Position numbers and translations under genes: made by a program. Shown one piece after another: positions 1 through 64,000 of a stretch of 64,000 nucleotides of DNA. The notes beneath the pieces were generated by a model. That model made no database searches. It had not been told where the DNA came from and saw only the letters and a program-made list of their open reading frames with translations. Each line of letters starts with the position of its first letter. Position 1 is the stretch's first letter. This DNA comes from Deltaproteobacteria bacterium Ga0077539 (lineage in GTDB: Bacteria; Myxococcota_A; Polyangia; Polyangiales; Ga0077539), in the NCBI GenBank assembly GCA_001465015.1, contig LNEO01000277.1:62001-126000 (forward strand), in the 5' to 3' direction.

Positions 1-243
1 GTCGCGGATGTCGCAGGTCGCGGCGAACACGTCGATCCCGCGCTCGCGAAGGGCAGCCGAGCACTCGTCGAGCGGCTCTTGTCTGCGGCCACAAATGGCG
101 ATCTTCGCGCCGAGTCCGCCGAGCTCTTCGGCGATGGCGCGACCGATTCCAGTGCCTCCGCCGGTGACGAGCGCGACGCGTCCGTCGAACAGTCCCGGGC
201 GAAAGGGGGTCTTCAACACTTGTTCCGATGGCTTGTCGCTCAT
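1..243 (-). CDS. SDR-family oxidoreductase, N-terminal part (cut by window edge)
   Basis: This is the first 81 residues of a short-chain dehydrogenase/reductase; the rest lies outside the window. The start is the ATG at 241-243. The Rossmann dinucleotide-binding motif TGGGTGIG is at residues 27-34, preceded by the beta-strand RVALV, and the second strand ends in CGRRQE. An acidic CDIRD at the cut is the usual adenine-contact region. The lead-in FRPGLFDGRVALVTGGG resembles 2,4-dienoyl-CoA reductase-type SDRs, so a fatty-acid beta-oxidation role is possible. The catalytic Tyr-x-x-x-Lys is beyond the edge, so the substrate cannot be judged. Confidence 0.85.
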   Translation of the reverse strand, partial: MSDKPSEQVLKTPFRPGLFDGRVALVTGGGTGIGRAIAEELGGLGAKIAICGRRQEPLDECSAALRERGIDVFAATCDIRD

Positions 244-289
244 GACTTGGGCCGCGACGGTACAACGATCCGGCGGCGCTCGCGCGCCG

Positions 290-895
290 TCACTCGTCGG
301 GGCACTGAACGCGCACCTGACGCGAGGTCACGCGGCTCGTGCGGCCCGTGTCGCCGAGGGCCACGGTGAGCTCGACGCGCATCCACTGTCCGCACAGCTC
401 GTGGCTCGCGCGCGGCGCTGCGCTGTTGGGGCGCTTGTGAAACGGGATCTGCCGCGTTGCTCCCGCGGCGATGCGCCCGTCGAAGGCCTCGCTCACCGGC
501 TCGAAGTCGATCGCGAAGCCGCTCGACAGGGCCACCCTCGCGTCGCGCACGCGCACGTCCGCGAGGTCCTGCGCGCCGAAGTGCTGGATCTCGAGGTCGA
601 ACTGCACGTCGAGGGCGTCGTTGGGAACGTCTGCTCCGCGCGGGAGCGGGCCGCCGATGCGCACGTTGGCGAGGTGGACGCTCATCCCGCTGCGGGGACG
701 CTCGCGGGGCCCCGCGTCTTCGCTCGCGCGCTCTCCGCCGGTGCTCGCGGCCGCTGTGTTGCCAGCGGAGCCAGCGCTGTTGCTCGCGGCGCTCGAGCCG
801 CTCGACGAGCCGCCAGAGCACGCCGCGGCGAAGAGCAGCGCGGCCAGGGGCGGAGCCGACTTATGAATCAATGTGCGCATATTCGAGATGCCCAT
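290..895 (-). CDS. putative lipoprotein of unknown function
   Basis: Exported lipoprotein of 201 residues. The hydrophobic segment PPLAALLFAAAC ends in a lipobox (AAAC), followed by a Ser/Gly-rich linker and a folded domain from about residue 70 to the end. That domain looks like a beta-sandwich of the FxLYD/DUF4352 kind, but no family is firmly recognised. I chose the ATG at 893-895 because GAAGGG sits about 5 nt upstream; a GTG at 905-907 and an ATG at 878-880 are alternatives. The start is 9 nt after the stop of the adenosine deaminase gene and its ribosome-binding site lies in the spacer and the end of that gene, so the two are probably co-transcribed. Confidence 0.7.
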   Translation of the reverse strand: MGISNMRTLIHKSAPPLAALLFAAACSGGSSSGSSAASNSAGSAGNTAAASTGGERASEDAGPRERPRSGMSVHLANVRIGGPLPRGADVPNDALDVQFDLEIQHFGAQDLADVRVRDARVALSSGFAIDFEPVSEAFDGRIAAGATRQIPFHKRPNSAAPRASHELCGQWMRVELTVALGDTGRTSRVTSRQVRVQCPDE

Positions 896-903
896 AGTGC
901 CCT

Positions 904-2049
904 TCACGCGGCGCCGATCGATCCGCGGGCGCCGTGGTCGTGCTGCGCGTCCGCCCCGTTGTCGCTATCCGAGAGGTCGAGCGGCCCTGGGCGCTCGGAG
1001 GTCTTGTTGTCTTCGTGCTCGAAGTCGGCGAGCTCTTTGGCGATGGCGCGGAGCATTCCGCGGCGCTCGTGGTAGGGCAGAAATGCGGCTTTGAACCCGT
1101 TGAGGACGATCTGCTTGAGGTCCTGCAGCGTGAGCCCCATTTTCGTGTGCGCGAGCCAGAGCTCTTTGGACACGGTCGTGTCCGTGATGAGCCTGTTGTC
1201 GGTGTTGACCGTCACGCGCAGCCCGAGGTCGTGATAGAGCTTGAGCGGGTGGGTCGAGAGGTCTTTGACCGCGCCGGTCTGGACGTTGGAGCTCGGGCAG
1301 CACTCGAGCGCGATGCGGTGATCGTTGACGTAGTGCAGCAGGTCGCCGTCTTCACGAAGTCGCACGCCGTGGCCGATGCGGTGCGCGCCGCACACGTGAA
1401 TGGCCTGCTCGATCGACTCGGGGCCGTACGCTTCGCCCGCGTGGATCGTGATGTTGATGTTGTTCTTGCGGATGAGGGCGAAGGCCTCTTTGTGCTTCTT
1501 GGCGGGGTGGTCGTACTCGGCGCCCGCGAGGTCGAAGCCCGTCACGCCGCGGTTCTTGTAGGCGACGGCGAGCTCGGCCATCTCCAGGGATGACTCGGGA
1601 GAGATGTTGCGGATGCCGCAGACGATGACGTTGGAGGTGATCCCGTGGTCGATCTGCGCGGCGCGCAGGCCGTCGAGGACCGCTTCGACGACGCGAGAGT
1701 GCGAGAGTCCCTTGCGCGTGTGCAGGAGCGGCGCGTAGCGGACCTCCATGTAGCGGACGTTCTCCGCGGCGGCGTCTTGCGCCAGCTCGTAGGCGGCTCG
1801 GTAGAGCGCGTCCTGCGTCTGCAGCACCTTCAGGGTGATGTCGAACGCCTCGAGGTATTTGACGAGCGATCCCGTGTTTTCGCCGCAGTGCATCGCGCGG
1901 GCGAGCCCTTCGGGGTCATCGGCGGGGAGCTCGACGTTGTCCCTGCGCGCGAGGTCGAGGATCGTCGAGATCCGCAACGATCCGTCCAGGTGAACGTGCA
2001 GGTCGGTCTTGGGCAGACGTTGGATGGCTTCGAACGATAGGCGTCCCAT
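904..2049 (-). CDS. add: adenosine deaminase
   Basis: Metal-dependent deaminase that converts adenosine (and deoxyadenosine) to inosine in purine salvage, in the cytoplasm. All zinc and catalytic motifs are visible: HVH at residues 18-20 (strand 1), HAGE at 203-206 (proton-donor Glu), GHG at 226-228 and NTD at 282-284. The length of 381 residues is slightly above the family norm because of an acidic, Asp/Glu/His-rich tail after about residue 345. The ATG at 2047-2049 is 34 bp from the divergent phosphofructokinase start, leaving little room for two separate promoters. Adenine deaminase or a related nucleoside deaminase cannot be fully excluded by eye. Confidence 0.93.
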   Translation of the reverse strand: MGRLSFEAIQRLPKTDLHVHLDGSLRISTILDLARRDNVELPADDPEGLARAMHCGENTGSLVKYLEAFDITLKVLQTQDALYRAAYELAQDAAAENVRYMEVRYAPLLHTRKGLSHSRVVEAVLDGLRAAQIDHGITSNVIVCGIRNISPESSLEMAELAVAYKNRGVTGFDLAGAEYDHPAKKHKEAFALIRKNNINITIHAGEAYGPESIEQAIHVCGAHRIGHGVRLREDGDLLHYVNDHRIALECCPSSNVQTGAVKDLSTHPLKLYHDLGLRVTVNTDNRLITDTTVSKELWLAHTKMGLTLQDLKQIVLNGFKAAFLPYHERRGMLRAIAKELADFEHEDNKTSERPGPLDLSDSDNGADAQHDHGARGSIGAA

Positions 2050-2083
2050 GGCGGGATGTTACTGTACCCACCGAGGAGTTGCG

Positions 2084-3199
2084 ATGAGCGAGAAGCTTCA
2101 GCCAGGAGATCGCGTGGCGTTGTTGACTTCTGGCGGTGACGCGCCCGGAATGAACGCAGCGCTGCGCGCGGCCGCCAAAGTGGGTGTCTCGATGGGGCTC
2201 GACGTGGTGGGCGTCGAGGACGGATATGTGGGGCTGATGGCGGGAAGGATCGTTCCGCTCGATTTGCGGGCGCTCGACGAGGCGTCTCGGCGCGGAGGGA
2301 CGTTGCTCGGGAGCGCGCGGTCCAAGGTGTTTCCCACGGCGGAGGGCCAGGCGAAGGCGCGCGACGTGATCGCGAGAGAGAAGCTCGCGGGGCTCATCGT
2401 GATCGGCGGAAACGGCTCGCTCACGGGCGCGCGCACGCTGCGCGACGCCGACGGAGCGCGAGGAAAGCTGCGGGTCGGAGGGCTTCCCGCGTCGATCGAC
2501 AACGACCTCGCGTGCACGACGATGGCGATCGGCGTGGACACGGCGATGAACACCATCGTCGAGGCGTGCGACCGCATCGCGGACACCGCGAGCGCGCACC
2601 GACGGACGTTCGTGGTCGAGGTGATGGGACGGGACTGCGGCTACCTCGCGATGACGGCGGGCGTGGCGGCGGGGGCGGACGCGGTGCTCGTTCCTGAAAT
2701 CGGCAAGAGCGAGGACTCGATCGTCGAGCACGCGGTCTCGATGATGGTCGACGCGTACACGAAGAACACTGGAAAGCGCCGTGTGCTGATTATCAAGGCC
2801 GAGGGCGTGAAGATCGACAGCGCCAACCTCCGCGAGCGCATCGAGCTCGAAGTGAAAGAGAAGCTCACCGACGTGGACACGCGCGTGACCGTGCTCGGGC
2901 ACGTCGTGCGCGGAGGGACTCCGTCGGCCTTCGATCGACTGCTGGGTGCCCGGCTCGCGCACGCGGCCATGCGCGCTGTGTGCGACGGCGACACGGACTT
3001 CATGGCCGGCTGGATCGGTCCTGGCGCGATGCCCAGCGAAGCGACGGGCACCAGGCTCTGCGCGTACGATCCGTACGTCGTGCTCACGGGCCTCGAGGCG
3101 GTCTTGCGCGAGACCGACAAGCTCATGAAGGGCGAGAGCGCCGTCGCTCAGTGGCGAAGGCGCATCTTCGCAGAGATCGAGCCCATCCTCGCGCGGTGA
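2084..3199 (+). CDS. pfkA: 6-phosphofructokinase family protein
   Basis: Phosphorylates fructose 6-phosphate to fructose 1,6-bisphosphate in glycolysis. The protein has 371 residues from the ATG at 2084, with GAGGAG about 5 nt upstream. N-terminal SGGDAPG is at 16-22, SIDND at 137-141 (catalytic Asp139), MGRDCGYLA at 181-189 and RGGTPSAFDR at 276-285. The position following the active-site glycine and the residue before SIDND are not the Asp/Lys pair of PPi-dependent enzymes, which favours ATP. One oddity is GGNGS at 108-112: the Asp that usually binds magnesium in ATP-PFKs is Asn here. Catalysis is therefore likely but not certain. The gene is divergent from adenosine deaminase. Confidence 0.9.
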   Translation: MSEKLQPGDRVALLTSGGDAPGMNAALRAAAKVGVSMGLDVVGVEDGYVGLMAGRIVPLDLRALDEASRRGGTLLGSARSKVFPTAEGQAKARDVIAREKLAGLIVIGGNGSLTGARTLRDADGARGKLRVGGLPASIDNDLACTTMAIGVDTAMNTIVEACDRIADTASAHRRTFVVEVMGRDCGYLAMTAGVAAGADAVLVPEIGKSEDSIVEHAVSMMVDAYTKNTGKRRVLIIKAEGVKIDSANLRERIELEVKEKLTDVDTRVTVLGHVVRGGTPSAFDRLLGARLAHAAMRAVCDGDTDFMAGWIGPGAMPSEATGTRLCAYDPYVVLTGLEAVLRETDKLMKGESAVAQWRRRIFAEIEPILAR

Positions 3200-3211
3200 A
3201 GCGCGGTCGGC

Positions 3212-5068
3212 TCAGCCCGGGTTGACGACGCAGCGCCAGCCCAGCGAGAGCGCGCGCAAGACGGGCGTCGCGACGGGCATGCGCGAAGGCGTGAAGGTCA
3301 CCGTGAGCCGCGCGTACTTCGCGGGCATCACGCCGGCGGCCATGAGCGCTGGCGTGATCGCGATGGGAGACGTCGCAGGGGGCGTCGTGCCGAGGTTCAC
3401 TGGCATCGCAGTCGCGAGGCCTGCTTCGGTGGCCGCGACGCGCAGCGAGAACGACAGCGAGGTGCCCATCGGCGTCGCCGCGTCGAACGTCAGGTCGGCG
3501 AACGACGGGTTGTCGCACTCGGCCGTGAAGTTCTCGGTGTACGTGCCGGTGCCGATCACGAGACGACGGACCGCGCCGGTGAAGTCCGTGTAGGTGTAAA
3601 CGCGGTTTGGCGTGGTGTGAGTGCTGAACCGGTTGGCCATCGTCTCGTAGAGCCAGAGCGGACCGGGGCTGCTCGTCGCGATCCACACGTCACCGGCGCG
3701 GTCGGCGCCGAGGGCGCTGGGGCTCGAGATCATCGGCGTAATGGGCCGCTGGGTGACAGCCGCCATCGGGATGGTTCCGCCCGCGACGAAGGCGGACGCG
3801 TTCCAGTTGGCGAGGTTGTTGCCGACCGTCGCCCACACGCGGTTCATCGGGTCGACCGTGATCCCGAGGCTGGACGAAGAGACCGGCAGCGTCGTGAACT
3901 GGCCCGAGCGCGTGTCGTACGCTTGGTTCGAGCGCGAGAACCAGAGGCGTCCGTCCGCGTCGACCGTGATCCCGTAGCCGCCGCCGGCGACGGTGGTTCC
4001 CATGCGTCCGGTGGCGGGGGTCATGGGCGTGAAGTTTCGCGAGAGCGCGCCGCCGTTCCACCAGAGGCGACCGTCGGGCGCGACGACCGCGCCGTACGCG
4101 CAGTGGGGGATCGTCACGTTCTGGATCACCGCGCCGGTGCGAGGATTGAGCTTGAATCCAGGGTTCGCTCCAGCGGTCGAGCAGCCGCCGACCCACACGT
4201 AGCCTTCAGGAAAGCTCTCGTCGCCGCGATCGATGGCGATCGAGCGGAGCACGGTGTTGGCGGCGCCCACGTTGACGTTGAGCACCACGCACTCGTCCTG
4301 ACCGTAGGGCTTGACGTCCATCGGTCCGGTGCTCGTGTCGATCGTCCCATTTCCGTTGCGATCGACGCAGTCGACGCTCTCGGCGGCGATCTTGGTGACC
4401 GTGCCTTGCATCGAGAATCCGCGGTTGGCGACCCACGCGTTGCCGAAGCCATCGACGACGGTGCGCGAGGTCATGTTGCACGAGGCCACGTGGCAGCACT
4501 GGTTTCGGCACTCACCGGCGGCGAGGCCCACGCGATAGCGGCCGATCTCGCGGCGCGTCGTGGCGTCCCACTTCGAGACCGTGCTCTCGCCGGTGTTGGG
4601 CACCCAGAGGTAGTCCGCGCGGCGCGCGTTGGCGCGGACGATGAGGCCGCCGGACGGCATGTCGAAGTCCGTACCGTTCTGGCCCATCATGTTCCACCCG
4701 CCGTTGGCGCCCATGCCGCCGCCGGACTGGCGTCGCGTACACGCCGGGTCGCACTCGCACCGCGCGACGTCGCTGATGTTGCGGCAGCGGCCCGTGCCCG
4801 CGCTCGTGTCGCACGTATCAATGGTGCACGCGTTGCCGTCGTTGCACATATCGTTGCTGTTGCAGGTCATCGGCACGCCGCCGCCGCCGTCGGCCGGAGG
4901 ATTGACGCTGCCGTCCCGACCCGGACCCGGACCCGGGCCGACGCCCGTGTCGCGACCGTTGCCGTTGCCACCGTCGCCGGTGTTGATGTCCATCCCCTCG
5001 GAGCACGAGAACAACGCGAGCGCAGCGACGATCGAAGCGCACACACGAAAAGAGCTCGAATGCAGCAT
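3212..5068 (-). CDS. beta-propeller (SMP-30/Vgb-like) lipoprotein
   Basis: Predicted surface or periplasmic lipoprotein of 618 residues. The ATG at 5066-5068 has GGAGGT upstream and is followed by a signal peptide ending in the lipobox LFSC. Then come a Gly/Asp/Pro-rich linker and a Cys-rich segment with CNDGNACTIDTCD, a motif common in myxobacterial secreted proteins. The remainder is a repeated propeller with blades such as NAWVANRG, GYVWVGG and GRLWFSRS, as in virginiamycin-B-lyase-like or NHL proteins. No catalytic His set of a true lyase is evident, so a binding or scaffold role is more likely. The gene converges with phosphofructokinase, with only 12 bp between them. Confidence 0.75.
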   Translation of the reverse strand: MLHSSSFRVCASIVAALALFSCSEGMDINTGDGGNGNGRDTGVGPGPGPGRDGSVNPPADGGGGVPMTCNSNDMCNDGNACTIDTCDTSAGTGRCRNISDVARCECDPACTRRQSGGGMGANGGWNMMGQNGTDFDMPSGGLIVRANARRADYLWVPNTGESTVSKWDATTRREIGRYRVGLAAGECRNQCCHVASCNMTSRTVVDGFGNAWVANRGFSMQGTVTKIAAESVDCVDRNGNGTIDTSTGPMDVKPYGQDECVVLNVNVGAANTVLRSIAIDRGDESFPEGYVWVGGCSTAGANPGFKLNPRTGAVIQNVTIPHCAYGAVVAPDGRLWWNGGALSRNFTPMTPATGRMGTTVAGGGYGITVDADGRLWFSRSNQAYDTRSGQFTTLPVSSSSLGITVDPMNRVWATVGNNLANWNASAFVAGGTIPMAAVTQRPITPMISSPSALGADRAGDVWIATSSPGPLWLYETMANRFSTHTTPNRVYTYTDFTGAVRRLVIGTGTYTENFTAECDNPSFADLTFDAATPMGTSLSFSLRVAATEAGLATAMPVNLGTTPPATSPIAITPALMAAGVMPAKYARLTVTFTPSRMPVATPVLRALSLGWRCVVNPG

Positions 5069-5202
5069 GAGATGGACCTCCAAAAGAGCGTCTATCGTAC
5101 ATGCCATTGGCGTTGTGCGCGAAGGGCAAGCGACGTTCGGGCCTCGGGTCGAAGGGCGCGGAGTGATCCGCACTCAGTCCCGGAAAATCCCGGATTCGAT
5201 CG

Positions 5203-6966
5203 CTACTTCACGTCGCGGCGCAGGCGCGAGGAGATGGCGTCGAGGGCCATGACCATCGCGACGATCGCCCCGACGACGACGGTCACCTTCGCGTACTCCG
5301 CGCCTCGCATGTAGGACATGAGCAGAAATCCGATGCCGCCTGCGCCGACGAGGCCGAGCACGGTCGAGACGCGGACGTTGAGCTCGAACCGAAACAACAC
5401 GATCGAGACGAAATGCGCGGCGAACTGCGGCCATACGCCCCAGCGGAGCACCTGGGTGGGGGTCATTCCGACGGCGCGCATGGCCTCTGGGGGACCGGGG
5501 TCGAGGGTCTCGAGGGTCTCGTAGAACTGTTTTGCCAGAGCACCCACCGAGTGAATCGCGAGCGCCAGGACGCCGGGCAACGGACCGAGGCCGACGGCGC
5601 TCACCAGGACGAGCGCGAGGATGAGCGTGTCGACCGAGCGATCGAGGTTGAGCGCGAATCGGACGATCGCGCGCACGGGCCGAGACGGCATGGTGTTCTC
5701 GGCGGCGAGAAACGCGAGGACGACGGCGAGCGGGACGGCCAGGAGCGTTCCGATCAGGGCGAGCTGGGCGGTGACGATGGCGCTCTCGAGCACCGAGGGG
5801 ACGACGGCGCGGTCCGGCGGGAGCATTCCGCGGACGAAGGCCAGCATGTTCGCGCGCCCGGCGAAGAGCTTCGCGAGCGAGAGCTGCGCGCCGACGGCGC
5901 TCCACAGGGCGGCGGCCGATAGGGCGGTCCACGCCAGGATTGTGCGGGCGCGCTCCCGCCGCTTGTTGCGCGACCACATGGGGAGCGCGAGCGTCGCGGC
6001 GAGCGCACACAAAATCGAGAACACCGCGACGTCCCACGGCCGCTCGAAGCCGCGGGCGCGTTGGACCGCGCGGTTCTGCGCGTACGCTCGGCGGACGAGC
6101 GCGTATTGATCGCTCGTGGCCTCGATGAACCCGTCGGTGCTGTTGAGCCTTCGCAGCGTCGCGCGGCCCTCTTCGCTCTGCCCCATCGAGACGAGGGCGC
6201 TCTTGACCGAGCGGACGAGGCTGGGGTGCGCGCGGAGAAAATTCGGGTGCACGCCGACCGCGTCCGAGGGGATGGGGGGCGAGTACAAGATCGGGCGCAG
6301 CCTCGGGGGCGGGCGGTTGCGGAGAAAGCGCGTCCACGCTCCGCCGCCGTCCGCCGGGGGCTCGGCCCACACCGCGGCGACGTCGACCTGACCGTTGTAG
6401 ACCGCGAGCACGGCCGAGTCGTGTCCGCCTGCGAACACCTGCTGTCGAAAGATCCGCTCGGGATCGAGGCCCCGGGAGGCGAGCAGATACCTCGGGATCA
6501 CGAAGCCAGACGTGCTGTTGGGCTCGATCCAGGCGATGGAACGCCCGCGTAGGTCTTCGACGGTCCGAATGGGCGAGTCGTCGCGGACGACGAGCGCAGA
6601 GAAATAACTGGGGCTCCCGCGGCGGACCTGCGTGAGCACGACGCGGCAGTCGAAGAACTGCTCGGCGAGGATCAGCGGCGCGGGCGTGAGCCAGCCGAAG
6701 TGAACCTGTCCCGAGCGCATCGCCTCGACGAGCGCCGTGGAGTCGAGCGTCACGAAGGCGCGCACAGGGAGCTGGATGCGCGCAGATAGGGCGCGGGCCA
6801 GCGCGTCGGCGCTCTGCTGGAGCGCCTGCGCGTTCTCCGCCGGATGAAAACCGAGCACGATTTCATCGGGGATGGCTTCGAGCGGCGCGGGCCGCTGCGC
6901 GAGGGCTGCGCGCGGCGAGAGGACGAGGGCGCACAGGGCGCCGACGAGAGCGAAGAGCTTTCGCAC
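5203..6966 (-). CDS. phosphonate-type ABC transporter: PhnD-PhnE fusion
   Basis: One polypeptide of 587 residues joins a periplasmic phosphonate/phosphate-type binding protein to a membrane permease. Residues 1-24 are a signal peptide and about 30-300 form the PhnD domain (EIVLGFHPAENAQALQQSA; QVHFGWLTPAPL; DLRGRSIAWIEPNSTSG). Transmembrane segments follow from about 315, and about 390-580 form a PhnE-like permease with an EAA-type loop (EAMRAVGMTPTQVLRWGVWP) that would contact an ATPase. Normally these are separate proteins. No PhnC ATPase is encoded in this window, so it must be supplied from elsewhere. The start is GTG at 6964-6966 without a clear ribosome-binding site. Substrate (phosphonate, phosphite or other oxyanion) is inferred only from the family. 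Confidence 0.85.
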   Translation of the reverse strand: MRKLFALVGALCALVLSPRAALAQRPAPLEAIPDEIVLGFHPAENAQALQQSADALARALSARIQLPVRAFVTLDSTALVEAMRSGQVHFGWLTPAPLILAEQFFDCRVVLTQVRRGSPSYFSALVVRDDSPIRTVEDLRGRSIAWIEPNSTSGFVIPRYLLASRGLDPERIFRQQVFAGGHDSAVLAVYNGQVDVAAVWAEPPADGGGAWTRFLRNRPPPRLRPILYSPPIPSDAVGVHPNFLRAHPSLVRSVKSALVSMGQSEEGRATLRRLNSTDGFIEATSDQYALVRRAYAQNRAVQRARGFERPWDVAVFSILCALAATLALPMWSRNKRRERARTILAWTALSAAALWSAVGAQLSLAKLFAGRANMLAFVRGMLPPDRAVVPSVLESAIVTAQLALIGTLLAVPLAVVLAFLAAENTMPSRPVRAIVRFALNLDRSVDTLILALVLVSAVGLGPLPGVLALAIHSVGALAKQFYETLETLDPGPPEAMRAVGMTPTQVLRWGVWPQFAAHFVSIVLFRFELNVRVSTVLGLVGAGGIGFLLMSYMRGAEYAKVTVVVGAIVAMVMALDAISSRLRRDVK

Positions 6967-7111
6967 GGCGCGATGGGTAGCACGGGATGGATTTCAACGT
7001 CGCTGCGTCGCTGGGCGAACGAGCTGTGATTTTTCAGTGATTTCGGCAACTGCGGTCGCGCTTCACAATTTGAGCGCGGCGCCGCGGCGAGTGTGGCACA
7101 GACGACTCCTG

Positions 7112-8236
7112 GTGGCGCGCTTCGTTCACACCGCGGATTGGCAGATGGGGATGCGCGCGGCGCACGCCGGGGCGGCGGCCGAGCAGGTGCGCGCGGCGAG
7201 GATCGACGCGGCCGAGCGCGTGGCCGCGGCAGCGCGCGCGCGGGCGGCGGACTTCGTGGTGTTGTGCGGCGACACCTTCGAGGACAACCAGGTCGAGCGG
7301 GCGCTCGTGGCGCGCGTGGTCGAGATCATGGCGAGCTGCCGGTGCCCTGTGTACGTGATTCCCGGCAACCACGACGCGCTGGTGCCGGGCAGCGTGTGGG
7401 GCGACGGGAGCTTTGCGCGCGCCCCGACGGTGCGCGTGTTGCGAGACGAGTCGCCGCTCGACGCTCCGGGCGGCGTGACGCTGTGGCCGTGCGTCGCGCG
7501 GGCGAGGCACGACGAGCGGGACCCGACGCTGTGGGTTCGCGCGCCGAGCGACGGAAGGGTGCACGTCCTGCTCGCGCACGGGACCGTGGAGAGCGTTCAC
7601 TACGAGGAGCCGTGGTACCCGATCGCGCGAGACTGCGCGGAGCGGGCGCGGGTCGACTACGTCGCGCTCGGGCATTTTCACCAGCATCTCGAATATGTGG
7701 GCGGCGATGGAGTCGCGCGCATGGCGTACTCGGGCACCCACGAGCCGACGCGGTTCGGCGAGCGAGACCCAGGCCAGGCGCTGCTCGTGTCCATCGAGAA
7801 GGCGGGAGACCGTCCGTCGATCGAGCCGATGGTGACGGGCGCGCTTCGGTGGCTCGTCGTCGAGGCGACCTTGCGCGAGGCGGGAGACGTCGCGCGCACG
7901 GCGGACGCCGTCCGCGCGATGGGCGAGGGAGCGCAGACGCTCATGCGCTTGAAGCTCGACGGCTATCTGCGGGTCGACGAGCAGGACGCGCTGGTTTCTC
8001 TGGCCGAGATGGTGCGCGAGCGATTCTTGTTCGGTCGCGTCGAGAGCGCGCTCAGGCCGGCGCCGACCGACAGCGCGTGGACGAGAGACCTGCCGCCGGG
8101 GCCCGTGCTCGACGCGGCGAAGCTGCTCGCGCAGTGGGCGGAGCCGTCGTTCGACGGGCGCCCCTCGCACGTGAGCGCGGAGGTGGCTGCGCGCGCGCTG
8201 CTCGAGCTGTACTCGATGGCGTCGACCGGAGAGTGA
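7112..8236 (+). CDS. SbcD/Mre11-like metallophosphoesterase (DNA repair nuclease)
   Basis: Calcineurin-like metallophosphoesterase of about 374 residues, the nuclease half of an SbcCD/YhaON-type complex acting on DNA ends. Motifs: HTADWQMG at 6-13, CGDTFEDN at 52-59, GNHD at 85-88, LLAHG and GHFHQH further on, then a C-terminal capping domain. The usual second ligand of motif I (Asp-x-His) is Gln here (Asp9-Trp-Gln11), a variant I believe occurs in some relatives. The GTG at 7112 is the best start by homology, although the frame is open upstream; there is no strong ribosome-binding site. The stop is 3 nt before the ATPase gene, so the two subunits are surely co-expressed. Confidence 0.88.
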   Translation: MARFVHTADWQMGMRAAHAGAAAEQVRAARIDAAERVAAAARARAADFVVLCGDTFEDNQVERALVARVVEIMASCRCPVYVIPGNHDALVPGSVWGDGSFARAPTVRVLRDESPLDAPGGVTLWPCVARARHDERDPTLWVRAPSDGRVHVLLAHGTVESVHYEEPWYPIARDCAERARVDYVALGHFHQHLEYVGGDGVARMAYSGTHEPTRFGERDPGQALLVSIEKAGDRPSIEPMVTGALRWLVVEATLREAGDVARTADAVRAMGEGAQTLMRLKLDGYLRVDEQDALVSLAEMVRERFLFGRVESALRPAPTDSAWTRDLPPGPVLDAAKLLAQWAEPSFDGRPSHVSAEVAARALLELYSMASTGE

Positions 8237-8239
8237 CCG

Positions 8240-10915
8240 ATGATCGTCGAGCGAATCGCGATCGAGGGGTACCGATGCTTCGTCAAGAGCGCGACCGTGG
8301 CCGGCTTCGGCGCGGGGCTCAACGTCGTGTCCGCGCCGAACGGAACGGGCAAGTCCACGCTCTTCGAGGCGCTTCGTCGCGCGCTGATCGACCACCACTC
8401 GGTGAGCGGCGTCGAGGCCGAGAAGATGCGGCCGTGGGGCCGCTCGATCTCGCCTTCGGTCACCGTCGATTTCGCGCACGGCGCGCTGCGATATCGGGTG
8501 CACAAGCGCTTTCTCGACGACCCGAGCTGCGAGCTGTCTCGTTGGGAGGGCGATGATTTCGTGGTCGTCGACCGCGGCGAGCGCGCGGACGAAAAAGTGC
8601 GCTCGCTCTTGTCGCGGCCGACCGCTCCCAAGGGGCTCTCGCGCGAGGCGCACTGGGGCCTCGCGCAGGTGCTGTGGGCTCCGCAGGGGATGATCGAGCT
8701 CGGGCCGCTCGGGCCGGAGCTCGCCACGCGCGTGCGAGAGACCCTGGCCGCGCAGGTCGTGGGCGCGCGCGGGGCCGAGATCGAGCGGATGGTCGAAGAG
8801 CGCTTTCGCGCGTTTTTTACCCCGCAGACCGCGAAGCTCAAGGCAGGCAAGAAGGCTCCCGAGCTCGTGCGCAGATCCGAGGCGCTCGCGCTGGCGAAGA
8901 CGGCGGTCGACCGCGCGCGCGAGCGGCACGAGCGAGCGGCGCTGACGCAAGAGCGGGTGGGCGCATTGCGCGCAGAGCTCGTGCGCGCCGAGCGAGAGCG
9001 ATCCGAGCGGGGCGCGCAGCTGGCAGAGCGCGAGGCGTCGCTGCGGGCGTTCGACGCGAAGGTGTCGGCGCGGGCCGAGGCCGAGCAGCGGGCGACCGTC
9101 GCAGAGGCGGGCGCGAAGAGCGCGAAGGTCGAGCTCGACGCGTGGCGCAACGGCAAAGCGCAGCTCCAAGAGCGCGAGCGTCGGCAGGCCGACGCTGTGA
9201 TCGCGCTGGCGCTCGCGAAGGCTCGTCGCGACGAGGCCGCTGTCGAGGTCGCGGCAGCGAGCGAGCGAGAGTCCCGCGCAGCCCGCGCGCACGGGGCGCT
9301 CTCGGAGCTCGAGCGACTCTATCGCGCGGCGCGAGAGCGAGCGCGCGCCGAGGCCGTGCTCGCGGACTGCGACGCGAGGATCGCCGCGATCGACCTGGAG
9401 ATTCTCAGGGTCGAAGAGTCTCGCGCCGCGCTCGTGCCCGACGCTCCGACCGCCGCGGACGTCGCTTCGATGCGCGCGCTCGAGGCCGCGCGATCGAGCG
9501 CGAAGGCGCGGCTCGACGCCCTGGCGTTGACGGTGACCTTCGACGCGAAGAGCCCTGTGACCATCGAGCACGAAGGCGAAGCGAAGGCGCTTTCTGCGGG
9601 CGAAACGCTCACGCTTCGCGCGTTGGGCGCGCTGAGCGCCGCGCTCGACGACAGGGTCTCGCTCACCGTTCGCGGGCCGCTCTCGGGCCCCGATGCGCGC
9701 GAGGCTGAAGAGAGCCTCCAGGCCTCGGCGGCTGCCCTCGGTGCGCTCTCGAGGCGCTTCTCAGCGTCGAGCGCGGACGAGCTCGATTCGCTTCGCGCGA
9801 AGGCCGCCGCTGCGTCGATGGAGCTTCGCGCGCGCGAGCGCGGCCTCTCGACGCTCGGGGGCGCGCAGGCGCGGTTGGCGCTCATCGAGCGTTGTCGCGA
9901 GGCGGTCTCGACGCTCGAACTCGTCGTGACCGACGATCGGTCCGAGTCGGCGTTGGCAGCGGAGCTCGAGCGGGCTCGTATCGATGCGGAGGCTTCGGGC
10001 TCGATCCGAACGAGCGCCGAGGCTCGTCGCGACGCGGAGCGGGCCTTGGCCGAGCGCGAGGTCGCCGTCGCCGTCGCCGAAGAGCGCGTTTCTTCCTGTG
10101 AACGCGCGACAGGCGAGGCTCGGGCGGCGCTCGACGAGCTCGCGCGCAGAGGCAAGAGCGAAGCTGCCTGTCAGGATGCCTTCGAGCGCGCGGCGCTCTC
10201 GCTCGATGTGGCGCGGGTGGCGCTCAGCAAGAGCGCGCTCGAGCTCGAGGGCCGCGCAGAGATCGAGCGCGCTGTACGCGAGGGCGTCGCGCATTGCGCG
10301 AGAGCGGAGGCGGACGCGCTGGCGTTGCGCGACGCGGCGCGAACCGAGGAGGGCAGGCTCGATGAGCTCGTGTCGGGCGCGACGTTTACGGTGCTCGCGC
10401 GAGCCGAAGAAGAGGTGACGCGGCTCGAGTCCGAGGTGGCGCGGCTCGAGGTCGAGGCCGAGGCCGTCAAGCTGTTGCGAGAGGTCCTCGTGCGCTGTCG
10501 CGACGAGGCGATCGCGAAGGTGTCGGGCGAGGTCGAGCGCGCTGCTGGGCGAATTCTCGGGCGAATCGCGACAGGATCGTCGCTGGAGGTCGAGCTCGGC
10601 GAGACGTTTGCGCCGACGCGCGCGTGGGTGGGAGCGCGCGAGGGCGAGGGCGTCGCGCTCGAGCGGCTCTCGGGGGGCGAGCGCGAGCAGGTTCACTTCG
10701 CGGTGCGGCTCGCCTTGGCGGAGGTGCTCGCCAGCGAAGAGCGCCCGATGGTGGTGCTCGACGACGTGCTCGTGGCGACGGACAACGCGCGGCTCGCGCG
10801 GGTGATCGAGGTGCTCGAGGACGCCGCGAAGCGCATGCAAGTGATCGTCCTGACGTGTCATCCCGAGCGCTACGCGACCGCGCGCGAGGCGACGTGGATC
10901 TCCCTCGCCCGCTGA
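8240..10915 (+). CDS. SbcC/YhaN-like coiled-coil ATPase without a zinc hook
   Basis: ABC-type ATPase of 891 residues that partners the upstream nuclease. Walker A is APNGTGKST at 32-40, the ABC signature LSGGEREQ begins at 810, Walker B MVVLDD is at about 837-842, and the H-loop His is in TCHPER near 874. The middle (about 200-770) is two Ala/Arg/Glu-rich coiled-coil arms. At the apex there is no CxxC zinc hook; instead residues about 430-490 look like a small beta-rich insert (TVTFDAKSPVTIEHEG, LTLRALGALSAAL). The protein thus resembles YhaN more than E. coli SbcC. It was judged real over the long open frame on the opposite strand because of these motifs and the upstream coupling. Confidence 0.88.
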   Translation: MIVERIAIEGYRCFVKSATVAGFGAGLNVVSAPNGTGKSTLFEALRRALIDHHSVSGVEAEKMRPWGRSISPSVTVDFAHGALRYRVHKRFLDDPSCELSRWEGDDFVVVDRGERADEKVRSLLSRPTAPKGLSREAHWGLAQVLWAPQGMIELGPLGPELATRVRETLAAQVVGARGAEIERMVEERFRAFFTPQTAKLKAGKKAPELVRRSEALALAKTAVDRARERHERAALTQERVGALRAELVRAERERSERGAQLAEREASLRAFDAKVSARAEAEQRATVAEAGAKSAKVELDAWRNGKAQLQERERRQADAVIALALAKARRDEAAVEVAAASERESRAARAHGALSELERLYRAARERARAEAVLADCDARIAAIDLEILRVEESRAALVPDAPTAADVASMRALEAARSSAKARLDALALTVTFDAKSPVTIEHEGEAKALSAGETLTLRALGALSAALDDRVSLTVRGPLSGPDAREAEESLQASAAALGALSRRFSASSADELDSLRAKAAAASMELRARERGLSTLGGAQARLALIERCREAVSTLELVVTDDRSESALAAELERARIDAEASGSIRTSAEARRDAERALAEREVAVAVAEERVSSCERATGEARAALDELARRGKSEAACQDAFERAALSLDVARVALSKSALELEGRAEIERAVREGVAHCARAEADALALRDAARTEEGRLDELVSGATFTVLARAEEEVTRLESEVARLEVEAEAVKLLREVLVRCRDEAIAKVSGEVERAAGRILGRIATGSSLEVELGETFAPTRAWVGAREGEGVALERLSGGEREQVHFAVRLALAEVLASEERPMVVLDDVLVATDNARLARVIEVLEDAAKRMQVIVLTCHPERYATAREATWISLAR

Positions 10916-10918
10916 GCG

Positions 10919-12454
10919 ATGGCGCGTGATGTATCGTCGCGCATCGTGAACGACAGCAGCGCGACGGTCGGGTCGGTGATCGAGCTCGAGGGTGTGCTGC
11001 GCGCCGTCGAGAAAGATGGCGCTGGGCCGCTCTTGCGGTTCGAGCATTTGAGCGTCTTCGAGGAGGGGCGGCTCGAGCACCGCAAGACCCAGTGGGTTCG
11101 ACGCGACTGTGTGATCGAGCTCGACGATGGCTCGCGCGTCACGCTGGACGCGAGCGAGCTGTTGTGGAAGGGGCTGCTGCCGTCGCGTCGCATCGTCGCG
11201 AACTGGTCCCAGGCGCAAGCCGAGTGCGTGATTCTGCCGGAGGACTTGTACGCGCAGGGGGGGGTCGCGGTGGAGCTTCGCGTCGCGTCCGTCGACGAGG
11301 GGGCCAGGGTGATGCTTCGCGGGACGGTGCTCGATGTTCGCGCAGATGCTGGAAAATCACAGGGATTTCGCGAAAATGCTCAGGCCAAGGCGACGCGCGT
11401 ACGGGTCACGCACCTCGCGTCCGGGAGCGACCCGGCGCGGACCCTGGCGCTCGCGCTCGAGGGCCACGCCGAGGACGCCCGGTCGGCGCTGCGATCGAAG
11501 CAGTGGCACCCGTGGGCGATCGTGGGCGCGGCGGTGGCGACGGCGATGATCGCGGCGTTGGTCCGCGAGCGGATCGTGTGGTCTGCGCAGCTGATGGCGA
11601 TGGCCGCGTCGCTGCTGGCGACGTCGGGCGCGGCCTTCGCAGACGCGGGTCGCGTGTTGTCCGTCCAGTGGTCGAGCGGCGCTGACGGAGGCGAGCGTGA
11701 CGTGCGGGTCGGCGTGGGGCTCTCGCTGGTGTTCGCGGCGGTCATGGTGATCGGGATCGCGATCGATTTGGGGTTTTCGCTGGGCGCAAGCGCCTCGAGC
11801 AGCGGCAGGTCTCTGATCGTGACCTCGTTTGGCTGGGCGATTAGCGTCTCGATCTGCGCGAGCGCGTACGCGATCTTCGAGAGCCGCGCGCTGAGGGAGC
11901 ACGGTGGGAAGCTCTTGCACGAAGAGCGAGCGACGGCGCTCGTCGGCGGCGTGATCGAGGGCCGGATCGTCGACCCGACGCCGGTCGAGAGCGCGCTGGG
12001 GCCCGCCGCGATCGTGGCGATCACAGAGGAAGAGGTCGTCCCCGGATCGGACCCGAACATCACGACGCATCGCGAGCTCGTCGACGATGGCTTCTCGCTG
12101 CGCACGCAGGACGGCGACGTTCTGATCGACCCTCGCGCGATTCGGTGGGCGACGACGGTGCACGCGGAAGAGCGTTCGGGGCAGCGGCGCGATCGAGCCT
12201 TCATGGTCCACTCGGCGATCGTTCCTGTGGGGGCGCCCGCGCTCGCGTGGGGGACGGTGCGCCCCAGCACGAAAGGAAAGATCCTCTTCGAACACGGGGG
12301 ATCGCCCGCGGTCTTGCTCGTGTGCGCGCAGTCCGAGGACCCGCGCTCGACGCTGCGCTCGATCGTCACGAAGGCGCGCGCCGGCGTGGCGCTCGCGTGC
12401 GGCGCGACGCTGGCGTTGCTCATCCTGCTGGCTCTCGTGTGGCTGCGGGGCTAA
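10919..12454 (+). CDS. membrane protein with GIDE-like domain, operon partner of SbcCD-like genes
   Basis: Integral membrane protein of 511 residues starting 3 nt after the SbcC-like stop. Residues 1-190 are soluble and beta-rich. Four hydrophobic segments lie between about 198 and 320 (WAIVGAAVATAMIAAL; LMAMAASLLATSGAAF; LSLVFAAVMVIGIAI; VTSFGWAISVSICASA). A second soluble region (about 330-480) contains GGVIEGRIVDPTPVESALG and GFSLRTQDGDVLIDPRAIRW, reminiscent of the GIDE domain of MUL1-type E3 ligases and bacterial relatives. A final hydrophobic helix ends the protein. There is no RING finger. The GIDE assignment is tentative, and the functional link to the DNA-end complex rests on gene order alone. 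Confidence 0.6.
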   Translation: MARDVSSRIVNDSSATVGSVIELEGVLRAVEKDGAGPLLRFEHLSVFEEGRLEHRKTQWVRRDCVIELDDGSRVTLDASELLWKGLLPSRRIVANWSQAQAECVILPEDLYAQGGVAVELRVASVDEGARVMLRGTVLDVRADAGKSQGFRENAQAKATRVRVTHLASGSDPARTLALALEGHAEDARSALRSKQWHPWAIVGAAVATAMIAALVRERIVWSAQLMAMAASLLATSGAAFADAGRVLSVQWSSGADGGERDVRVGVGLSLVFAAVMVIGIAIDLGFSLGASASSSGRSLIVTSFGWAISVSICASAYAIFESRALREHGGKLLHEERATALVGGVIEGRIVDPTPVESALGPAAIVAITEEEVVPGSDPNITTHRELVDDGFSLRTQDGDVLIDPRAIRWATTVHAEERSGQRRDRAFMVHSAIVPVGAPALAWGTVRPSTKGKILFEHGGSPAVLLVCAQSEDPRSTLRSIVTKARAGVALACGATLALLILLALVWLRG

Positions 12455-12563
12455 CGCGCCGCCCGGTTGGAAGCAGACACGCCACGGGTTCAACGGAGGG
12501 CGTGTCGCCAACCGAAGGCGGCGCGGTTGTTCGCGCCGCCCGGTTGGAAGCAGACACGCCACG
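12455..12563. repeat. exact 32-bp direct repeat, 77-bp period
   Basis: Positions 12455-12486 and 12532-12563 are identical over 32 bp (beginning CGCGCCGCCCGGTTGG). Between them, 12501-12530 (CGTGTCGCCAACCGAAGGCG and onward) is a rough inverted copy of the same sequence. A related sequence occurs at 52171-52213, also directly after a stop codon, so this is probably a dispersed intergenic repeat family. Confidence 0.85.
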
Positions 12564-12579
12564 AGCCATGAAGCAGAAT

Positions 12580-12656
12580 GAAACGACGTTGAGCATCTCG
12601 TGGGCTGCAGCGCCGGTGGGGGCTGCGCTGCGCGGCTCGATGCCAAACGTCGTTCT
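12580..12656. repeat. inverted repeat, 18-bp arms
   Basis: The arm GAAACGACGTTGAGCATC (12580-12597) pairs with GATGCCAAACGTCGTTCT (12639-12656) with only a few mismatches across a 41-base GC-rich loop. There is no T-tract, so it is not a typical terminator. It could be a degenerate mobile-element end or a structured RNA. Confidence 0.5.
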
Positions 12657-12995
12657 GTTGCTCGATTTTCAGGCCATACGCTCCGTTTCAATCGTCTGGT
12701 GTTCGGCGCCTCTCCTGCTGCCAACCTCCTTCAGCGAAGTCCTATACCATCCGTTTCTTGTGCAGATTTTCGCGAGCAGAAATGAGGGGAAGGCTCAGCA
12801 TGGTCGGGGCCCTCTCGTGTCCGCACGAACCATCGCGTCGAGCGCCGCAATTGGGCCGACGAGTCGCATCCAATCGTCGTAGTGGTGCTGGAAATGGAGT
12901 GAGCACCACGCACGCTCGCTGCGGCCGATCTCTTGTGCGCCGCCGAGGCCGCGACGACTCGACACGCTCGACGCGATGATCGATCGTCCAAGCCA

Positions 12996-14267
12996 ATGAG
13001 CCGCGACCAACACGAAAACGCGATCGCGCGCGCGATCCTCGGGATCTCGTCGCCGTACCTCGCCACCGGCGAAGTGCTCCTGCACGAACCTGTGCGCGTT
13101 CGCTTCGAGGACGGACGCGTGGTGCCCGTGGGCCCTGCGGTGGATTGCGGCGCGCAAGCGCTCGACAACACCGAGCTCACGCGCGTCGCGCGTCCCGCGA
13201 AGGTCGGAAAGGGGCGCGCCACGGTGCTCGATCGCACGGTCCGTGACGGCGCGCAGATCTCCGCGAGCAAATTCACCCTCGAGGGCGTGGACCTCGCGTT
13301 GTTGGGGATCCTCGAGCAGCTTCGCATCGCGCTCTCGCCGGACGACGCGACGCCGTTCTCTGCAGAGCCGTACGCGCTGCACATCTACGGAGCGCGTGGC
13401 CACTTCGACACTCACAAGGACACGCCCACCGATCGCACCATGCTCGGGTCGCTGGTGCTTTGTCTCGCCTCGCGCTTCAAGGGCGGTGAGCTCTCGCTCT
13501 CGCACAACGGTCTCTTCGATCAGGTCGATTGGGCGTCGGAGATCGAGGGGTCCCCGTCGCCGTTGATCCTCCGTTGGGCGGCGTTCTTCTCGGACGTCGA
13601 TCATCGCGTCGAGTCGATCCGCGCGGGTTCGCGCGTGACGATGACGTACCGGCTGTCTCGTTCGACCAGCGCTTCGCCTACGAAATTGCTGTCTACCAAC
13701 GCGCGCGAAGCGCCTCTCCTGCGGGCGTTGAAGCAAGCCCTCGGCGACGCCGCTTGGGAGCCCGACGGCGCACGCTTCGCGGTCCCGTGCGTTCACATGT
13801 ACAGCACGTCCGCCGAGGGAGCGCGCAAGAGTCAGAAGCTCACCGCGTCGGAGCTCGCGACGCTCAAGGGACGCGACGCGGTCGTCGCTCGCGCGGCGAT
13901 GAAGGCGGGCCTCTCGGTCTCGCTTCGCGCCGTCGTGTTCACCGAGGCGGACGAAGAAGCGCTGTGGGAGCTGCCGAAGATTCCGTCGCGCGTTCGGATT
14001 CCTTCACGCGCGACGTCGGACGACGTCCTCGACGCGCTGCCCGAAGGCTCGACGAGCGAGAGCGACCTCGCGTTTCTTTTGCCAGAGCCCTTCGCGACGC
14101 TCGATGGCGATGCGGCCCCCCACGCGTCCAATCGTGTGAAGCTCCGGAGCCTCGGCGAGCGCGAGTTCAGCTTCACGGGGTATTTCGGCAACGAAGGCAG
14201 CTCCGGCGAGTTCTATCTGTTTGCTGCACTGGTGATCGAAGTTCCTCCGGCGAAGCGCCGCTCGTAG
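12996..14267 (+). CDS. 2OG-Fe(II) dioxygenase (prolyl-hydroxylase-like)
   Basis: Predicted 2-oxoglutarate and iron dependent hydroxylase of 423 residues. The iron facial triad is visible as H140/D142 in YGARGHFDTHKDTP and H203 in FFSDVDHRVESI, and R213 in AGSRVTMTYRL is placed to bind 2-oxoglutarate. The motif FKGGEL between them is typical of the P4Hc fold. The C-terminal half (about 225-423) is not recognised. I used the ATG at 12996; the frame is open further upstream but with poor composition. The gene stands alone, flanked on both sides by repeat-containing spacers. Its substrate is unknown; homologues act on proteins or small molecules. Confidence 0.82.
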   Translation: MSRDQHENAIARAILGISSPYLATGEVLLHEPVRVRFEDGRVVPVGPAVDCGAQALDNTELTRVARPAKVGKGRATVLDRTVRDGAQISASKFTLEGVDLALLGILEQLRIALSPDDATPFSAEPYALHIYGARGHFDTHKDTPTDRTMLGSLVLCLASRFKGGELSLSHNGLFDQVDWASEIEGSPSPLILRWAAFFSDVDHRVESIRAGSRVTMTYRLSRSTSASPTKLLSTNAREAPLLRALKQALGDAAWEPDGARFAVPCVHMYSTSAEGARKSQKLTASELATLKGRDAVVARAAMKAGLSVSLRAVVFTEADEEALWELPKIPSRVRIPSRATSDDVLDALPEGSTSESDLAFLLPEPFATLDGDAAPHASNRVKLRSLGEREFSFTGYFGNEGSSGEFYLFAALVIEVPPAKRRS

Positions 14268-14342
14268 CGCTCGGGCCGGCACTCGTTGCGCCTCGTGCAC
14301 GCCTCCGGTGGGGGACAGGACATCCGATCGCGGTCGGCCGAC

Positions 14343-14438
14343 GTGGGCGCGATCGCCCGTTTCGTCGCCCAGCTCAGCCCGTCGCTGCCGCCCCGCACGA
14401 CGCGATCTCCGCTGCTTTTGCAGGCGATGCTGTGTTGG
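14343..14438. repeat. dispersed intergenic repeat, copy 1
   Basis: Lies between the dioxygenase and the Lnt homologue (convergent genes). Segment A (14343-14400, starting GTGGGCGCGATCGCCCGTTT) matches 22119-22176 at about 50 of 58 bases by hand count. Segment B (14401-14438) matches 22067-22110 in reverse complement. The core holds the octamer GCGATCGC and its end CCGCCCCGCACGA can pair with GTGCGGGGCGG-like sequence, so the family is palindromic. No gene is present. Confidence 0.75.
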
Positions 14439-14484
14439 CGAAGAGTTGTGCGCACAGCTCTTCCCCCGTCGTTTGGCGCGTGCG

Positions 14485-16359
14485 TCAACGCGGCGCAGCT
14501 CGATCGCGACGCTTTTGCAACGCGTCACGCAGCGCCAACACGACGGTCGCGACCAGGGCCAGTGTGAGCACCCGATCGAAGAGGCCACGGGACCGCACGT
14601 AGGGCGTCGTTCGGCCATCGAGCCTGACTCTCGCTGCGATCGCCCCCTCGCGACGCACGGCTTCGCTGAGCGCCAGCGCGCTTCGCTGCGCCAGACGCAA
14701 CTGCTGACCCTGGAGCGCGAACTCGTCGCTCGTGTCACCGGCGTGAGGCGTGTCACGAGCGGTCCGCTCGAACTGCGCCTGCACGGCTCGCACGCGCTCG
14801 ACCGCGGGCAGCTCGGGTCGCCCCGGCATGGGCAAGCGCGTGGCGTCCGGGCCACCGACCGCAGCGTAGATCTCTCCCGTCGGTCCAGTGAGTCCAGCAA
14901 CGCCAGCGTTGGCGCTGCGCGCGATCGTCACTCGCGACTCGATGGAGCGAAACACATTGAATCGAAACGCGCGCAGCGTGTCGTCTCCTCGGGCGCCCCA
15001 GCTGTCGTCGGCGATGTTGACCCAAAACGACGCTCCGCGGATCCCATCGGTCCACGAGAGGTCAGCGAACTCTGTCTCGAAGCAGATCGGCGCTGCAAAC
15101 CTCAGCGCCCCGAGCGGCAGAAGACGAACGCCAACGCCTGCGCTGACCGGGTCCGGCCAGCTGCCGTTCGTCGGACGCAGCGAAGCCAGCGCATCGTGCA
15201 CCCGTTGCAGCGAGGCCGACCGCGCGTCGTCGAACGGAATTCGCTCGTAGAGCGGAAACGGTCGCGTCTTGTAGTGGCTCTCGATGACGGTTGGTCTCGA
15301 AGGATCCACAAGATGCGCGGCGTTGTACCGCCGCCACGAGCCGTCCGCGCCGCGAGCCACCGCTGGCCCTCCGAGCAGCACGGGCACCGTAAACTCTGCG
15401 GAGAGCGAACGAATCCACTGCGCGCGGGCGCGTCCCGCCGCTTGCTCTCTCGCGAGCGCAGCGCGGTCGAGGGCGGCGTTGCCCGTGCGCATCGACCGGG
15501 GCAGCGCGTCGACCGCGTCGCCGGGCGCGTCGAGAAACGCCGGGGAAATCACAGCGTCGAGCACAGCCTCGGGCCAAACAATCAACGCGGGTCGCTCGTT
15601 CCGCCGCAGCGCAGCGCGCGTTAGCCCAGCGAGTGAGAGCAATCGCTCTCGCGCGGACCGCACCCTGAGCGCGTCAGAAAACTCGTCCGTTTGCACGATG
15701 AGCACCGCAGGCCCCTCACGCTGCACCGCGCGGCTCTCGCGAAGCCGAAACGCGCCGTACCCAGCGACGAAGCACCAGATGGCGAGCGCGACGCTCAGCT
15801 CGACACGCACAGCGCAGTGCGTCTTGCGCGCATGGGGCGCGACCCAGCGGAGCGCGACCCCGACGAGCGCGCCGCTGCCGCAGGCTAGGGCGAAGGAAAC
15901 CGCGGACATTCCCCCCAAATCGCAGACCTGAAGCGACCACAGCTGCCCGTAAAGAGCGGTCGCGACGCGATGCCATGGCGGCACCAACTCGGTAGAGCGC
16001 ACGAGCTCGCCGCCCACCCAGAAGGCAGGCAGAAGCAAGGCGACGGGAAGCCGCGACACCCGTACCGCGAAACGAAGAGCGAACGCTGCGCCACACAGCG
16101 CCAGCGCGAAGCAAGGCCACGACACACCATGAAACAACGGGGCGATTCGCACGATCTCGCGGTGCATCGCGACGTACGCTGGCATCAACGAGAGCAGCGC
16201 GCCTCCCACCGCGACCGCAGTCCGCGCCCGAAGCGTGAACAGCGCCCATGGCACCAAGCACACAAACGCAAGAGGCCACGTCCGCTCGAAGGACAACGCG
16301 GCGTACAAGATCGGCCCGGACGCGACGAAGAGCGCGATGGTCCAACGACCGCTGCTCAT
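14485..16359 (-). CDS. apolipoprotein N-acyltransferase homologue (Lnt-like)
   Basis: Membrane enzyme of 624 residues, of the family that N-acylates the lipidated N-terminal Cys of lipoproteins. Residues 1-210 carry about six or seven hydrophobic helices. The nitrilase-like periplasmic domain follows with the complete catalytic triad: E264 (LIVWPEAV), K364 (SHYKTRPF) and C426 (AAPICFETE). The last helix is near 590-610. It is about 100 residues longer than typical Lnt. The ATG at 16357-16359 overlaps the stop of the rhomboid gene (ATGA), so translation is coupled. It could be the housekeeping enzyme or a dedicated paralogue; only a genome count would tell. Confidence 0.85.
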   Translation of the reverse strand: MSSGRWTIALFVASGPILYAALSFERTWPLAFVCLVPWALFTLRARTAVAVGGALLSLMPAYVAMHREIVRIAPLFHGVSWPCFALALCGAAFALRFAVRVSRLPVALLLPAFWVGGELVRSTELVPPWHRVATALYGQLWSLQVCDLGGMSAVSFALACGSGALVGVALRWVAPHARKTHCAVRVELSVALAIWCFVAGYGAFRLRESRAVQREGPAVLIVQTDEFSDALRVRSARERLLSLAGLTRAALRRNERPALIVWPEAVLDAVISPAFLDAPGDAVDALPRSMRTGNAALDRAALAREQAAGRARAQWIRSLSAEFTVPVLLGGPAVARGADGSWRRYNAAHLVDPSRPTVIESHYKTRPFPLYERIPFDDARSASLQRVHDALASLRPTNGSWPDPVSAGVGVRLLPLGALRFAAPICFETEFADLSWTDGIRGASFWVNIADDSWGARGDDTLRAFRFNVFRSIESRVTIARSANAGVAGLTGPTGEIYAAVGGPDATRLPMPGRPELPAVERVRAVQAQFERTARDTPHAGDTSDEFALQGQQLRLAQRSALALSEAVRREGAIAARVRLDGRTTPYVRSRGLFDRVLTLALVATVVLALRDALQKRRDRAAPR

Positions 16360-16955
16360 CGAAGCCCCACGCGTGATGATCGCCGACGAGAGAGCGCGGC
16401 GTTCACCCCGAAGAGCGCTGCGCCCGCGGCGTAGCCGATCGCGTGAATCCGCTGCGAAGGATGCACAGTGTCCAGCGCGGGCGCGGCATCGAAGAGCGCG
16501 ATGTAGCAAACACAGAGCACGGCCACCGCGGCACGTAGCCACCGAGAGCGCGAACGAGCGGCGAGCGCTGCGCAAAGAGAGGCCGAGATGAACGCGGCGC
16601 TCGCGCCAGACGCCCCGCAGAGGTCGCGATCGCTTGTGAGCACGAAGACGATCGCGACGAGCACGGCGCTCAGCAACGCGAGCGCGGCGACACGAACGCC
16701 GCCGACGATCGGCTCGAGCCACGCGCCGGCGAGCGCGAGCAGCAAACAATTGCTCAGCACGTGCGTACGATCGATGTGCACGGCCGCGTAGGTAACGAAT
16801 TGCCAGGGTCGCGGAGCATCCCCAGCGAGCACCCAGCGCTCGGGAAGCAGGTCCGGTCCTACCCCCGACGCCGCGCGACGCGACGACTCGAGCAGAAAGA
16901 GCGCGTACAGCAGTCCGACCAGCGCCGCGGAGACCCACGGCCCACGACGCCACAT
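16356..16955 (-). CDS. rhomboid-family intramembrane serine protease
   Basis: Integral membrane protease of 199 residues. The catalytic dyad is S116 in GASGASA (114-120) and H171 in HAIGYAAG. The oxyanion-region motif HxxxN is H65-N69 (HVLSN), following YAAVHIDRTH. About six hydrophobic segments fit the GlpG core fold. The serine motif lacks the SGxLHG form I associate with rhombosortases, so a general rhomboid is the better label. The gene starts 9 nt after the stop of the upstream lipoprotein gene and overlaps the Lnt-like gene by four bases. Substrates may be membrane-anchored surface proteins, but this is inference. Confidence 0.85.
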   Translation of the reverse strand: MWRRGPWVSAALVGLLYALFLLESSRRAASGVGPDLLPERWVLAGDAPRPWQFVTYAAVHIDRTHVLSNCLLLALAGAWLEPIVGGVRVAALALLSAVLVAIVFVLTSDRDLCGASGASAAFISASLCAALAARSRSRWLRAAVAVLCVCYIALFDAAPALDTVHPSQRIHAIGYAAGAALFGVNAALSRRRSSRVGLR

Positions 16956-16964
16956 CGCTCGTGC

Positions 16965-17864
16965 TCAGACGTTTTGCTTGTTGAAGTTGCAGTTCGTGGG
17001 CGCCGCAGGAACGACGCCGCGACGACGCCCCGGCACCCGCGCCATCATCAAGTTATCCGCGTCGAGCCAATCGGGTACAAAATCGCCATCTGAATCAGGA
17101 TCCTCGGAGCTCGCGTTTCGAGGATCGTGCCCGTTTGCGAGCTCGAACTCGTCGGGCTCGCCGTCGTTGTCGCTGTCCATCGTGGGCGAAGCACGATCGT
17201 TGATGCGGGTGCCGAACACGAACTCGAGGTCGTCTCCGAGTCCGTCACCGTCGCTGTCGATGCTGTTCGGATCGCTCGAAAACGACGCGATCTCCTGGCC
17301 ATCGAGCAGACCGTCACCGTCCGTGTCTGCGTAGATCGACGGATCATCGAGGTTGAGCTCTTCTGCGTCAGAGCGTCCGTCACCGTCGCTGTCACGCTCG
17401 GTGGGCAGCGTCCCGGTCCCGAAGACCTCGAATCCATCGGGAATCGTGTCGCCGTCGGAGTCGGCCTGCATTGGGTCCGTACGAATCGCCCGCTCAGCGA
17501 CGTCGCTGAGCCCGTCGCGATCCGAGTCTGGTCCCCGACTTCCATTGCGATCGCCGAGGCGGACCACCACCGGATGGGTGTTCATGCGGCTCGCTGCGCC
17601 GACCGCCCCGCGATCGCGATTGCGAACGAACGCGATCTTGCCCTCGAAGAGACTGCCGATCTGCGATCGTACCAACCACGTCGGTCCCAGATCTGCGAAC
17701 GCCATCGCCCTCTCGGGCTCGGGCGTCCACGGAGTCGACGGCGTCCATCGAGATGGCGGGCGCGAAGTGCGCACGTTGGTTGACGAAGATCGCGGCGCGC
17801 ACGCACCACACACCGCAACAAAGAGTACCGCCCAGCTCGCTGAGCGCTTCCGGGGACGAGTCAT
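16965..17864 (-). CDS. lipoprotein with thrombospondin type 3-like calcium-binding repeats
   Basis: Exported protein of 299 residues from the ATG at 17862-17864. The signal peptide (RKRSASWAVLFVAVCGAC) ends in a lipobox with Cys22 or so. From about residue 110 to 270 it has repeated DSDGDG-type motifs (DSDRDGLSD, DSDGDTIPD, DSDGDGRSD, DTDGDGLLD, DSDGDGLGD, DSDNDGEPD, DSDGDFVPD), expected to bind calcium as an extended rod. The C-terminus is short and basic then polar, ending NCNFNKQNV, with no transmembrane anchor. As first gene of an operon with a rhomboid and an Lnt homologue, it may be a substrate of one or both. Confidence 0.8.
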   Translation of the reverse strand: MTRPRKRSASWAVLFVAVCGACAPRSSSTNVRTSRPPSRWTPSTPWTPEPERAMAFADLGPTWLVRSQIGSLFEGKIAFVRNRDRGAVGAASRMNTHPVVVRLGDRNGSRGPDSDRDGLSDVAERAIRTDPMQADSDGDTIPDGFEVFGTGTLPTERDSDGDGRSDAEELNLDDPSIYADTDGDGLLDGQEIASFSSDPNSIDSDGDGLGDDLEFVFGTRINDRASPTMDSDNDGEPDEFELANGHDPRNASSEDPDSDGDFVPDWLDADNLMMARVPGRRRGVVPAAPTNCNFNKQNV

Positions 17865-18319
17865 GCAGCGATCATCGCATATCGCCAAGCCGTTCACATT
17901 GCAGACGATTTCGTGAGCGACGGGTCGAGCGGATTGATCACTTCGTGGACGATCCAGGTTCGCGATCGAGTTTCTCACGTTCTTTGCGGCGCTCCGCGCT
18001 TGTAGCGGGCGCGCAGCTCGAACGGGATGAAGATGAAGAACAGCGCAGACAGCGCGCCGCTCGCGACCGATAGACGCTCGGGGATCGACGGAATGGCACC
18101 TCCACCGGAGGGAGCGAAGAGCCCATCAGCGGGCCGTCGCTGCCGATGCGTCGGGGGAGGTCGGCGTGCTGGCTGCTTCGGACGAGACCGCGCGAGCGTC
18201 CGACGTTCGGTTGCGCTGCGGGTACGAGCCGTGTGCACGCAAGAGCCGTGTGGCCTTGATTTGCCGCTCGCGTCCGATGCAGCGAAGCGGCGTCCCTCCC
18301 TCGCGCGCCCACCGAACGT
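17865..18319. other. 455-bp spacer, mostly non-coding
   Basis: Separates the calcium-repeat lipoprotein from the subtilisin-like gene, both on the minus strand. Apart from one weak small frame (17975-18238, listed), nothing convincing is seen. It must contain the promoter of the lipoprotein-rhomboid-Lnt operon. Confidence 0.5.
17975..18238 (-). CDS. possible small membrane protein (weak)
   Basis: Frame of 87 codons starting with GTG. The first half is Arg-rich and looks non-coding, but the second half, GGGAIPSIPERLSVASGALS followed by ALFFIFIPFELRARYKRG, looks like a genuine single transmembrane helix with a basic cytoplasmic end. It may be a real small protein with an unrecognised start or a remnant of a larger gene. 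No family is recognised. Confidence 0.22.
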   Translation of the reverse strand: MHTARTRSATERRTLARSRPKQPARRPPPTHRQRRPADGLFAPSGGGAIPSIPERLSVASGALSALFFIFIPFELRARYKRGAPQRT

Positions 18320-20227
18320 TTATCGCTGCTCGAGATCGAGGTCGACCTCGAGATCCCCGTCTTCGTCGACCATGGTCATGGACTGATTGAAGAGCTCCCC
18401 GGGCTCGCCGAGCATCCCATCGCCGTCGACGTCATTGCCGCCGCGCACCGCGTACATTCCTGGAAGCACGTCGTTGAACTGGAAATTGCCGCCTGGATCG
18501 ACGGGCGCGGTGCGCACGACCGCGCCGCCCATGTCGACGAGCTGCGCCACGTAGCGCGACTGAGTCGGCATCCACATCTGCGCTGCGCGCACCGCGGCGG
18601 CCGCATCGATCAGTCCGTGGCCCATGAGACCGCGCTGCGTCGGAGAGCCGCTGCGAGTCATGTCGGCACCCATGATCGGGCGCGCCGTCTGAGCGAGGAT
18701 CTGTCGCACGTCGACAGGCGTGAGCATCGGGTTCGCGGCGAGCATCAGGCCCACGACGCCGGCGACGTGCGGCGCGGCCATGGAGGTTCCCGCCTGGCCC
18801 GTATAGGTCCCGTTGAGGTCGGTGGACTGCACGGCATCGGCGGCCGTGCCCTCGCCGCCGGGCGCAGAGATCCAGACCTCTGGGCCTGCTGTGGAATACG
18901 TGGCGCGCGCACCGTTGCGATCGACGGCGGCGACCGAGATGACGCCAGGGATCAGCGAGAGCGTGTCGAGGACGTTGCAGTTGTCGTTGCCCGCCGCGAC
19001 GACCACGACCGTGCCCGCCGCGAGCGCGCGTGCGACGGCGTCAACCGCCGTCGGCGTCGGCGGAATGTTCACGCACATGCGATTGTCGGGACCGAGCGAG
19101 AGGTTCATGACCCTCGACTGACGCGGCGGCATCACCAGCGCGCCCGCGGAGTTCTGCACGGGCAAGCCGGCGGCGTAGAGGATCGCGTTGTTGATGATCT
19201 GATCGGTGCCGCCCGGCAACACGCGAAGGTTGATGAGCGGGTTCGTCCACGTAACGCCCGAGACGCCGACGCCATTGTTCGAATTCGCGCCCATCGTCCC
19301 GCCCACGTGCGTGCCGTGAGAGCCCGGCGTGACAGTGTCGCTGTTCGTGATGAAGTCGTACCCGCCAGCGACGCGGCCCACGAAGTCCGGATGATTGGCG
19401 TCGATGCCGTCGTCGATTACGGCGAGGGGGATGTCTGCAGAGCCTTGGGTGATGTTCCACGCGTCGGGCAGATTGATGAGCGGGTAGTGCCACTGGCTCG
19501 CGTAGTTTGGATCGTTCGGCATCATGCGTGCGGCCGCGCGGGTCTCGAGCGAGGCCTCCTCGATGCGACCGTCGCTCTGCAGCGACGCGAGCACCGTGGC
19601 GAGCGGCTGTCCCATCGCGCCAAACGTGACAGTGCGCCCCGACTGGGCCTGCACCGTCAAGTTGAGCTCCATCGCGAGGGCGGCGGCCGCGGTGCGGTAC
19701 TCTGCGTCCGAGGGCTGAGGCTCGCTCCCCAGCGCGATCGACGAGCGCGCCGCCACCGCCACGCCGCCTGGGCTCAACGTCGCAACGACACGGTCGGGGG
19801 CGAACATGCCCGCGGGCATCATCGTCCCGGGAACGTGCAGCCGCCGACGATTGCTACTCGCGTTGACGTTGCCCGCGACGGTCGGAAAACTCATGAATAC
19901 CGGCACCGATAATGTGTCAGCCCCAGCAGTCACCGTCAGCGTGGCGCCGTAGTTGCCCGCGGCGAGCCCCATGCGGTTCACTGTGACGTTCACCATCGCG
20001 GCGCCGCTGCCGCTGCCCGGGCTCACGGTGAGCCACGGCTGATCGCTCGCGACGCTCCACGCGCCGCTCGCGCGAATCGAGAAGGACGCCGTCCGCGTTC
20101 CCCGAAACGCGAGCACCGTAGGGCTCGCCCCGCGTTGCATGGTCGGCGGCGGGGCGGTCCCGCAGCCACTCAGGGCAACGAGACAGAGAGAAGCCAAGAG
20201 ACGAATACTTGCTGTCGAAACACGCAT
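18320..20227 (-). CDS. subtilisin-like (S8) serine protease lipoprotein with BACON-like N-domain
   Basis: Exported protease of 635 residues. The signal peptide LLASLCLVALSGC gives a lipobox with C22. Residues about 35-112 form a BACON-like beta-sandwich (SGAWSVASDQPWLTVSPGSG). A propeptide-like segment (about 145-235) precedes the catalytic domain: D272 (AVIDDGID), H304 (GSHGTHVGGT), oxyanion N414 (VVAAGNDN) and S482 (GTSMAAPH). The C-terminal about 75 residues (MWMPTQSRYVAQLVDMGGAV, then GNFQFNDVLPGMYAVRGGND) look like a carboxypeptidase-regulatory-like beta-domain with an acidic DVDGDG end. It is likely a surface-attached protease for protein degradation or predation. It is transcribed divergently from the LuxR-type regulator. 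Confidence 0.92.
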   Translation of the reverse strand: MRVSTASIRLLASLCLVALSGCGTAPPPTMQRGASPTVLAFRGTRTASFSIRASGAWSVASDQPWLTVSPGSGSGAAMVNVTVNRMGLAAGNYGATLTVTAGADTLSVPVFMSFPTVAGNVNASSNRRRLHVPGTMMPAGMFAPDRVVATLSPGGVAVAARSSIALGSEPQPSDAEYRTAAAALAMELNLTVQAQSGRTVTFGAMGQPLATVLASLQSDGRIEEASLETRAAARMMPNDPNYASQWHYPLINLPDAWNITQGSADIPLAVIDDGIDANHPDFVGRVAGGYDFITNSDTVTPGSHGTHVGGTMGANSNNGVGVSGVTWTNPLINLRVLPGGTDQIINNAILYAAGLPVQNSAGALVMPPRQSRVMNLSLGPDNRMCVNIPPTPTAVDAVARALAAGTVVVVAAGNDNCNVLDTLSLIPGVISVAAVDRNGARATYSTAGPEVWISAPGGEGTAADAVQSTDLNGTYTGQAGTSMAAPHVAGVVGLMLAANPMLTPVDVRQILAQTARPIMGADMTRSGSPTQRGLMGHGLIDAAAAVRAAQMWMPTQSRYVAQLVDMGGAVVRTAPVDPGGNFQFNDVLPGMYAVRGGNDVDGDGMLGEPGELFNQSMTMVDEDGDLEVDLDLEQR

Positions 20228-20524
20228 GGGAGGATCGTACCGGCCTCGCGTCGCACCACCAAGTGCGACCCCTTACGCGATCGAAGTGATCGATTTGCTG
20301 GAGATCAACCGACCGGGCCACGCCGCTTCGCCCGCAGCGCACGAGGGACCGAGAATCACGGCTCGCTTGGGGGGGCGTCGCGCACTGGTGAGTTCGATCG
20401 AGCTCACCGCCGGGACTGCGTTTCGCAGAACGCGAGGCGACGCTCGTGGGCGTCTGGGGCGCCACGCGCAGCCACGAACGTCGGGTATATCTCGAGTGTG
20501 AAACCACCTTCGGCGCGGACGACC
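20228..20524. other. divergent promoter region, about 300 bp
   Basis: Lies between the protease (minus) and the LuxR-type regulator (plus). Frames open across it have poor composition. It should hold both promoters, and the regulator next door is an obvious candidate to act here, but I could not pick out a convincing operator. Confidence 0.5.
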
Positions 20525-21325
20525 ATGGAGATCGCGCAGCATCTCGCGACGGCGCGGACGCTCCGCGAAGTCCGCGAGCGCACCTTGGACATCGTCGGCG
20601 AGGTCGTCTCGTTCGACGCTGCGGGCATCCACGCGCTGTCACCACGTGTCCCGCTCGATACGGCCGTGCTTCGAGGCGTCGACGTCGAGTCCATGATGAA
20701 CACTGTCGCCCGATGGGACGCGCTTGCCGTAGAGCTCGCGGCGCTTCGCGAGTATGCGATCGCGCACGATCACGTCGCAGCAGACCACGAGGCGCTCTCG
20801 CCTGGATCGCGGGCGCACGACGTGTGGAGACGAACCGCGCTCGAGCCCCAACGACTCGCGACAGCGCTCGTGACACACTTTGTCGTCGGCTCTACGATCC
20901 GTGGAGCGCTCGTGCTGGGACGACGAACACGCGACCGATTCTCGAGCGACGAGCTCGCGTGGCTGCGGTCGATCGCTCCGACGCTCGCGCTGGCGGACGT
21001 CGCGTTCTGCGGGCTGGACTCAACGCCCGTCGCGCGCCTGCCCGTCGCGCTTGCGTGCGTCGATCAAAGGCTCACGCGACGGCAACGAGAGATCGTCGAG
21101 CACGTCGCGCTCGGACACACCAACGCGCAGATCGCCGAAGCGCTCGGGCTCTCGCCGAACACTCTGCGAAATCATCTCGCGGTGATCTTCTCGACGCTCG
21201 ACGCGTCGAACCGCGCCGACGTTGTACGGCTCGCCGTGCTGCTCCCTGCGGACGCTCGCGACGGCGGGTCGAAGCCGGCCCCTATCGAGAAACGTCAGGC
21301 AACACCCAGGACATCACGCCGGTAG
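20525..21325 (+). CDS. LuxR-family transcriptional regulator
   Basis: DNA-binding regulator of about 266 residues. The N-terminal part (about 1-170) looks like a GAF-type sensor domain (ARTLREVRERTLDIVGEVVS; STIRGALVLGRRTRDRFSSD). The C-terminal LuxR helix-turn-helix is clear: LTRRQREIVEHVALGHTNAQ, then IAEALGLSPNTLRNHL. There is no phosphoacceptor receiver domain, so a ligand rather than a kinase probably controls it. The ATG at 20525 is preferred, but an in-frame GTG at 20498 is possible and neither has a clear ribosome-binding site. It is 48 bp upstream of the DUF4336 gene and divergent from the protease. Confidence 0.82.
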   Translation: MEIAQHLATARTLREVRERTLDIVGEVVSFDAAGIHALSPRVPLDTAVLRGVDVESMMNTVARWDALAVELAALREYAIAHDHVAADHEALSPGSRAHDVWRRTALEPQRLATALVTHFVVGSTIRGALVLGRRTRDRFSSDELAWLRSIAPTLALADVAFCGLDSTPVARLPVALACVDQRLTRRQREIVEHVALGHTNAQIAEALGLSPNTLRNHLAVIFSTLDASNRADVVRLAVLLPADARDGGSKPAPIEKRQATPRTSRR

Positions 21326-21373
21326 TACAAACGTACCAGAGCGTTCGGCGTGCTCCTGTGCGATCCACGCTGC

Positions 21374-22060
21374 ATGACCAGCGAGCGGATCGAAGTGTCT
21401 CGAGGAGTGCTCGTCGAGGCAGCGCCGGTGAGCTTTCTCGGAATGAAGCTCGACAGCAACATGACGGTCGTCTCGATGGGCGACGGCGGGCTGCTCGTGC
21501 ACTCTCCGGTCGCGCTCACCGACGAGCGTCGTGCAGCGGTCGAATCGCTCGGCGAAGTGCGGCATTTGTACGCGCCAAACACGTTTCACCACCTGTGGCT
21601 CGGAGCGTGGGCGAGCGCATTTCCGAAGGCGAGGGTTCACGCGCCGAGCGCGCTCGCCAAGAAGAACAAGGACGTTCGCGTCGATCGCGCGCACGACATC
21701 GAGGGCGAGCCAGCATTCGACGGCGTGTTCGACGAGGTTCGTGTTCGTGGGTTCGAGCTCGTGGAGACCGTGCTCGTTCACCGGCCGTCGGCGTCGGCGG
21801 TGTGTGCAGACCTCGTGCAGAACATCGGTCGACCGGAGCACGGATGGACGCGAACGTACTCGAAGCTCGCAGGCTTCTATGATCGCGTCGCGGTCAGTCG
21901 GATCATCCGGTGGACGGCGTTTCGTGACCGCCGCGCGGCAAGAGAGAGCGTGGACGAGCTGCTCGCGTTGCGCTTCGAGCGGTTGATCGTCGGCCACGGT
22001 GCGCCGATCGTCGAGGACGCTCGCGAGCAGTTGGCGAGCGCGTATCGATGGCTGCGCTGA
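21374..22060 (+). CDS. DUF4336 domain protein (metallo-beta-lactamase-like fold)
   Basis: Protein of 228 residues from the ATG at 21374. It matches the DUF4336 pattern: GGLLVHSPVALTDERRAAVE, then LYAPNTFHHLWLGAWASAFP and later LRFERLIVGHGAPI. The paired His (HH) and the GHG near the end suggest a reduced metallo-beta-lactamase-like hydrolase fold. The biochemical role is not known to me. It may be co-transcribed with the LuxR-type gene. The stop at 22058-22060 is directly followed by a dispersed repeat. Confidence 0.75.
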   Translation: MTSERIEVSRGVLVEAAPVSFLGMKLDSNMTVVSMGDGGLLVHSPVALTDERRAAVESLGEVRHLYAPNTFHHLWLGAWASAFPKARVHAPSALAKKNKDVRVDRAHDIEGEPAFDGVFDEVRVRGFELVETVLVHRPSASAVCADLVQNIGRPEHGWTRTYSKLAGFYDRVAVSRIIRWTAFRDRRAARESVDELLALRFERLIVGHGAPIVEDAREQLASAYRWLR

Positions 22061-22066
22061 GGCGCT

Positions 22067-22176
22067 CCAATACAGTATTGCCTGTAAAAAAACAGGGGAG
22101 ATTACATTGTGCTGGGCGGTGGGCGCGATCGCCCGTTTGCTCGCCGCCCTCCGCCGGTTGCTGCCGCCCCGCACGA
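22067..22176. repeat. dispersed intergenic repeat, copy 2
   Basis: Segment B (22067-22110, CCAATACAGTATTGCCTG and onward, including a CCTGT/ACAGG hairpin around an A-run) is followed by segment A (22119-22176). Relative to copy 1 at 14343-14438, A has the opposite orientation with respect to B. Differences in B are mostly C-to-T and G-to-A toward this copy. It lies between a stop codon and the promoter side of the FG-GAP gene. Confidence 0.75.
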
Positions 22177-22270
22177 AGGACACACGACCCGACGCTTGCA
22201 CGAGAACGCCACCAACCGCTCGTCGCCTCCGTGTATTCGCGGCGGCGGCTGTGCGGTACGCTGACGTTCG

Positions 22271-25200
22271 ATGCGACGAATCGGACTCTTGTCGTCAACG
22301 CTCGCGCTGGTGTGCGCCTCGCAGATCGCGCGCGCCGATTGGCCGATGATCGGGCAGAACGCGCAGCGAACCGCGCGCGCTCCTGGGACGGCGCGGCTGT
22401 CGCGGCCGGCGATCGCGTGGCGGCACTACCTCGGAGGCAGCGTCAGCGCGGCGCAGCTGATCGTCGAGAACGTCGAAGGCGACGCCCGCAACGAGCTCGT
22501 GTTCATCGCGAGCGGAAAGCTCGTCGCCAAGCGTCCCGACGACACTCTCCTGTGGGAGACGGCGCCCCTCGGGCTGTTTCGTATCGATGGCGTCGCGGAT
22601 TTCGACGGCGACGGCGAGCGGGAGGTGGTGGCGACCGGCTCGCCGGGGCTCGTTGTGCTGGTCTCTGGGCGCACGGGTCGGGTGCTCTGGCGCACGCGAC
22701 CGACGGACTTCAGCCCGCGCATCGGCGAGGTGCGCGTCGCGCGGCTGGATGGTGACTTGCTCCCGGACCTGTACGTGGCGGACATGGCTTCGAGTCAGTC
22801 AGCGCCGCGCCCCGAGTCGATGTTCGGATGGTCGTTCAGCGGAGGGTTCGGCGCGGGCGTGGACGACGGGACGGCGCGGCTCTTTACGCTGCCGACCGGG
22901 CGAGACTACGCAGCGAGCTTCAACGACGTCGTCGCGGACCTCGACAACGACGGCGTCTCCGAGATCGTCGCGTTCGGAACGCGCTACGCCTACCTCTACA
23001 ACGGCCGGACCGGGCAGAAGATCCGCTCGGCCGGCGCGGATCCAAACGGGGGATTCGACCTCGGCTTCGCGCTCCCGTTCGGGTTGGCGACGACGCAGGT
23101 GATCGACGTCGACGGAGACGGGCGACTGGACATCGTCGGGCTCTCGAACAACACGTACCCGCTGCCCGACAACTCGCGGCACGCGTTTGTGCTGAGCTAC
23201 GACCCGGCGCGGCCCGCGGCGCAGCGGCTCTATGTGCGCTGGTCGCGCGCGGCGATGAACCTCGTCAGCGACGCACACGAATTCATCGAGCACAGCGCGG
23301 CGGACCTCGACGGGGACGGTTCGATCGAGCTCGTGACGACCTTTCGCGAGGGCGGATCTCGCGTGACGTCCGTGCTGTCGGGCGCGACCGGCGCTGTGCG
23401 CGCGACGATCGCTGGGACACAGCTGCTCGGCGTCGTCTCGCTGGGCGCGACCGAGCGCCCCGTCGTGCTCGTGCGCCGGGGCTCGATGATCGAAGGCTAT
23501 CGCGGCGCTGCTCTGACGAGCGGTCCGGTCTCGACGCCGGCCTTCACGATGCCCGATGGAACGTTGCCGCGCTACGTCGACACGCTCGCGGGACGCGGAG
23601 GAAGCGCGCGAAACCTGGTCGTGACCGCGCCGCTCGCCGGGGCGTCGATGCAGCGCGGGCTCGTGTTGAGCCGCGGCGGAGCCATCGAGGTGTACGACCC
23701 GCGCGGCTCGGGCGCGCTGAGCGCTCTCGCTCGCTACGCGCTTCCGGCGGACACGAGCGCGGCGGCCGTCGTTCCGCAGCAAAACGTGTCGGTCATGGGC
23801 GCGGGGCTGCTCGTCGCGCAGAGCGACGGCTACATCGTCGTGCTCGACCCGATGTTGCGCGCGCTCAATCAAGGTGGGACGCCGGAGTTTCCTGAGCGCG
23901 GCGTGCGATCGGGCGGGTTTTATTCAGGCGTCTGGGGGTTGGGGCCGATTCCGACGGCGGGGCGGCTCGACGGCGAACCGATCAACGACATCGTGACGAA
24001 CGACGCTCGAGGCGTGCTGCTGCGCATCAATGCCGCGGGCGCGTCGCTGGCGCGCCCCCCGCGCGTCTTGTGGGAGTGGCGGGGCGCGAGGTTTCCGCTG
24101 CTCGACGACGGCAACGGCGACGGGCTCGTCGATCGCGTCGTGGCGCTCGAGAGCGGCGCGGTGGTCGGTCGCCTCGCCGACGGCAGGACCGAGTCGTTTC
24201 GCGTCACCGCCACGACGAGCACTCAGTCGTTTACTGGTGACGTCGTTCCGCTGCGGGGCGCGAGCGCGGGGTACGCCGCTCCGGTCAACGGCAGCGACGG
24301 CATCGGGCAGATCGTCGCGGTTCGTGGCGCAACCGTCGCGTGGCGCACCGCCGGAATCCCCACGGGCAGCAGCATCCCTGGCTACCTCGCGGTCGATCGC
24401 CTGGACGGCGACGGGACCGACGATGTTCTCGTGACGTTTGGGCCGACGAAGCTCTACGGCGGCGCTGGCGGCGCGCTGCTCGCCTCGTCGCGATCCAACA
24501 CGTACGCTGCGATGCCCATCACCGTGCGCGGCATCGCCACGGCGGGCGCGATCACCACCATCCTCGCCGCGTCGGGAACAGAGCCTGGCGCGGTGTCTCT
24601 CGGATCCACGGTGAGCGCGGATTTCGACGAGACCTGGCGCCTTCGTAGCCCCTTCGGCGCGCTGCGCGTGTTTGGCGGAGTGGTCCAGTGCGGTACGTCG
24701 CTCAAGTACCTGCAGTCGCCCGAGGCGAGCGCGAGGCTGGCCGTCGTCGATGTCGCCACGCACCGGAGCGATACCGCCGTCTCGAGCGTGTACCTCGCGG
24801 GAGGGAGGCTCTTCGCCACCGAGGCAGAGGCGCGCGCGGCGACGCCGGTCGTCGGATCGCTCGGCAACGTCACGACGACCCAGGACCTCGGCGACGGGCG
24901 AGTCGCCGCGCTCGTGGGAAGCACCGACGGCTACCTCTACGCAGTCGATCCGTGCGCTTCGAGCTTGATCTGGAGTCTTAACTTTCGCGCGGGCGTCGGG
25001 CAGCCGATCCTCGCGGACACCGACGGTGACGGGCAAAATGAGCTGGTCGTGACCGCGGCGGACGGGTTTTTGTACGGCGTCGACACGCAGGCGTTCGAGC
25101 CGCCGACCTCGGTGCGTGACGTCAACGTCGCGGACCCGCCCGGCGCGATGGACATCGACGAGACGCGCGGTCTGGCGATCGCGGCGGACTGGACCGCGGT

Positions 25201-25702
25201 CGCCGGAGCGACGGGCTACGAGTATGCGGTGTTCACGAGCGGGGGGACCGCGATCACGCGCAACGCCGCGATGCCATCGAACCCATTTATTCAAGTTCGC
25301 TCGGACGTGCTGCGCGCCACGCAGAGCGAAGGGCTCCGCGAGGGCGGCCGATACTTCTTCGCCGTTCGCGCCGTGGGTCCTGCGGGAGCGTCGCCCGAGG
25401 TCGTGAGCGACGGAACGGTGTTCTATCTCGACAGCGGGCCCCGGCCTGACGCAAGCGCCGCTGACGTTTCGATGGCGGACGCGACCGTCCCCGACGGCGC
25501 GGTGTTCGACGCCGCAGGCAGCGCGGACAGCGGCGTCGACAGCGGCGCGCGGGACGCCGGGGGCATCCCTCCCTCTTCTGGCGGCTGCGGCTGCAGGGCG
25601 CCCGCGGGCTCTCGCGGTCGACCCGGCGCGATCTTCGCGACGTTGGCGCTGGGGACTGCGCTCGGGCGCCGCCGTGCGAACCGCAGTTCGCGCGGTCGTT
25701 GA
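22271..25702 (+). CDS. giant FG-GAP/VCBS-type surface protein with MYXO-CTERM-like tail
   Basis: Secreted protein of 1143 residues. A signal peptide (about 1-22, ending ARA) is followed by WPMIGQNAQRT, the entry of a PQQ/FG-GAP propeller. Repeats with calcium-loop DxDxDG motifs (VADFDGDGERE, ADLDNDGVSE, IDVDGDGRLD, ADLDGDGSIE, ADTDGDGQNE) run through to about 940. A fibronectin-III-like domain (about 950-1050) follows, then an Asp/Ala/Gly-rich stalk. The C-terminus GGCGCRAPAGSRGRPGAIFA plus a short hydrophobic stretch and RRR fits the MYXO-CTERM sorting signal: an invariant Cys before a helix. The protein is therefore probably anchored at the cell surface. Its ligand is unknown. Confidence 0.85.
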   Translation: MRRIGLLSSTLALVCASQIARADWPMIGQNAQRTARAPGTARLSRPAIAWRHYLGGSVSAAQLIVENVEGDARNELVFIASGKLVAKRPDDTLLWETAPLGLFRIDGVADFDGDGEREVVATGSPGLVVLVSGRTGRVLWRTRPTDFSPRIGEVRVARLDGDLLPDLYVADMASSQSAPRPESMFGWSFSGGFGAGVDDGTARLFTLPTGRDYAASFNDVVADLDNDGVSEIVAFGTRYAYLYNGRTGQKIRSAGADPNGGFDLGFALPFGLATTQVIDVDGDGRLDIVGLSNNTYPLPDNSRHAFVLSYDPARPAAQRLYVRWSRAAMNLVSDAHEFIEHSAADLDGDGSIELVTTFREGGSRVTSVLSGATGAVRATIAGTQLLGVVSLGATERPVVLVRRGSMIEGYRGAALTSGPVSTPAFTMPDGTLPRYVDTLAGRGGSARNLVVTAPLAGASMQRGLVLSRGGAIEVYDPRGSGALSALARYALPADTSAAAVVPQQNVSVMGAGLLVAQSDGYIVVLDPMLRALNQGGTPEFPERGVRSGGFYSGVWGLGPIPTAGRLDGEPINDIVTNDARGVLLRINAAGASLARPPRVLWEWRGARFPLLDDGNGDGLVDRVVALESGAVVGRLADGRTESFRVTATTSTQSFTGDVVPLRGASAGYAAPVNGSDGIGQIVAVRGATVAWRTAGIPTGSSIPGYLAVDRLDGDGTDDVLVTFGPTKLYGGAGGALLASSRSNTYAAMPITVRGIATAGAITTILAASGTEPGAVSLGSTVSADFDETWRLRSPFGALRVFGGVVQCGTSLKYLQSPEASARLAVVDVATHRSDTAVSSVYLAGGRLFATEAEARAATPVVGSLGNVTTTQDLGDGRVAALVGSTDGYLYAVDPCASSLIWSLNFRAGVGQPILADTDGDGQNELVVTAADGFLYGVDTQAFEPPTSVRDVNVADPPGAMDIDETRGLAIAADWTAVAGATGYEYAVFTSGGTAITRNAAMPSNPFIQVRSDVLRATQSEGLREGGRYFFAVRAVGPAGASPEVVSDGTVFYLDSGPRPDASAADVSMADATVPDGAVFDAAGSADSGVDSGARDAGGIPPSSGGCGCRAPAGSRGRPGAIFATLALGTALGRRRANRSSRGR

Positions 25703-25717
25703 CCGGCGCGTGCGACG

Positions 25718-27046
25718 GTGGTGTTTTCGGGGTTGAACACGACTTCGAAGCGATCGATGACGCTCGCGGCGCTCGGCGCGAGCGCGCTGCTCGTCGGGTG
25801 CGGACCGACGATGGGACCTGCGAGCGACGAGGCGGACTCGTTCGACATCAGCGAGCTGCGGTGGGGGTCCAACAGCGACAGCAACAAGTGGATCTACAAC
25901 GGGATGTTGCCCGCGCTCGTCGAGCCGTCGATCGTCGTGTCGATCGCGGGGCACACCGCGCGCGTGAGCGGCTATCTGCCCACGGGATTCACTGGGCGAC
26001 TTCCGTTCTACGCGACCGCTGCGGACGATCGCGGTCGGACGCGAGTCACCGTCGTCTATCCGATCGCGACCGGCGCGACGACCAACGCGCCTGGAATGTA
26101 CCCAGACATCCGCGGCCTGCCGTACCTGCCGTATGCGCCCAACTCGCGGGGCGAGTACATCCCTTGGGGAGGGTTTCCATTTCTCGAGTACAACCATCGC
26201 CGAGGGATCGCGTTTCACGGCCCGATCACCCACGGAACGACGGCGACCGGCGTCGAGTGGCTCTTGAAGCGCGGCCCGGTGTCGCACGGCTGCAATCGAA
26301 TGCAGGGCGAGCACGTCGTCGAGCTCGCGCACCTGCTCGGCTTGCAGATGAACACCACGCACGCTGCGTTTACGTCTCGATCGATCCGCGTCGACGTCAA
26401 CGTGATCGAGGGCTACGACTCGGTGGGAGGCCAGCTCGTCGACGTGAACTACCCGCGCACCGCGGGCGCGGTCGCGCCGCAGGGCAACGTGCGGATGTTT
26501 CGCACGTGGTGGTCCAGCGATTTTCCGCGCTGGGTGTGCGCGCACAAGACGGGTCGCGCGCTCGACGCCAACCACTGCGCGTACGAACCCTCCAATCGCC
26601 TCGACGCGCTCACCGGCGAAGAGCCTGCCAACGCGCCGACGGTGATGATCGACAACGCGACGATGGGCGTCCTCGCGACGAGCGGCGGACCGTGGGAGAT
26701 CAGCAGCGCTCGCCCAGGCTACGTCGGCGTCAACTACGTGGCGCTCGCCGCGGGGCGCGCGGGCGAGGCGGTGTTCACCGTTCCCGCCCGCGTCAATGGG
26801 CGGTATCGCGTGCTCGCGCGCTACATCGCGCACAGCAATCGCAACACCGCCGTGCGCTACGAGGTCTCGCGGCGCGCGGGCGACAGCAGCCCTGCGGTGG
26901 TGCTCTTCGATCAGCGCACGGGCGACGGCTGGGCGGACCTCGGCGTGCGCGAGCTCGGCGCGGGAGCGACCGTGAAGATCCCGGTCGCCGCGGGAAGCAA
27001 CGGCTACACGATCGTGGACGCGCTGCGCTTCGATCGCGCGCAGTGA
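25718..27046 (+). CDS. L,D-transpeptidase (YkuD) lipoprotein with golvesin-like C-domain
   Basis: Exported protein of about 442 residues. The hydrophobic segment TLAALGASALLVGC ends in a lipobox (C28). The YkuD signature is complete: H167 (AFHGPITHG) and SHGCNRM with catalytic C192, so it should form or exchange L,D cross-links in peptidoglycan or attach proteins to it. Residues about 350-442 form a golvesin/xanthan-lyase-type beta domain (VPARVNGRYRVLARY; DGWADLGVRELGAGA; GYTIVDALRFDR), probably for carbohydrate binding. The start is uncertain among GTG 25718, GTG 25721, TTG 25733 and ATG 25757; basic KR residues before the ATG favour an upstream one. It lies 15 bp after the FG-GAP gene. Confidence 0.88.
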   Translation: MVFSGLNTTSKRSMTLAALGASALLVGCGPTMGPASDEADSFDISELRWGSNSDSNKWIYNGMLPALVEPSIVVSIAGHTARVSGYLPTGFTGRLPFYATAADDRGRTRVTVVYPIATGATTNAPGMYPDIRGLPYLPYAPNSRGEYIPWGGFPFLEYNHRRGIAFHGPITHGTTATGVEWLLKRGPVSHGCNRMQGEHVVELAHLLGLQMNTTHAAFTSRSIRVDVNVIEGYDSVGGQLVDVNYPRTAGAVAPQGNVRMFRTWWSSDFPRWVCAHKTGRALDANHCAYEPSNRLDALTGEEPANAPTVMIDNATMGVLATSGGPWEISSARPGYVGVNYVALAAGRAGEAVFTVPARVNGRYRVLARYIAHSNRNTAVRYEVSRRAGDSSPAVVLFDQRTGDGWADLGVRELGAGATVKIPVAAGSNGYTIVDALRFDRAQ

Positions 27047-27065
27047 ACCTCGACGGGGGCCGCGC

Positions 27066-27878
27066 TCAGTCACCCTTGGCGACGCGGGTCTTCTTGAGCT
27101 CTTCGAACTCGCGATCGACCCGTTGTTGAGCGACCTCTTTGGGGTTGAGCGGCTGTCCGGCTCCGGCGGGCCCGTTGACGTCCACGCGAACGCCCGTCGC
27201 GGGCTGCTGCGCGGTGGTCGGGGCGACGTGCACAGGAGCGGCCTCGTGAAAGACGTACTTCACCACGCCGTCGTGGCTGATCTCTGCGTGGGCGATGGCG
27301 CCTTCTTTTGCGATCGACGTGAGCAGCGCGTCCGCTTCGTTGACAGAAACGTTGAGGACGCCGGCCGCGTCGCTGGCGGTGATCACGCCGCCGCGCGCCT
27401 TGGCCGCCGCCGCGACGGCCTGCTCGCGCGCGTCGTGCTGCGCTCTTTCGCCTTGCTGTTGCAGCTTCTTGCCGCCGCGCAGGAGCAAGAACGCCACGAC
27501 CGACCCGAACGTCGCGAGCAAGACCGCGAGCGCGCCGAGGACGGTGCTCGAGAACGCCACGGCCGCGAGGGTGACGAGCGTGACGAGCAAGAGGGTCACG
27601 GCGATGCCCGCGGTGCCGAGGACGCGCGAGGCGATGCCGCCGAACTGTGAAGGCTTGCCCACCATGTTGATGGGCATCGTCAATCCGCTGCCCGACAGGG
27701 GGCCGCGCTCGAAGCCGCACGCCGTGCAAAACACGCGAAAGTCCTTCGATCGCGTGGGCGCGTTTTGCCCGCATCGGGGGCACTTGTTTCCGTACTGCAG
27801 CCGATGGCAGTGCGAGCACTCGACGCCCTCGCCGTCGGGTACGGGATAGAAGCTACATACGTAACAAGCGTGAGCCAT
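27066..27878 (-). CDS. zinc-ribbon membrane protein
   Basis: Protein of 270 residues starting at the ATG at 27876-27878. Residues 1-65 contain four CxxC pairs (CYVC, CSHC, CPRC, CTAC), making one or two zinc ribbons. Two adjacent hydrophobic helices follow (about 85-135: TAGIAVTLLLVTLVTLAAVA; LGALAVLLATFGSVVAFLLL). A charged helix and a winged-helix-like segment (GGVITASDAAGVLNVSVNEA) come next, then a Pro-rich tail. The function is unknown. It is 22 bp downstream of the Nudix gene and probably in one operon with it. Confidence 0.72.
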   Translation of the reverse strand: MAHACYVCSFYPVPDGEGVECSHCHRLQYGNKCPRCGQNAPTRSKDFRVFCTACGFERGPLSGSGLTMPINMVGKPSQFGGIASRVLGTAGIAVTLLLVTLVTLAAVAFSSTVLGALAVLLATFGSVVAFLLLRGGKKLQQQGERAQHDAREQAVAAAAKARGGVITASDAAGVLNVSVNEADALLTSIAKEGAIAHAEISHDGVVKYVFHEAAPVHVAPTTAQQPATGVRVDVNGPAGAGQPLNPKEVAQQRVDREFEELKKTRVAKGD

Positions 27879-27900
27879 CGACACCCCTGGAGGTTCGTCG

Positions 27901-28302
27901 TTATTCGCCGAGCAGCTTCGCCATGGACGCGTCATCCGCTGGAGTGAACGGGTACTGATCGAACTCGGAGCTCGCGACCCAGCGATACGCGTGGACGTTC
28001 ACCGCCCGAAGCTCCTCGCTGAGCAGGCGGCATTCGTAGAGTTGAAGTTCGACCGTGTAATGGTCGTACGGGTGCGACACGTTGGAGATCAACGAGCCGA
28101 CCTCGACGTCGACGCCCAATCTGTGGCGCATCTCGCGGCGCAGGGCCTGGGCGTCGGTCTCTCCCGATTCTGCGCGGCCACCAGGAAATTCCCAGAGCAA
28201 CGGCAGCACCGCCGTGGGTCTTCGCTGGGTGATGAGGTATCGACCCGAACGTTCGACCATCGCGGCCACGACGCGGATCGTCCTTCGTTCGCCGTCGGAC
28301 AT
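27901..28302 (-). CDS. Nudix (MutT-like) protein with altered catalytic box
   Basis: Small protein of 133 residues with the MutT layout: IRVVAAMVERSGRYLITQRR, then LWEFPGGRAESGETDAQALR. It looks like an 8-oxo-dGTP/CTP pyrophosphohydrolase. The Nudix box GX5EX7REUXEEXGU is present from G42 to V64, but the two metal-binding glutamates expected at 60 and 61 are His60 and Arg61 (REMRHRLGV). I re-read this from the DNA and it holds. Activity may be weak or lost, or the protein may have become a binder. The ATG at 28300-28302 is the start. The gene is divergent from the ATPase-like gene at 28401. Confidence 0.82.
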   Translation of the reverse strand: MSDGERRTIRVVAAMVERSGRYLITQRRPTAVLPLLWEFPGGRAESGETDAQALRREMRHRLGVDVEVGSLISNVSHPYDHYTVELQLYECRLLSEELRAVNVHAYRWVASSEFDQYPFTPADDASMAKLLGE

Positions 28303-28400
28303 CAGCGCGGAATGTACGGGGTTCGCTCGCCCATGGCAACGCAGAGCACTGCGTTGTTGCAGCGCTCGTACGTGGAGAACTACCGTACGCACATCCTCCC

Positions 28401-30188
28401 TTGTCCGAGCGAGCGCCGCCTGATCCCGCCGAATCGTTCGCTCGTCTGCGCCCGAGCGTCGAGAGAGGGCGCGCGACGCTCTTGATCGGCGCGACCGCGC
28501 CGCAGCGCAGCGCGTGGGTCGAGCGCGCGATGAGCGCCGTTGAAATCGACGGAACGTCGGCGGCGCCACTCACAGTGAGCGTGCGCCCGAGGGGCGCATC
28601 TGGGACGCTCGTCGAGGAGCTCACCGCGAGGGCCGAAGCGGTCCTCGATGCGTTGCGAGCGCCAGGCGCTCTCTACGATGAGTCGTCGTGCGCGGCGCTT
28701 CCGGCGCTCGGAGGGTGGTTGTTTCGCGCGCGTTCTGTGAGGCGCTCGGGCATTTTGTTCGTGATCGAAGAGCTCGACGACTACCTCGACCTCCGCGGCG
28801 ATCGCGATCGCGCGGAGGACGCGCTCGAGGTCCTCGGGCAGCTGCTCGAAGAGCGCGAGCGTCGGCCGATCTCGCTTCTGTGCACGGTGCGCGCGGCGGA
28901 CGCCGCTGGCGCCCCAGCGATTCCTGCGGCGCTCGCGGCGTTGTTCGACGAGCGTCTCTCGCTCGGCGCGGCGCAAGCGGTCGTGCGTGATCCCGCGGCG
29001 CTCCTCGCGACGCTCGCGGGACGGTCGTTTACGCGGTCTTCCCTAGCCCGCGCGGTCTCTGCATGGACGGAGGTCGCTGACGACGAGAGCGTGATCGTCT
29101 TCACGACGCCGCTCGCGCCGACGATGGTGCCTGCGGCGAGCGCGCCCGAAGAGCCCGAGCTGCGATGGCCGTCGGACGAGCTCGAGCCGAGCGCTCCCGA
29201 GGCCAAGACCTCGGCGATCGCGCGCGAAGCCGAGCGCGGTCTCCCACGAAAGCCCCTCGCGTTCGAGGCCGAGCGCGCGCGGTGGATGGCGACCTATCGC
29301 GCTGCGCTCGAGCTTCGCTCGGCGCTCGACACGCTGGGAGACCCCGCGGCGCGGCGCAGCACACGCCAGCTCGAAAAGGTGTTTTCGCGGTCGATCGCGC
29401 GGATTCCGCTCGCGCTCGAGGCCCTCGAAGCGGGCGCGCCGGGGGTCGGGGCGCGCGCCGCGCACCTCGAGCGGCGGGCGCGTGCCGCGCTGTCGACCTT
29501 CGAGCGATCTTTCTCCGAAGCGTACGCGTCGGCGTTTAGCGCGTGGGCGGCAGGAGCGACGCGGCCCCTGATGCTTCCCGACCTCGTCGAGCGTCTGCAC
29601 GCGCTCGCCGCCGAGCGCTCGGCGCGCACCGCGGCGCTCTTGCTCTGCACAGGGCTTCGCGCGGACGAGTGGCCGCTTTTGTCAACGGCGATCGGCGCAA
29701 AGGCCTCTGGGCTCTCGGTTCTCGAAGAAGGGCTGCACTGGGCAGCGCGGCCGCTCACGGTCGCTGGCCAGCGGGCGTTGCTCTCGCGAGGGGCCTCGGC
29801 GCTGGGCGCTCCGATCTCCGAGCGCGACGAGCCTCCAGTCCCGCGCTCGCTCGAGGAGGCCTCGCTCGCGCGACGCGAGGTCGTTCAGCACGGCGAGTTT
29901 CACCGCATCACCGCGTATCGATTCGCTCTTTCGGCTCCCGCCAAGGACGGCGCCGGAGCGAGCGGCTCGCTCACGGCTCGGCTCGAGCGAGCCAGGGGGC
30001 GCGTTTCTGCGGCGATCGCGTCCTTCGTGACTGCCCTCCCAGTAGGCTCAGTCGTGCTCATTGCCTCCGATGTGGGCGCGACCGAATCGGACCGATCCGA
30101 GCCGGACGATTCGCGCCGCTCCGACGCTTCGGTGTTCGAAGTGCTCGTCCCGCACGCTTTCGTCCTGTGGGGCGAAGGGCGGCTGTAG
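28401..30188 (+). CDS. unknown protein, degenerate AAA/STAND ATPase-like N-terminus
   Basis: Protein of 595 residues with no firm family. The N-terminus GRATLLIGATAPQRSAWVER looks like a strand-loop-helix of a P-loop, but the Walker A Gly-Lys-Ser/Thr is absent. SGILFVIEELDDYLDL resembles a Walker B strand, and the following helices resemble an ORC/AAA_16 fold. The C-terminal half is Ala/Arg-rich and helical. The start is a TTG with no clear ribosome-binding site, so the true start may be later. It sits 25 bp upstream of the formyltransferase-like gene on the same strand and may be in one transcription unit with it. Confidence 0.6.
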   Translation: MSERAPPDPAESFARLRPSVERGRATLLIGATAPQRSAWVERAMSAVEIDGTSAAPLTVSVRPRGASGTLVEELTARAEAVLDALRAPGALYDESSCAALPALGGWLFRARSVRRSGILFVIEELDDYLDLRGDRDRAEDALEVLGQLLEERERRPISLLCTVRAADAAGAPAIPAALAALFDERLSLGAAQAVVRDPAALLATLAGRSFTRSSLARAVSAWTEVADDESVIVFTTPLAPTMVPAASAPEEPELRWPSDELEPSAPEAKTSAIAREAERGLPRKPLAFEAERARWMATYRAALELRSALDTLGDPAARRSTRQLEKVFSRSIARIPLALEALEAGAPGVGARAAHLERRARAALSTFERSFSEAYASAFSAWAAGATRPLMLPDLVERLHALAAERSARTAALLLCTGLRADEWPLLSTAIGAKASGLSVLEEGLHWAARPLTVAGQRALLSRGASALGAPISERDEPPVPRSLEEASLARREVVQHGEFHRITAYRFALSAPAKDGAGASGSLTARLERARGRVSAAIASFVTALPVGSVVLIASDVGATESDRSEPDDSRRSDASVFEVLVPHAFVLWGEGRL

Positions 30189-30213
30189 TAACAACAGAGA
30201 TGTGTGAGTCGCG

Positions 30214-31122
30214 ATGTCGTCGCAGGGCTTTCCCATTGTTTATCTAGGTCTGCCGCTCGGCGCTCTCGCGCTGCTGCGTGACGGGCACGACGTTCGAGTC
30301 GCCTGCATCTCTCGCCCTGATTTGCCAGGGATGCGGCGGCTTCGTCGAGTCATGCTCGATCGTGGCGGGCTCGTGCTCGCGCGGCCCGACCTCGCGCACG
30401 CGGACACGGTCGAGCTTCTTCGCTCGGCCAAGCCGTCGCTGCTCGTGTCCTGGTTTTGGACGCGAAAAATCCCGCTCGAAGTGCTGCGCCTGACGCGCCG
30501 AGGCTTCGGGGTACACCCGTCGTTGTTGCCCAAGTATCGCGGCGCCGACCCGTACTTCTGGGCCATCGCCGCGGGCGAACGAGAGACGGGCGTGACCGCG
30601 CACGTGCTCACGCCCCGCTACGACGACGGCGCCATCCTCGCGCAGCGCAGGATGGTCATTCCCAAGAACTGCAACGCGTGGGAGCTCGCCAAGGCCCTCG
30701 ATCGCCCCTCGCTCGCCCTCATGCGAGACATGGCTGCGCGCTTCGCTCGCAACGAGACGATCCCTGAGATTCCGCAGGACGAAGAGCGTGCCACAGAGGC
30801 TCCGGCATCCACCGACGAGGACTGCGAGCTCGTGTGGGACTGGCCCGTCGACGACGTCATCGCGCGCGTGCGCGCGGCGGCGCCCGACCCGGGAGCCTTC
30901 ACTGGCTACAACGACCAGACGGTGGTCATCCTCAAGGTGAAGCCCGCTGAAGAGTGCCCGCTGGCGCTCGAGCCGGGCGACATCGTCGAGACCGCCGAGG
31001 GCGTGCTCGTGCGCGCGGCGGACGGCGGAGTGATCGTCGTCGAAGCGCGCGCCGAAGACAGCGACACGACGGTGCGGGGCGCGGCGGTCGCGCAGTTGTT
31101 TCCGGGGATCCCCAAGTTGTGA
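30214..31122 (+). CDS. formyltransferase-like protein (Fmt/ArnA family)
   Basis: Protein of 302 residues with the formyl-transferase N-terminal fold and an Fmt-type C-terminal beta domain (about 205-300). The core motif is HPSLLPKYRGADPYFWAIAA with H101 and then D137 in TPRYDDGAIL, matching the family His and Asp. The family Asn that precedes His by two (N-x-H) is Gly99 here. That Asn helps position the formyl donor, so catalysis may be altered. A sugar-amine or tRNA formyltransferase role is possible; it is probably not the main Fmt. The ATG at 30214 is the start. The stop overlaps the GTG start of the next gene. Confidence 0.75.
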   Translation: MSSQGFPIVYLGLPLGALALLRDGHDVRVACISRPDLPGMRRLRRVMLDRGGLVLARPDLAHADTVELLRSAKPSLLVSWFWTRKIPLEVLRLTRRGFGVHPSLLPKYRGADPYFWAIAAGERETGVTAHVLTPRYDDGAILAQRRMVIPKNCNAWELAKALDRPSLALMRDMAARFARNETIPEIPQDEERATEAPASTDEDCELVWDWPVDDVIARVRAAAPDPGAFTGYNDQTVVILKVKPAEECPLALEPGDIVETAEGVLVRAADGGVIVVEARAEDSDTTVRGAAVAQLFPGIPKL

Positions 31123-31712
31123 CCTCGGGCGCCGCGGTTCGCGAGCGCGCCCAGCGGGTCGGGGCTGTCATCGACGAGTGGCTCGAAGAGCTGGCGACCG
31201 GGCCAGACTCGCGGCTCGTGCGCGCGCGCGTGCACAAGTTTACGCGCGAGAACGAGTGGCACTTCGACGAGCGCTTCGTCTTCTCGGACGAGTACGGGCA
31301 GCACGTCGACGAGTTTTGCGAGATGGCCGTCGCCCGCGACCTCTGCGCGCCCGATTGGTTTGCTGATCCCGCGCGATTGTTCGCGCGAGACGCCTGTCCT
31401 CAGTGCGACGGTCGCGGGCTCTTTCGCGAAGGATCCGACGAGCTCTGCGTCTGCTACAGCGATCAACCGTGGCTGATCGAGAGCGTCCTACGAATGCTCG
31501 CGTTGCCGGCATCGATGATCATCGCGCAAGAGAGCATCGCGCGCGGTCGGCTCAACGGCAGCTGCGGAGTGCTCTACGTCACGCGCTACGATGACGCCTC
31601 GAGCTCGGGGTTCATTCCCGACGGAGATCGGCGCTATCAGTCCGGGCCCTGGGTGCTGCGGCCGCTGCCTCCGCTCATCGGCGTTCGCTGGCCACGGTTG
31701 GTTCGGCTCTGA
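31119..31712 (+). CDS. unknown protein with Cys motif, coupled to formyltransferase-like gene
   Basis: Protein of 197 residues whose GTG start overlaps the preceding stop in GTGA, a strong sign of translational coupling. It has no signal peptide and no membrane helix. A candidate metal-binding region, ACPQCDGRGLFREGSDELCV, is followed by a further Cys (CVCY); the CxxCxGxG part is like one half of a DnaJ zinc motif. I do not recognise the family. Its tight link to the formyltransferase-like gene suggests a shared pathway. Confidence 0.62.
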   Translation: MTSGAAVRERAQRVGAVIDEWLEELATGPDSRLVRARVHKFTRENEWHFDERFVFSDEYGQHVDEFCEMAVARDLCAPDWFADPARLFARDACPQCDGRGLFREGSDELCVCYSDQPWLIESVLRMLALPASMIIAQESIARGRLNGSCGVLYVTRYDDASSSGFIPDGDRRYQSGPWVLRPLPPLIGVRWPRLVRL

Positions 31713-31718
31713 TGGCGC

Positions 31719-31781
31719 GGGGACGGTCCTCAATAACTCAACTATTCGTGGCAAATAGTTGAGTTATTGAGGACCGTCCCC
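31719..31781. repeat. perfect palindrome, 28-bp arms with 7-base loop
   Basis: Arms 31719-31746 and 31754-31781 are exact reverse complements around a 7-base loop (CGTGGCA). The arms begin GGGGACGGTCCTCAATAACT and are far more AT-rich than the surroundings. On the plus strand a T-run follows (GTTGTTTTTTGTC), so the hairpin could end transcription from the left, and it lies between convergent genes. The GGGACGGTCC-type end is like REP sequences mobilised by RAYT transposases in other bacteria (from memory). Confidence 0.9.
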
Positions 31782-31804
31782 GTTGTTTTTTGTCACTTTT
31801 CCCG

Positions 31805-33262
31805 TCATTTCGCCCGTACGCGCGCTTCGTACGCGCGCGTGTCCCACTTGGTCCGCGCTGACTTGGACGTCATGCACCGCACCGTCCCGAAGACCGCGCG
31901 CCCGGGATACGGGTGATCGTGAAGCCCGAAGCACAAGGCGATGTTCGTGTACGTGTTGGGGTCTCGCCCGTCGAGGGCCCACTTGTCGTTGAGCACGACG
32001 AGCCACTCGAACGCTGTCTCTGCCGAGGGCGCGAGCGTGAGCGCCACCTTGCCCCACAGCATGCGCGCGTAGGGCTGGATCACGCCGTCGCGCAAGAGCT
32101 CCGTTTGTGCGGCGTTCCACAGCGGGTCGCTGGTCGAGGCTGACTCCCAGTCTTTGAATGTGTGTGTCGATCGCTCGTCCTTCGCGTGCTCCCCGAGCGT
32201 GCGCTGCGCCCACTCGGGAACCGCGCCCGCGTACCGATGGTGCGACAGCGCGCCCTCGCACGGCGTCGTCATCACGTGGTTGAAGGCCAGCGCTCGTCGA
32301 ACGACGAGCTCTTCGACAAAGGAATCCCGTGCTTCGGTCGGCGCGCGCGAGGCTCGCGCGGCGCGGGCCACCGAGCGGCCCGAGAGCACCCCGAAGTGCA
32401 AATGCGCGCTGAGCTCCGAGCTGCCGCGCTCTCCCATGTCGTTGCGCGCTTCGTCGTAGGCGCGAAGCCGCGTCGCGATGAAGCGATCGAGCCTCGCGAG
32501 GGCTTCGGCCCGCGTTCCTCGAGCGCTCGAGACGGGCGGAACCGTGTGATCGATCGCGCACGAGGCGACGAGCGACGAGATCGAGTCCATCGTCGGCTCG
32601 ACGGGGTCGAACGCCCACTCGAGCTCCCGCAGTCGAGCGGCTTTGACCACGGGCTCGTCGCTCGCGACGAGGCTCGCCTCGAGGACCTTCTGCACCTTCG
32701 GCCGAATCGTCCGCGCCCCCACCTCGTGCTTGGCCGCAAAGAGCGCCATCGGTACGCCCACCGTGTCATCGACGCTCTCGACGCGAACTCCGACCCTCGC
32801 GCCGAGCGCCGACGCCGATCGCGAAAAGAACGCCCCGAGCGGCCCGCTGGGGGCGTGCCAATCTGTCACGACCAGCGCGGCGCTCGCGGCGAGCTTCGCG
32901 AGCGCTTCGCTCGAGCGCGCCTCCTCTGCCGATCGCGGAAGAAAAAACGCATACGCCGCGCCCCGCGCCTCGATCGCCGCGCGTCGATCGACCGCTGACT
33001 CCAGCACAAACGTGTGCAGCCGATCGCTCGCGTATGGGTAGCGGACGTCGAGCGACTCGTACACGATCAGCGGCAGCCCGAGCTCATTGGCCCTGTGCAC
33101 AGCGTGATCCAGCGCGAGGTTGTCTTCGGCGCGACGAAGCGCGCGCAGCCAGTAGAGCACGTATCGCCCGCGGCGAACGGGAACGTCGTGAGCGCTTGTG
33201 ACCCTCGCCCGAGCGAGGTCGCCAGCGTGGAGTTGCACAGGCGCAGGGTTCTTCTTGGCCAT
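31805..33262 (-). CDS. phr: class II CPD photolyase
   Basis: Flavoprotein of 485 residues that uses blue light to split cyclobutane pyrimidine dimers in DNA. The class II signature is clear at the C-terminus: LNDKWALDGRDPNTYTNIAL, then CFGLHDHPYPGRAVFGTVR. The other signature region reads DPLWNAAQTELLRDGVIQPY, then ARMLWGKV, where the usual His before x-Tyr is Gln. The N-terminal antenna-fold (YVLYWLRALRRAEDNLALDH) is typical. Start is the ATG at 33260-33262. It is divergent from mgtE and converges with the formyltransferase-like operon. Confidence 0.92.
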   Translation of the reverse strand: MAKKNPAPVQLHAGDLARARVTSAHDVPVRRGRYVLYWLRALRRAEDNLALDHAVHRANELGLPLIVYESLDVRYPYASDRLHTFVLESAVDRRAAIEARGAAYAFFLPRSAEEARSSEALAKLAASAALVVTDWHAPSGPLGAFFSRSASALGARVGVRVESVDDTVGVPMALFAAKHEVGARTIRPKVQKVLEASLVASDEPVVKAARLRELEWAFDPVEPTMDSISSLVASCAIDHTVPPVSSARGTRAEALARLDRFIATRLRAYDEARNDMGERGSSELSAHLHFGVLSGRSVARAARASRAPTEARDSFVEELVVRRALAFNHVMTTPCEGALSHHRYAGAVPEWAQRTLGEHAKDERSTHTFKDWESASTSDPLWNAAQTELLRDGVIQPYARMLWGKVALTLAPSAETAFEWLVVLNDKWALDGRDPNTYTNIALCFGLHDHPYPGRAVFGTVRCMTSKSARTKWDTRAYEARVRAK

Positions 33263-33333
33263 CGTCGGACTTTCGACAGATCACTGCTTCTGATGCTCCG
33301 GGACTCGGTCGGTGCCGTATCGTTCGCGGCGCC

Positions 33334-34743
33334 ATGCGGTTCGCGACGCTCATCGGCCCAGAGCTGAAAGACCTGCTGCGAGAAGAACCGGCGTCCATCG
33401 CGGAGTTTCTCGAAGAAGTGCACCCCGAGGACATCGCGGACATCGTCGATGACCTGTCGCCCGAAGAGGCGGCCACGGTGATGGCGCACCTTCCGGCAGA
33501 GACCGCCGCGCCGATCTTCGAGCGCCTCGAATCCGCCAGGCAGCAAGCGGTGCTCACGCGGATGGAGACCGGCGCTGCCGCCGCGATCGTGGGCTCGATG
33601 GCGTCCGACGACCGCGCCGACGTCGTACAAGAGCTCGAAGAGGAGCCTCGCGCGAAGATCCTCGCGGCGCTCGAGCCCGAAGAGGCTCGCGACGTGCGCG
33701 CGCTCAGCGAGTACGCAGAGAACGTCGCCGGCGGCTTGATGACGACGGACTTCATCGGGCTGCCGCCGCACTTGACGGTGCGCGACGCGATCGAGGCGAT
33801 TCGAGAGCGAGCGGACGACGTCGAGACCGTCTATTACGTGTACGTCTTGCTCTTGCCGAAGAGCGACGAAGAGCAAGAGCAGGGCCCACACAAGCTGCTC
33901 GGCGTCGCGTCGTTGAGGGATCTGTTGTTGGGCGAGGCCTCGCAGACGCTCACCGACGTGATGACCGAAAACGTGATCACCGTCGCCCCCGAGCTCGATC
34001 AAGAAGAGGTCGCTCGGACGCTCGCGAAGTACGACCTCTCGGCGGTCCCGGTCGTCGACAAGTTTCAGCGATTGCTCGGGGTGATCACGTTCGACGACGT
34101 GATGGACGTGCTCGTGCAGGAGCAGACCGAGGACGTCCAGAAGCTCGCTGGCGTCGAGCCGGTCGAGCAGGGGTACTTCGCCACTGGGTTCTGGCGGTTT
34201 ATCTCGGCGCGAGCGCGGTGGCTCATCGCGCTGTTCATCGGTGAGCTCTTCACGGGAACAGCGCTGGCCCGTTACGAACACGCGTTTCACTCGGTCGCGA
34301 CGTTGGTGTTGTTCATTCCGCTGGTGATCTCATCAGGGGGAAACTCGGGCTCTCAGTCGGCGACGATCGTGATCCGCGCCATGGCCGTCGGCGAGATCAA
34401 GGACAGCGACGCGTTTCGCGTGCTTCGCCGAGAGTTCGGCCAAGGGCTCGTGCTCGGCTTGATCCTCGGCGCGATCGGCTTTCTTCGAACGATCTTGTGG
34501 CGCCCAGTTGTGGCGCACCAAACCAAGCTCGCCTTCATCGTGTCGCTCACGCTCGTGGCGGTCGTCACGATCGGAACCGTGGTCGGCTCCGTCATGCCCA
34601 TCCTGCTCAAGCGCATGCGCTTCGACCCCGCGGTGAGCTCGACTCCCTTCATCGCCTCCCTCGTCGACGTGCTGGGAATCGTCGCGTATTTCAGCATCGC
34701 CAAGGCGATCCTCGGCGCGGTGCTCTCGACCGCGGCGCACTGA
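33334..34743 (+). CDS. mgtE: magnesium transporter MgtE
   Basis: Cytoplasmic-membrane magnesium channel of 469 residues, the normal family length. Residues about 1-130 are the helical MgtE_N domain (HPEDIADIVDDLSPEEAATV). About 140-265 hold a CBS pair that senses magnesium (MTENVITVAPELDQEEVART). Five transmembrane helices follow from about 285, with the conserved GGNSGSQS loop and DPAVSSTPFIASLVDVLG, which lines the ion pore. The ATG at 33334 follows the photolyase start by 71 bp, on the opposite strand. It probably gives constitutive magnesium uptake. Confidence 0.96.
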   Translation: MRFATLIGPELKDLLREEPASIAEFLEEVHPEDIADIVDDLSPEEAATVMAHLPAETAAPIFERLESARQQAVLTRMETGAAAAIVGSMASDDRADVVQELEEEPRAKILAALEPEEARDVRALSEYAENVAGGLMTTDFIGLPPHLTVRDAIEAIRERADDVETVYYVYVLLLPKSDEEQEQGPHKLLGVASLRDLLLGEASQTLTDVMTENVITVAPELDQEEVARTLAKYDLSAVPVVDKFQRLLGVITFDDVMDVLVQEQTEDVQKLAGVEPVEQGYFATGFWRFISARARWLIALFIGELFTGTALARYEHAFHSVATLVLFIPLVISSGGNSGSQSATIVIRAMAVGEIKDSDAFRVLRREFGQGLVLGLILGAIGFLRTILWRPVVAHQTKLAFIVSLTLVAVVTIGTVVGSVMPILLKRMRFDPAVSSTPFIASLVDVLGIVAYFSIAKAILGAVLSTAAH

Positions 34744-34760
34744 GCGCCGCCCTTGGCGGG

Positions 34761-36611
34761 TCAGCGATCGAGCAATCGCCAGCGGAGCTTGTAGTCCATG
34801 CCTGATCCGCGCGCGCGCTCGTCGACGAGGATGGCGTTGATGCCGCGAGAGGTAGAGGCCATCGAGAATCGCGCTCCTCCCTGGACGGTGTCGAAGACCG
34901 TGGAGCTCAGGCTGGTTCCGATGCGGCCGCGGCAGTCGATGCCCGCGGCGCCCGTGTCCGAGCAGGCGCTCTCGATGCCGGTGACTCCCGAGTGGATGTA
35001 GAGCACCGGGTCCCATCGCCGCGTCTCGGTGTTGGTCGCGCGCGAGAGGTATCCGCCTCCGTCACCCTCGCAGAGCGAGAAGAACTGCCGAGCGCCGCCG
35101 CAGGTCACGAACCAGCGAACGTCTTCGCCAGAGATCGTTCCGCCGCAGTGCGAAGAGTGTCGGTTGGTGCCGATCAAGAACGTCTGCGAGCTCGAGTCGC
35201 CAGTGATGCGCGTGCTGTAGAAGAACGACCCTTCGGTGTCGGGGATGTGCTGAAAGCGCAGGGTGAAAGTGCCCTGACCGCAGCCGCCGACCGCGAGGAA
35301 GTAGGTGCCCGCCGCGAGCGTGCCCCACGTGCGCGATTGCAGCGTCGATCCCCAACCGGTCACGCCGCCGCAGCCCGAGTCGTCGTTGCACAACCCGAGC
35401 GAGCTCTGGCCGTTTTCGGGCTGCGCCGGCACGGCCGTGCCCGCCATGTTCGTGAGGTACAGAGACGTGTCGAGCATGTCCGTCGCGGTCGTGCTCGACG
35501 TGTCGATGTACACAGCGCTGCGCGTGGGGAGCGTGAATCGGTACCAGACGTTGGCGCCCGAGGTGCACGCGCACGGGACCGTCGGTCCGTCGTTGGTCGC
35601 GCCCACGGTCGTCCCCGTCACGACGAGCTCTCTGTGCGTGAACACGAGCGGGATCGCCGCTTCGCGTCGGTCGTTGGCCGGCGGACACGCGAGGTCCATG
35701 CCGCTGCAGTCCTCGTCCATCATGTTGCCGCACACTTCCGTGCCCGGCAGCGTCTGTCCCGTGCACGCGCCCCACGTTCCGCCCGAGCACGATTGCGTGC
35801 CCGCGCGGCAGCGACCGACGTCTTGCGTGCCCGTCGGGCCGGTGTAACAGGGTCGCGTCATGCCCGCGGCGCACGAGCAGCCCTCGTTCTGCATTCCGTT
35901 GCAGTTCTCGTCGACGCGCGGGCCGTCACACGTCTCGCTCGCGGCTGGCAGCGTCTGCCCCACGCAGGTGCCGCTCCACGCGTTGCCGACGCACGACTCG
36001 GTCCCGCCGCGGCAGGCGCCGACGTCACGGGTGCCCATCGGGCCGGTGTAGCAAGGGCGCGTCTGACCGGTTGTGCAGCACGTGGGATCCATCGTGTTGA
36101 CGCAGCGATTGGTCATCGTGTCGCAGCGGTCGCGGGTGCAAACGAGGCTGTCGTTGCACTCGCCGTCGTTGGTGCAGCAGCCGGCGCGGAGGTTGTTGGT
36201 GCACCGCCGCGAGGTCATGTCGCAGGTGTCTGTCGTGCATGTGTTGCTGTCGTCGCAGTCCGCGGCGCGCATACAACAGCCGACGATGGTGCGATAGGCG
36301 CACGCGCCGGTCATCGTGTCGCACAGATTTTCTGTGCATGGATTCATGTCGTCACAGTCGCCGTTGCCGCGACACACGCCCGAGTCAGCGGTCGTCGGCA
36401 CGTCGCTCGGCGTCGTCGGAACGTCTTCCGCAACGCCCGAGTCGGCGCCGGTGTCTACGCCGGTGTCCGTGGGCGTCACGGGGACGCCAGTGTCTTCTGG
36501 AGGAGTGCGCACGTCGCGAACGCCTGTGTCCGCAGAGACGCCCATTTCGCTGCACGCCGCGGTGATCGATACGCCCGCAGCGAGCGCGAGAGGCCAAAAT
36601 TTGCGCTGCAT
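34761..36611 (-). CDS. Cys-rich lipoprotein (MopE-like repeats)
   Basis: Exported lipoprotein of 616 residues. The signal peptide LALAAGVSITAAC ends in a lipobox, followed by a DTGVDTG-type linker to about 80. From 80 to 180 are Cys-rich units (CRGNGDCDDMNPCTENLCD, CNDSLVCTRDRCD), each like the CNDGNACT modules of myxobacterial surface proteins. From 180 to 310 two repeats occur (TRPCYTGPMGTRDVGACRGG and TRPCYTGPTGTQDVGRCRAG), as in MopE-related proteins. The C-terminal half is a beta-rich domain, perhaps a lectin-like or PPC-type fold (GTYFLAVGGCGQGTFTLRF). It is probably a surface structural or binding protein. It converges with mgtE. Confidence 0.8.
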   Translation of the reverse strand: MQRKFWPLALAAGVSITAACSEMGVSADTGVRDVRTPPEDTGVPVTPTDTGVDTGADSGVAEDVPTTPSDVPTTADSGVCRGNGDCDDMNPCTENLCDTMTGACAYRTIVGCCMRAADCDDSNTCTTDTCDMTSRRCTNNLRAGCCTNDGECNDSLVCTRDRCDTMTNRCVNTMDPTCCTTGQTRPCYTGPMGTRDVGACRGGTESCVGNAWSGTCVGQTLPAASETCDGPRVDENCNGMQNEGCSCAAGMTRPCYTGPTGTQDVGRCRAGTQSCSGGTWGACTGQTLPGTEVCGNMMDEDCSGMDLACPPANDRREAAIPLVFTHRELVVTGTTVGATNDGPTVPCACTSGANVWYRFTLPTRSAVYIDTSSTTATDMLDTSLYLTNMAGTAVPAQPENGQSSLGLCNDDSGCGGVTGWGSTLQSRTWGTLAAGTYFLAVGGCGQGTFTLRFQHIPDTEGSFFYSTRITGDSSSQTFLIGTNRHSSHCGGTISGEDVRWFVTCGGARQFFSLCEGDGGGYLSRATNTETRRWDPVLYIHSGVTGIESACSDTGAAGIDCRGRIGTSLSSTVFDTVQGGARFSMASTSRGINAILVDERARGSGMDYKLRWRLLDR

Positions 36612-36657
36612 GGGCCCCAGTATCGCAGCGTTTTTCAGAGATGAAAGCCCGTCGCGA

Positions 36658-37722
36658 TCAGCGGACCGAGAAAATGGCCACGCGGCTGACGTTGCGCGGG
36701 GTCACGGGGTCGTCTTGCGGGAGCGTCTGGTTCGGTGACATCGCTCCGCCGGCGTTGACGATGCGCGCGAACACCGCGACCGTCGTGCTCGCTGGGGGCG
36801 TCGGCGTCTCGAAGAGAGAGGCCCACGAAATCGAGCCCTCGCACGCGTCGTTCTCGGTGCCCGCGTTGTCTACGCAGCGCGTCTCGATTCCGCTCAGCAC
36901 GTAGGCGAAGTTGGTTCGTCGATCGGGCGTTCCGCCCGCGGGCCAGAACAGCCGCCAGCCGTGGGTCTCTTCGCTCGTCATCGTGCTGAGGTTGCGCATC
37001 CCAGCGATGCCGAAGGCAGCCTCGACGCCGAAGCCATCGATCGCTGGAGTCGGTCGAAAATCCGCGCTCATCGCGCTGTCGAGCGCGCCCATTCGGTCGT
37101 TGAGAACGCTGAAGAGCGAAATGCCCGTCGCTGTCCCTCCGGCTCCGCCTCGAAAATCGCGGTCGACGTAGAGCACGATGGAGTTCGCTCCGCCTCCGCC
37201 AGACGGGGTGGCCTCGACGCTGCCGCGCACGCCGACGAACATCGTCGTGCTGTTGTAACAGAGGTAGAGGTCCCGCAGTTCGTTGGGGCCCCACGCGCTC
37301 GGGAGCACGGTGTTGCTCACGCGAAGGCCGCTGGCCCATTCGGCGGCGTTGATCGTTCCGTCGATGGTGGGGGTGCAGCGCGGGGTGACAGCGGCGTCGG
37401 CGCCACTGTCCACGCCGGTGTCCACGCCAGTATCCACGCCGGTGTCCACGCCGGTGTCCACGCCGGTGTCCGTCACGACGCCCGTGTCGCTCGCAGCGTC
37501 GAGAACGCCGGTGTCCGTCACGACGCCAGTGTCCGACGGAGCGTCGGGCGGGGCCGCATCGTCGCGACGGTTGTCCGTGGTGACGTCGGTTCGAATGAGC
37601 AACATCCGCGGCTCTTCGCAGGCCGAAGCGGCCAGCGCGAGGAGCGCCGGTCCCCAGACGAGTCGGGACAACGTAGAGAGTCTATGGCCAGCTCGGACTT
37701 TGGATACGCGGAGAGGGCTCAT
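36658..37722 (-). CDS. lipoprotein with DTGV tandem linker and CBM9-like domain
   Basis: Exported lipoprotein of 354 residues. The signal peptide LVWGPALLALAASAC carries the lipobox. An acidic linker (about 45-115) contains a run of DTGV units encoded by 12-bp repeats. The rest starts TPTIDGTINAAEWASGLRVS, the hallmark entry of a family 9 carbohydrate-binding-type beta-sandwich, and continues through YVDRDFRGG and GVEAAFGIAG. A polysaccharide-binding role is plausible. It lies downstream, on the same strand, of nothing else obvious and 46 bp upstream of the Cys-rich lipoprotein start, so both may form one unit. Confidence 0.78.
   Translation of the reverse strand: MSPLRVSKVRAGHRLSTLSRLVWGPALLALAASACEEPRMLLIRTDVTTDNRRDDAAPPDAPSDTGVVTDTGVLDAASDTGVVTDTGVDTGVDTGVDTGVDTGVDSGADAAVTPRCTPTIDGTINAAEWASGLRVSNTVLPSAWGPNELRDLYLCYNSTTMFVGVRGSVEATPSGGGGANSIVLYVDRDFRGGAGGTATGISLFSVLNDRMGALDSAMSADFRPTPAIDGFGVEAAFGIAGMRNLSTMTSEETHGWRLFWPAGGTPDRRTNFAYVLSGIETRCVDNAGTENDACEGSISWASLFETPTPPASTTVAVFARIVNAGGAMSPNQTLPQDDPVTPRNVSRVAIFSVR
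37401..37472. repeat. 12-bp coding tandem repeat (DTGV)
   Basis: About six consecutive copies of a 12-bp unit read CCACGCCGGTGT on the plus strand, with one or two base changes. On the minus strand they encode D-T-G-V in the linker of the lipoprotein at 36658-37722. Copy-number change would keep the frame and only lengthen or shorten the linker. Confidence 0.9.
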
Positions 37723-37859
37723 CGCAAGTACCGCAAATCATACATCTTCGCGCGGTCGGGACACCTCGCACCAGAGCCCAGCGTGGAAAGAAACGATGAA
37801 TCGCGATGCCCCTTGCGTCGTCGGTTGCCGCAGGGCGACCCTCCGCCCCGAGGAGACTG

Positions 37860-39116
37860 ATGAGCATGCGTGATTTCAAGCTGGTATCTGTCTGCACGAT
37901 GACCTTCGCGCTCGCGGGGAGCGGCTGCTTCGGACAGTACGGAGGCGGCGCCGGAGTTCAGGGCGGCGGTGACGTCTCCGGCGGCGGCAGCGGCGGGACG
38001 ATCGCCGATTCGTGCACAGCAGCGGAGTACGGCGCGACCGCGAACGCGCAGGCGTTTTCTGCGTTCTTGACCGCGAGCGCCACGTTCATTCGCGCCGCGG
38101 GCGAGATCGACCAGGCGCTCATCGGCTCGTGTCGCGGGCTCGGGACGGACCTCGGCATGACCGACGCTGAGCTCTCGGCCAACGGCGCGGACACGCGCTC
38201 GGTCTGCAACGCGGTCACCGCAAAGGTGCGCGCGGAGTACGACTTCATCCGCAGCGCGCAGATCCGTACGCACGTCGAGAGCACGCCGCCTGTGTGCAGG
38301 ACGCGCGTCGACGAGTACACGTCGTGCGTTCAACGGTGCCAGCCAGAGGTCGTGCGCGAGGGGCGCATCGAGACGCAGTGCACTGGCGGCGAGCTCCGCG
38401 GGACGTGCGGCGCGCAGTGCACAGGCCGCTGCGCGGTCGAGGTCAACGGCTCGTGCTCGGGCGCTTGCGAAGGAACCTGCTCGGGCTCTTGCACCGGCGT
38501 GTGTCAGGGCGCGTGCCAAGGCACCTGCTCGTCGCGCGACGCCCAGGGAAACTGCAACGGATCGTGCCAGGGAACCTGCTACGGATCGTGCAGCGCAGGG
38601 TGCACGGGGTCCTGCCAGGGTCGCTGCGAAGTGAGCGGTCAGGCGTCATGCAACGCGGAGTGCCGCGGCGGATGCTCGGTCCAGTACACGCAGCCGGTGT
38701 GCACGGGCAGGATCGTTCCGCCGGAGATTCGCACGGAGTGCCGCGAGTCGTGCGACACCGTTCAGGTCTCGTCGCGCGAGTGCACCCCCGGACAGACGCG
38801 CATCATCGTCGACGGAACGGCCGCCGCCGAAGCCGCCGAGCGCGTCCGTCGCCTGAGCGAAGCCGTGGCAGCCCGCGGCTCGGCCATCATCGCCATCGGC
38901 GCGCGCGTGCGCGAGCTCGGCGAGGCCGGCGCGACCATGGTCCGCAACGCTGGCGGGTTTGCGCGTAGCACGACGCAGCTCGGCGCGGCCGCCGCGGCCT
39001 GCTCGCTGCAAGCTGTGGCAGCGCTGCCCACCGCCGCCGCGCGCGTCAACGTCGCCGTCAGCGTCTCGGTGAGCTTCAGCGCCAGCGCGAGCGGAAGCGC
39101 GAGCGCCGGCAAGTGA
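37860..39116 (+). CDS. Cys-rich lipoprotein with CxGx repeats
   Basis: Exported lipoprotein of 418 residues from the ATG at 37860, with GAGGAG upstream. The lipobox is LAGSGC (C23), followed by a Gly-rich spacer. Residues about 50-150 are helical. From 174 to 300 Cys recurs every four residues for long runs (CSGACEGTCSGSCTGVCQGA, then CQGTC), and again as CNGSCQGTCYGSCSAGCTGS. Such spacing suggests a disulfide-stacked or metal-loaded rod. After 310 the chain turns to Ala-rich helices and a Ser/Ala tail. No known family is recognised. The gene is divergent from the CBM9-like lipoprotein. Confidence 0.78.
   Translation: MSMRDFKLVSVCTMTFALAGSGCFGQYGGGAGVQGGGDVSGGGSGGTIADSCTAAEYGATANAQAFSAFLTASATFIRAAGEIDQALIGSCRGLGTDLGMTDAELSANGADTRSVCNAVTAKVRAEYDFIRSAQIRTHVESTPPVCRTRVDEYTSCVQRCQPEVVREGRIETQCTGGELRGTCGAQCTGRCAVEVNGSCSGACEGTCSGSCTGVCQGACQGTCSSRDAQGNCNGSCQGTCYGSCSAGCTGSCQGRCEVSGQASCNAECRGGCSVQYTQPVCTGRIVPPEIRTECRESCDTVQVSSRECTPGQTRIIVDGTAAAEAAERVRRLSEAVAARGSAIIAIGARVRELGEAGATMVRNAGGFARSTTQLGAAAAACSLQAVAALPTAAARVNVAVSVSVSFSASASGSASAGK
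38454..38540. repeat. coding region of the regular CxGx tract
   Basis: In this stretch of the lipoprotein gene at 37860-39116, nearly every fourth codon is TGC or TGT and every second codon after it encodes Gly. The bases are not an exact tandem repeat, so the protein pattern seems selected rather than a recent slippage product. Confidence 0.6.
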
Positions 39117-39141
39117 TCGCGGGCTCGAGCCGATCGAGCGC

Positions 39142-40170
39142 GTGAGCATGCACGAGGTTGCTCCCCCGCGTTGCTCGGTGCTCTTGCCGTTTCGCAACGT
39201 CGCCGAGACGATCGGCGAGGCGGTCGAGTCGCTGCTCGGCGACCCGCGCGCGCCGATCGAAGTGATCGCGATCGACGACGGCTCGACCGACGAGGGCGCC
39301 GCGATCGTCCGCGCGATCGTCGCGCGCGACGCACGCGTGAGGCTCGCGAGCACAAGCGGCCTGGGGATCGTGGGCGCGCTCGAGCGCGCGCGGTCGATGG
39401 TCCACCCGGCCAGCGAGTACATCGGCCGAATGGACGGCGACGACGTAGCGCTGCCTGGGCGGCTCGTCGAGCAGCTCGCGTGGCTCGACGCGAGGCCCGA
39501 CGTCGCGCTGGTCGCTACGCAGGTCGAGGCGTTTCCGAGCGACGTCGTGGGCGAGGGGCTCGCTCGCTACGTCGCCTGGCAAAACGCTGCGCTCACTGTG
39601 GAGGATCACCGGCGAGAGCTCTTCGTCGAGGCTCCGGTCTGCCACCCGAGCGTGGTCGTTCGGCGTTCGGCGCTCGATCGCGTGGGCGGCTATCGCGAGA
39701 CGCGTTGGGCCGAAGACTACGACTTGTGGCTTCGGCTCGACGCGGACGGATGCGCGATCGAGAAGGTTCCTCGTTGCCTCCTTCGCTGGAGGCAGCGCGA
39801 GGGGAGGCTCACCTTCACGCACGCGCGCTACGAGCCCGAGCGATTCTACGAGGCCAAAGCGCAGTATCTCGCGCCGAAGATCGAGCGCGCCCGAAGGCCC
39901 CTCACGGTGTGGGGCGCGGGGCCTACGGGGAGGCGCTCGATGCGCGCGCTCGAGCAGCACGGTCTGCGCGCCGCGCGCTTCGTGGACATCGACCCGCGCA
40001 AGGTGGGCCGTGTGGCGCGGGGCGTGGCGATCGAGCGGCCCGAGGTGCTCTCGCCCGAGAGAGACTGCGTGATGGTGGCAGTCGGCGCGCAGGGGGCGCG
40101 GGCGTTGATCCGCGCGCAGCTGGACGGATGGGGCTTTCGCGAGACCGTTGATTACTGGTGCGTCGCGTGA
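39142..40170 (+). CDS. family 2 glycosyltransferase with C-terminal nucleotide-binding-like domain
   Basis: Cytoplasmic glycosyltransferase of 342 residues. The GT-A fold is seen in CSVLLPFRNVAETIGEAVES, IAIDDGSTDEG (sugar nucleotide) and the metal-binding GRMDGDD near residue 95. The acceptor/base region includes WAEDYDLWLRL. After about 240 a second small domain starts with TVWGAGPTGRRSMRALEQHG, like a Rossmann P-loop; it may bind a nucleotide or be a regulatory tail. The start is GTG 39142 or ATG 39148. It likely acts in surface polysaccharide synthesis. Confidence 0.85.
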   Translation: MSMHEVAPPRCSVLLPFRNVAETIGEAVESLLGDPRAPIEVIAIDDGSTDEGAAIVRAIVARDARVRLASTSGLGIVGALERARSMVHPASEYIGRMDGDDVALPGRLVEQLAWLDARPDVALVATQVEAFPSDVVGEGLARYVAWQNAALTVEDHRRELFVEAPVCHPSVVVRRSALDRVGGYRETRWAEDYDLWLRLDADGCAIEKVPRCLLRWRQREGRLTFTHARYEPERFYEAKAQYLAPKIERARRPLTVWGAGPTGRRSMRALEQHGLRAARFVDIDPRKVGRVARGVAIERPEVLSPERDCVMVAVGAQGARALIRAQLDGWGFRETVDYWCVA

Positions 40171-40182
40171 GGGCGAGCCGCG

Positions 40183-41112
40183 CTACCCGATCACCGGGTG
40201 GCGCGCGCTGAACTCGTGGATCGCGTCCTCATTTGAATACTGGGGTTTGTATCCAGTGGCATCGCGAAACGGTCGATCGTCGATCACGACGGGGTACTTG
40301 ATGTGCTCGATCGCGCCCCGGGCGAGGCGCGGCATGCCCCTTCGGCCGAGCAGGGCGGCGAGCACGAACTCGGGCAACGGCAGCGTCTGGCGCCCCGCCG
40401 TCTTCGCGATCATGGAGAGGGGCTGGGCGTTTCCGCCGGCGACGTTGAACACGCCGCGCGGCCGCTTCTCGAGCGCGATGGCCAGCGCCGAGGCCACGTC
40501 GTCTTCGTGCATGAACTGAAACAGCGGGTCGAAGCCGAGGACCATCGGCACGCGACGGCCCTTCAGAAATGTTCCGAGCGTTCCTTCTCCCGAGGCGCCG
40601 AGCGTGTAGCAAAAGCGCAGCACCGTGGTGGTCATGTCCCTCGCGCGCCACAGGGCGGTGGCCGCGAACAGGTCTGCGCTGACGAGGTCTGCGAGCTCGG
40701 GAAACGTCGCGAGCGCCATCGGCGGCTCTTCTTCGCGGTGATAGAGCGGCGCGTCGGGGCCCGCCCCGTAGTACGTGTGCCTGCCGACGAAGACGACGTG
40801 CTCGACTCCGTACCGTTGGCAGTGCTCGAAGACCGCCTGGGTGCCTCCGAGGTTGATGCGGTAGCGCTCTTCGTCGCGGGTGCGCGTGAGGTGCGAGACG
40901 GTGGCCATGTGCACCACGGCGTCGGGCTTGTGCTTGCGAAACACGTCTTCGGCTGCGCGCTTTCGAACGTCGACCGCGTGGAGCTCGACGCCTTCGGGCG
41001 GATCCGGCCACGGGCGTCGGTCGATGCCGATGACCTGATGTCCCTGCGCGATGAGCTTGCTCGCGAGCCGGCGCCCGATCGCCCCGGCGATCCCTGGAAC
41101 GAGGACCTTCAT
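40183..41112 (-). CDS. NAD-dependent sugar epimerase/dehydratase-like protein
   Basis: Extended SDR of 309 residues starting at the ATG at 41110-41112. The dinucleotide-binding motif is [20 protein letters not shown], with acidic IGID after the second strand. [20 protein letters not shown] and [12 protein letters not shown] are typical extended-SDR sequences; the usual catalytic YxxxK is not obvious at the expected spot, where [13 protein letters not shown] occurs. It overlaps the stop of the acyltransferase gene (ATGA). The two probably served the same lipid or envelope pathway. Confidence 0.82.
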
Positions 41113-41928
41113 TCTGCTCGCCTGCCTTCTTCGATGAGCGCGCGCACGCGGCTCTTCACGGTCTCGACGTAGCCAGCGATGACTTCGTCGTCTTCGCGGC
41201 CGGTGCCCTCGAAGACGATGGGCTCGCCGTAGTGCACGCGGAGCTTCACGGGGAGCGGGAGCGCCGCGCCGTAGGGCGTGAAGGGGACGTAGGGGACCCC
41301 CATCATCTTTCCGAGCTTGTAGGCGTTGTAGATGGTGGGGACCGCGTCGCCGCCGCCCACGAAACCAAAGGGAACGATGGGGGTCTTGGTCTCGAGCGCG
41401 AGCCGGACGAACCCTGTTCCGAAGTCCACGAGCGAGTAGCGATCGCTGTAGAGCTTCGCGGTCCCGCGCGCGCCTTCGGGAAACACCATGAGCAAACGCT
41501 CGTCCTCGAGCAGCCGCCGCGCGTGCTCGGGCAGCCCCGTGAGCTGCCCTGTGCGGGCGGACCATTTGCTCGCGAACGGCAAACTTCTCGACCATGCCCT
41601 GCGCCAGCCTGGGCGGGTCCTTCTCGAGAAACATCGACGCGATCACCATGAGCCCGTCGATCGCGACGCCCCCCGAGTGATTGCCGATCAGCATCGCGCG
41701 TCCGCGGGTCGGAACGTGTTCTGCGCCCACGCACGCGACGCGAAAGTAGTATCGATACAGCCGCGAGAGCGTCGTGTAGAACCACGCCAGGTCGCTCTTT
41801 CGCACGCCGTACGGATCGACCCCTTGCGCGTCGAACGACAGCTCGAGCGCGTCGACTCTCCGCTCGATGTCGGTATTCACCAGCAGGGACAATGCCTCTC
41901 TCGCTCCTTTGGCCGCAGAGGGTCGCAC
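41109..41928 (-). pseudogene. lysophospholipid acyltransferase-like gene with a frameshift
   Basis: Two reading frames join at about 41583 to give one acyltransferase of about 272 residues. The first part (GTG at 41926-41928) ends [20 protein letters not shown] and then [10 protein letters not shown]. The second part continues in another frame as [20 protein letters not shown] with MVFPEGARG, the family motif III. One extra base, or loss of two bases plus whole codons, explains the shift. The N-terminal frame then stays open by chance into the epimerase gene, which would give a hybrid of 581 residues with about 160 out-of-frame residues. It may be a real inactivation, a sequencing error or, less likely, programmed frameshifting. 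Confidence 0.75.
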
Positions 41929-41965
41929 AGCACCCCCGCAGAGATACAGCGGAGTTTGTCCCAGC

Positions 41966-42886
41966 TCAGGTCCTCGCCGCGGCGATGAAGAGCACGATGG
42001 CCGTGAGCTCGGTGTACGTGCCTCGATCGATCGCCGTCAGCTCGTCGCGCTCGGCCTTGGCGAGCCGCTCGTACGCTTCGTCCGCGCGCGCAGGATCCCC
42101 TCCGCCCGCGACCCAGTAGCGAGAGGCCTCGCGCCTCGACCAGCCGGCTTCTCCGCGCGAAACGCGGTCTCTCAGCCGCTCGATCTCGAGCTGCTCGGCG
42201 TCGGTCTCGTACGGCGGAGCCATGCGAAACGTGCGATCGCTGGTGTAGTACTGCGCGTCACGAAAGCGCGCAAAGAGCGCGGGGAGCCTCGCTCCGAGCG
42301 CGTTGTCTCCCTCGCCGAGGGCGCGCTTTCCGTCGATGATCCGCGCGAAGACCTCGGCGTACGCGAGGGCCTCTTCGAGCGATTGTCCCAGCGGTCGGTG
42401 GGCGAGCCGCTGCAACGCACCGTAGTTGTTCGGCTCAGCGGCGAGGATGAGCCCTCCGGGCGCGAGCACCCGCGCGAACTCGTCGAGCGCCTTCTCGGGG
42501 TCGCGCAAGTGCATCAGCACCGTCTGGCACGTGACGGCGTCGAACGAGCCGGACTCGAACGGCAGCGACTCGGCGGCGCCTTCGACGAAGCGAAGCGTCC
42601 CCTCGAGCCCCGTGCGCGCGAGAAAGGGCCGCGCGCGCTGCTCGGCCACGGCCACCCACCGAGGCTCGCGATCGACGCCCACGATTTCAAACGGGCGCTG
42701 TACGAGCGAGGCGATCTTGCGCGTGAAGTGACCTTGTCCGCAGCCGACGTCGAGCACGCGCGCGCAGCGATCGAGCCCGGTGCGCGCCGCGATCAGCGCG
42801 AGAAAATCATCGTTCCACCAGTGGTTGCGCGTGTCATCGAGCACGCGAGCCGAGTGCGGCTCCGAGCGCACGCTGTCGTTGCTCAT
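41966..42886 (-). CDS. SAM-dependent methyltransferase
   Basis: Class I methyltransferase of 306 residues from the ATG at 42884-42886. Motif I is RVLDVGCGQGHFTRKIA near residue 43, the acidic ribose ligand is in IVGVDREPRW, and motif II is SFDAVTCQTVLMHLRDPEKA. The C-terminal part past about 200 is not recognised. The frame is open upstream into the neighbouring gene, but the composition changes there, so the ATG is preferred. The neighbours are an acyltransferase-like gene and an AlkZ-like gene on the same strand; the substrate is unknown. Confidence 0.87.
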   Translation of the reverse strand: MSNDSVRSEPHSARVLDDTRNHWWNDDFLALIAARTGLDRCARVLDVGCGQGHFTRKIASLVQRPFEIVGVDREPRWVAVAEQRARPFLARTGLEGTLRFVEGAAESLPFESGSFDAVTCQTVLMHLRDPEKALDEFARVLAPGGLILAAEPNNYGALQRLAHRPLGQSLEEALAYAEVFARIIDGKRALGEGDNALGARLPALFARFRDAQYYTSDRTFRMAPPYETDAEQLEIERLRDRVSRGEAGWSRREASRYWVAGGGDPARADEAYERLAKAERDELTAIDRGTYTELTAIVLFIAAART

Positions 42887-42927
42887 CGGACCAAGGATGG
42901 TCTCACAGCGGTGGCTCGCTTGCTCGT

Positions 42928-44103
42928 TTACAGCGACAGCTCGAGCCCGACGCTCGCCTTGGGGATCACCACTGTGTGAAGCGGCACCGTCCCCAATTCG
43001 CTCGCGATGAACGCGGTGAGCTTCGTCGCCTCGCCCTCGATCGCCCTGGCTCGCTCGGTGCCCACGTCGGTCGCGATCCACCGCAGGTGCACTTTGCGAC
43101 CGCCTTCGTCGTAGGCCCATCCTCCGAGAACCTCTGCGCGCGCGAGCATCGTCGCTCCGACGCCGTGGGCCCTGCTCGTGATGGCGCGCGCCACGGTCGA
43201 GGTGCTCATGAACGGGAGGTGAACGTCGGTGAGCGGATCGCGGACGGGCAGCAATCTGGCAGGCCATTCGCTCGCATCGAGCGCGCTCGGCGGCGAGAAG
43301 TCCGCGGGCACCCAGCAGGCCTCGTCGATCCCCTCGACGATGACCTCGCGCGCTCCGATGCTCTCGAGCGCGGTCTTCGCGCGCCCCGTGGCGAGGCCGA
43401 ACGCGACCGCGAAGCTCTTGAGCGGCGCCGGCGCAAACGCGCCGAGCCATCGCGCTGCGACGAACCCGACCGCGTCCGCGCCCGAGGGAGTCGGGCGAGG
43501 GTTGGGGTCGATCTGCCAGCGCGACGTCGGATCGTCGCCGCGCGCGCTGGGAGGCACGCGCCACAGCTCGCCGTTGGCCCACAATTGCTTGAGCACCAGC
43601 GAGGCGAGGGTCGGGACTCCGTTGCGCTTTCCCACGTCGCCAAGGGGGCGAAGCGCGGCCTCGGGCAGCTTTCGGCGCAGCTCATCGGCGCTGTGCGGCT
43701 CGAGCAGAAGACCGCGGAGGGCGTCCCTCGCGCCGTCGAGGTCCCGCGCGGTGAGCGAGACCGACGCGGCGATCCTCGCTTCGCGTGAGGCCAGGTCAGC
43801 GACCGCGAACGCGCGGCACACGGGCGCCTCTTGCGCGGCCACGAGCCACGTCGAGCTCTTGGGCCCCGGAACGACCACGAGCGAGTGCGACTTGCAGACG
43901 GCCTCGTCGAACGGCGCTCGCTCCGAGAGCGCTCCGCGCGCGAAGAGCGCGAGGGGCGCGCTCGCCATAGAGGCGAGCGGAATCCAGCCGATCGCCGACA
44001 CGACGTCGACGAGAGGCGTCTTCGCGGGCGGCGCGGTGAGCAGCCACTGCCGCTGCCACCAGCTCGCGCGCGCTTGCTCGAGCGTCAGTCGTTGCGAGGT
44101 CAT
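42928..44103 (-). CDS. AlkZ/YcaQ-like winged-helix DNA-binding protein
   Basis: Protein of 391 residues of the HTH_42 (winged helix DNA-binding, DUF1006) superfamily, which includes glycosylases that repair DNA crosslinks. The features are the N-terminal TLEQARASWWQRQWL, the middle VGFVAARWLGAFAPAPLKSF (typical of the tandem winged helices) and the region LPVRDPLTDVHLPF, where AlkZ-type proteins have LxPxDPxL. The catalytic QxQ motif of AlkZ is not obvious, so glycosylase activity is uncertain. Start is the ATG at 44101-44103. It lies upstream of the methyltransferase with a 41-bp gap. Confidence 0.7.
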   Translation of the reverse strand: MTSQRLTLEQARASWWQRQWLLTAPPAKTPLVDVVSAIGWIPLASMASAPLALFARGALSERAPFDEAVCKSHSLVVVPGPKSSTWLVAAQEAPVCRAFAVADLASREARIAASVSLTARDLDGARDALRGLLLEPHSADELRRKLPEAALRPLGDVGKRNGVPTLASLVLKQLWANGELWRVPPSARGDDPTSRWQIDPNPRPTPSGADAVGFVAARWLGAFAPAPLKSFAVAFGLATGRAKTALESIGAREVIVEGIDEACWVPADFSPPSALDASEWPARLLPVRDPLTDVHLPFMSTSTVARAITSRAHGVGATMLARAEVLGGWAYDEGGRKVHLRWIATDVGTERARAIEGEATKLTAFIASELGTVPLHTVVIPKASVGLELSL

Positions 44104-44166
44104 TGCAGCGCTCTAGCGTAGGACGAACGCGCCGACATGCAACGCGGCAGAGCGGCGGTACCCCCG

Positions 44167-45330
44167 TCACTCGAACGCGTACACCGCGGCTTCGCCACGG
44201 GCGGTGATCATCGCGTCCACGTGCGCGACGAGGCGATCGCGACGCGCGAGGATCGCGGCGATCCCGTTGTCGCCCACCGGAGAGCCGAGCGGGTCGAGGC
44301 GCATCTCGCGCGAGAGTGAATCCGCGCTCATCGCGCGCAGCCGAGCGAGCAGCGACCGCGACACGCGAGAGATGCGCGACAGCCGCTGCGACTGGTCCGT
44401 CGGACGCGCGCCCATGTTGTCGCGGCCGATCGTGAAGGCCGCGCCGTTGTCCATGAACAGCATCGGAGGCGCGGGGTTTTGCGCGGTCGCGCGCTGACGA
44501 AGAATGTTGCCGCCCGACCAGCGATCGATGTTGTCGTTGATGAAATCGACGAGGATCAACGCCGACAAATCCGCGGCGAGCGCGCGATCGCCGTCCGCGA
44601 GAGGTTTGCTCGTGTCGAGCAGGTCGGGGTACCGCTCGCTGCCGGGCACGTTTTCGAGCCCGCCCGGCACCCAATAGATCATCGCTCCCGGAACGTTGTC
44701 GCCTCGCCCGAGCACCTCGCGCATCACGCGCTCGGAGAACGGCATGTCGCCGGTCGCGTCCGCCGTTCGCTGCAGCATCGAGCGCGGGAGCGCGCGCCCA
44801 CAAGCGGGCGGCGCCCGGTGCAGCCCGAGGAAGCGAGACATTCGATACGCTGCGATTTCAGCGCGAAAGTTCGCGACGCTGTTGGTCTGCTGCGGCTTGA
44901 ACAGCCCGCGCCCGCCGTCCGCGAACCACACCCGAAACGACAGCGTGCTGCCGCCGGTGTTGCGCTGCATGCGAACGACCTCGGCGTCGCACAGGCGCCG
45001 AAGGATCACCCGCTCGTCTGCTCCGAGAAACGAGCTCGACCCGTCTGCGCCCGCGACGCTCGGGGCGGCGCCGCCCTCGGCGCCGTCGCTCGCGTCCAGG
45101 GTACTGGGCGGCGCTGCGTCGGCGGTCGGTGGGGCGGCGCTGCTCGAGCGCCCCCCCGACGCGTCCACGGCGACGGGCGAAGCTGCGTCCGCTGGGGAAG
45201 CCGCGGGGGCGTCCCGGGCGTTGTCTGCGGGCGTCTCGGTGCGCGAGCAGCGGCCGCCGAGGAAGCTCGCCGCGAGCGCGACCCCGAAGACGCAGGAGAA
45301 AATGTGCCTTGGTTGACGGTCCAGAGTCAC
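44167..45330 (-). CDS. exported FAM20/HipA-like kinase candidate
   Basis: Protein of 387 residues from a GTG at 45328-45330. An N-terminal hydrophobic segment (FSCVFGVALAASFLGG) and a long Ala/Asp/Ser linker (30-100) precede a kinase-like domain. That domain shows FKP with K145 (RGLFKPQQ), E158 in RAEIAAYRMSRFLGLHRAPP, DFINDNIDRWSGGN with D269 and N275, and MDNG with D294. This order (Lys, Glu, DRx4N, DNG) is the pattern of FAM20 and related HipA/PI4K-type kinases. The Cys after the hydrophobic stretch is preceded by Arg, so it is not a good lipobox. Activity on surface proteins or glycans is inferred. Confidence 0.7.
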   Translation of the reverse strand: MTLDRQPRHIFSCVFGVALAASFLGGRCSRTETPADNARDAPAASPADAASPVAVDASGGRSSSAAPPTADAAPPSTLDASDGAEGGAAPSVAGADGSSSFLGADERVILRRLCDAEVVRMQRNTGGSTLSFRVWFADGGRGLFKPQQTNSVANFRAEIAAYRMSRFLGLHRAPPACGRALPRSMLQRTADATGDMPFSERVMREVLGRGDNVPGAMIYWVPGGLENVPGSERYPDLLDTSKPLADGDRALAADLSALILVDFINDNIDRWSGGNILRQRATAQNPAPPMLFMDNGAAFTIGRDNMGARPTDQSQRLSRISRVSRSLLARLRAMSADSLSREMRLDPLGSPVGDNGIAAILARRDRLVAHVDAMITARGEAAVYAFE

Positions 45331-45450
45331 TGTGGCAACTCGACGCGGCCTCGTTTGTTGCTGAAGGGCGCGCCGCCTTCCGGACGTCTCACAGCACGAA
45401 GCGCGGCGGAATAGCAACTCTGCCGCCAGAGATTCCACTGAACTCCCACC

Positions 45451-46659
45451 ATGACGCGAACAACGCCGCTCTCGCATCCGCGCCCCTCGTCGCACTTTAT
45501 CTCGTACGTGTGGGCGGCCATTGTCGCGTTGGCGGTCGTCTGTTCGCCGCGCTCTGCGCGGGCGATCGACGTGATGACCCGGCCCAACGCGGGGATCCAG
45601 CACCTGCATCGGACGACCCCGGCGCCCGCTGAGTTTCACGCGCTCGTCATCGACCTGAACGTCCCGGGCGTCGCCATTCGTTGCACGCCCCTGCGCGAGC
45701 GGTGGAAGGCGACGAGCACCTTCGCGCGCGGCGCCAACCTCGCGGCTGCCATCAACGGCGGCTTCTGGGGCGGCTTGCAGGGCGCTCAGGGCCTCGCTGC
45801 GGGCAGCGGTCAGGTGTGGTCCAGCGACGACGCGGATTTCGGCTTCTTCGCATACACGCGCGAGGGCAACGCGATGATCTCGCGCCCGAGCGACGTGGTC
45901 GAAGCGCAGCGTCGCGGGATCACCGACGGCGTCTCGGGCCGACCGTTGATCGTGGACCGCGGGCGCATCTCCGATGAGCTGCACCAGTTCGAAAACCGCA
46001 ACACCCGCGAGCCGCGCACGGCGGTGGGCGTCAGCGAGGACGGCAAGAAGGTGATCCTCGTCACCGTCGATGGCCGCCGCGCCACGAGCCACGGCGGGAC
46101 GCTCTACGAGATGGCCGAGCTGCTCATCGAGCTCGGCGCGTATCGCGGGCTCAACCTCGACGGCGGCGGCTCGACGACGATGTACGTCGCGTCCGAAGGA
46201 GGCGTGGTCAACCGCCCCTCGCGCGGCTGGGAGCGCGAGGTCGTCAATCACATCGGCGTCGTAGCCCCTGCCGTCGCTGCGGTCGCCGCGACGACGGCGA
46301 GCGACGGCGGCCCAGCTGCCACGACGGACGGCGCGCTCGCCGTGGCACCTGTTCGAGAGGTGCGCGAGACGCCGCAAGCCGTCGTGCAAGCGGCCCTTCG
46401 CAATCGGTCGCACGCGACGGACGTCGAGGCGGGCGAGGGCACGGGCCTGCGCGGGTGGATTCGCGCGCGCGTTGGCAACGCGCTCTTCATCGATCGATTG
46501 GGGCTGGGGCGGCATCGAGAGATCGTCGTTCCGATCTTGTACCTGGCGGCGCTGTTGACGCTCGTCGGGACCGCGTGGCTCGTCGTGCGCCGCGTGCGCC
46601 GCAAGCGCGCCGCCGGAGTGAACAAGGCCGAGAGCAAGAGCGAAGCCGCGGCGAATTGA
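45451..46659 (+). CDS. phosphodiester glycosidase (NAGPA family), membrane anchored
   Basis: Exported protein of 402 residues. The signal sequence (VWAAIVALAVVCSPRSARA) is followed by the NAGPA-type domain to about 270: NLAAAINGGFWGG, SGRPLIVDRG, PRTAVGVSEDGKKVILVTVD and LNLDGGGSTTMYV, the conserved set of this hydrolase family. Members release N-acetylglucosamine or other groups from phosphodiesters. A single transmembrane helix near 355-377 (PILYLAALLTLVGTAWLVV) with a basic tail anchors it. The ATG at 45451 has no strong ribosome-binding site. The gene is divergent from the kinase candidate with a 120-bp shared promoter region. Confidence 0.88.
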   Translation: MTRTTPLSHPRPSSHFISYVWAAIVALAVVCSPRSARAIDVMTRPNAGIQHLHRTTPAPAEFHALVIDLNVPGVAIRCTPLRERWKATSTFARGANLAAAINGGFWGGLQGAQGLAAGSGQVWSSDDADFGFFAYTREGNAMISRPSDVVEAQRRGITDGVSGRPLIVDRGRISDELHQFENRNTREPRTAVGVSEDGKKVILVTVDGRRATSHGGTLYEMAELLIELGAYRGLNLDGGGSTTMYVASEGGVVNRPSRGWEREVVNHIGVVAPAVAAVAATTASDGGPAATTDGALAVAPVREVRETPQAVVQAALRNRSHATDVEAGEGTGLRGWIRARVGNALFIDRLGLGRHREIVVPILYLAALLTLVGTAWLVVRRVRRKRAAGVNKAESKSEAAAN

Positions 46660-46696
46660 TTGTGTGTGTCGGATGGGGAGGCGTGCTCAGACCGCG

Positions 46697-48013
46697 CTAG
46701 CGCCGCGCGGGATCGATCCCGTCCGCGCGCATGCGCGCCGGGTCCGCGAGGGTGGCCACGGTCCCCGCGGGGTGCGCAAACCAACGGCCGCGCTCGTCGC
46801 CCACGACGCGGTCGCGCACCTTCAAGATCGTGAACATCCCGCCCATGTCGATGTAGCCAAACGGCCCTGGACCGCCGCGCATCGGGAGGCTGTTCTCGGG
46901 CATCGGCATGGGCATCTCGCCCATTCCTCCCATGCCTGTCGCGCCCATCGTCATGTAGTCGGGCACGACCCTGCTCATCCGCCGATCGAGCGTTCTGGTG
47001 TTGGCCCCCACCATCGGCGGGGCGTTGTGCCCCATCTGCATCATCACGTGATGGGTCATGTGGCAGTGCATCGCCCAGTCGCCAGGCTCTTCGGGGACGA
47101 ACTCGATCACCTTCGTGCTCCCCGTCTGCACGAGCGCCGTCGTCGCAGGGTGCTGCGCGGACTCGGGGATGTACCCGCCGTCCGTCGCGGTGATCTTGAA
47201 ATTGAGCCCATGCAAATGGATCGGGTGGTGATCCATCGGGCTCAGGTTGCCGAGGCGAATGCGCACGCGCTCGCCCCTGGCGCACACGATGGGCTCCGTG
47301 GCAGGAAAAGCCTTGCTGTTGAACGTCAGCACGTTGAAGTCGGCCATCGCGTTCGGGTTGGGCCTGCGCGCGCCCGCGTCGATCTTCCACTCGTGCGTCA
47401 TCATCACGAAGTCGCGGTCCACCCGAGGTCCGCGCGGCCTGCGCGGGTGCACGATGAACATGCCGTGCATTCCCAGGGCGATCTGCGTCATCTCGTCGTA
47501 GTGCGGGTGGTACATGAACGTCCCGGGGTAGCGCAGGACGAACTCGTACATGAACGTCTCGCCCGGCTGGATCGCGCGCTGGGTGAGCCCGGCGACGCCG
47601 TCCATTCCGTTGGGCAAGATGAGCCCGTGCCAGTGCACCGCCGTCGGCTCTGGCAGTCGATTGGTCACGTAGATCCGCAGTCGATCGCCCTCGATCGCCT
47701 CGAGCGTGGGCCCCGGCGTGCGCCCGTTGTAGCCCCACACCCTCGCCCGGAGCCCCGGCGCAAACTCGTGGTCGATCTCCTCGGCGACCAGGTGCCCGAC
47801 CTTCACTCCGTCCACGATTCGCCAGGCAAGCGCCTCGCCGTTGAGCGTGTGCACCCGCGGCTGTCCGGGGGTGATGTCATTGGCTCTCGGCGGCGCTGCG
47901 CCGGCGTCTGGCGCGCCGCCGTCGACGCTCTGCGCGTTGGACTGCGAGGCCTTTACGAGCGCGGCCATTCCCGTCGCGATCGCGCCCATCGAAACAAACG
48001 ATCGTCGGTCCAT
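46697..48013 (-). CDS. Tat-exported multicopper oxidase
   Basis: Periplasmic copper oxidase of 438 residues that likely oxidises Cu(I) or protects against copper. The Tat signal is MDRRSFVSMGAIATGMAAL. All four copper motifs are present: HWHG at 127-130, HPH at 169-171, HPIHLHG at 263-269 and HCHMTHHVM at 316-324 (type 1 Cys-His). A Met-rich stretch follows (about 350-378, YMTMGATGMGGMGEMPMPMP), as in copper-handling oxidases. It begins 3 nt after the TolC-type gene stop, in one operon. Other substrates such as phenols or bilirubin are possible. Confidence 0.93.
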   Translation of the reverse strand: MDRRSFVSMGAIATGMAALVKASQSNAQSVDGGAPDAGAAPPRANDITPGQPRVHTLNGEALAWRIVDGVKVGHLVAEEIDHEFAPGLRARVWGYNGRTPGPTLEAIEGDRLRIYVTNRLPEPTAVHWHGLILPNGMDGVAGLTQRAIQPGETFMYEFVLRYPGTFMYHPHYDEMTQIALGMHGMFIVHPRRPRGPRVDRDFVMMTHEWKIDAGARRPNPNAMADFNVLTFNSKAFPATEPIVCARGERVRIRLGNLSPMDHHPIHLHGLNFKITATDGGYIPESAQHPATTALVQTGSTKVIEFVPEEPGDWAMHCHMTHHVMMQMGHNAPPMVGANTRTLDRRMSRVVPDYMTMGATGMGGMGEMPMPMPENSLPMRGGPGPFGYIDMGGMFTILKVRDRVVGDERGRWFAHPAGTVATLADPARMRADGIDPARR

Positions 48014-48016
48014 CGG

Positions 48017-49438
48017 TCAGTGTCCTCCGTGCCCTGCGCTCGGCGCGCTCGACAGCTCGACGCTGGTCATCATCGACGCGTCCGCGTCCACCGCGCGGCC
48101 CGCGAGCAGCGCTTCGAGCGCGGCTTTCGCTGTGTAGAACTCGCGCGCGGTCTCGATCGCCCGCATCTGCGCGTCGAGCTCGTCTCTGCGCGCTTGCAAG
48201 AGCACGAACACGCCGATCTGCATCGCGTTGTACTGCAGCATCCACTGCTCGAGCACGCGCCTGCGCGCCGGAACAATCACCGTCGCGTACTGCCTGGCGC
48301 GCAGGTGAGCGCTGAGCACACGATTTCGAGCGGAGCGCGCGCGCGAGCGCAGGTCGATCGACGCGCCGACGTAGCGCTCCATCGCGGCGTCGAAGGTGGC
48401 CTCGTGGGCGGTGAGCGTTCCCTGGCGTCGGTCGAAGAGCGGAAGGGTGACGCGCGCGCCGCCGCCGACCTCCCAGAATTGCCCGTCCTGTTCGATGTGA
48501 ACGTCTACAGACACGTCAGGAATGAGCCCCTCTGCGCGCGTGAGGCCGGTGCGCCTCGCGTGCGCTTCGAGCGCGCTGCGCTGCTCTTGTAGCGCGAGCG
48601 ACGCGGTGATCGCTCGTCGCTCGAGGTCCGGGACCACTTCGTACTGCTCGGGCAGCGCAGGCAGCTCGTCGCGCAGGCTCCACTCGGCCTCTTCTCCGTG
48701 CGCGCCCAAGAGCCTCGAGAGCGCCTCGCGTCGCTCGAGGACCTCGAGCTCGAGCTGCGCCACGGTGATCCTCGCGCTCTCGTACGCGGCCTCGTGCGTG
48801 GCGCGGTCGAGCGCGATGACGTTGCCGCTCTCGGTGAGCGCGCGCGCCGCGTCGCGACCGGCGGCAAACGTGTCGAGCGCGCGCGTCACCACGGTGAGCC
48901 GTGACTGAGACGCCTGCGTCGCGTACACCGCGGCGCGCACACGAAACCCGAGGTCGATCACGGCGCTCGCCGCGCGATGCCTGGCCGCGTCGAGCTCGGC
49001 GCGAGCGACTCCCGCCCGCACCGGGGCGAGCAGCGAGTGCGTCAGGTCCCACTCGAGTCCGAGGTCGAACTGCACGGGCTGCACGGGGTCGTTGGGGTGT
49101 CGAATGTCGAAATCGACCGCGGGATTCGCGACGAGCCCCGCCTGAACGAGCCTGCCTCGGTAGACGCCGAGCTCGCGCAGCGTGGCGCGAAGCGAGCGAT
49201 TGTTGCTGATCGCGACGCGCACGGCGTCTTCGGCGGTCATGGGCGCGCCGAGGATCCTGCGCACGGTCTCGCGGGACTCTGTGTCGACCTCGGGTGTTTC
49301 GAGGGCCGGAGGAAGCTCGACGCGCGACCGGCGCGACACGCGGTCGAGGTCGTCGCGAATGGAGTGCGACACGCACGACGACGACAGCGCCGCGAAGAGC
49401 GCCGCGAGCGCGAGTGTGCGAGGGCGCTCAACGGCCAT
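48017..49438 (-). CDS. TolC-family outer-membrane efflux protein
   Basis: Outer-membrane channel of 473 residues, of the CzcC/CusC type. The signal peptide ends in a lipobox (ALSSSC). The two TolC repeats are visible as AEDAVRVAISNNRSLRATLR in the first half and GARVTLPLFDRRQGTLTAHE in the second, with long Ala/Arg-rich coiled coils. The C-terminus is SAGHGGH. The ATG at 49436-49438 lies within the end of the small upstream gene (11-bp overlap), so translation is coupled. No RND or HlyD partner is next to it, so the inner-membrane pump must be elsewhere. Confidence 0.9.
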   Translation of the reverse strand: MAVERPRTLALAALFAALSSSCVSHSIRDDLDRVSRRSRVELPPALETPEVDTESRETVRRILGAPMTAEDAVRVAISNNRSLRATLRELGVYRGRLVQAGLVANPAVDFDIRHPNDPVQPVQFDLGLEWDLTHSLLAPVRAGVARAELDAARHRAASAVIDLGFRVRAAVYATQASQSRLTVVTRALDTFAAGRDAARALTESGNVIALDRATHEAAYESARITVAQLELEVLERREALSRLLGAHGEEAEWSLRDELPALPEQYEVVPDLERRAITASLALQEQRSALEAHARRTGLTRAEGLIPDVSVDVHIEQDGQFWEVGGGARVTLPLFDRRQGTLTAHEATFDAAMERYVGASIDLRSRARSARNRVLSAHLRARQYATVIVPARRRVLEQWMLQYNAMQIGVFVLLQARRDELDAQMRAIETAREFYTAKAALEALLAGRAVDADASMMTSVELSSAPSAGHGGH

Positions 49439-49769
49439 GATTGTGCGCTCCAGTTGATTGTGTGGGTGCTACGTTCGCCGCGGGTTGTGCGCCGCCCCAG
49501 CTCTCCCCCGGCTGAGCGGGCAGGGGAAACACCGACGCATCGGGGTCATCGAGCGCCCTCCACAGCGCGGCGTCCGAGGGCTCGTCGGGCAAGGGTGGGT
49601 CCTCTCGCAGGGAGACGGCGGCGGTGGGCGCCGGGCGCTGCGGCGACTCGGGCGACAGAGAGGAGTTGTGCGCGAACGAGTCGGGCGCCACGCGCGTGGC
49701 GCAGCGCTGGAGAGAGAAGAGCGCCAAGAGCGCGAAGGGCGCCAGGAGCGTGCGTTGCGAGCGAGGCAT
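49428..49769 (-). CDS. small exported protein, first gene of the copper operon
   Basis: Protein of 113 residues with a hydrophobic N-terminus (LLAPFALLALFSLQRC) and a Pro/Ser/Asp-rich remainder, ending GAHNHGR. It has no lipobox in strict form because Arg precedes the Cys. Similar small proteins precede TolC/oxidase genes in other copper loci, but I do not recognise the family. Its end overlaps the TolC-type start. Start is the ATG at 49767-49769. Confidence 0.6.
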   Translation of the reverse strand: MPRSQRTLLAPFALLALFSLQRCATRVAPDSFAHNSSLSPESPQRPAPTAAVSLREDPPLPDEPSDAALWRALDDPDASVFPLPAQPGESWGGAQPAANVAPTQSTGAHNHGR

Positions 49770-49805
49770 CGGGCGGCGGCGTGAATAGCGCGAACCGCGG
49801 TGGTT

Positions 49806-49832
49806 GTGACCGGCGTGACACGGGTGACACGC
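49806..49832. promoter_or_regulatory. three 9-bp direct iterons, candidate operator
   Basis: In the 100-bp gap between the divergent copper operon and the cupredoxin gene, the pattern GTGACCGGC / GTGACACGG / GTGACACGC repeats three times at exact 9-bp spacing. It sits 38 bp from the cupredoxin start and 37 bp from the small gene start, well placed to control both. The binding protein is unknown. Confidence 0.55.
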
Positions 49833-49869
49833 TGGGCCCGTTCGCTGCTATCTGCTCTCGATCACCACC

Positions 49870-50328
49870 ATGCTCTCACTCACCCGCCGCACGCTCACCA
49901 TCGCCGCCCTCGTCTCGATCTCGCTTTCCTCGCTCCCTGCGTGGGCGCAACAAGCGCCCCAACCGCGGGAAATCGAGGTCATCGTCGACAATCGCTACAC
50001 GCCCAACGTGATCGAGGCGACCGAAGGCGAGGTGCTTCGGCTGCGCTTCGTGCGTCGGGACTACAGCCCGTGCTCGCGAGAGGTGGTCTTTCCCTCGTTC
50101 AATCTGCGGCGGATGTTGGCGACCAACGTGCCCATGGTGATCGAGCTGCCGCCGCTCACCGTGGGCGAGCACCCGTTTCAGTGCTGGATGAACATGCTGC
50201 GCGGTCGCATCGTCGTGCGCCCGAGGCCCGCTGCAACGCCTGCGGCCGTCGTGGACGCGGGAGCGCCCGACGCTCGGCCATCAGCGCCGCGCGCGCCTGC
50301 TACGGCGCGACCGCGTCCACGTAAGTGA
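49870..50328 (+). CDS. cupredoxin-domain protein
   Basis: Periplasmic protein of 152 residues with a signal peptide (SISLSSLPAWAQ). The domain (about 33-117) is a small blue-copper fold: EIEVIVDNRYTPNVIEATEG, then a copper loop HPFQCWMNMLRG giving H101, C105 and M107/M109, with another Cys at 68. The tail is Ala/Pro/Arg-rich. It likely stores or delivers copper with the divergent oxidase operon. Its 3' end overlaps the stop of the binding protein gene at 50300 by 29 bp (convergent). Confidence 0.85.
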   Translation: MLSLTRRTLTIAALVSISLSSLPAWAQQAPQPREIEVIVDNRYTPNVIEATEGEVLRLRFVRRDYSPCSREVVFPSFNLRRMLATNVPMVIELPPLTVGEHPFQCWMNMLRGRIVVRPRPAATPAAVVDAGAPDARPSAPRAPATARPRPRK

Positions 50329-51535
50329 AGCGATCGCGCTCGATGCGCAGCAGTTGAACGGGGCGCGTGAGCAACCGTCGCGCGTCGATCGTGAGCGGTC
50401 CCGTGGCTCCGTCGTCGAACTGCGAGCCCGCCATCGCGTCCCTGAGCGGCCTCGACTCGAGCGAAGGAACGCGCGTCGCCACCGACAGCACCCACCGCGC
50501 GGCGTCGAAGCCGAGCGCCGCGAACGTCCCTGGCTCTGCGCGAAATCGCTCGCGAAACACCTGTACGAACGCCTCGGTCGCGGGCCTCGGCGCGGTCGGC
50601 GCGAACGCGTCCGTCACGATCGCGCCCGTGACCGCCTCGGCGCCCACCGCGAACACCGCCTCGCTGCGCCACCCGTCAGTCGCGAGCAACTGTCCCGTGA
50701 CCCGCGCGTTGCGAAGCGCCAGCGCCACGCGCGCTCCGTCCGCGGCTTGCGTCGGAACAAACACCACCTCGGGGTTGGCCCCGCGCAGTTGATTGGCGAG
50801 CGCCACCACGTCGGTGTCGACGTCGGAGAAGGTCTCGCGGACCAAGATCTCGCCGCCGTTGCGTCGCATCGCCTCTGCGAACGCGTCCGCGAGCTGCAGC
50901 TGCAGCACAGAGTTGCGTCGGTACAGCACCGCGACGCGTCGCTTCTGAAGGGTCTGCCTCGTGTACTTCGCGAGCGCGAGGCCGTGCTCGATGTCCATCG
51001 GCGCTACGCGAAACGCAAACTCGTTGGCCCTCGAGACGTCCCTCGCCGTCGATCCCACCGCGACGAACGGCACTGATTTCTCAGCGCTCGCGTTGGCGCC
51101 GCGCTCGCACGCCTGCGAGCCGAGCTCGCCGAACACCACCACCGCGTCCTCGCGCTCGACGAGCTGCTTGGTCATCGCCGCCGCTTGTTCGTCGCGGCTT
51201 CGACCGTCGACCACCGCGAGCCTGATCCTTCGTCCGTGCAGCCCTCCGCGGGCGTTCGCGCGCTCGACTGCGAGCTCGATTCCGCGCAAAAGATCATTGC
51301 CCCACACGCTGCGCGCGCCGGTCTTGGCGGCGAGGACTCCAAACGTCACCGTCCCTCGCCCGCGACCGCTGCACGCGACCGAGCCCAGAGACGCAGCGGC
51401 GAGCGAGAGCGCGCTCCTCCGAGAAAACGCAGGCGAACGCGCGATCGCGCCCGAGAGATCCCAGGAGCTCCTGCCGCGCTCTGCCTGATCGCCAACGATG
51501 GCGCCGTCCTCTCGATCGTCCTTCGATCGCTTCAT
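50300..51535 (-). CDS. Leu/Ile/Val-type ABC substrate-binding lipoprotein
   Basis: Periplasmic binding protein of 411 residues (Peripla_BP_6 family) for amino acids or small ligands. The N-terminus has SRRSALSLAAASLGSVAC, a twin-arginine-like lipoprotein signal about 38 residues after the ATG at 51533-51535. The domain then reads GTVTFGVLAAKTGARSVWGN, AVERANARGGLHGRRIRLAV and VGSTARDVSRANEFAFRVAP, all typical. No LivH/M/F/G permease or ATPase is nearby, so it may serve a remote transporter or act as a sensor. A later start just before the Arg pair is possible. Confidence 0.82.
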   Translation of the reverse strand: MKRSKDDREDGAIVGDQAERGRSSWDLSGAIARSPAFSRRSALSLAAASLGSVACSGRGRGTVTFGVLAAKTGARSVWGNDLLRGIELAVERANARGGLHGRRIRLAVVDGRSRDEQAAAMTKQLVEREDAVVVFGELGSQACERGANASAEKSVPFVAVGSTARDVSRANEFAFRVAPMDIEHGLALAKYTRQTLQKRRVAVLYRRNSVLQLQLADAFAEAMRRNGGEILVRETFSDVDTDVVALANQLRGANPEVVFVPTQAADGARVALALRNARVTGQLLATDGWRSEAVFAVGAEAVTGAIVTDAFAPTAPRPATEAFVQVFRERFRAEPGTFAALGFDAARWVLSVATRVPSLESRPLRDAMAGSQFDDGATGPLTIDARRLLTRPVQLLRIERDRFTYVDAVAP

Positions 51536-51636
51536 GCTCGGTGTCGTCCGTCGGACCGTACGCAACGATGTTTCGATTCGGCAAGGGTTTGACCGCGTTT
51601 GCGCGCCGTGCTCTGTGTGACTTCGGCAGTCGAGCG

Positions 51637-52170
51637 ATGACGTGGTTGCGGCAGTTCGCGCTCGTTGTGCACCTGCTCGGCCTGGCCTTGTGGCTGGGCG
51701 GAGCGCTCGCGGTCACGCGCGCGTCGTTCGCCGCGGACAACGAGCGCGACCCTGCTGCGCGCCAGCCGCTCTTCGCGCTGTGCAAGAAGCTCTCTCGCTC
51801 GCTCTGTGAGCCGTGGATGTTCGCCGCGATGGGCGCGGGGTTTCTTCTGGTCCTGCTCGGTCCTTCGAGGAAGACCGCGGCGCTCATGGGGTCGCGCGCG
51901 TTCTGGATCGAGCTCGCGAGCGGCGTCTTGCTCGTGCTCATGCAGCGCGCGCTCGATCGCCGCGTCGGGCGGGCCGCCAAGGTCGTCGTGTCCCCGCCCG
52001 AGCGCACACCAGTCGAAGAGGACTCGGGCGAGGCCGTCGAGCGGGCTGAATCACCGAGCGCTCCGAAGGCGCCGTACGTTCCGGAGCACGCGCCCAAGCT
52101 GCGACGCATTCAACGGGTGATCTTCGTGCTCGCGCTGCTCGCTGTGAGCGCTGCGGTCTCGCGGCAATAG
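51637..52170 (+). CDS. small integral membrane protein
   Basis: Protein of 177 residues with about four hydrophobic helices. The first, FALVVHLLGLALWLGGALAV, is the His-containing helix common in DUF2269/CopD-like membrane proteins, and others are WMFAAMGAGFLLVLLG, FWIELASGVLLVLM and VIFVLALLAVSAAV. A soluble loop rich in Glu and Pro lies between the third and fourth. The function is unknown. ATG 51637 is preferred because upstream codons in the same frame are not hydrophobic. It is divergent from the binding protein gene. Confidence 0.7.
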   Translation: MTWLRQFALVVHLLGLALWLGGALAVTRASFAADNERDPAARQPLFALCKKLSRSLCEPWMFAAMGAGFLLVLLGPSRKTAALMGSRAFWIELASGVLLVLMQRALDRRVGRAAKVVVSPPERTPVEEDSGEAVERAESPSAPKAPYVPEHAPKLRRIQRVIFVLALLAVSAAVSRQ

Positions 52171-52213
52171 CGCGTCGCCAACGGAAGGCGATGCGGTCGT
52201 CGTTCGCCCCGCT
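52171..52213. repeat. dispersed repeat related to 12501-12545
   Basis: Starting right after the stop of the membrane protein, CGCGTCGCCAACGGAAGGCG and onward matches CGTGTCGCCAACCGAAGGCG at 12501 with a handful of changes, and both continue with a GCGGT-rich arm and a TTCGC element. It lies between convergent genes. Confidence 0.6.
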
Positions 52214-53970
52214 CAGCAGACGACGCCGCGCCCTGGGGCAGCGACGTCTTCGAGCAGGTCCACGATCGAGGGGATGGTCTTGAGCAAATCGCGCACTTTG
52301 TCGCGAGAAATCCTGCCCGCGAGGAGCGCGCGAGCCGCGCGCGCGCTGACGCCCGACGGCGTGCCCGTGACGGTGCTCGAGACGCCCACGAGCTCGCCGA
52401 CCCGCGCGCGAACTGCCTTGCTCACGCCGAGCTCGCCGCCGAAACACTCGGCCTCGCCAGCGGCCACGAGGTAGAGCGCCGGCGCGGGCTCGCCTTCGAC
52501 GAGCATCTCGTCGCCCTCGGCGAACTCGACGAACTCGCACGCGGCCATGAGCGCCTTGCGGGCCTCGTCGGACAGCCGTCGAAGCGACGTGGCGATGTGC
52601 GGGAGAGACTCGATCATGCGCTCGCGGACCGACTCGATGAGCGACTCGCGAAACGCAGGAAAATCCCTGGCCATCGAGCGCAACACCGAGGGCGACACGC
52701 CGACGAGCTCCATCGGTTCGCGCGCGACGACCGTGGCCGTGCGCGGCCCGCCGTAGAGCGCGGCGACCTCGCCGACGAAGTCTCCCGCGGTGAGCACCGC
52801 GAGCGGCGAGGCGCGACCTGCGACGCCCACCCAGGCGCTGCCCGAGAGGATGACGTACAGCGGGCCTTCGGGCGCGCCGGACTCGCACACGTTTTCATCG
52901 GCGCTGCGCGACTCCGTGATGAGCTGTCGCGAGAGCTGCCTGAGCGAATCCGCGGGAAGATCGCTGAAGAGCGGCAAGGCCGAGAGCCTCGCGGCGATCG
53001 ACTCGCTCTCTGCCGCGCGCTGCGGAAGAAACGACAACGGGCGCTTGGAGACCGGCGCGGGGCTCGACGCGTCGGCCACCGGCTCGAGGTTGGCGACGGC
53101 CTCGTCGAGCAGCGACGCGATGGGCGACGCGATGGCCCCCAACGAGATGACCGACGTGTCTCCGCCGCCTTCTGCCGCGAAGGGGTTCTTGGCTGGTTCG
53201 GGCGCCGGTGGCGCAGTGGGCGCGGGGGGCGGATGGATCACCGCGCTGCGCGCCGCGGGAGAGGCAGGAGCGGCGAACGCCGACGGTCGCGTCGATGGCT
53301 GTTGCGTGACCGTGCGAGCGGGTCCTGCGACGCGGGGCGCGGGTCCAGGGACCGCGGACCGCGGTCCCGGCGGCGGCGCGACGCTCGTGGGCCGCGGTTG
53401 CGTGGAGGTCGCAGGGGCGGGCGCGTTGGACGTCTTCGAAGGGGCGACGCTCGATGGGCTGGTGATCGTGGCCCTGGTCGCGGTGGTGGGCGCGCTCGCG
53501 TGCGTCGGAAACACGCTCTTGGTGGCAGTGGCTGTGGCCGCGCCGCCCGGCGATGCAACCGGTCCTGTCGGCTTCGCGCCCGTGCCCGAACCGAAGACTT
53601 TCGCTGCTGCGCTGCCGGGAGCGGGCTCGGCGCCCCGGGACTTGCTCGGCTCTGGCGCTTGCGGCGCAGCGGTGCTCGGCAACACCGAGGGCGCGGCAGG
53701 AGGGGGAGCCTTCGTCGGACCGCGTTCAGATGCAGGACGAACGGCGGACTCGAGCGCGACGAGCTCTGCAGCGAGCTTCGCGACCTCGATCGCGCGCTCG
53801 TCGTCGCCGGCCTCCATCAAGTGGTTGGCGGCGCGCCGATACCAGCTCGCTGCGTCGGCGAGGTCGCCGCGCGCGCGCAGCGTCTCAGCCGTCGCGATCT
53901 CCCACGCGGCTTGACCTGCGGGATCGTCGTCGTCGAAGTCCGTCGGGGGAATCGTGCGCGAATCAGCCAT
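52213..53970 (-). CDS. cyclic-nucleotide-binding-like regulator with TPR-like N-terminus
   Basis: Cytoplasmic protein of 585 residues from the ATG at 53968-53970. Residues 1-75 look like a short TPR (LRARGDLADAASWYRRAANH). About 80-320 is a Pro/Ala/Ser-rich unstructured linker. From about 329 a cNMP-binding domain is clear (LPADSLRQLSRQLITESRSA; GPLYVILSGSAWVGVAG; GDFVGEVAALYGGPRTATVV), with the phosphate-binding GE..AL..GPRTATV motif. A second, weaker copy follows after 460 (GEPAPALYLVAAGEAECFGG). No HTH is present, so it is not a CRP-type transcription factor; it may act in signalling or motility. Confidence 0.82.
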   Translation of the reverse strand: MADSRTIPPTDFDDDDPAGQAAWEIATAETLRARGDLADAASWYRRAANHLMEAGDDERAIEVAKLAAELVALESAVRPASERGPTKAPPPAAPSVLPSTAAPQAPEPSKSRGAEPAPGSAAAKVFGSGTGAKPTGPVASPGGAATATATKSVFPTHASAPTTATRATITSPSSVAPSKTSNAPAPATSTQPRPTSVAPPPGPRSAVPGPAPRVAGPARTVTQQPSTRPSAFAAPASPAARSAVIHPPPAPTAPPAPEPAKNPFAAEGGGDTSVISLGAIASPIASLLDEAVANLEPVADASSPAPVSKRPLSFLPQRAAESESIAARLSALPLFSDLPADSLRQLSRQLITESRSADENVCESGAPEGPLYVILSGSAWVGVAGRASPLAVLTAGDFVGEVAALYGGPRTATVVAREPMELVGVSPSVLRSMARDFPAFRESLIESVRERMIESLPHIATSLRRLSDEARKALMAACEFVEFAEGDEMLVEGEPAPALYLVAAGEAECFGGELGVSKAVRARVGELVGVSSTVTGTPSGVSARAARALLAGRISRDKVRDLLKTIPSIVDLLEDVAAPGRGVVC

Positions 53971-54051
53971 CGCAGCGATGGGTGCATCGTACTGCACTCT
54001 GCGCGTAGGCCGAATGACTTTCGTGAGTCCCCCCCGGTTTGGGTCAACCGC

Positions 54052-54789
54052 TCACTGCAGCGCAGGCGGGATGTTGACCGGGTTCTTGAAGAAGATCGGC
54101 TGTCCGAGGTGCGGGTACGCCTTCACGGTCTCGTCGTGGGTGAAGATCATCGAGCCGAAGTGCGCGACGAGGCGCACGACCCACTGCAACAGCGAGACGA
54201 TCGCCCCGAGCGCGCCGATCTCGAGGACGCCGACGAACAGCCACCAGAGAACCGACAGCAGCACGTACACGGCGATGTAGATTCCGAAGATCGCAAACGC
54301 GAGCTTCGAGCGGTTTTTGTCCTTGAGCATCAGCAGTCCGAGCCCAGGGAAGAGCCAGGAGACCACCGCCGCGGGAAACCAAGGGTTGGTCGGCGCTGGG
54401 CCGCCAGCGCCTGCCACCGGGGCGAGCTGATTGGCAGCCTGACCAAACGCGTTGCCTGCCTGCTGTCCCCAGCCGGCCTGCGGAGCGGGCTGCCCAAACC
54501 CGGGCTGCGCTGCAGGTTGACCGGGCGGGGCGCCGGGTTGCGGTTGTCCCCACGCGCCGCCGGGGGGAGCGGCGGGCGGTGGCTGCTGTCCCCAGCCTGC
54601 TTGCTGTGGTTGCTGTTGCGGTTGTTGCGGCTGTCCCCACGCGCCGCCTTGCTGTGGCTGCTGCTGCTGTGGCTGTTGTGGGGCTCCTGGTTGTGGCTGG
54701 CCCCATGGCCCGCCAGCGCCCGGAGGATTTCCACCGGGATTCCACCCGCCGCCGCCTTGACCGCCACCACCACCTGGATCGAACGCCAT
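54052..54789 (-). CDS. Gln/Pro-rich membrane protein
   Basis: Protein of 245 residues from the ATG at 54787-54789. The first about 130 residues are low-complexity Gly, Pro, Gln and Trp (QPQPGAPQQPQQQQPQQG). About 135-215 contains two or three hydrophobic helices (WFPAAVVSWLFPGLGLLML; LAFAIFGIYIAVYVLLSVLW; LGAIVSLLQWVVRLVAHF), resembling a TM2-type module. The end is short. The protein lies between two signalling genes on the same strand. The Q/P-rich head could form a flexible surface or cytoplasmic tail; no family function is known. Confidence 0.75.
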   Translation of the reverse strand: MAFDPGGGGGQGGGGWNPGGNPPGAGGPWGQPQPGAPQQPQQQQPQQGGAWGQPQQPQQQPQQAGWGQQPPPAAPPGGAWGQPQPGAPPGQPAAQPGFGQPAPQAGWGQQAGNAFGQAANQLAPVAGAGGPAPTNPWFPAAVVSWLFPGLGLLMLKDKNRSKLAFAIFGIYIAVYVLLSVLWWLFVGVLEIGALGAIVSLLQWVVRLVAHFGSMIFTHDETVKAYPHLGQPIFFKNPVNIPPALQ

Positions 54790-54933
54790 GACCGAAGACC
54801 TCGTGTTTGGGTTCGCGTCGCGTCGCGCGAACATCGGTCGCGACACGCGCTCACATTTGCTTCGGGAGTGACCCTATCACCCTTGTGGGACAGTTCGCAC
54901 GTTTGTGTCCGATCAACGGTCTTCGGCTCGGCG

Positions 54934-56850
54934 CTATCCGCGCGTTCGCAGGGCTCCGACGAAGCGCTTCCACGCGTCTGCGTCTTCCGCAAGCGCCGAG
55001 AGATCGGCAATCGCCCCGTAAACGACGGAAAAATCCGCCTGCGGGTGTCTGATCGCCAGCCCTTCGACTTCGCGCTTTCGCGCCACGAGCGCGTCGCGCG
55101 CGGAGGCGCGGGTGCTCCACTCGCTGACGCCGAGCACCGCGAAGAGGTCTTTTCTCTGTGCGCTCTCGACCAGCGCGCGCACGCGTGCCCGCTCGTCAGC
55201 GATCGCGGGCTCTGGTTCGGACAGCGCCGCCGCGGGCCCCTCGACCCTGAGCAGTCCGAGCCACGCGAGCGCGAGCGCTGCGGGAAACACTGTAAGGCCA
55301 AAGGCGTCCTTCATGGAGGATGCCCGGGTGCTGCCTCGGGCGAGCTCGATCGCCTCGCGCTCTGCGCCGATGAGCTGCAACGCTTTGGGAATCGACGCGT
55401 CGGCGCGGAGCGACAGCGTCGCGTCTCCGCCGCCGAGCGCCGCGAACGCGTCTTCGGGCTCGATCCGCGCCCGGGTCGCGAGCAACAAAAGAGCGTCCAG
55501 CGCGCGCGGCGCGAGGGGGATCTCTGTCGCGGTTTCGAGCGGCAGCATCTCCCACGTCAGCTCGGGCAGGGACAAGAGGTCGAACACGAGCTCGCGCGCC
55601 GCGGAGGCGAGCGCGAGCGCGAGCGCGTCTGCCGCGAGATAACCGCGGGCCGCCAGGGGTGCGGCGGCTCTCAGCCCTCCGTCGAGCGGGACCATCGCGA
55701 ATCGAGCGGCCTCGCGCGGAATCGCGCCGAGCCTCGCGAGCATCGAGCCCACTTCGTCGCCCGCGCGACGAGAAGCGATCGCGAGGAGGTGCCCGCTGGT
55801 GAGCGTGAGCGCAAACTCTCCTTCGTGACCGCAGCGAAGGACGAGCAGCCCTGTGGCGCGAACCCGCGCGGCCGCGCCGAGGAGCGCTCCTGCGCCGAAC
55901 CGTCCGAGCGCGCCAGTGAGCCGGGCGTCACCGTTGATCGAAAGCGGCGTGATCGAAGGCGTGCCGGCGGCCGCGCGCTGGCCGGCGGGCGAGACCGCCG
56001 CCATTGTGCGCGACGAGCGTTTGGTCGGTTGATTCGGGGTCCAACCGGTGGGGGTGCTCTGCGTTCCGACCGCGAGGGCGTCTTCGCCGAGGGCGTCGGC
56101 GGGCGCTTCGAGCGGCTCGAGGAGCTCGGACGGAACGAGCTCGTCGACCGCGTCGTCCTCGAGCGTCGGCAGCAACAGCTCGCCGTCTCCGCCGACCCGC
56201 TGAACCGCGGCGCGCAAGACCTCTGTGAGCCCCGGCGAGAGCGCGGGCGGCGCGGGGGGCGGCCTCGAGTCGATCGGTCCCATGGGCGGCGCGATCGACG
56301 CGGGCAACGGCGGCTCGCTCTGCGCACGCGTGCGCGCGACCGGCGGCGACGAAGGAATGCGAATCGCCGTGGATTCACGGAGCTCGGGCTCGGGCAACAC
56401 CGACAGCGGCCCCGAGGCGCTGTCGGACGCTGGCAGCTCGACCAGCGAGCGCAGCCGTGACGCGAGGTCACCTGCGTCGAGGGGCCTTGGAACAAACGAG
56501 TCTCCTCCGGCTTCGACCGCGTCCAGGCCCGTGCGCAACGACGCTCCAGGGACGCCCACCAGCACGATCGGCAACGTCGAGAGCACCGAATCCGACCGTC
56601 GAATCCGCGCGACCGCCGCGAGGGTGTCGGGCAGATCCGAGTCGACGAGCAGCACCTCGGCGCCGCGCGAAGACGCGGTGGACGCGAGCTCGTTGGCGTC
56701 GCATCGGCTCACGAGAAAGCCGTCGAACGACAGCGCCGCCAGGATCACGGCGTCGTCTTCGGGCAGACACGCGCACAGGCGAATGCTCCGGTCATTGGGA
56801 GGTCGGGAGAAGCGCTCGGCCGCGCGCCGCGTCGTCGTCTCGTCTCCCAT
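54934..56850 (-). CDS. receiver-like, DUF4388 and DnaJ-like multidomain protein
   Basis: Protein of 638 residues with three parts. Residues about 22-140 resemble a response-regulator receiver (VLLVDSDLPDTLAAVARIRR, with LPIVLVGVPG and FVPRPLDAGDL), where the phospho-Asp position is likely in VDSDLP. A long Pro/Ser linker to about 310 precedes a DUF4388 domain (ATGLLVLRCGHEGEFALTLT; SGHLLAIASRRAGDEVGSML). The C-terminus (about 560-638) looks like a J-domain (KDLFAVLGVSEWSTRASARD) without a clear HPD. Such combinations are common in myxobacterial signalling. ATG at 56848-56850. Confidence 0.8.
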   Translation of the reverse strand: MGDETTTRRAAERFSRPPNDRSIRLCACLPEDDAVILAALSFDGFLVSRCDANELASTASSRGAEVLLVDSDLPDTLAAVARIRRSDSVLSTLPIVLVGVPGASLRTGLDAVEAGGDSFVPRPLDAGDLASRLRSLVELPASDSASGPLSVLPEPELRESTAIRIPSSPPVARTRAQSEPPLPASIAPPMGPIDSRPPPAPPALSPGLTEVLRAAVQRVGGDGELLLPTLEDDAVDELVPSELLEPLEAPADALGEDALAVGTQSTPTGWTPNQPTKRSSRTMAAVSPAGQRAAAGTPSITPLSINGDARLTGALGRFGAGALLGAAARVRATGLLVLRCGHEGEFALTLTSGHLLAIASRRAGDEVGSMLARLGAIPREAARFAMVPLDGGLRAAAPLAARGYLAADALALALASAARELVFDLLSLPELTWEMLPLETATEIPLAPRALDALLLLATRARIEPEDAFAALGGGDATLSLRADASIPKALQLIGAEREAIELARGSTRASSMKDAFGLTVFPAALALAWLGLLRVEGPAAALSEPEPAIADERARVRALVESAQRKDLFAVLGVSEWSTRASARDALVARKREVEGLAIRHPQADFSVVYGAIADLSALAEDADAWKRFVGALRTRG

Positions 56851-57027
56851 CGAACTCCGTTGCCCTCTTCGCTCGACGTCACTTTGCCGCAGACGCCCTC
56901 AGAAAGAAAGCCTGTCCGTACACCGGCGGACGGGCGGAGGGGCTCGCTGCGCAAATGCGGGCCTCTCGCACATCGTCGACGAGAGGGAGTTCTCGCGGCT
57001 GGCGTTCGAGCGCTACGATCGCGGACC

Positions 57028-58608
57028 ATGAAGCCTGTCGCGCGACCACGAGTGATCATTCGCCATTGCGATCGCTACGACGCCGAGCGAATCCGAACGA
57101 TCGTTCGCGAGGGGCTCGAGACCCTCGGGCTCGAGCCGCGAGGCCGGACCCTGGTGAAGCCGAACATCGTGGCGGCCGGAGAGTACTTTCCCTACGCACA
57201 CACCCGGCCCGAGTTCGCGGAGGGAGTTCTTCGCGCGCTCAAAGATCGCGACCGGGGTCGCATGACCGAGCTCGCCGTCGGCGAGCGCTGCGGCATCACG
57301 ATCCCGACGCGTATGGTGTTTCGCGAGTCAGGCTTCGACGCGATGCTCGAGCGCGTCGCCGACGTGAAGCGCTACCTCTTCGAAGAGGAGCAGCAGGTCG
57401 AGATCAAGTACACGCACGCCTCGCGGCTGCGCGACTACGTCTTTACGCCAGAGCCCGTCGCCAACGCGGATTTCTTTGTCAACATGCCGAAGTTCAAGGC
57501 GCACCCTTGGACCACCGTCACGTTTGGCTGCAAGAACTACATCGGAATCCAGGACGACCGGCACCGACTGATCGACCACGATCACCGGCTCGACGAGAAG
57601 ATCCGCGACCTGCAGTACATCATTCAACCGCAGTTCATCGTGATCGACGCGATCGTGGCGGGCGAGGGGCGGATGCTGACGCCCAAGCCCTTCGAGCTGA
57701 ACCTCGTGATCATGGGCGACAACCAGCTCGCGTTCGACGCGGTCTGCTGCGCGATCATCGGCGTCGACCCGAGGACGGTCCCGCACATTCGACTCGCGCA
57801 CGAAGAGGGCTTCGGCCCCATCGACCTCAGCGAGATCGAGATCGTGGGCGACGTCACGCTCGATGAAGCAAAGAAGCGCGCCGAGGGCTTCGAGGTGGGG
57901 TTGATCCGCGTCGAGAAGTACTTCGAGGGCAGCACGATCACGGCGTACGCCGGGCCTCCTCCTGAGAACGAGCACACGGATTATTGCTGGGGCGGGTGCC
58001 CGGGCGCGATCGAAGAGGCCATCGAGATCATCCGTCAGTACGACGCGACGGCGGACGCGAAGCTGCCGCGCACGCACGTCGTGTTCGGCGCGTACGACGG
58101 ACCGATCGACGCCAAGCCCGGCGAGAAGGTGTTCTTCATCGGCGATTGCGCGCAGTGGAAGGGCGAGATCAACGGCTCGCTCGTCTCGGTCGAGTCCCTC
58201 TACAAGCCGCGCGAGACGAAGGACCCGCACCACGCCAAGCACGACGACATCTACGCGAAGATGGTCTCGGTGTTTCGCAAGCTCTCGCGCGAGAAGGACG
58301 CGCCCCACGTTCGTCTCACAGGGTGCCCCGTATCCGTGGCCGAGCACGTCCTGGCGCTCGTCGCGCACGGCGGACTGAAGAACCCCTTCTTCGATCCGAA
58401 GCAAGCCGTGGGCTTCAACCGCGCGTATCTATCGTGGCGCGCGGTGGACGCGTTCAACCGCGTGGTCGAAGAGAAGCCCTATCAGCGCGCGGGAGTCTGT
58501 CATCGCGGCCACGCCGCGCCCGAGCTCCCGAACGCTCCCGTGGTGCGGCTCGAGAGCGTCGAGGGCGCGCCCGCCACGCGTGACGACCGCGACGCGGGAG
58601 GAGAGTGA
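57028..58608 (+). CDS. DUF362 domain protein
   Basis: Cytoplasmic protein of 526 residues from the ATG at 57028. The DUF362 core is seen in [40 protein letters not shown] with KNY, and [21 protein letters not shown] second part contains [18 protein letters not shown] and [12 protein letters not shown], with several Cys that might bind a cluster, though no ferredoxin CxxCxxC is present. The role is unknown. The 3' end directly precedes ybeY, whose ribosome-binding site is inside its final codons. Confidence 0.85.
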
Positions 58609-58612
58609 TCCC

Positions 58613-59131
58613 TTGCGCGTGGCCGTGGCAACGAAGGGCGGGGCGGGACGCAAGGTGCGCGCTGCAGAGCTCCGGCTCGCCGCAGAATCCATGCTCCGGG
58701 CCTTGGAGCTGCCCCGGGCGGAGCTCTCGATCCTTTTGTGCCGAGATGACGAAATACAGGTCCTCAACCGGGACTATCGGCGCAAAGACAAACCGACGGA
58801 TGTACTCGCGTTCGCCCTGCGAGAGGGGGACGAAGGGCACCTCGCGGGCGACCTCCTCGGCGACGTGGTGATCTCTGTCGACACCGCGCAGCGACAGGCG
58901 ATCGACCGGGGGATTACGCTAGAAACTGAAGTAATTACGCTGCTTGCGCACGGTCTTCTTCACCTGCTCGGATGGGATCATCAGACCGACGAAGAAGAGC
59001 TTCGGATGGACAAAGAGACGGCGCGGCTCGTTTCGCCAAAAAGCGCGGCGCCTCGGATCGATGACGGAGCCACCCTGATTTTTTCCGCACCAAAACGTAA
59101 TCACACTCTTGCATGCGCTTTGGGACGCTGA
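58613..59131 (+). CDS. ybeY: endoribonuclease YbeY
   Basis: Zinc-dependent endoribonuclease for 16S rRNA 3' maturation and ribosome quality control. The protein is 172 residues from a TTG at 58613, with GGAGGAG about 9 nt upstream; a GTG at 58580 that overlaps the DUF362 gene is an alternative. The family motifs are [20 protein letters not shown] and the zinc site [11 protein letters not shown] (H113, H117, H123). The C-terminal 25 residues beyond RLVSPK are extra. It forms part of a unit with the DUF362 gene. Confidence 0.95.
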
Positions 59132-59184
59132 TACCAACGCTGCCAACGAGTGTGGGATTGATAGGCAATTCCCCGCTCAGAACG

Positions 59185-59204
59185 CTCCGCGCACGAGCGC
59201 GGAG
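59185..59204 (+). promoter_or_regulatory. hairpin in the leader of the HU-like gene
   Basis: CTCCGCGC, loop ACGA, GCGCGGAG: a perfect 8-bp stem that ends about 5 nt before AAGGAG (59209-59214), the ribosome-binding site of the HU-like gene. Its position suggests control of translation or mRNA stability, for example autoregulation. This is inference from position only. Confidence 0.55.
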
Positions 59205-59222
59205 GTACAAAGGAGACCAGGG

Positions 59223-59534
59223 ATGGCTGCTAAGCGACTGACGAAGGCCCAGCTCTTTGCGGAGCTTGCCGAGGCGACCGAGCTTCCGAAGAAGAAGGTT
59301 GCTGAGGTTTTCGACGCTCTGTCCGATGTGATGAAGAAGCAGCTCACCGGCCGTGGACCGGGCGAGTTCGTTCTTCCGGGCCTTCTCAAGGTCCGCGTGG
59401 TCAAGCGCCCCGCCACCAAGGAGCGCGAGGGCATCAACCCCCAGACGCGCGAGAAGATCACGATCCCGGCGAAGCCCGCGTCCAAGCGCGTGCGCGCCAC
59501 GGCCCTCAAGGGCCTCAAGGAGATGGTGCTCTGA
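59223..59534 (+). CDS. HU/IHF-family DNA-binding protein
   Basis: Small nucleoid protein of 103 residues with strong AAGGAG 8 nt before its ATG. The fold is N-terminal helices (LTKAQLFAELAEATELPKKK, then VAEVFDALSDVMKKQL), then a beta-arm region (GEFVLPGLLKVRVVKRPATK; EGINPQTREKITIPAKPASK). The conserved NPxT and IPA in the arm tip are present. It bends and packages DNA, and its codon use looks like that of a highly expressed gene. A leader hairpin precedes it and a clear terminator follows. Confidence 0.95.
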   Translation: MAAKRLTKAQLFAELAEATELPKKKVAEVFDALSDVMKKQLTGRGPGEFVLPGLLKVRVVKRPATKEREGINPQTREKITIPAKPASKRVRATALKGLKEMVL

Positions 59535-59600
59535 TCGCGCGCACAGAAGCTCGACGCGCGGCCTAAGCCCCTTTGGGGAAGGGCCTCGAGTCGAGCGCGC

Positions 59601-59640
59601 AAAGACCCCGGTCGCTTCATCGCGCCGGGGTCTTTGTGTT
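59601..59640 (+). terminator. rho-independent terminator after the HU-like gene
   Basis: Stem AAAGACCCCGG (59601-59611) pairs perfectly with CCGGGGTCTTT (59625-59635) over a 13-base loop, followed by GTGTTTCTCC. It is 67 bp downstream of the stop. It is the best-defined terminator in the window, though its U-tract is interrupted. Confidence 0.8.
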
Positions 59641-59722
59641 TCTCCGCCGCTTCGGTTCGTCCCGCGACCGGATGCCGCGACAGACCACAACGGCGATCGA
59701 TGTATACTCGCGGGCCGTCGTG

Positions 59723-60784
59723 ATGAATCGCCAACGACTCGTCGTGCTGTCCGCAGCGCTCTCGCTCTCGTCGATCGTGCTCCTCGCGGGGGACGCAGAG
59801 GCTCAGCGCCGCCGTCGCAATCGGCGTCGCACCGACACCGGACAGCAATCGAGCGGCACGGACTCGGGCGCTTCGACCGCCAGCGGCTCGGGGGCGACCA
59901 ACAGCAGCGGAAACACGCAGTCGAGCAGCTCCGATGGTTGGGGCTCGAGCAATGCTGGCGCCCAGGCGGGCGGCACAACCCCGGCGAGCGACCCGAACGC
60001 AGCGGCCGCGAGCGACCCGAACGCAGCGGCCGCGAGCGACGCGCCCCCGGTTCAGGCGTGGCGACCTGCGGCCATCGACGCCAGCCTCGGGGCGCGCTGG
60101 TACGGCAGGTTCTTCTCGTACAATCAGGACGTGTTCGGCGAGCTGCGCGGGTACGACCTGTCCGCGGCTCCATCGCTCAACGCCTCGGTCGAATGGTACC
60201 CGGGAGCGCACTTCTCGGGCGGCGTCGCGTCGTGGTTCGGGATCGTGGCGCAGGGCGCGTTTGTTCCCGGCGTTTCCTCGCGGGATTCGCGGGCGATGAC
60301 CTACGGCACGACCGCGTTTGCGTTCGACGTCGGGCTTCGATTTCGTGTGCCGATCGGGCTGCACGACCTCGGGCTGCACGTGACGTACGGTCAGCAGCAT
60401 TTCACCGTCGAAAATAACGGCGGCGGCGGGCCTGCGACGCAGGACCCCGGCGTTCCGGGCGTGCAGTATCAGAGCGTTCGCATCGGGGCGTCCGTTCGCA
60501 TCGCCGCCGGCGAGCGCGTCGGAATCCTGCTCGGCGCCTCGGGAATGCCCCTGCTCGCTGCAGGAGACATCGGCCGCAACTACTTTGTGCGGGCGACGGC
60601 TGCGGGCGTCGAGGCGTCGATCGGCGTGGCGATCGGGCTCGTCGCGGGGCTCGAGCTGCGCGTCCTCGCCGACGCGCGTCGGTACTTCTTCGCGATGAAC
60701 CCGATGATCGGCGATCGATGGGTCGCTGGCGGCGCGCTCGATCATCACTTGAGCGCCGGCGCCGCGATCGCGTATCGCAGGTAG
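59723..60784 (+). CDS. outer-membrane beta-barrel-like protein
   Basis: Exported protein of 353 residues from the ATG at 59723 (a GTG at 59720 is possible). The signal peptide LVVLSAALSLSSIVLLAGDA precedes a basic RRRRNRRR cluster and a long Ser/Gly/Thr-rich linker with a 24-bp tandem repeat coding for ASDPNAAA. From about 115 the sequence is a run of amphipathic strands (AIDASLGARWYGRFFSYNQD; LGLHVTYGQQHFTVEN), ending SAGAAIAYRR. The barrel fold is inferred from strand alternation. The function is unknown. It converges with the rhodanese gene, with 2 bp between stops. Confidence 0.78.
   Translation: MNRQRLVVLSAALSLSSIVLLAGDAEAQRRRRNRRRTDTGQQSSGTDSGASTASGSGATNSSGNTQSSSSDGWGSSNAGAQAGGTTPASDPNAAAASDPNAAAASDAPPVQAWRPAAIDASLGARWYGRFFSYNQDVFGELRGYDLSAAPSLNASVEWYPGAHFSGGVASWFGIVAQGAFVPGVSSRDSRAMTYGTTAFAFDVGLRFRVPIGLHDLGLHVTYGQQHFTVENNGGGGPATQDPGVPGVQYQSVRIGASVRIAAGERVGILLGASGMPLLAAGDIGRNYFVRATAAGVEASIGVAIGLVAGLELRVLADARRYFFAMNPMIGDRWVAGGALDHHLSAGAAIAYRR
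59984..60040. repeat. 24-bp coding tandem repeat
   Basis: Two exact copies of a 24-bp unit starting GCGAGCGACCCGAACGCAGC (59984-60007 and 60008-60031) and a partial third (60032-60040), in the linker of the outer-membrane protein. Confidence 0.85.
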
Positions 60785-60786
60785 AG

Positions 60787-61218
60787 CTACTTCTTGCTTC
60801 GCAGCGCGGCGTAGCTGCGCTCGGCGTCGGGACCGAACGCGGTCGGAAGTCCTTCGGCCTGCCAGCCCTTGTCCACGACGCGGCCGAATGGGTCCCGCGC
60901 GCCGCCCCATCCAGCGCGCTGCTCGACGACCTTGGTGAACCCGCTGTTGATGAGCAGCGCCGCGGCTCGTTGGCTGCGATTGCCGGACTGGCAGCCGAGG
61001 ACGATCGCGGCATCCTTGGCGAAGCTCGCCTCCATCACGGCCACGAATTCATCGTTGGGCGTCATCCCGCCCGGCCCAGCGTTGGCCACCGGAACGTTGT
61101 ACGCCCCCGCAGGCCTGCCCCCTTCGAACTCGCCCACCGTGCGGACGTCCACGTACGCGTAGCCGTCGCGATCCATCAGCTCGTGCGCCTCTCGGGCGCT
61201 GATTCGCTTCACCGTCAT
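60787..61218 (-). CDS. rhodanese-domain protein
   Basis: Single-domain rhodanese of 143 residues from the ATG at 61216-61218. The persulfide loop is VLGCQSGNRS with C76, preceded by AYVDVRTVGEFEGGRPAGAY, the usual rhodanese strand and cleft motif. The C-terminal GWQAEGLP is typical of single-domain sulfurtransferases. It may carry sulfur for cofactor or tRNA modification. An ATG 15 bp further upstream (61231-61233) is also possible. Confidence 0.92.
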   Translation of the reverse strand: MTVKRISAREAHELMDRDGYAYVDVRTVGEFEGGRPAGAYNVPVANAGPGGMTPNDEFVAVMEASFAKDAAIVLGCQSGNRSQRAAALLINSGFTKVVEQRAGWGGARDPFGRVVDKGWQAEGLPTAFGPDAERSYAALRSKK

Positions 61219-61293
61219 CGTGGCCGAGTGCATAGCAAACTCTGGCCGCCCGCGCCCTTGCCAACGACCGCGCGAAGGCTCACCACGGCCTCG

Positions 61294-62097
61294 ATGAACT
61301 CCGCGATGCTCGAGTTTCATGATGCTCCGCCGTGGCTCCGAGCGCGCACGCTGTGGCTCGCGCGCGCGGGCTCGCACGCGTACGGGACCTCGACTCCGAC
61401 CAGCGACGTCGATCTCCGCGGTATTTGCGCGGCGCCGCGCGGCTACGTGCTCGGCTTCGCCCAGGGGTTCGAGCAGTTTCAGTGCCCCGAGCCAGACGTG
61501 CTCGTGATCGAGCTGCGACGGTTCTTCTCGCTCGCCGCGGACGCGCAGGCGTGGGCGCTCGAGATGCTCTTCGTCGATCCCGAAGACGTCCTCTTTCGCG
61601 CGCCGCTCGTCGAGCCCTTGATCGAGGCGCGGGCGCTGTTTCTGTCGCGCAAAGCCAGGCACACGTTTTCAGGATACGCCATGGCGCAGCTCAAGCGTCT
61701 GCGCGCGCATCGACGGTACATCGTCTCTCCGCCGGCCGAAGGTGACCCCGATCGGGGCGGCTACGAGCAGTGGTCCAAGAAGCGAAATCCCAAGCGAAAA
61801 GCGCTCGAAGACCGCTTCGGCTACGACACCAAGTTCGGCATGCACGTCGTGCGGCTCATGCGCATGGCGCGCGAGGTGCTCGAGTCGCAGACAGTGATCG
61901 TGAAGCGACCCGACGCCGAAGAGCTGCGCGCGATCCGCGACGGAGCGTGGAGCTTCGAGCAGCTCGAGCAGTGGGCTATTGATCGCGACGCCGAGCTCGA
62001 CGCGATCGAAGCGGCTTCACCGCTGCCCAAGGTCCCCGACCGCGCTCGGCTCGATGTGCTGTGCTGCGAGCTCGTGGAGAAGAGCTTCAGCCTCTGA
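61294..62097 (+). CDS. nucleotidyltransferase-fold protein
   Basis: Protein of 267 residues from the ATG at 61294. The polymerase-beta type nucleotidyltransferase motif is ARAGSHAYGTSTPTSDVDLR, with GS at 26-27 and the metal-binding D38 and D40. The remainder has helices with RHTFSGYAMAQLKRLRAHRR and KFGMHVVRLMRMAREVL, as in the YcgL-type family often called predicted nucleotidyltransferase. The substrate is unknown (possibly RNA or protein AMPylation). It is divergent from the rhodanese gene with a 75-bp gap. Confidence 0.85.
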   Translation: MNSAMLEFHDAPPWLRARTLWLARAGSHAYGTSTPTSDVDLRGICAAPRGYVLGFAQGFEQFQCPEPDVLVIELRRFFSLAADAQAWALEMLFVDPEDVLFRAPLVEPLIEARALFLSRKARHTFSGYAMAQLKRLRAHRRYIVSPPAEGDPDRGGYEQWSKKRNPKRKALEDRFGYDTKFGMHVVRLMRMAREVLESQTVIVKRPDAEELRAIRDGAWSFEQLEQWAIDRDAELDAIEAASPLPKVPDRARLDVLCCELVEKSFSL

Positions 62098-62109
62098 CCG
62101 TCGTTGCGC

Positions 62110-64000
62110 TCACGGCGTCGCGGCGGGGGCCGCGGCTTGTCCCGCGCTGCGCGACGCTTTGATCATGTTCATCAGCGGCCCGCCGAACTGGTAGAGCGCG
62201 ATCGCGACGATCAGCGCGATGATCCCTGCCCAGTGCTTGCCCTGAAGCCCCTCGGGCTCGGCCTCGTCGAGGCCCTCGTTCTTGCGGCGCTCGACGAGCT
62301 CGGCCACCGAGTCGATCAGCTCGGCGCTGCTGCCCTTCGGGCGCGACGGCTTGCGGGTAAACAAGTGGCCGAGGTGCTTTCCGAGTAGGATGCGCTCGTT
62401 GAGCGCCCAGCCCTGGCCCTCGAGCACGATCGCGATGTCTCGCTTGCGGAGCTTGAGCCACGCGAACAGCGCGCTCGGCAGGGACACGACCGCGAACAGG
62501 CCGATCACCGCGCCGACGAGCTCGACGGGCGACATCTTGCTCACTGCGGCGAAGAGCGACGTAAACGCGCCGACGATCATGCCGACGCCCAGGCCGAGCG
62601 CGGCGACCGTTCCTGCGAGGGCGCCGCCCGACTGCGGAGCGGCTGCGGGAGCGGCCGCTGGGGCTGCGGGAGTCGCGGGAGCCGCAGGGCGTGCAGCAGC
62701 GGCAGCGGCAGCGGCGGACCCTGCGGTGGCCCCCGACGTGGTCGCGGTCTGCGCGCGCTCGTACGACGCGCTGAGCTGCTTCTCGAGCGCCTTGTCGCCC
62801 TCGCCGACGAAGCCCTCGATCTTCGACGAGATGAATCGGCCGATCTTCTGGTAGGGCATGACCATCGCCTCCCAGAGCGAGACGGGCTGACGGATCACTT
62901 GCAAGACCGTGGCGTCGAACTCGTTGCCGTCGAGGTCCTTGAAGACGCCGCGCTTTCCGACCTCGATGCCCTCGGACGTTCCCGCGGTAACGGGGACGGC
63001 GACCTCGAACGGCTCCTTGCCGGCCTTGGACGCGTCGACCTTCACGTACATCGTGAACATCGTGCCCTTCTCGCTGAGCGCCGAGTGCACCCCGCGGTCC
63101 GGAACGAGCACGCTGAACGTGAACAATCGCCCCGAGAGCACGAGGTTGCCCCGCTCGAACAGGGCGTTGCGCGAGGGGTCGTAGAGGTCGGGCATCGCGA
63201 TGAAGTTGTTGGCGAGCGCCATGAGCCAACGCTGATAGAGCACGAGCTTCTCGACGTCCGCCATCGCGTCGATCATCGGCTTGCGATCGAGGTCCTTGGC
63301 GCACTCTTTCTCGATCGACGCGAGGTCCTCTTCGGTGATGCGCTCGAGCTGATCGCCGAGGCCGATGGCCTTGTCCGCGGCGGCCGCGGTCTTCCACGCG
63401 TCGATCGCCTCGCTCTTGGCGACGAGCTCGCGCCACTGGCCCTCGCTCATCACCGAACCCGCTGAAAAAGCAGGCTCGAACGCGTCTTTGCGCAGCGCCT
63501 CGAGCGCCTCGAAGTCCTTGCCGCGATAGACCTTGGACCAGGTGAGGCTTCCGTCCGCGGACGGCGGGGCGATCGGCGTCGCGGTGAGCGCGGCGACGAG
63601 CTTGTCCGCGCTGCCGGCGATGCCTTCGAGCGTGGGCTTGAGCGCGCCCGAAGCGTCCGCCTGCGTGGCGACCAGGCGACACTGCAAGAAGTACTCGTCG
63701 ACGCGAGGCTTGACCGCGAGCACCGCGGCCGCGCGTGACTCCGAAGCGTCACCCCAGCTGTAGGCGTCCTTCTTCTTGGCGAGGTGCTCGCGCGCCTTGG
63801 TCCGCGCTTCGCGAAAGTGCGCGACCATCGCCTGCGTGACGCCGGGCTTTTCGGCGCGGTTCTTCTGCTCGTCCGAGAGGGACATCACGGCTTTGGCCGC
63901 GGCGCCGAGCGACTCGGAGAACTTCTCGGGCGCGATGATCCCGTCGCCGTTGAAGTGCGAGGCGCGCAGCGACGCGGCGCTCTCGCGGATCTGCGCGAGA
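62110..64000 (-). CDS. large membrane protein, cut by the window edge
   Basis: At least 630 residues; the start lies beyond 64000, since the frame remains open to the edge and reads on upstream of the GTG at 63886. The cut end reads SHFNGDGIIAPEKFSESLGA, a possible EF-hand-like loop. The central part to about 430 is helical and beta-rich (ELVAKSEAIDAWKTAAAADK). A long Ala/Pro linker precedes hydrophobic segments (ALAGTVAALGLGVGMIVGAF; LVGAVIGLFAVVSLPSALFA; WAGIIALIVAIALYQFGG). I recognise no family. It converges with the nucleotidyltransferase gene. Confidence 0.78.
   Translation of the reverse strand, partial: LAQIRESAASLRASHFNGDGIIAPEKFSESLGAAAKAVMSLSDEQKNRAEKPGVTQAMVAHFREARTKAREHLAKKKDAYSWGDASESRAAAVLAVKPRVDEYFLQCRLVATQADASGALKPTLEGIAGSADKLVAALTATPIAPPSADGSLTWSKVYRGKDFEALEALRKDAFEPAFSAGSVMSEGQWRELVAKSEAIDAWKTAAAADKAIGLGDQLERITEEDLASIEKECAKDLDRKPMIDAMADVEKLVLYQRWLMALANNFIAMPDLYDPSRNALFERGNLVLSGRLFTFSVLVPDRGVHSALSEKGTMFTMYVKVDASKAGKEPFEVAVPVTAGTSEGIEVGKRGVFKDLDGNEFDATVLQVIRQPVSLWEAMVMPYQKIGRFISSKIEGFVGEGDKALEKQLSASYERAQTATTSGATAGSAAAAAAAARPAAPATPAAPAAAPAAAPQSGGALAGTVAALGLGVGMIVGAFTSLFAAVSKMSPVELVGAVIGLFAVVSLPSALFAWLKLRKRDIAIVLEGQGWALNERILLGKHLGHLFTRKPSRPKGSSAELIDSVAELVERRKNEGLDEAEPEGLQGKHWAGIIALIVAIALYQFGGPLMNMIKASRSAGQAAAPAATP

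Follow-up and report, generated by a model that had tools for sequence, protein, structure and literature searches.

A predicted exported FAM20-type kinase in myxobacteria, conserved head-to-head with a NAGPA-family phosphodiester glycosidase

The locus described here raises the question of why a gene for a putative exported kinase stands head-to-head with a gene for a phosphodiester glycosidase, and whether the two products might act together on the bacterial envelope. Both genes lie in a stretch of 64,000 nucleotides (the window) from contig 277 of the Ga0077539 assembly (9.7 Mb, 91% complete). The minus-strand gene (44167..45330) starts with GTG and encodes the predicted exported FAM20-like kinase of 387 amino acids, so named on profile, fold and N-terminal evidence, in which an N-terminal export signal is followed by an Ala/Pro-rich linker to about residue 95 and a kinase domain of about residues 100-387. 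The plus-strand gene (45451..46659) encodes a NAGPA-family phosphodiester glycosidase of 402 amino acids, and the two divergent start codons are 120 bp apart (45331..45450). The preliminary description of this DNA had placed the gene pair within the same bounds (44167-46659) and given the same gap, and its numbering of D269 and D294 in the kinase agrees with ours (K145 of FKP, D269-R-W-S-G-G-N275 and D294-N-G). An alternative mechanical ORF of 782 amino acids (44167-46515) spans the kinase frame; the GTG start of the 387-residue ORF is common to the two nearest relatives. Elsewhere on the minus strand, an acyltransferase-like coding stretch (41109-41928) is divided between two frames, with its N-terminal part in ORF 40183-41928 and the rest in 41109-41582, which by eye looks like a frameshift or an assembly error.

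The kinase sequence alone had no match in Pfam or NCBIfam, Fam20C included, and its top solved structure in a phmmer search was zebrafish FAM20C (E 7.9e-4). Profiles built from 22 and from 49 relatives matched FAM20C, FAM20A and the hydra and nematode FAM20 chains at E values of 2e-21 to 2e-32, all other matches lying above 0.01. With the larger profile, made from the 49-sequence alignment A2, the values were 1.6e-32 for FAM20C, 5.7e-26 for FAM20A, 3.3e-24 for the hydra FAM20B-like chain and 1.2e-22 for nematode FAM20, and the first match outside FAM20 was PI4K-II at E 0.015. When the 22 relatives were scanned with Pfam, Fam20C was matched by 14 (best 3.1e-18), HipA_2 by seven (best 1e-8) and FAM198 by five.

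An AlphaFold2 model of kinase residues 91-387, computed from the 49-sequence alignment, had a pLDDT of 93.8 and a pTM of 0.92. Rows 1-28 of a Foldseek search with this model were exclusively FAM20 chains, and comparison in VIA-align gave Z scores of 22.8-24.3 over 270-277 residues against nine FAM20 entries, 16.0-16.7 against PI4K-II, up to 16.0 against Helicobacter pylori CtkA and 12.1 against HipA. Since the leading Foldseek rows and the top Z scores all belong to FAM20, the modelled minus-strand product is a bacterial FAM20 homologue and not a HipA, which is a more distant fold relative. The kinase fold proposed in the preliminary description is thus present in the predicted structure and supported by the profile matches; its wording "HipA-like" as an equal alternative does not hold, with FAM20 at a Z of about 24 and HipA at 12.1. 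The HipA_2 matches and the Z score of the HipA chains could be taken to favour a HipA-like toxin-antitoxin kinase with an accidental NAGPA neighbour, but we regard this as highly improbable, since the FAM20 matches are far stronger by sequence as well as by fold, the protein appears to be exported, the pairing with NAGPA is conserved, and no HipB-like or other DNA-binding antitoxin family was found in the four scanned neighbours (AlkZ-like, NAGPA, multicopper oxidase and OEP). A HipA-type toxin was accordingly rejected on the order of fold scores and on the lack of an antitoxin among these neighbours.

Could such a protein be active? In alignment A2, Lys145 of the FKP motif, the ATP-binding lysine (codon 44896..44898, minus strand), and Glu158 are found in 48 of 49 rows, and all 49 rows have the catalytic-loop Asp269 of N-x-D-R-W-S-G-G-N (44524..44526, minus strand), Asn275, and the metal-binding, DFG-like Asp294 of DNG (44449..44451, minus strand). 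Conservation of the catalytic-loop motif in A2 is partly by construction because 48 of the 49 rows were collected through the pattern N-x-DRWSG[GQ]N; one sequence that was cut off (L099) was omitted from A2 and the trees. The kinases of clade II, which were found without the DRWSG motif, keep the lysine, the alpha-C glutamate and both aspartates, Asp269 among them, with a catalytic loop that is longer in the alignment. In one member of the window's clade (L040) Asp replaces the alpha-C Glu. From this conservation of residues, kinase activity is likely.

The preliminary description had credited the kinase with a full set of residues, and this stands for the FKP lysine, the glutamate, the catalytic Asp and Asn and the DNG motif; it does not extend to the second FAM20 acid. 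According to the available part of PMC5865150, this acid is Glu213 in the nematode enzyme and Asp152 in hydra, and is Gln in the pseudokinase FAM20A. In our alignment the position is taken by Ala153 of the window kinase, adjoining Asn154, and for this reason the protein could be a pseudokinase. According to the same text, hydra FAM20 and FAM20C have four disulfides; inspection of the kinase domain found cysteines only at 114 and 177, and the four-disulfide animal pattern is absent. It also lists His301 and Lys321 among the hydra contacts to Gal-Xyl. These align with Trp271 and Ala297 of the window kinase, and because of these replacements a FAM20B substrate cannot be assumed for it.

A pseudokinase, or a PKL enzyme of other chemistry (e.g. 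nucleotidyl transfer), might work as a partner of the NAGPA enzyme or regulate it allosterically, and conserved pairing would fit such a regulatory complex; nor is ATP expected outside the cytoplasm. The acid missing from the window kinase is also missing from FAM20A, in the account of PMC5865150 available. Against this, 48-49 of 49 rows, mostly solo kinases, have Lys145, Glu158, Asp269, Asn275 and Asp294, and the clade II rows retain the matching lysine, acid and two aspartates, which would be unusual for a dead kinase. We consider an inactive or otherwise diverted enzyme rather improbable.

The family is common in this order of the myxobacteria. Genome-by-genome searches covered Myxococcota, with a single pattern scan as the wider sampling; that scan, in which each named bacterial or archaeal species was represented by one genome, returned 49 loci labelled as Myxococcota groups or deltaproteobacteria, with one Proteobacteria. 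A protein query found a kinase homologue in at least 53 of 57 genomes, the window's own included, with 1 to 6 matches per genome among the matches listed, some being fragments of a single gene. Pfam Fam20C matched 14 of 140 genomes of the phylum, 12 of them over the cut-off, and none of 14 control genomes; the window's own genome was not among the 14. This count must be an undercount, since at least 53 of the 57 genomes match the protein query. All three clade II kinases scanned exceeded the Pfam Fam20C cut-off. No relatives were found in viral contigs with a single protein query, nor in plasmids. The window's genome has one further FAM20-like kinase, on contig 100, that is 33% identical.

The preliminary description had also noted an export-type N-terminus on the kinase, and the paired relatives support it. 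In a crude hydrophobicity script run on 19 of them, 16 had a hydrophobic N-terminal stretch followed by Cys, and 14 had a lipobox-like tetrapeptide; the N-terminus of the window kinase itself (...LGGRC) is atypical, with no canonical lipobox. Inspected by eye, the NAGPA relatives carry a signal at the N-terminus and, near the C-terminus, a hydrophobic helix with Arg/Lys behind it. Judged from these N- and C-termini, the kinase is predicted to be exported, probably as a lipoprotein, and to act beyond the cytoplasmic membrane, so that both it and the NAGPA enzyme would be exposed to the periplasm or the cell surface.

The NAGPA assignment of the neighbour was borne out by PF09992, which the protein matched at E 6.9e-37 and 127.7 bits (cut-off 25) over positions 2-169 of the 169 in the profile. 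It carries the motifs NGGF, RTAVG and DGGGS, and is laid out as a signal peptide, the NAGPA domain (96-271), a linker, and a C-terminal transmembrane helix, then Arg/Lys, recognised by eye. By its sequence the plus-strand product belongs to the NAGPA family of phosphodiester glycosidases and is anchored in the membrane, and cleavage of sugar-1-phosphodiesters would be expected from its family. NAGPA enzymes hydrolyse a sugar phosphodiester on its sugar side, so that the phosphate stays in place. The earlier suggestion that the pair could write and remove phosphate fails on this point. Five further NAGPA-family matches occur in the window's genome, a count that may include pieces of one gene. 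Stealth_CR2, the mark of a Stealth-type phosphotransferase that might supply a NAGPA substrate, had no match in the 57 genomes, and none in the controls.

Is the pair then more than a chance neighbourhood? The head-to-head arrangement occurs in the window and in L032-L040, L113-L122, L132 and L164. Together these account for 22 of the 24 loci that are informative within one NAGPA clade, and they represent five families. In the nine loci L032-L040, of the window's own family, the pair is head-to-head though the outer neighbours vary; the same arrangement is found in the ten loci L113-L122, from families f3, f4 and f8, and in L132, a truncated locus of the window's family. Fourteen extra loci, picked by NAGPA score alone, contributed L164 (family f5) as a further pair, and L168 and L173 as clade members without a kinase. 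In a NAGPA tree of 58 rows the pair clade comprised 25 rows with support of 100/100, of which 22 were paired, one lay at a contig end and two were unpaired; no kinase was found beside the other 33 rows (31 loci), 15 of these 31 loci spanning just 2.4-4.0 kb. When 28 window proteins (30-64 kb) were compared with 11 distant pair loci, only the kinase and the NAGPA protein matched in all 11, the sole further match being one methyltransferase (L114). The pair is also present in two genomes of one or two contigs (G023 and G039), and is thus not an artefact of draft assembly.

We considered whether the pair is mere background synteny and rejected this, the AlkZ-like, multicopper oxidase and OEP neighbours being common only to closer relatives. 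The AlkZ-like DNA glycosylase gene (42928-44103, minus strand) lies downstream of the kinase in the window. Of the nine loci L032-L040, seven have it beside the kinase; L034 has none, and the contig of L040 is short. Genes for a multicopper oxidase and an outer-membrane efflux protein (46697-49438, minus strand) adjoin the pair on the other side, and among the nine family loci they are kept with it only in L032-L034; no multicopper oxidase was found beside the pair in L035-L040 within the DNA examined. Because the head-to-head pairing is conserved and other neighbours have changed, there is strong evidence that the two genes have been selected to stay together in these lineages. Conservation of the pair, one of the checks that the preliminary description had proposed, is therefore confirmed.

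Of the 73 rows in the kinase tree, 53 were solo, a NAGPA gene was found in none of the 59 solo-kinase loci within the DNA examined, and several kinase-bearing genomes had no NAGPA match among the matches listed. Since many related kinases lack a NAGPA neighbour, the kinase in general does not need NAGPA.

Shared regulation was a further candidate explanation for the pairing. A 25-bp element, TTGACG-N12-TGTGGCA (45313..45337, plus strand), lies over the kinase start codon and is a candidate shared operator or promoter. Within the window's family, 10 of 12 loci have it at this place and with this spacing, in the form TTGACG-N12-TGTG[AG]CA, and a slightly stricter form has one site in the whole genome; no copy was seen in L132 or in L124, the contig of L124 running out shortly after the NAGPA gene. 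Read in the kinase frame, the element covers the codons CGT, CAA and ACA, which are unusual beside neighbouring genes with 87-89% GC at third positions, and for this reason it is probably a DNA signal. TTGNC and GNCAA could be read as half-sites about two helical turns apart, and the element may co-regulate the kinase and NAGPA genes. Among the 102 loci tested outside the family it was absent from all 11 distant pair loci and all 91 others, and so cannot explain the pairing in general.

The kinase tree of 73 rows, from which L132 was left out and into which five loci fetched twice were entered once, divides the paired kinases between that of the window, in which all 10 members are paired, and a further clade, in which 10 of 17 are. 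The NAGPA partners of the pair loci form one clade. An AU test of a group chosen after seeing the tree rejected the joining of just the two paired-kinase clades (p 0.0078), which implies that the pair arose twice around one NAGPA lineage, or once with loss in between. As further solo kinases separate the paired clades, a single gain with later losses is possible. In L128, L129 and L131 (f5) and in L125 and L127 (f9), a solo kinase has PAD_porph-like (agmatine deiminase type) and/or CN_hydrolase-like genes beside it, in f5 with the kinase upstream, the assignments being confirmed by Pfam on L129 and made by eye on the others; in L168 (4893-7239) a NAGPA gene is head-to-head with a PAD_porph gene, with no kinase between. 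Together, the f5 loci with solo kinase and PAD_porph and the arrangement in L168 fit the loss of one partner.

When hydra and zebrafish FAM20 were added, as two animal rows on long branches with no outgroup from outside the family, the animals and 13 solo myxobacterial kinases split from the other 60 with support of 99/99. Should the root lie on the bacterial side of this split, the animals would be nested within the bacterial family; the split is a lead from sequence trees, not a result. FAM20 proteins might then be ancestrally bacterial envelope kinases, animal FAM20 deriving from an exported glycan kinase of myxobacterial type, with bacteria still using one extracytoplasmically in combination with an "uncovering" enzyme, as in the animal mannose-6-phosphate route, a scenario that we hold to be speculative and unlikely.

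For the function of the pair, the reading that we prefer, and for which we find the case evenly balanced, is that the exported FAM20-type kinase and the NAGPA enzyme act together on one envelope glycan or glycoprotein and set the number of exposed phosphomonoesters. The kinase would add phosphate to a hydroxyl of the envelope glycan or glycoprotein, and the NAGPA enzyme would uncover phosphate by taking off the sugar cap from a phosphodiester. As NAGPA takes off a sugar and exposes the phosphate beneath it, the two would push in the same direction and not in opposition. We infer here the kinase activity, a common substrate and the glycan nature of that substrate. FAM20B, the older animal activity according to the available part of PMC5865150, would by analogy be the nearest functional counterpart for a sugar substrate.

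ATP is scarce outside the bacterial cytoplasm. This scarcity, and the NAGPA-clade members without a kinase (L168 and L173), count against the envelope-glycan reading. The kinase might instead be a FAM20C-type protein kinase acting on Ser/Thr of secreted or surface proteins, with the NAGPA enzyme acting on a different molecule and regulation alone being shared. The best profile and Z matches are indeed FAM20C chains, though hydra FAM20 comes within 1 Z of them, and the many kinase relatives without a NAGPA neighbour fit as well. However, the cysteine pattern, the Arg after DNG and the F-Y-F loop motif, as described in the available text of PMC5865150, are absent from the window kinase, and the pairing has outlasted changes of neighbour, which is more than shared regulation would usually need. 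We judge the FAM20C-type activity to be a serious contender that is nonetheless probably not the explanation.

If joint action on the envelope is correct, the pairing suggests extracytoplasmic phosphorylation of surface material by the bacteria that carry it, and the conserved NAGPA partner points to a concrete substrate class, phosphorylated envelope glycans. An exported kinase also raises the question of how kinases work where bacteria have little ATP. In the part of PMC9758233 available, a 2022 survey of Legionella, human and amoeba kinases, FAM20 is among the eukaryotic- or Metazoa-specific clusters; a bacterial, apparently exported FAM20 branch, common in this myxobacterial order, opens the question of the origin of animal secretory kinases. 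In the open-licence literature we found no report of a myxobacterial FAM20-like kinase or of a FAM20-NAGPA pair.

Among known systems, the animal FAM20 kinases (the xylosylkinase FAM20B, the protein kinase FAM20C and the pseudokinase FAM20A) are closest. They share with the modelled window kinase the fold over nearly the entire domain (Z about 24), the FKP lysine, the alpha-C Glu, the D-R catalytic loop, the DN(G) motif, C-terminal helices with a conserved Arg and, by prediction for the window kinase, an extracytoplasmic site of action. They differ in that identity over the fold alignment is about 17-20%, the window kinase has neither the second acid nor the cysteine pattern of the animal enzymes and the FAM20B sugar-contact residues are replaced in it, and in that the window kinase is bacterial and NAGPA-paired, with a lipoprotein-like anchor in most paired relatives. 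HipA has in common with it the PKL fold and a weak profile match in some relatives, and is set apart by a far lower fold score, by the export-type N-terminus of the window kinase, and by the absence of an antitoxin partner among the scanned neighbours. The CotH kinases are bacterial kinases reported in the available part of PMC7821199 to be distantly related to FAM20C, a likeness also drawn in that of PMC12189002. Compared through Pfam only, CotH was not among the 13 families matched (E <= 1) by the 22 kinase relatives. CotH acts on spore coats, unlike the window kinase, which is predicted to be exported. With the PF09992 enzymes, namely the human uncovering enzyme and the bacterial DUF2233 proteins, the window NAGPA protein shares the domain over nearly the full profile and a signal peptide. 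The human enzyme has a C-terminal membrane anchor, and the window protein appears to have one too; it differs in belonging to a separate clade with the NGGF motif, nearly always beside a FAM20-like kinase. FAM20 kinases and NAGPA enzymes are thus already known as kinds, and what appears to be new is a bacterial, apparently exported and NAGPA-coupled version.
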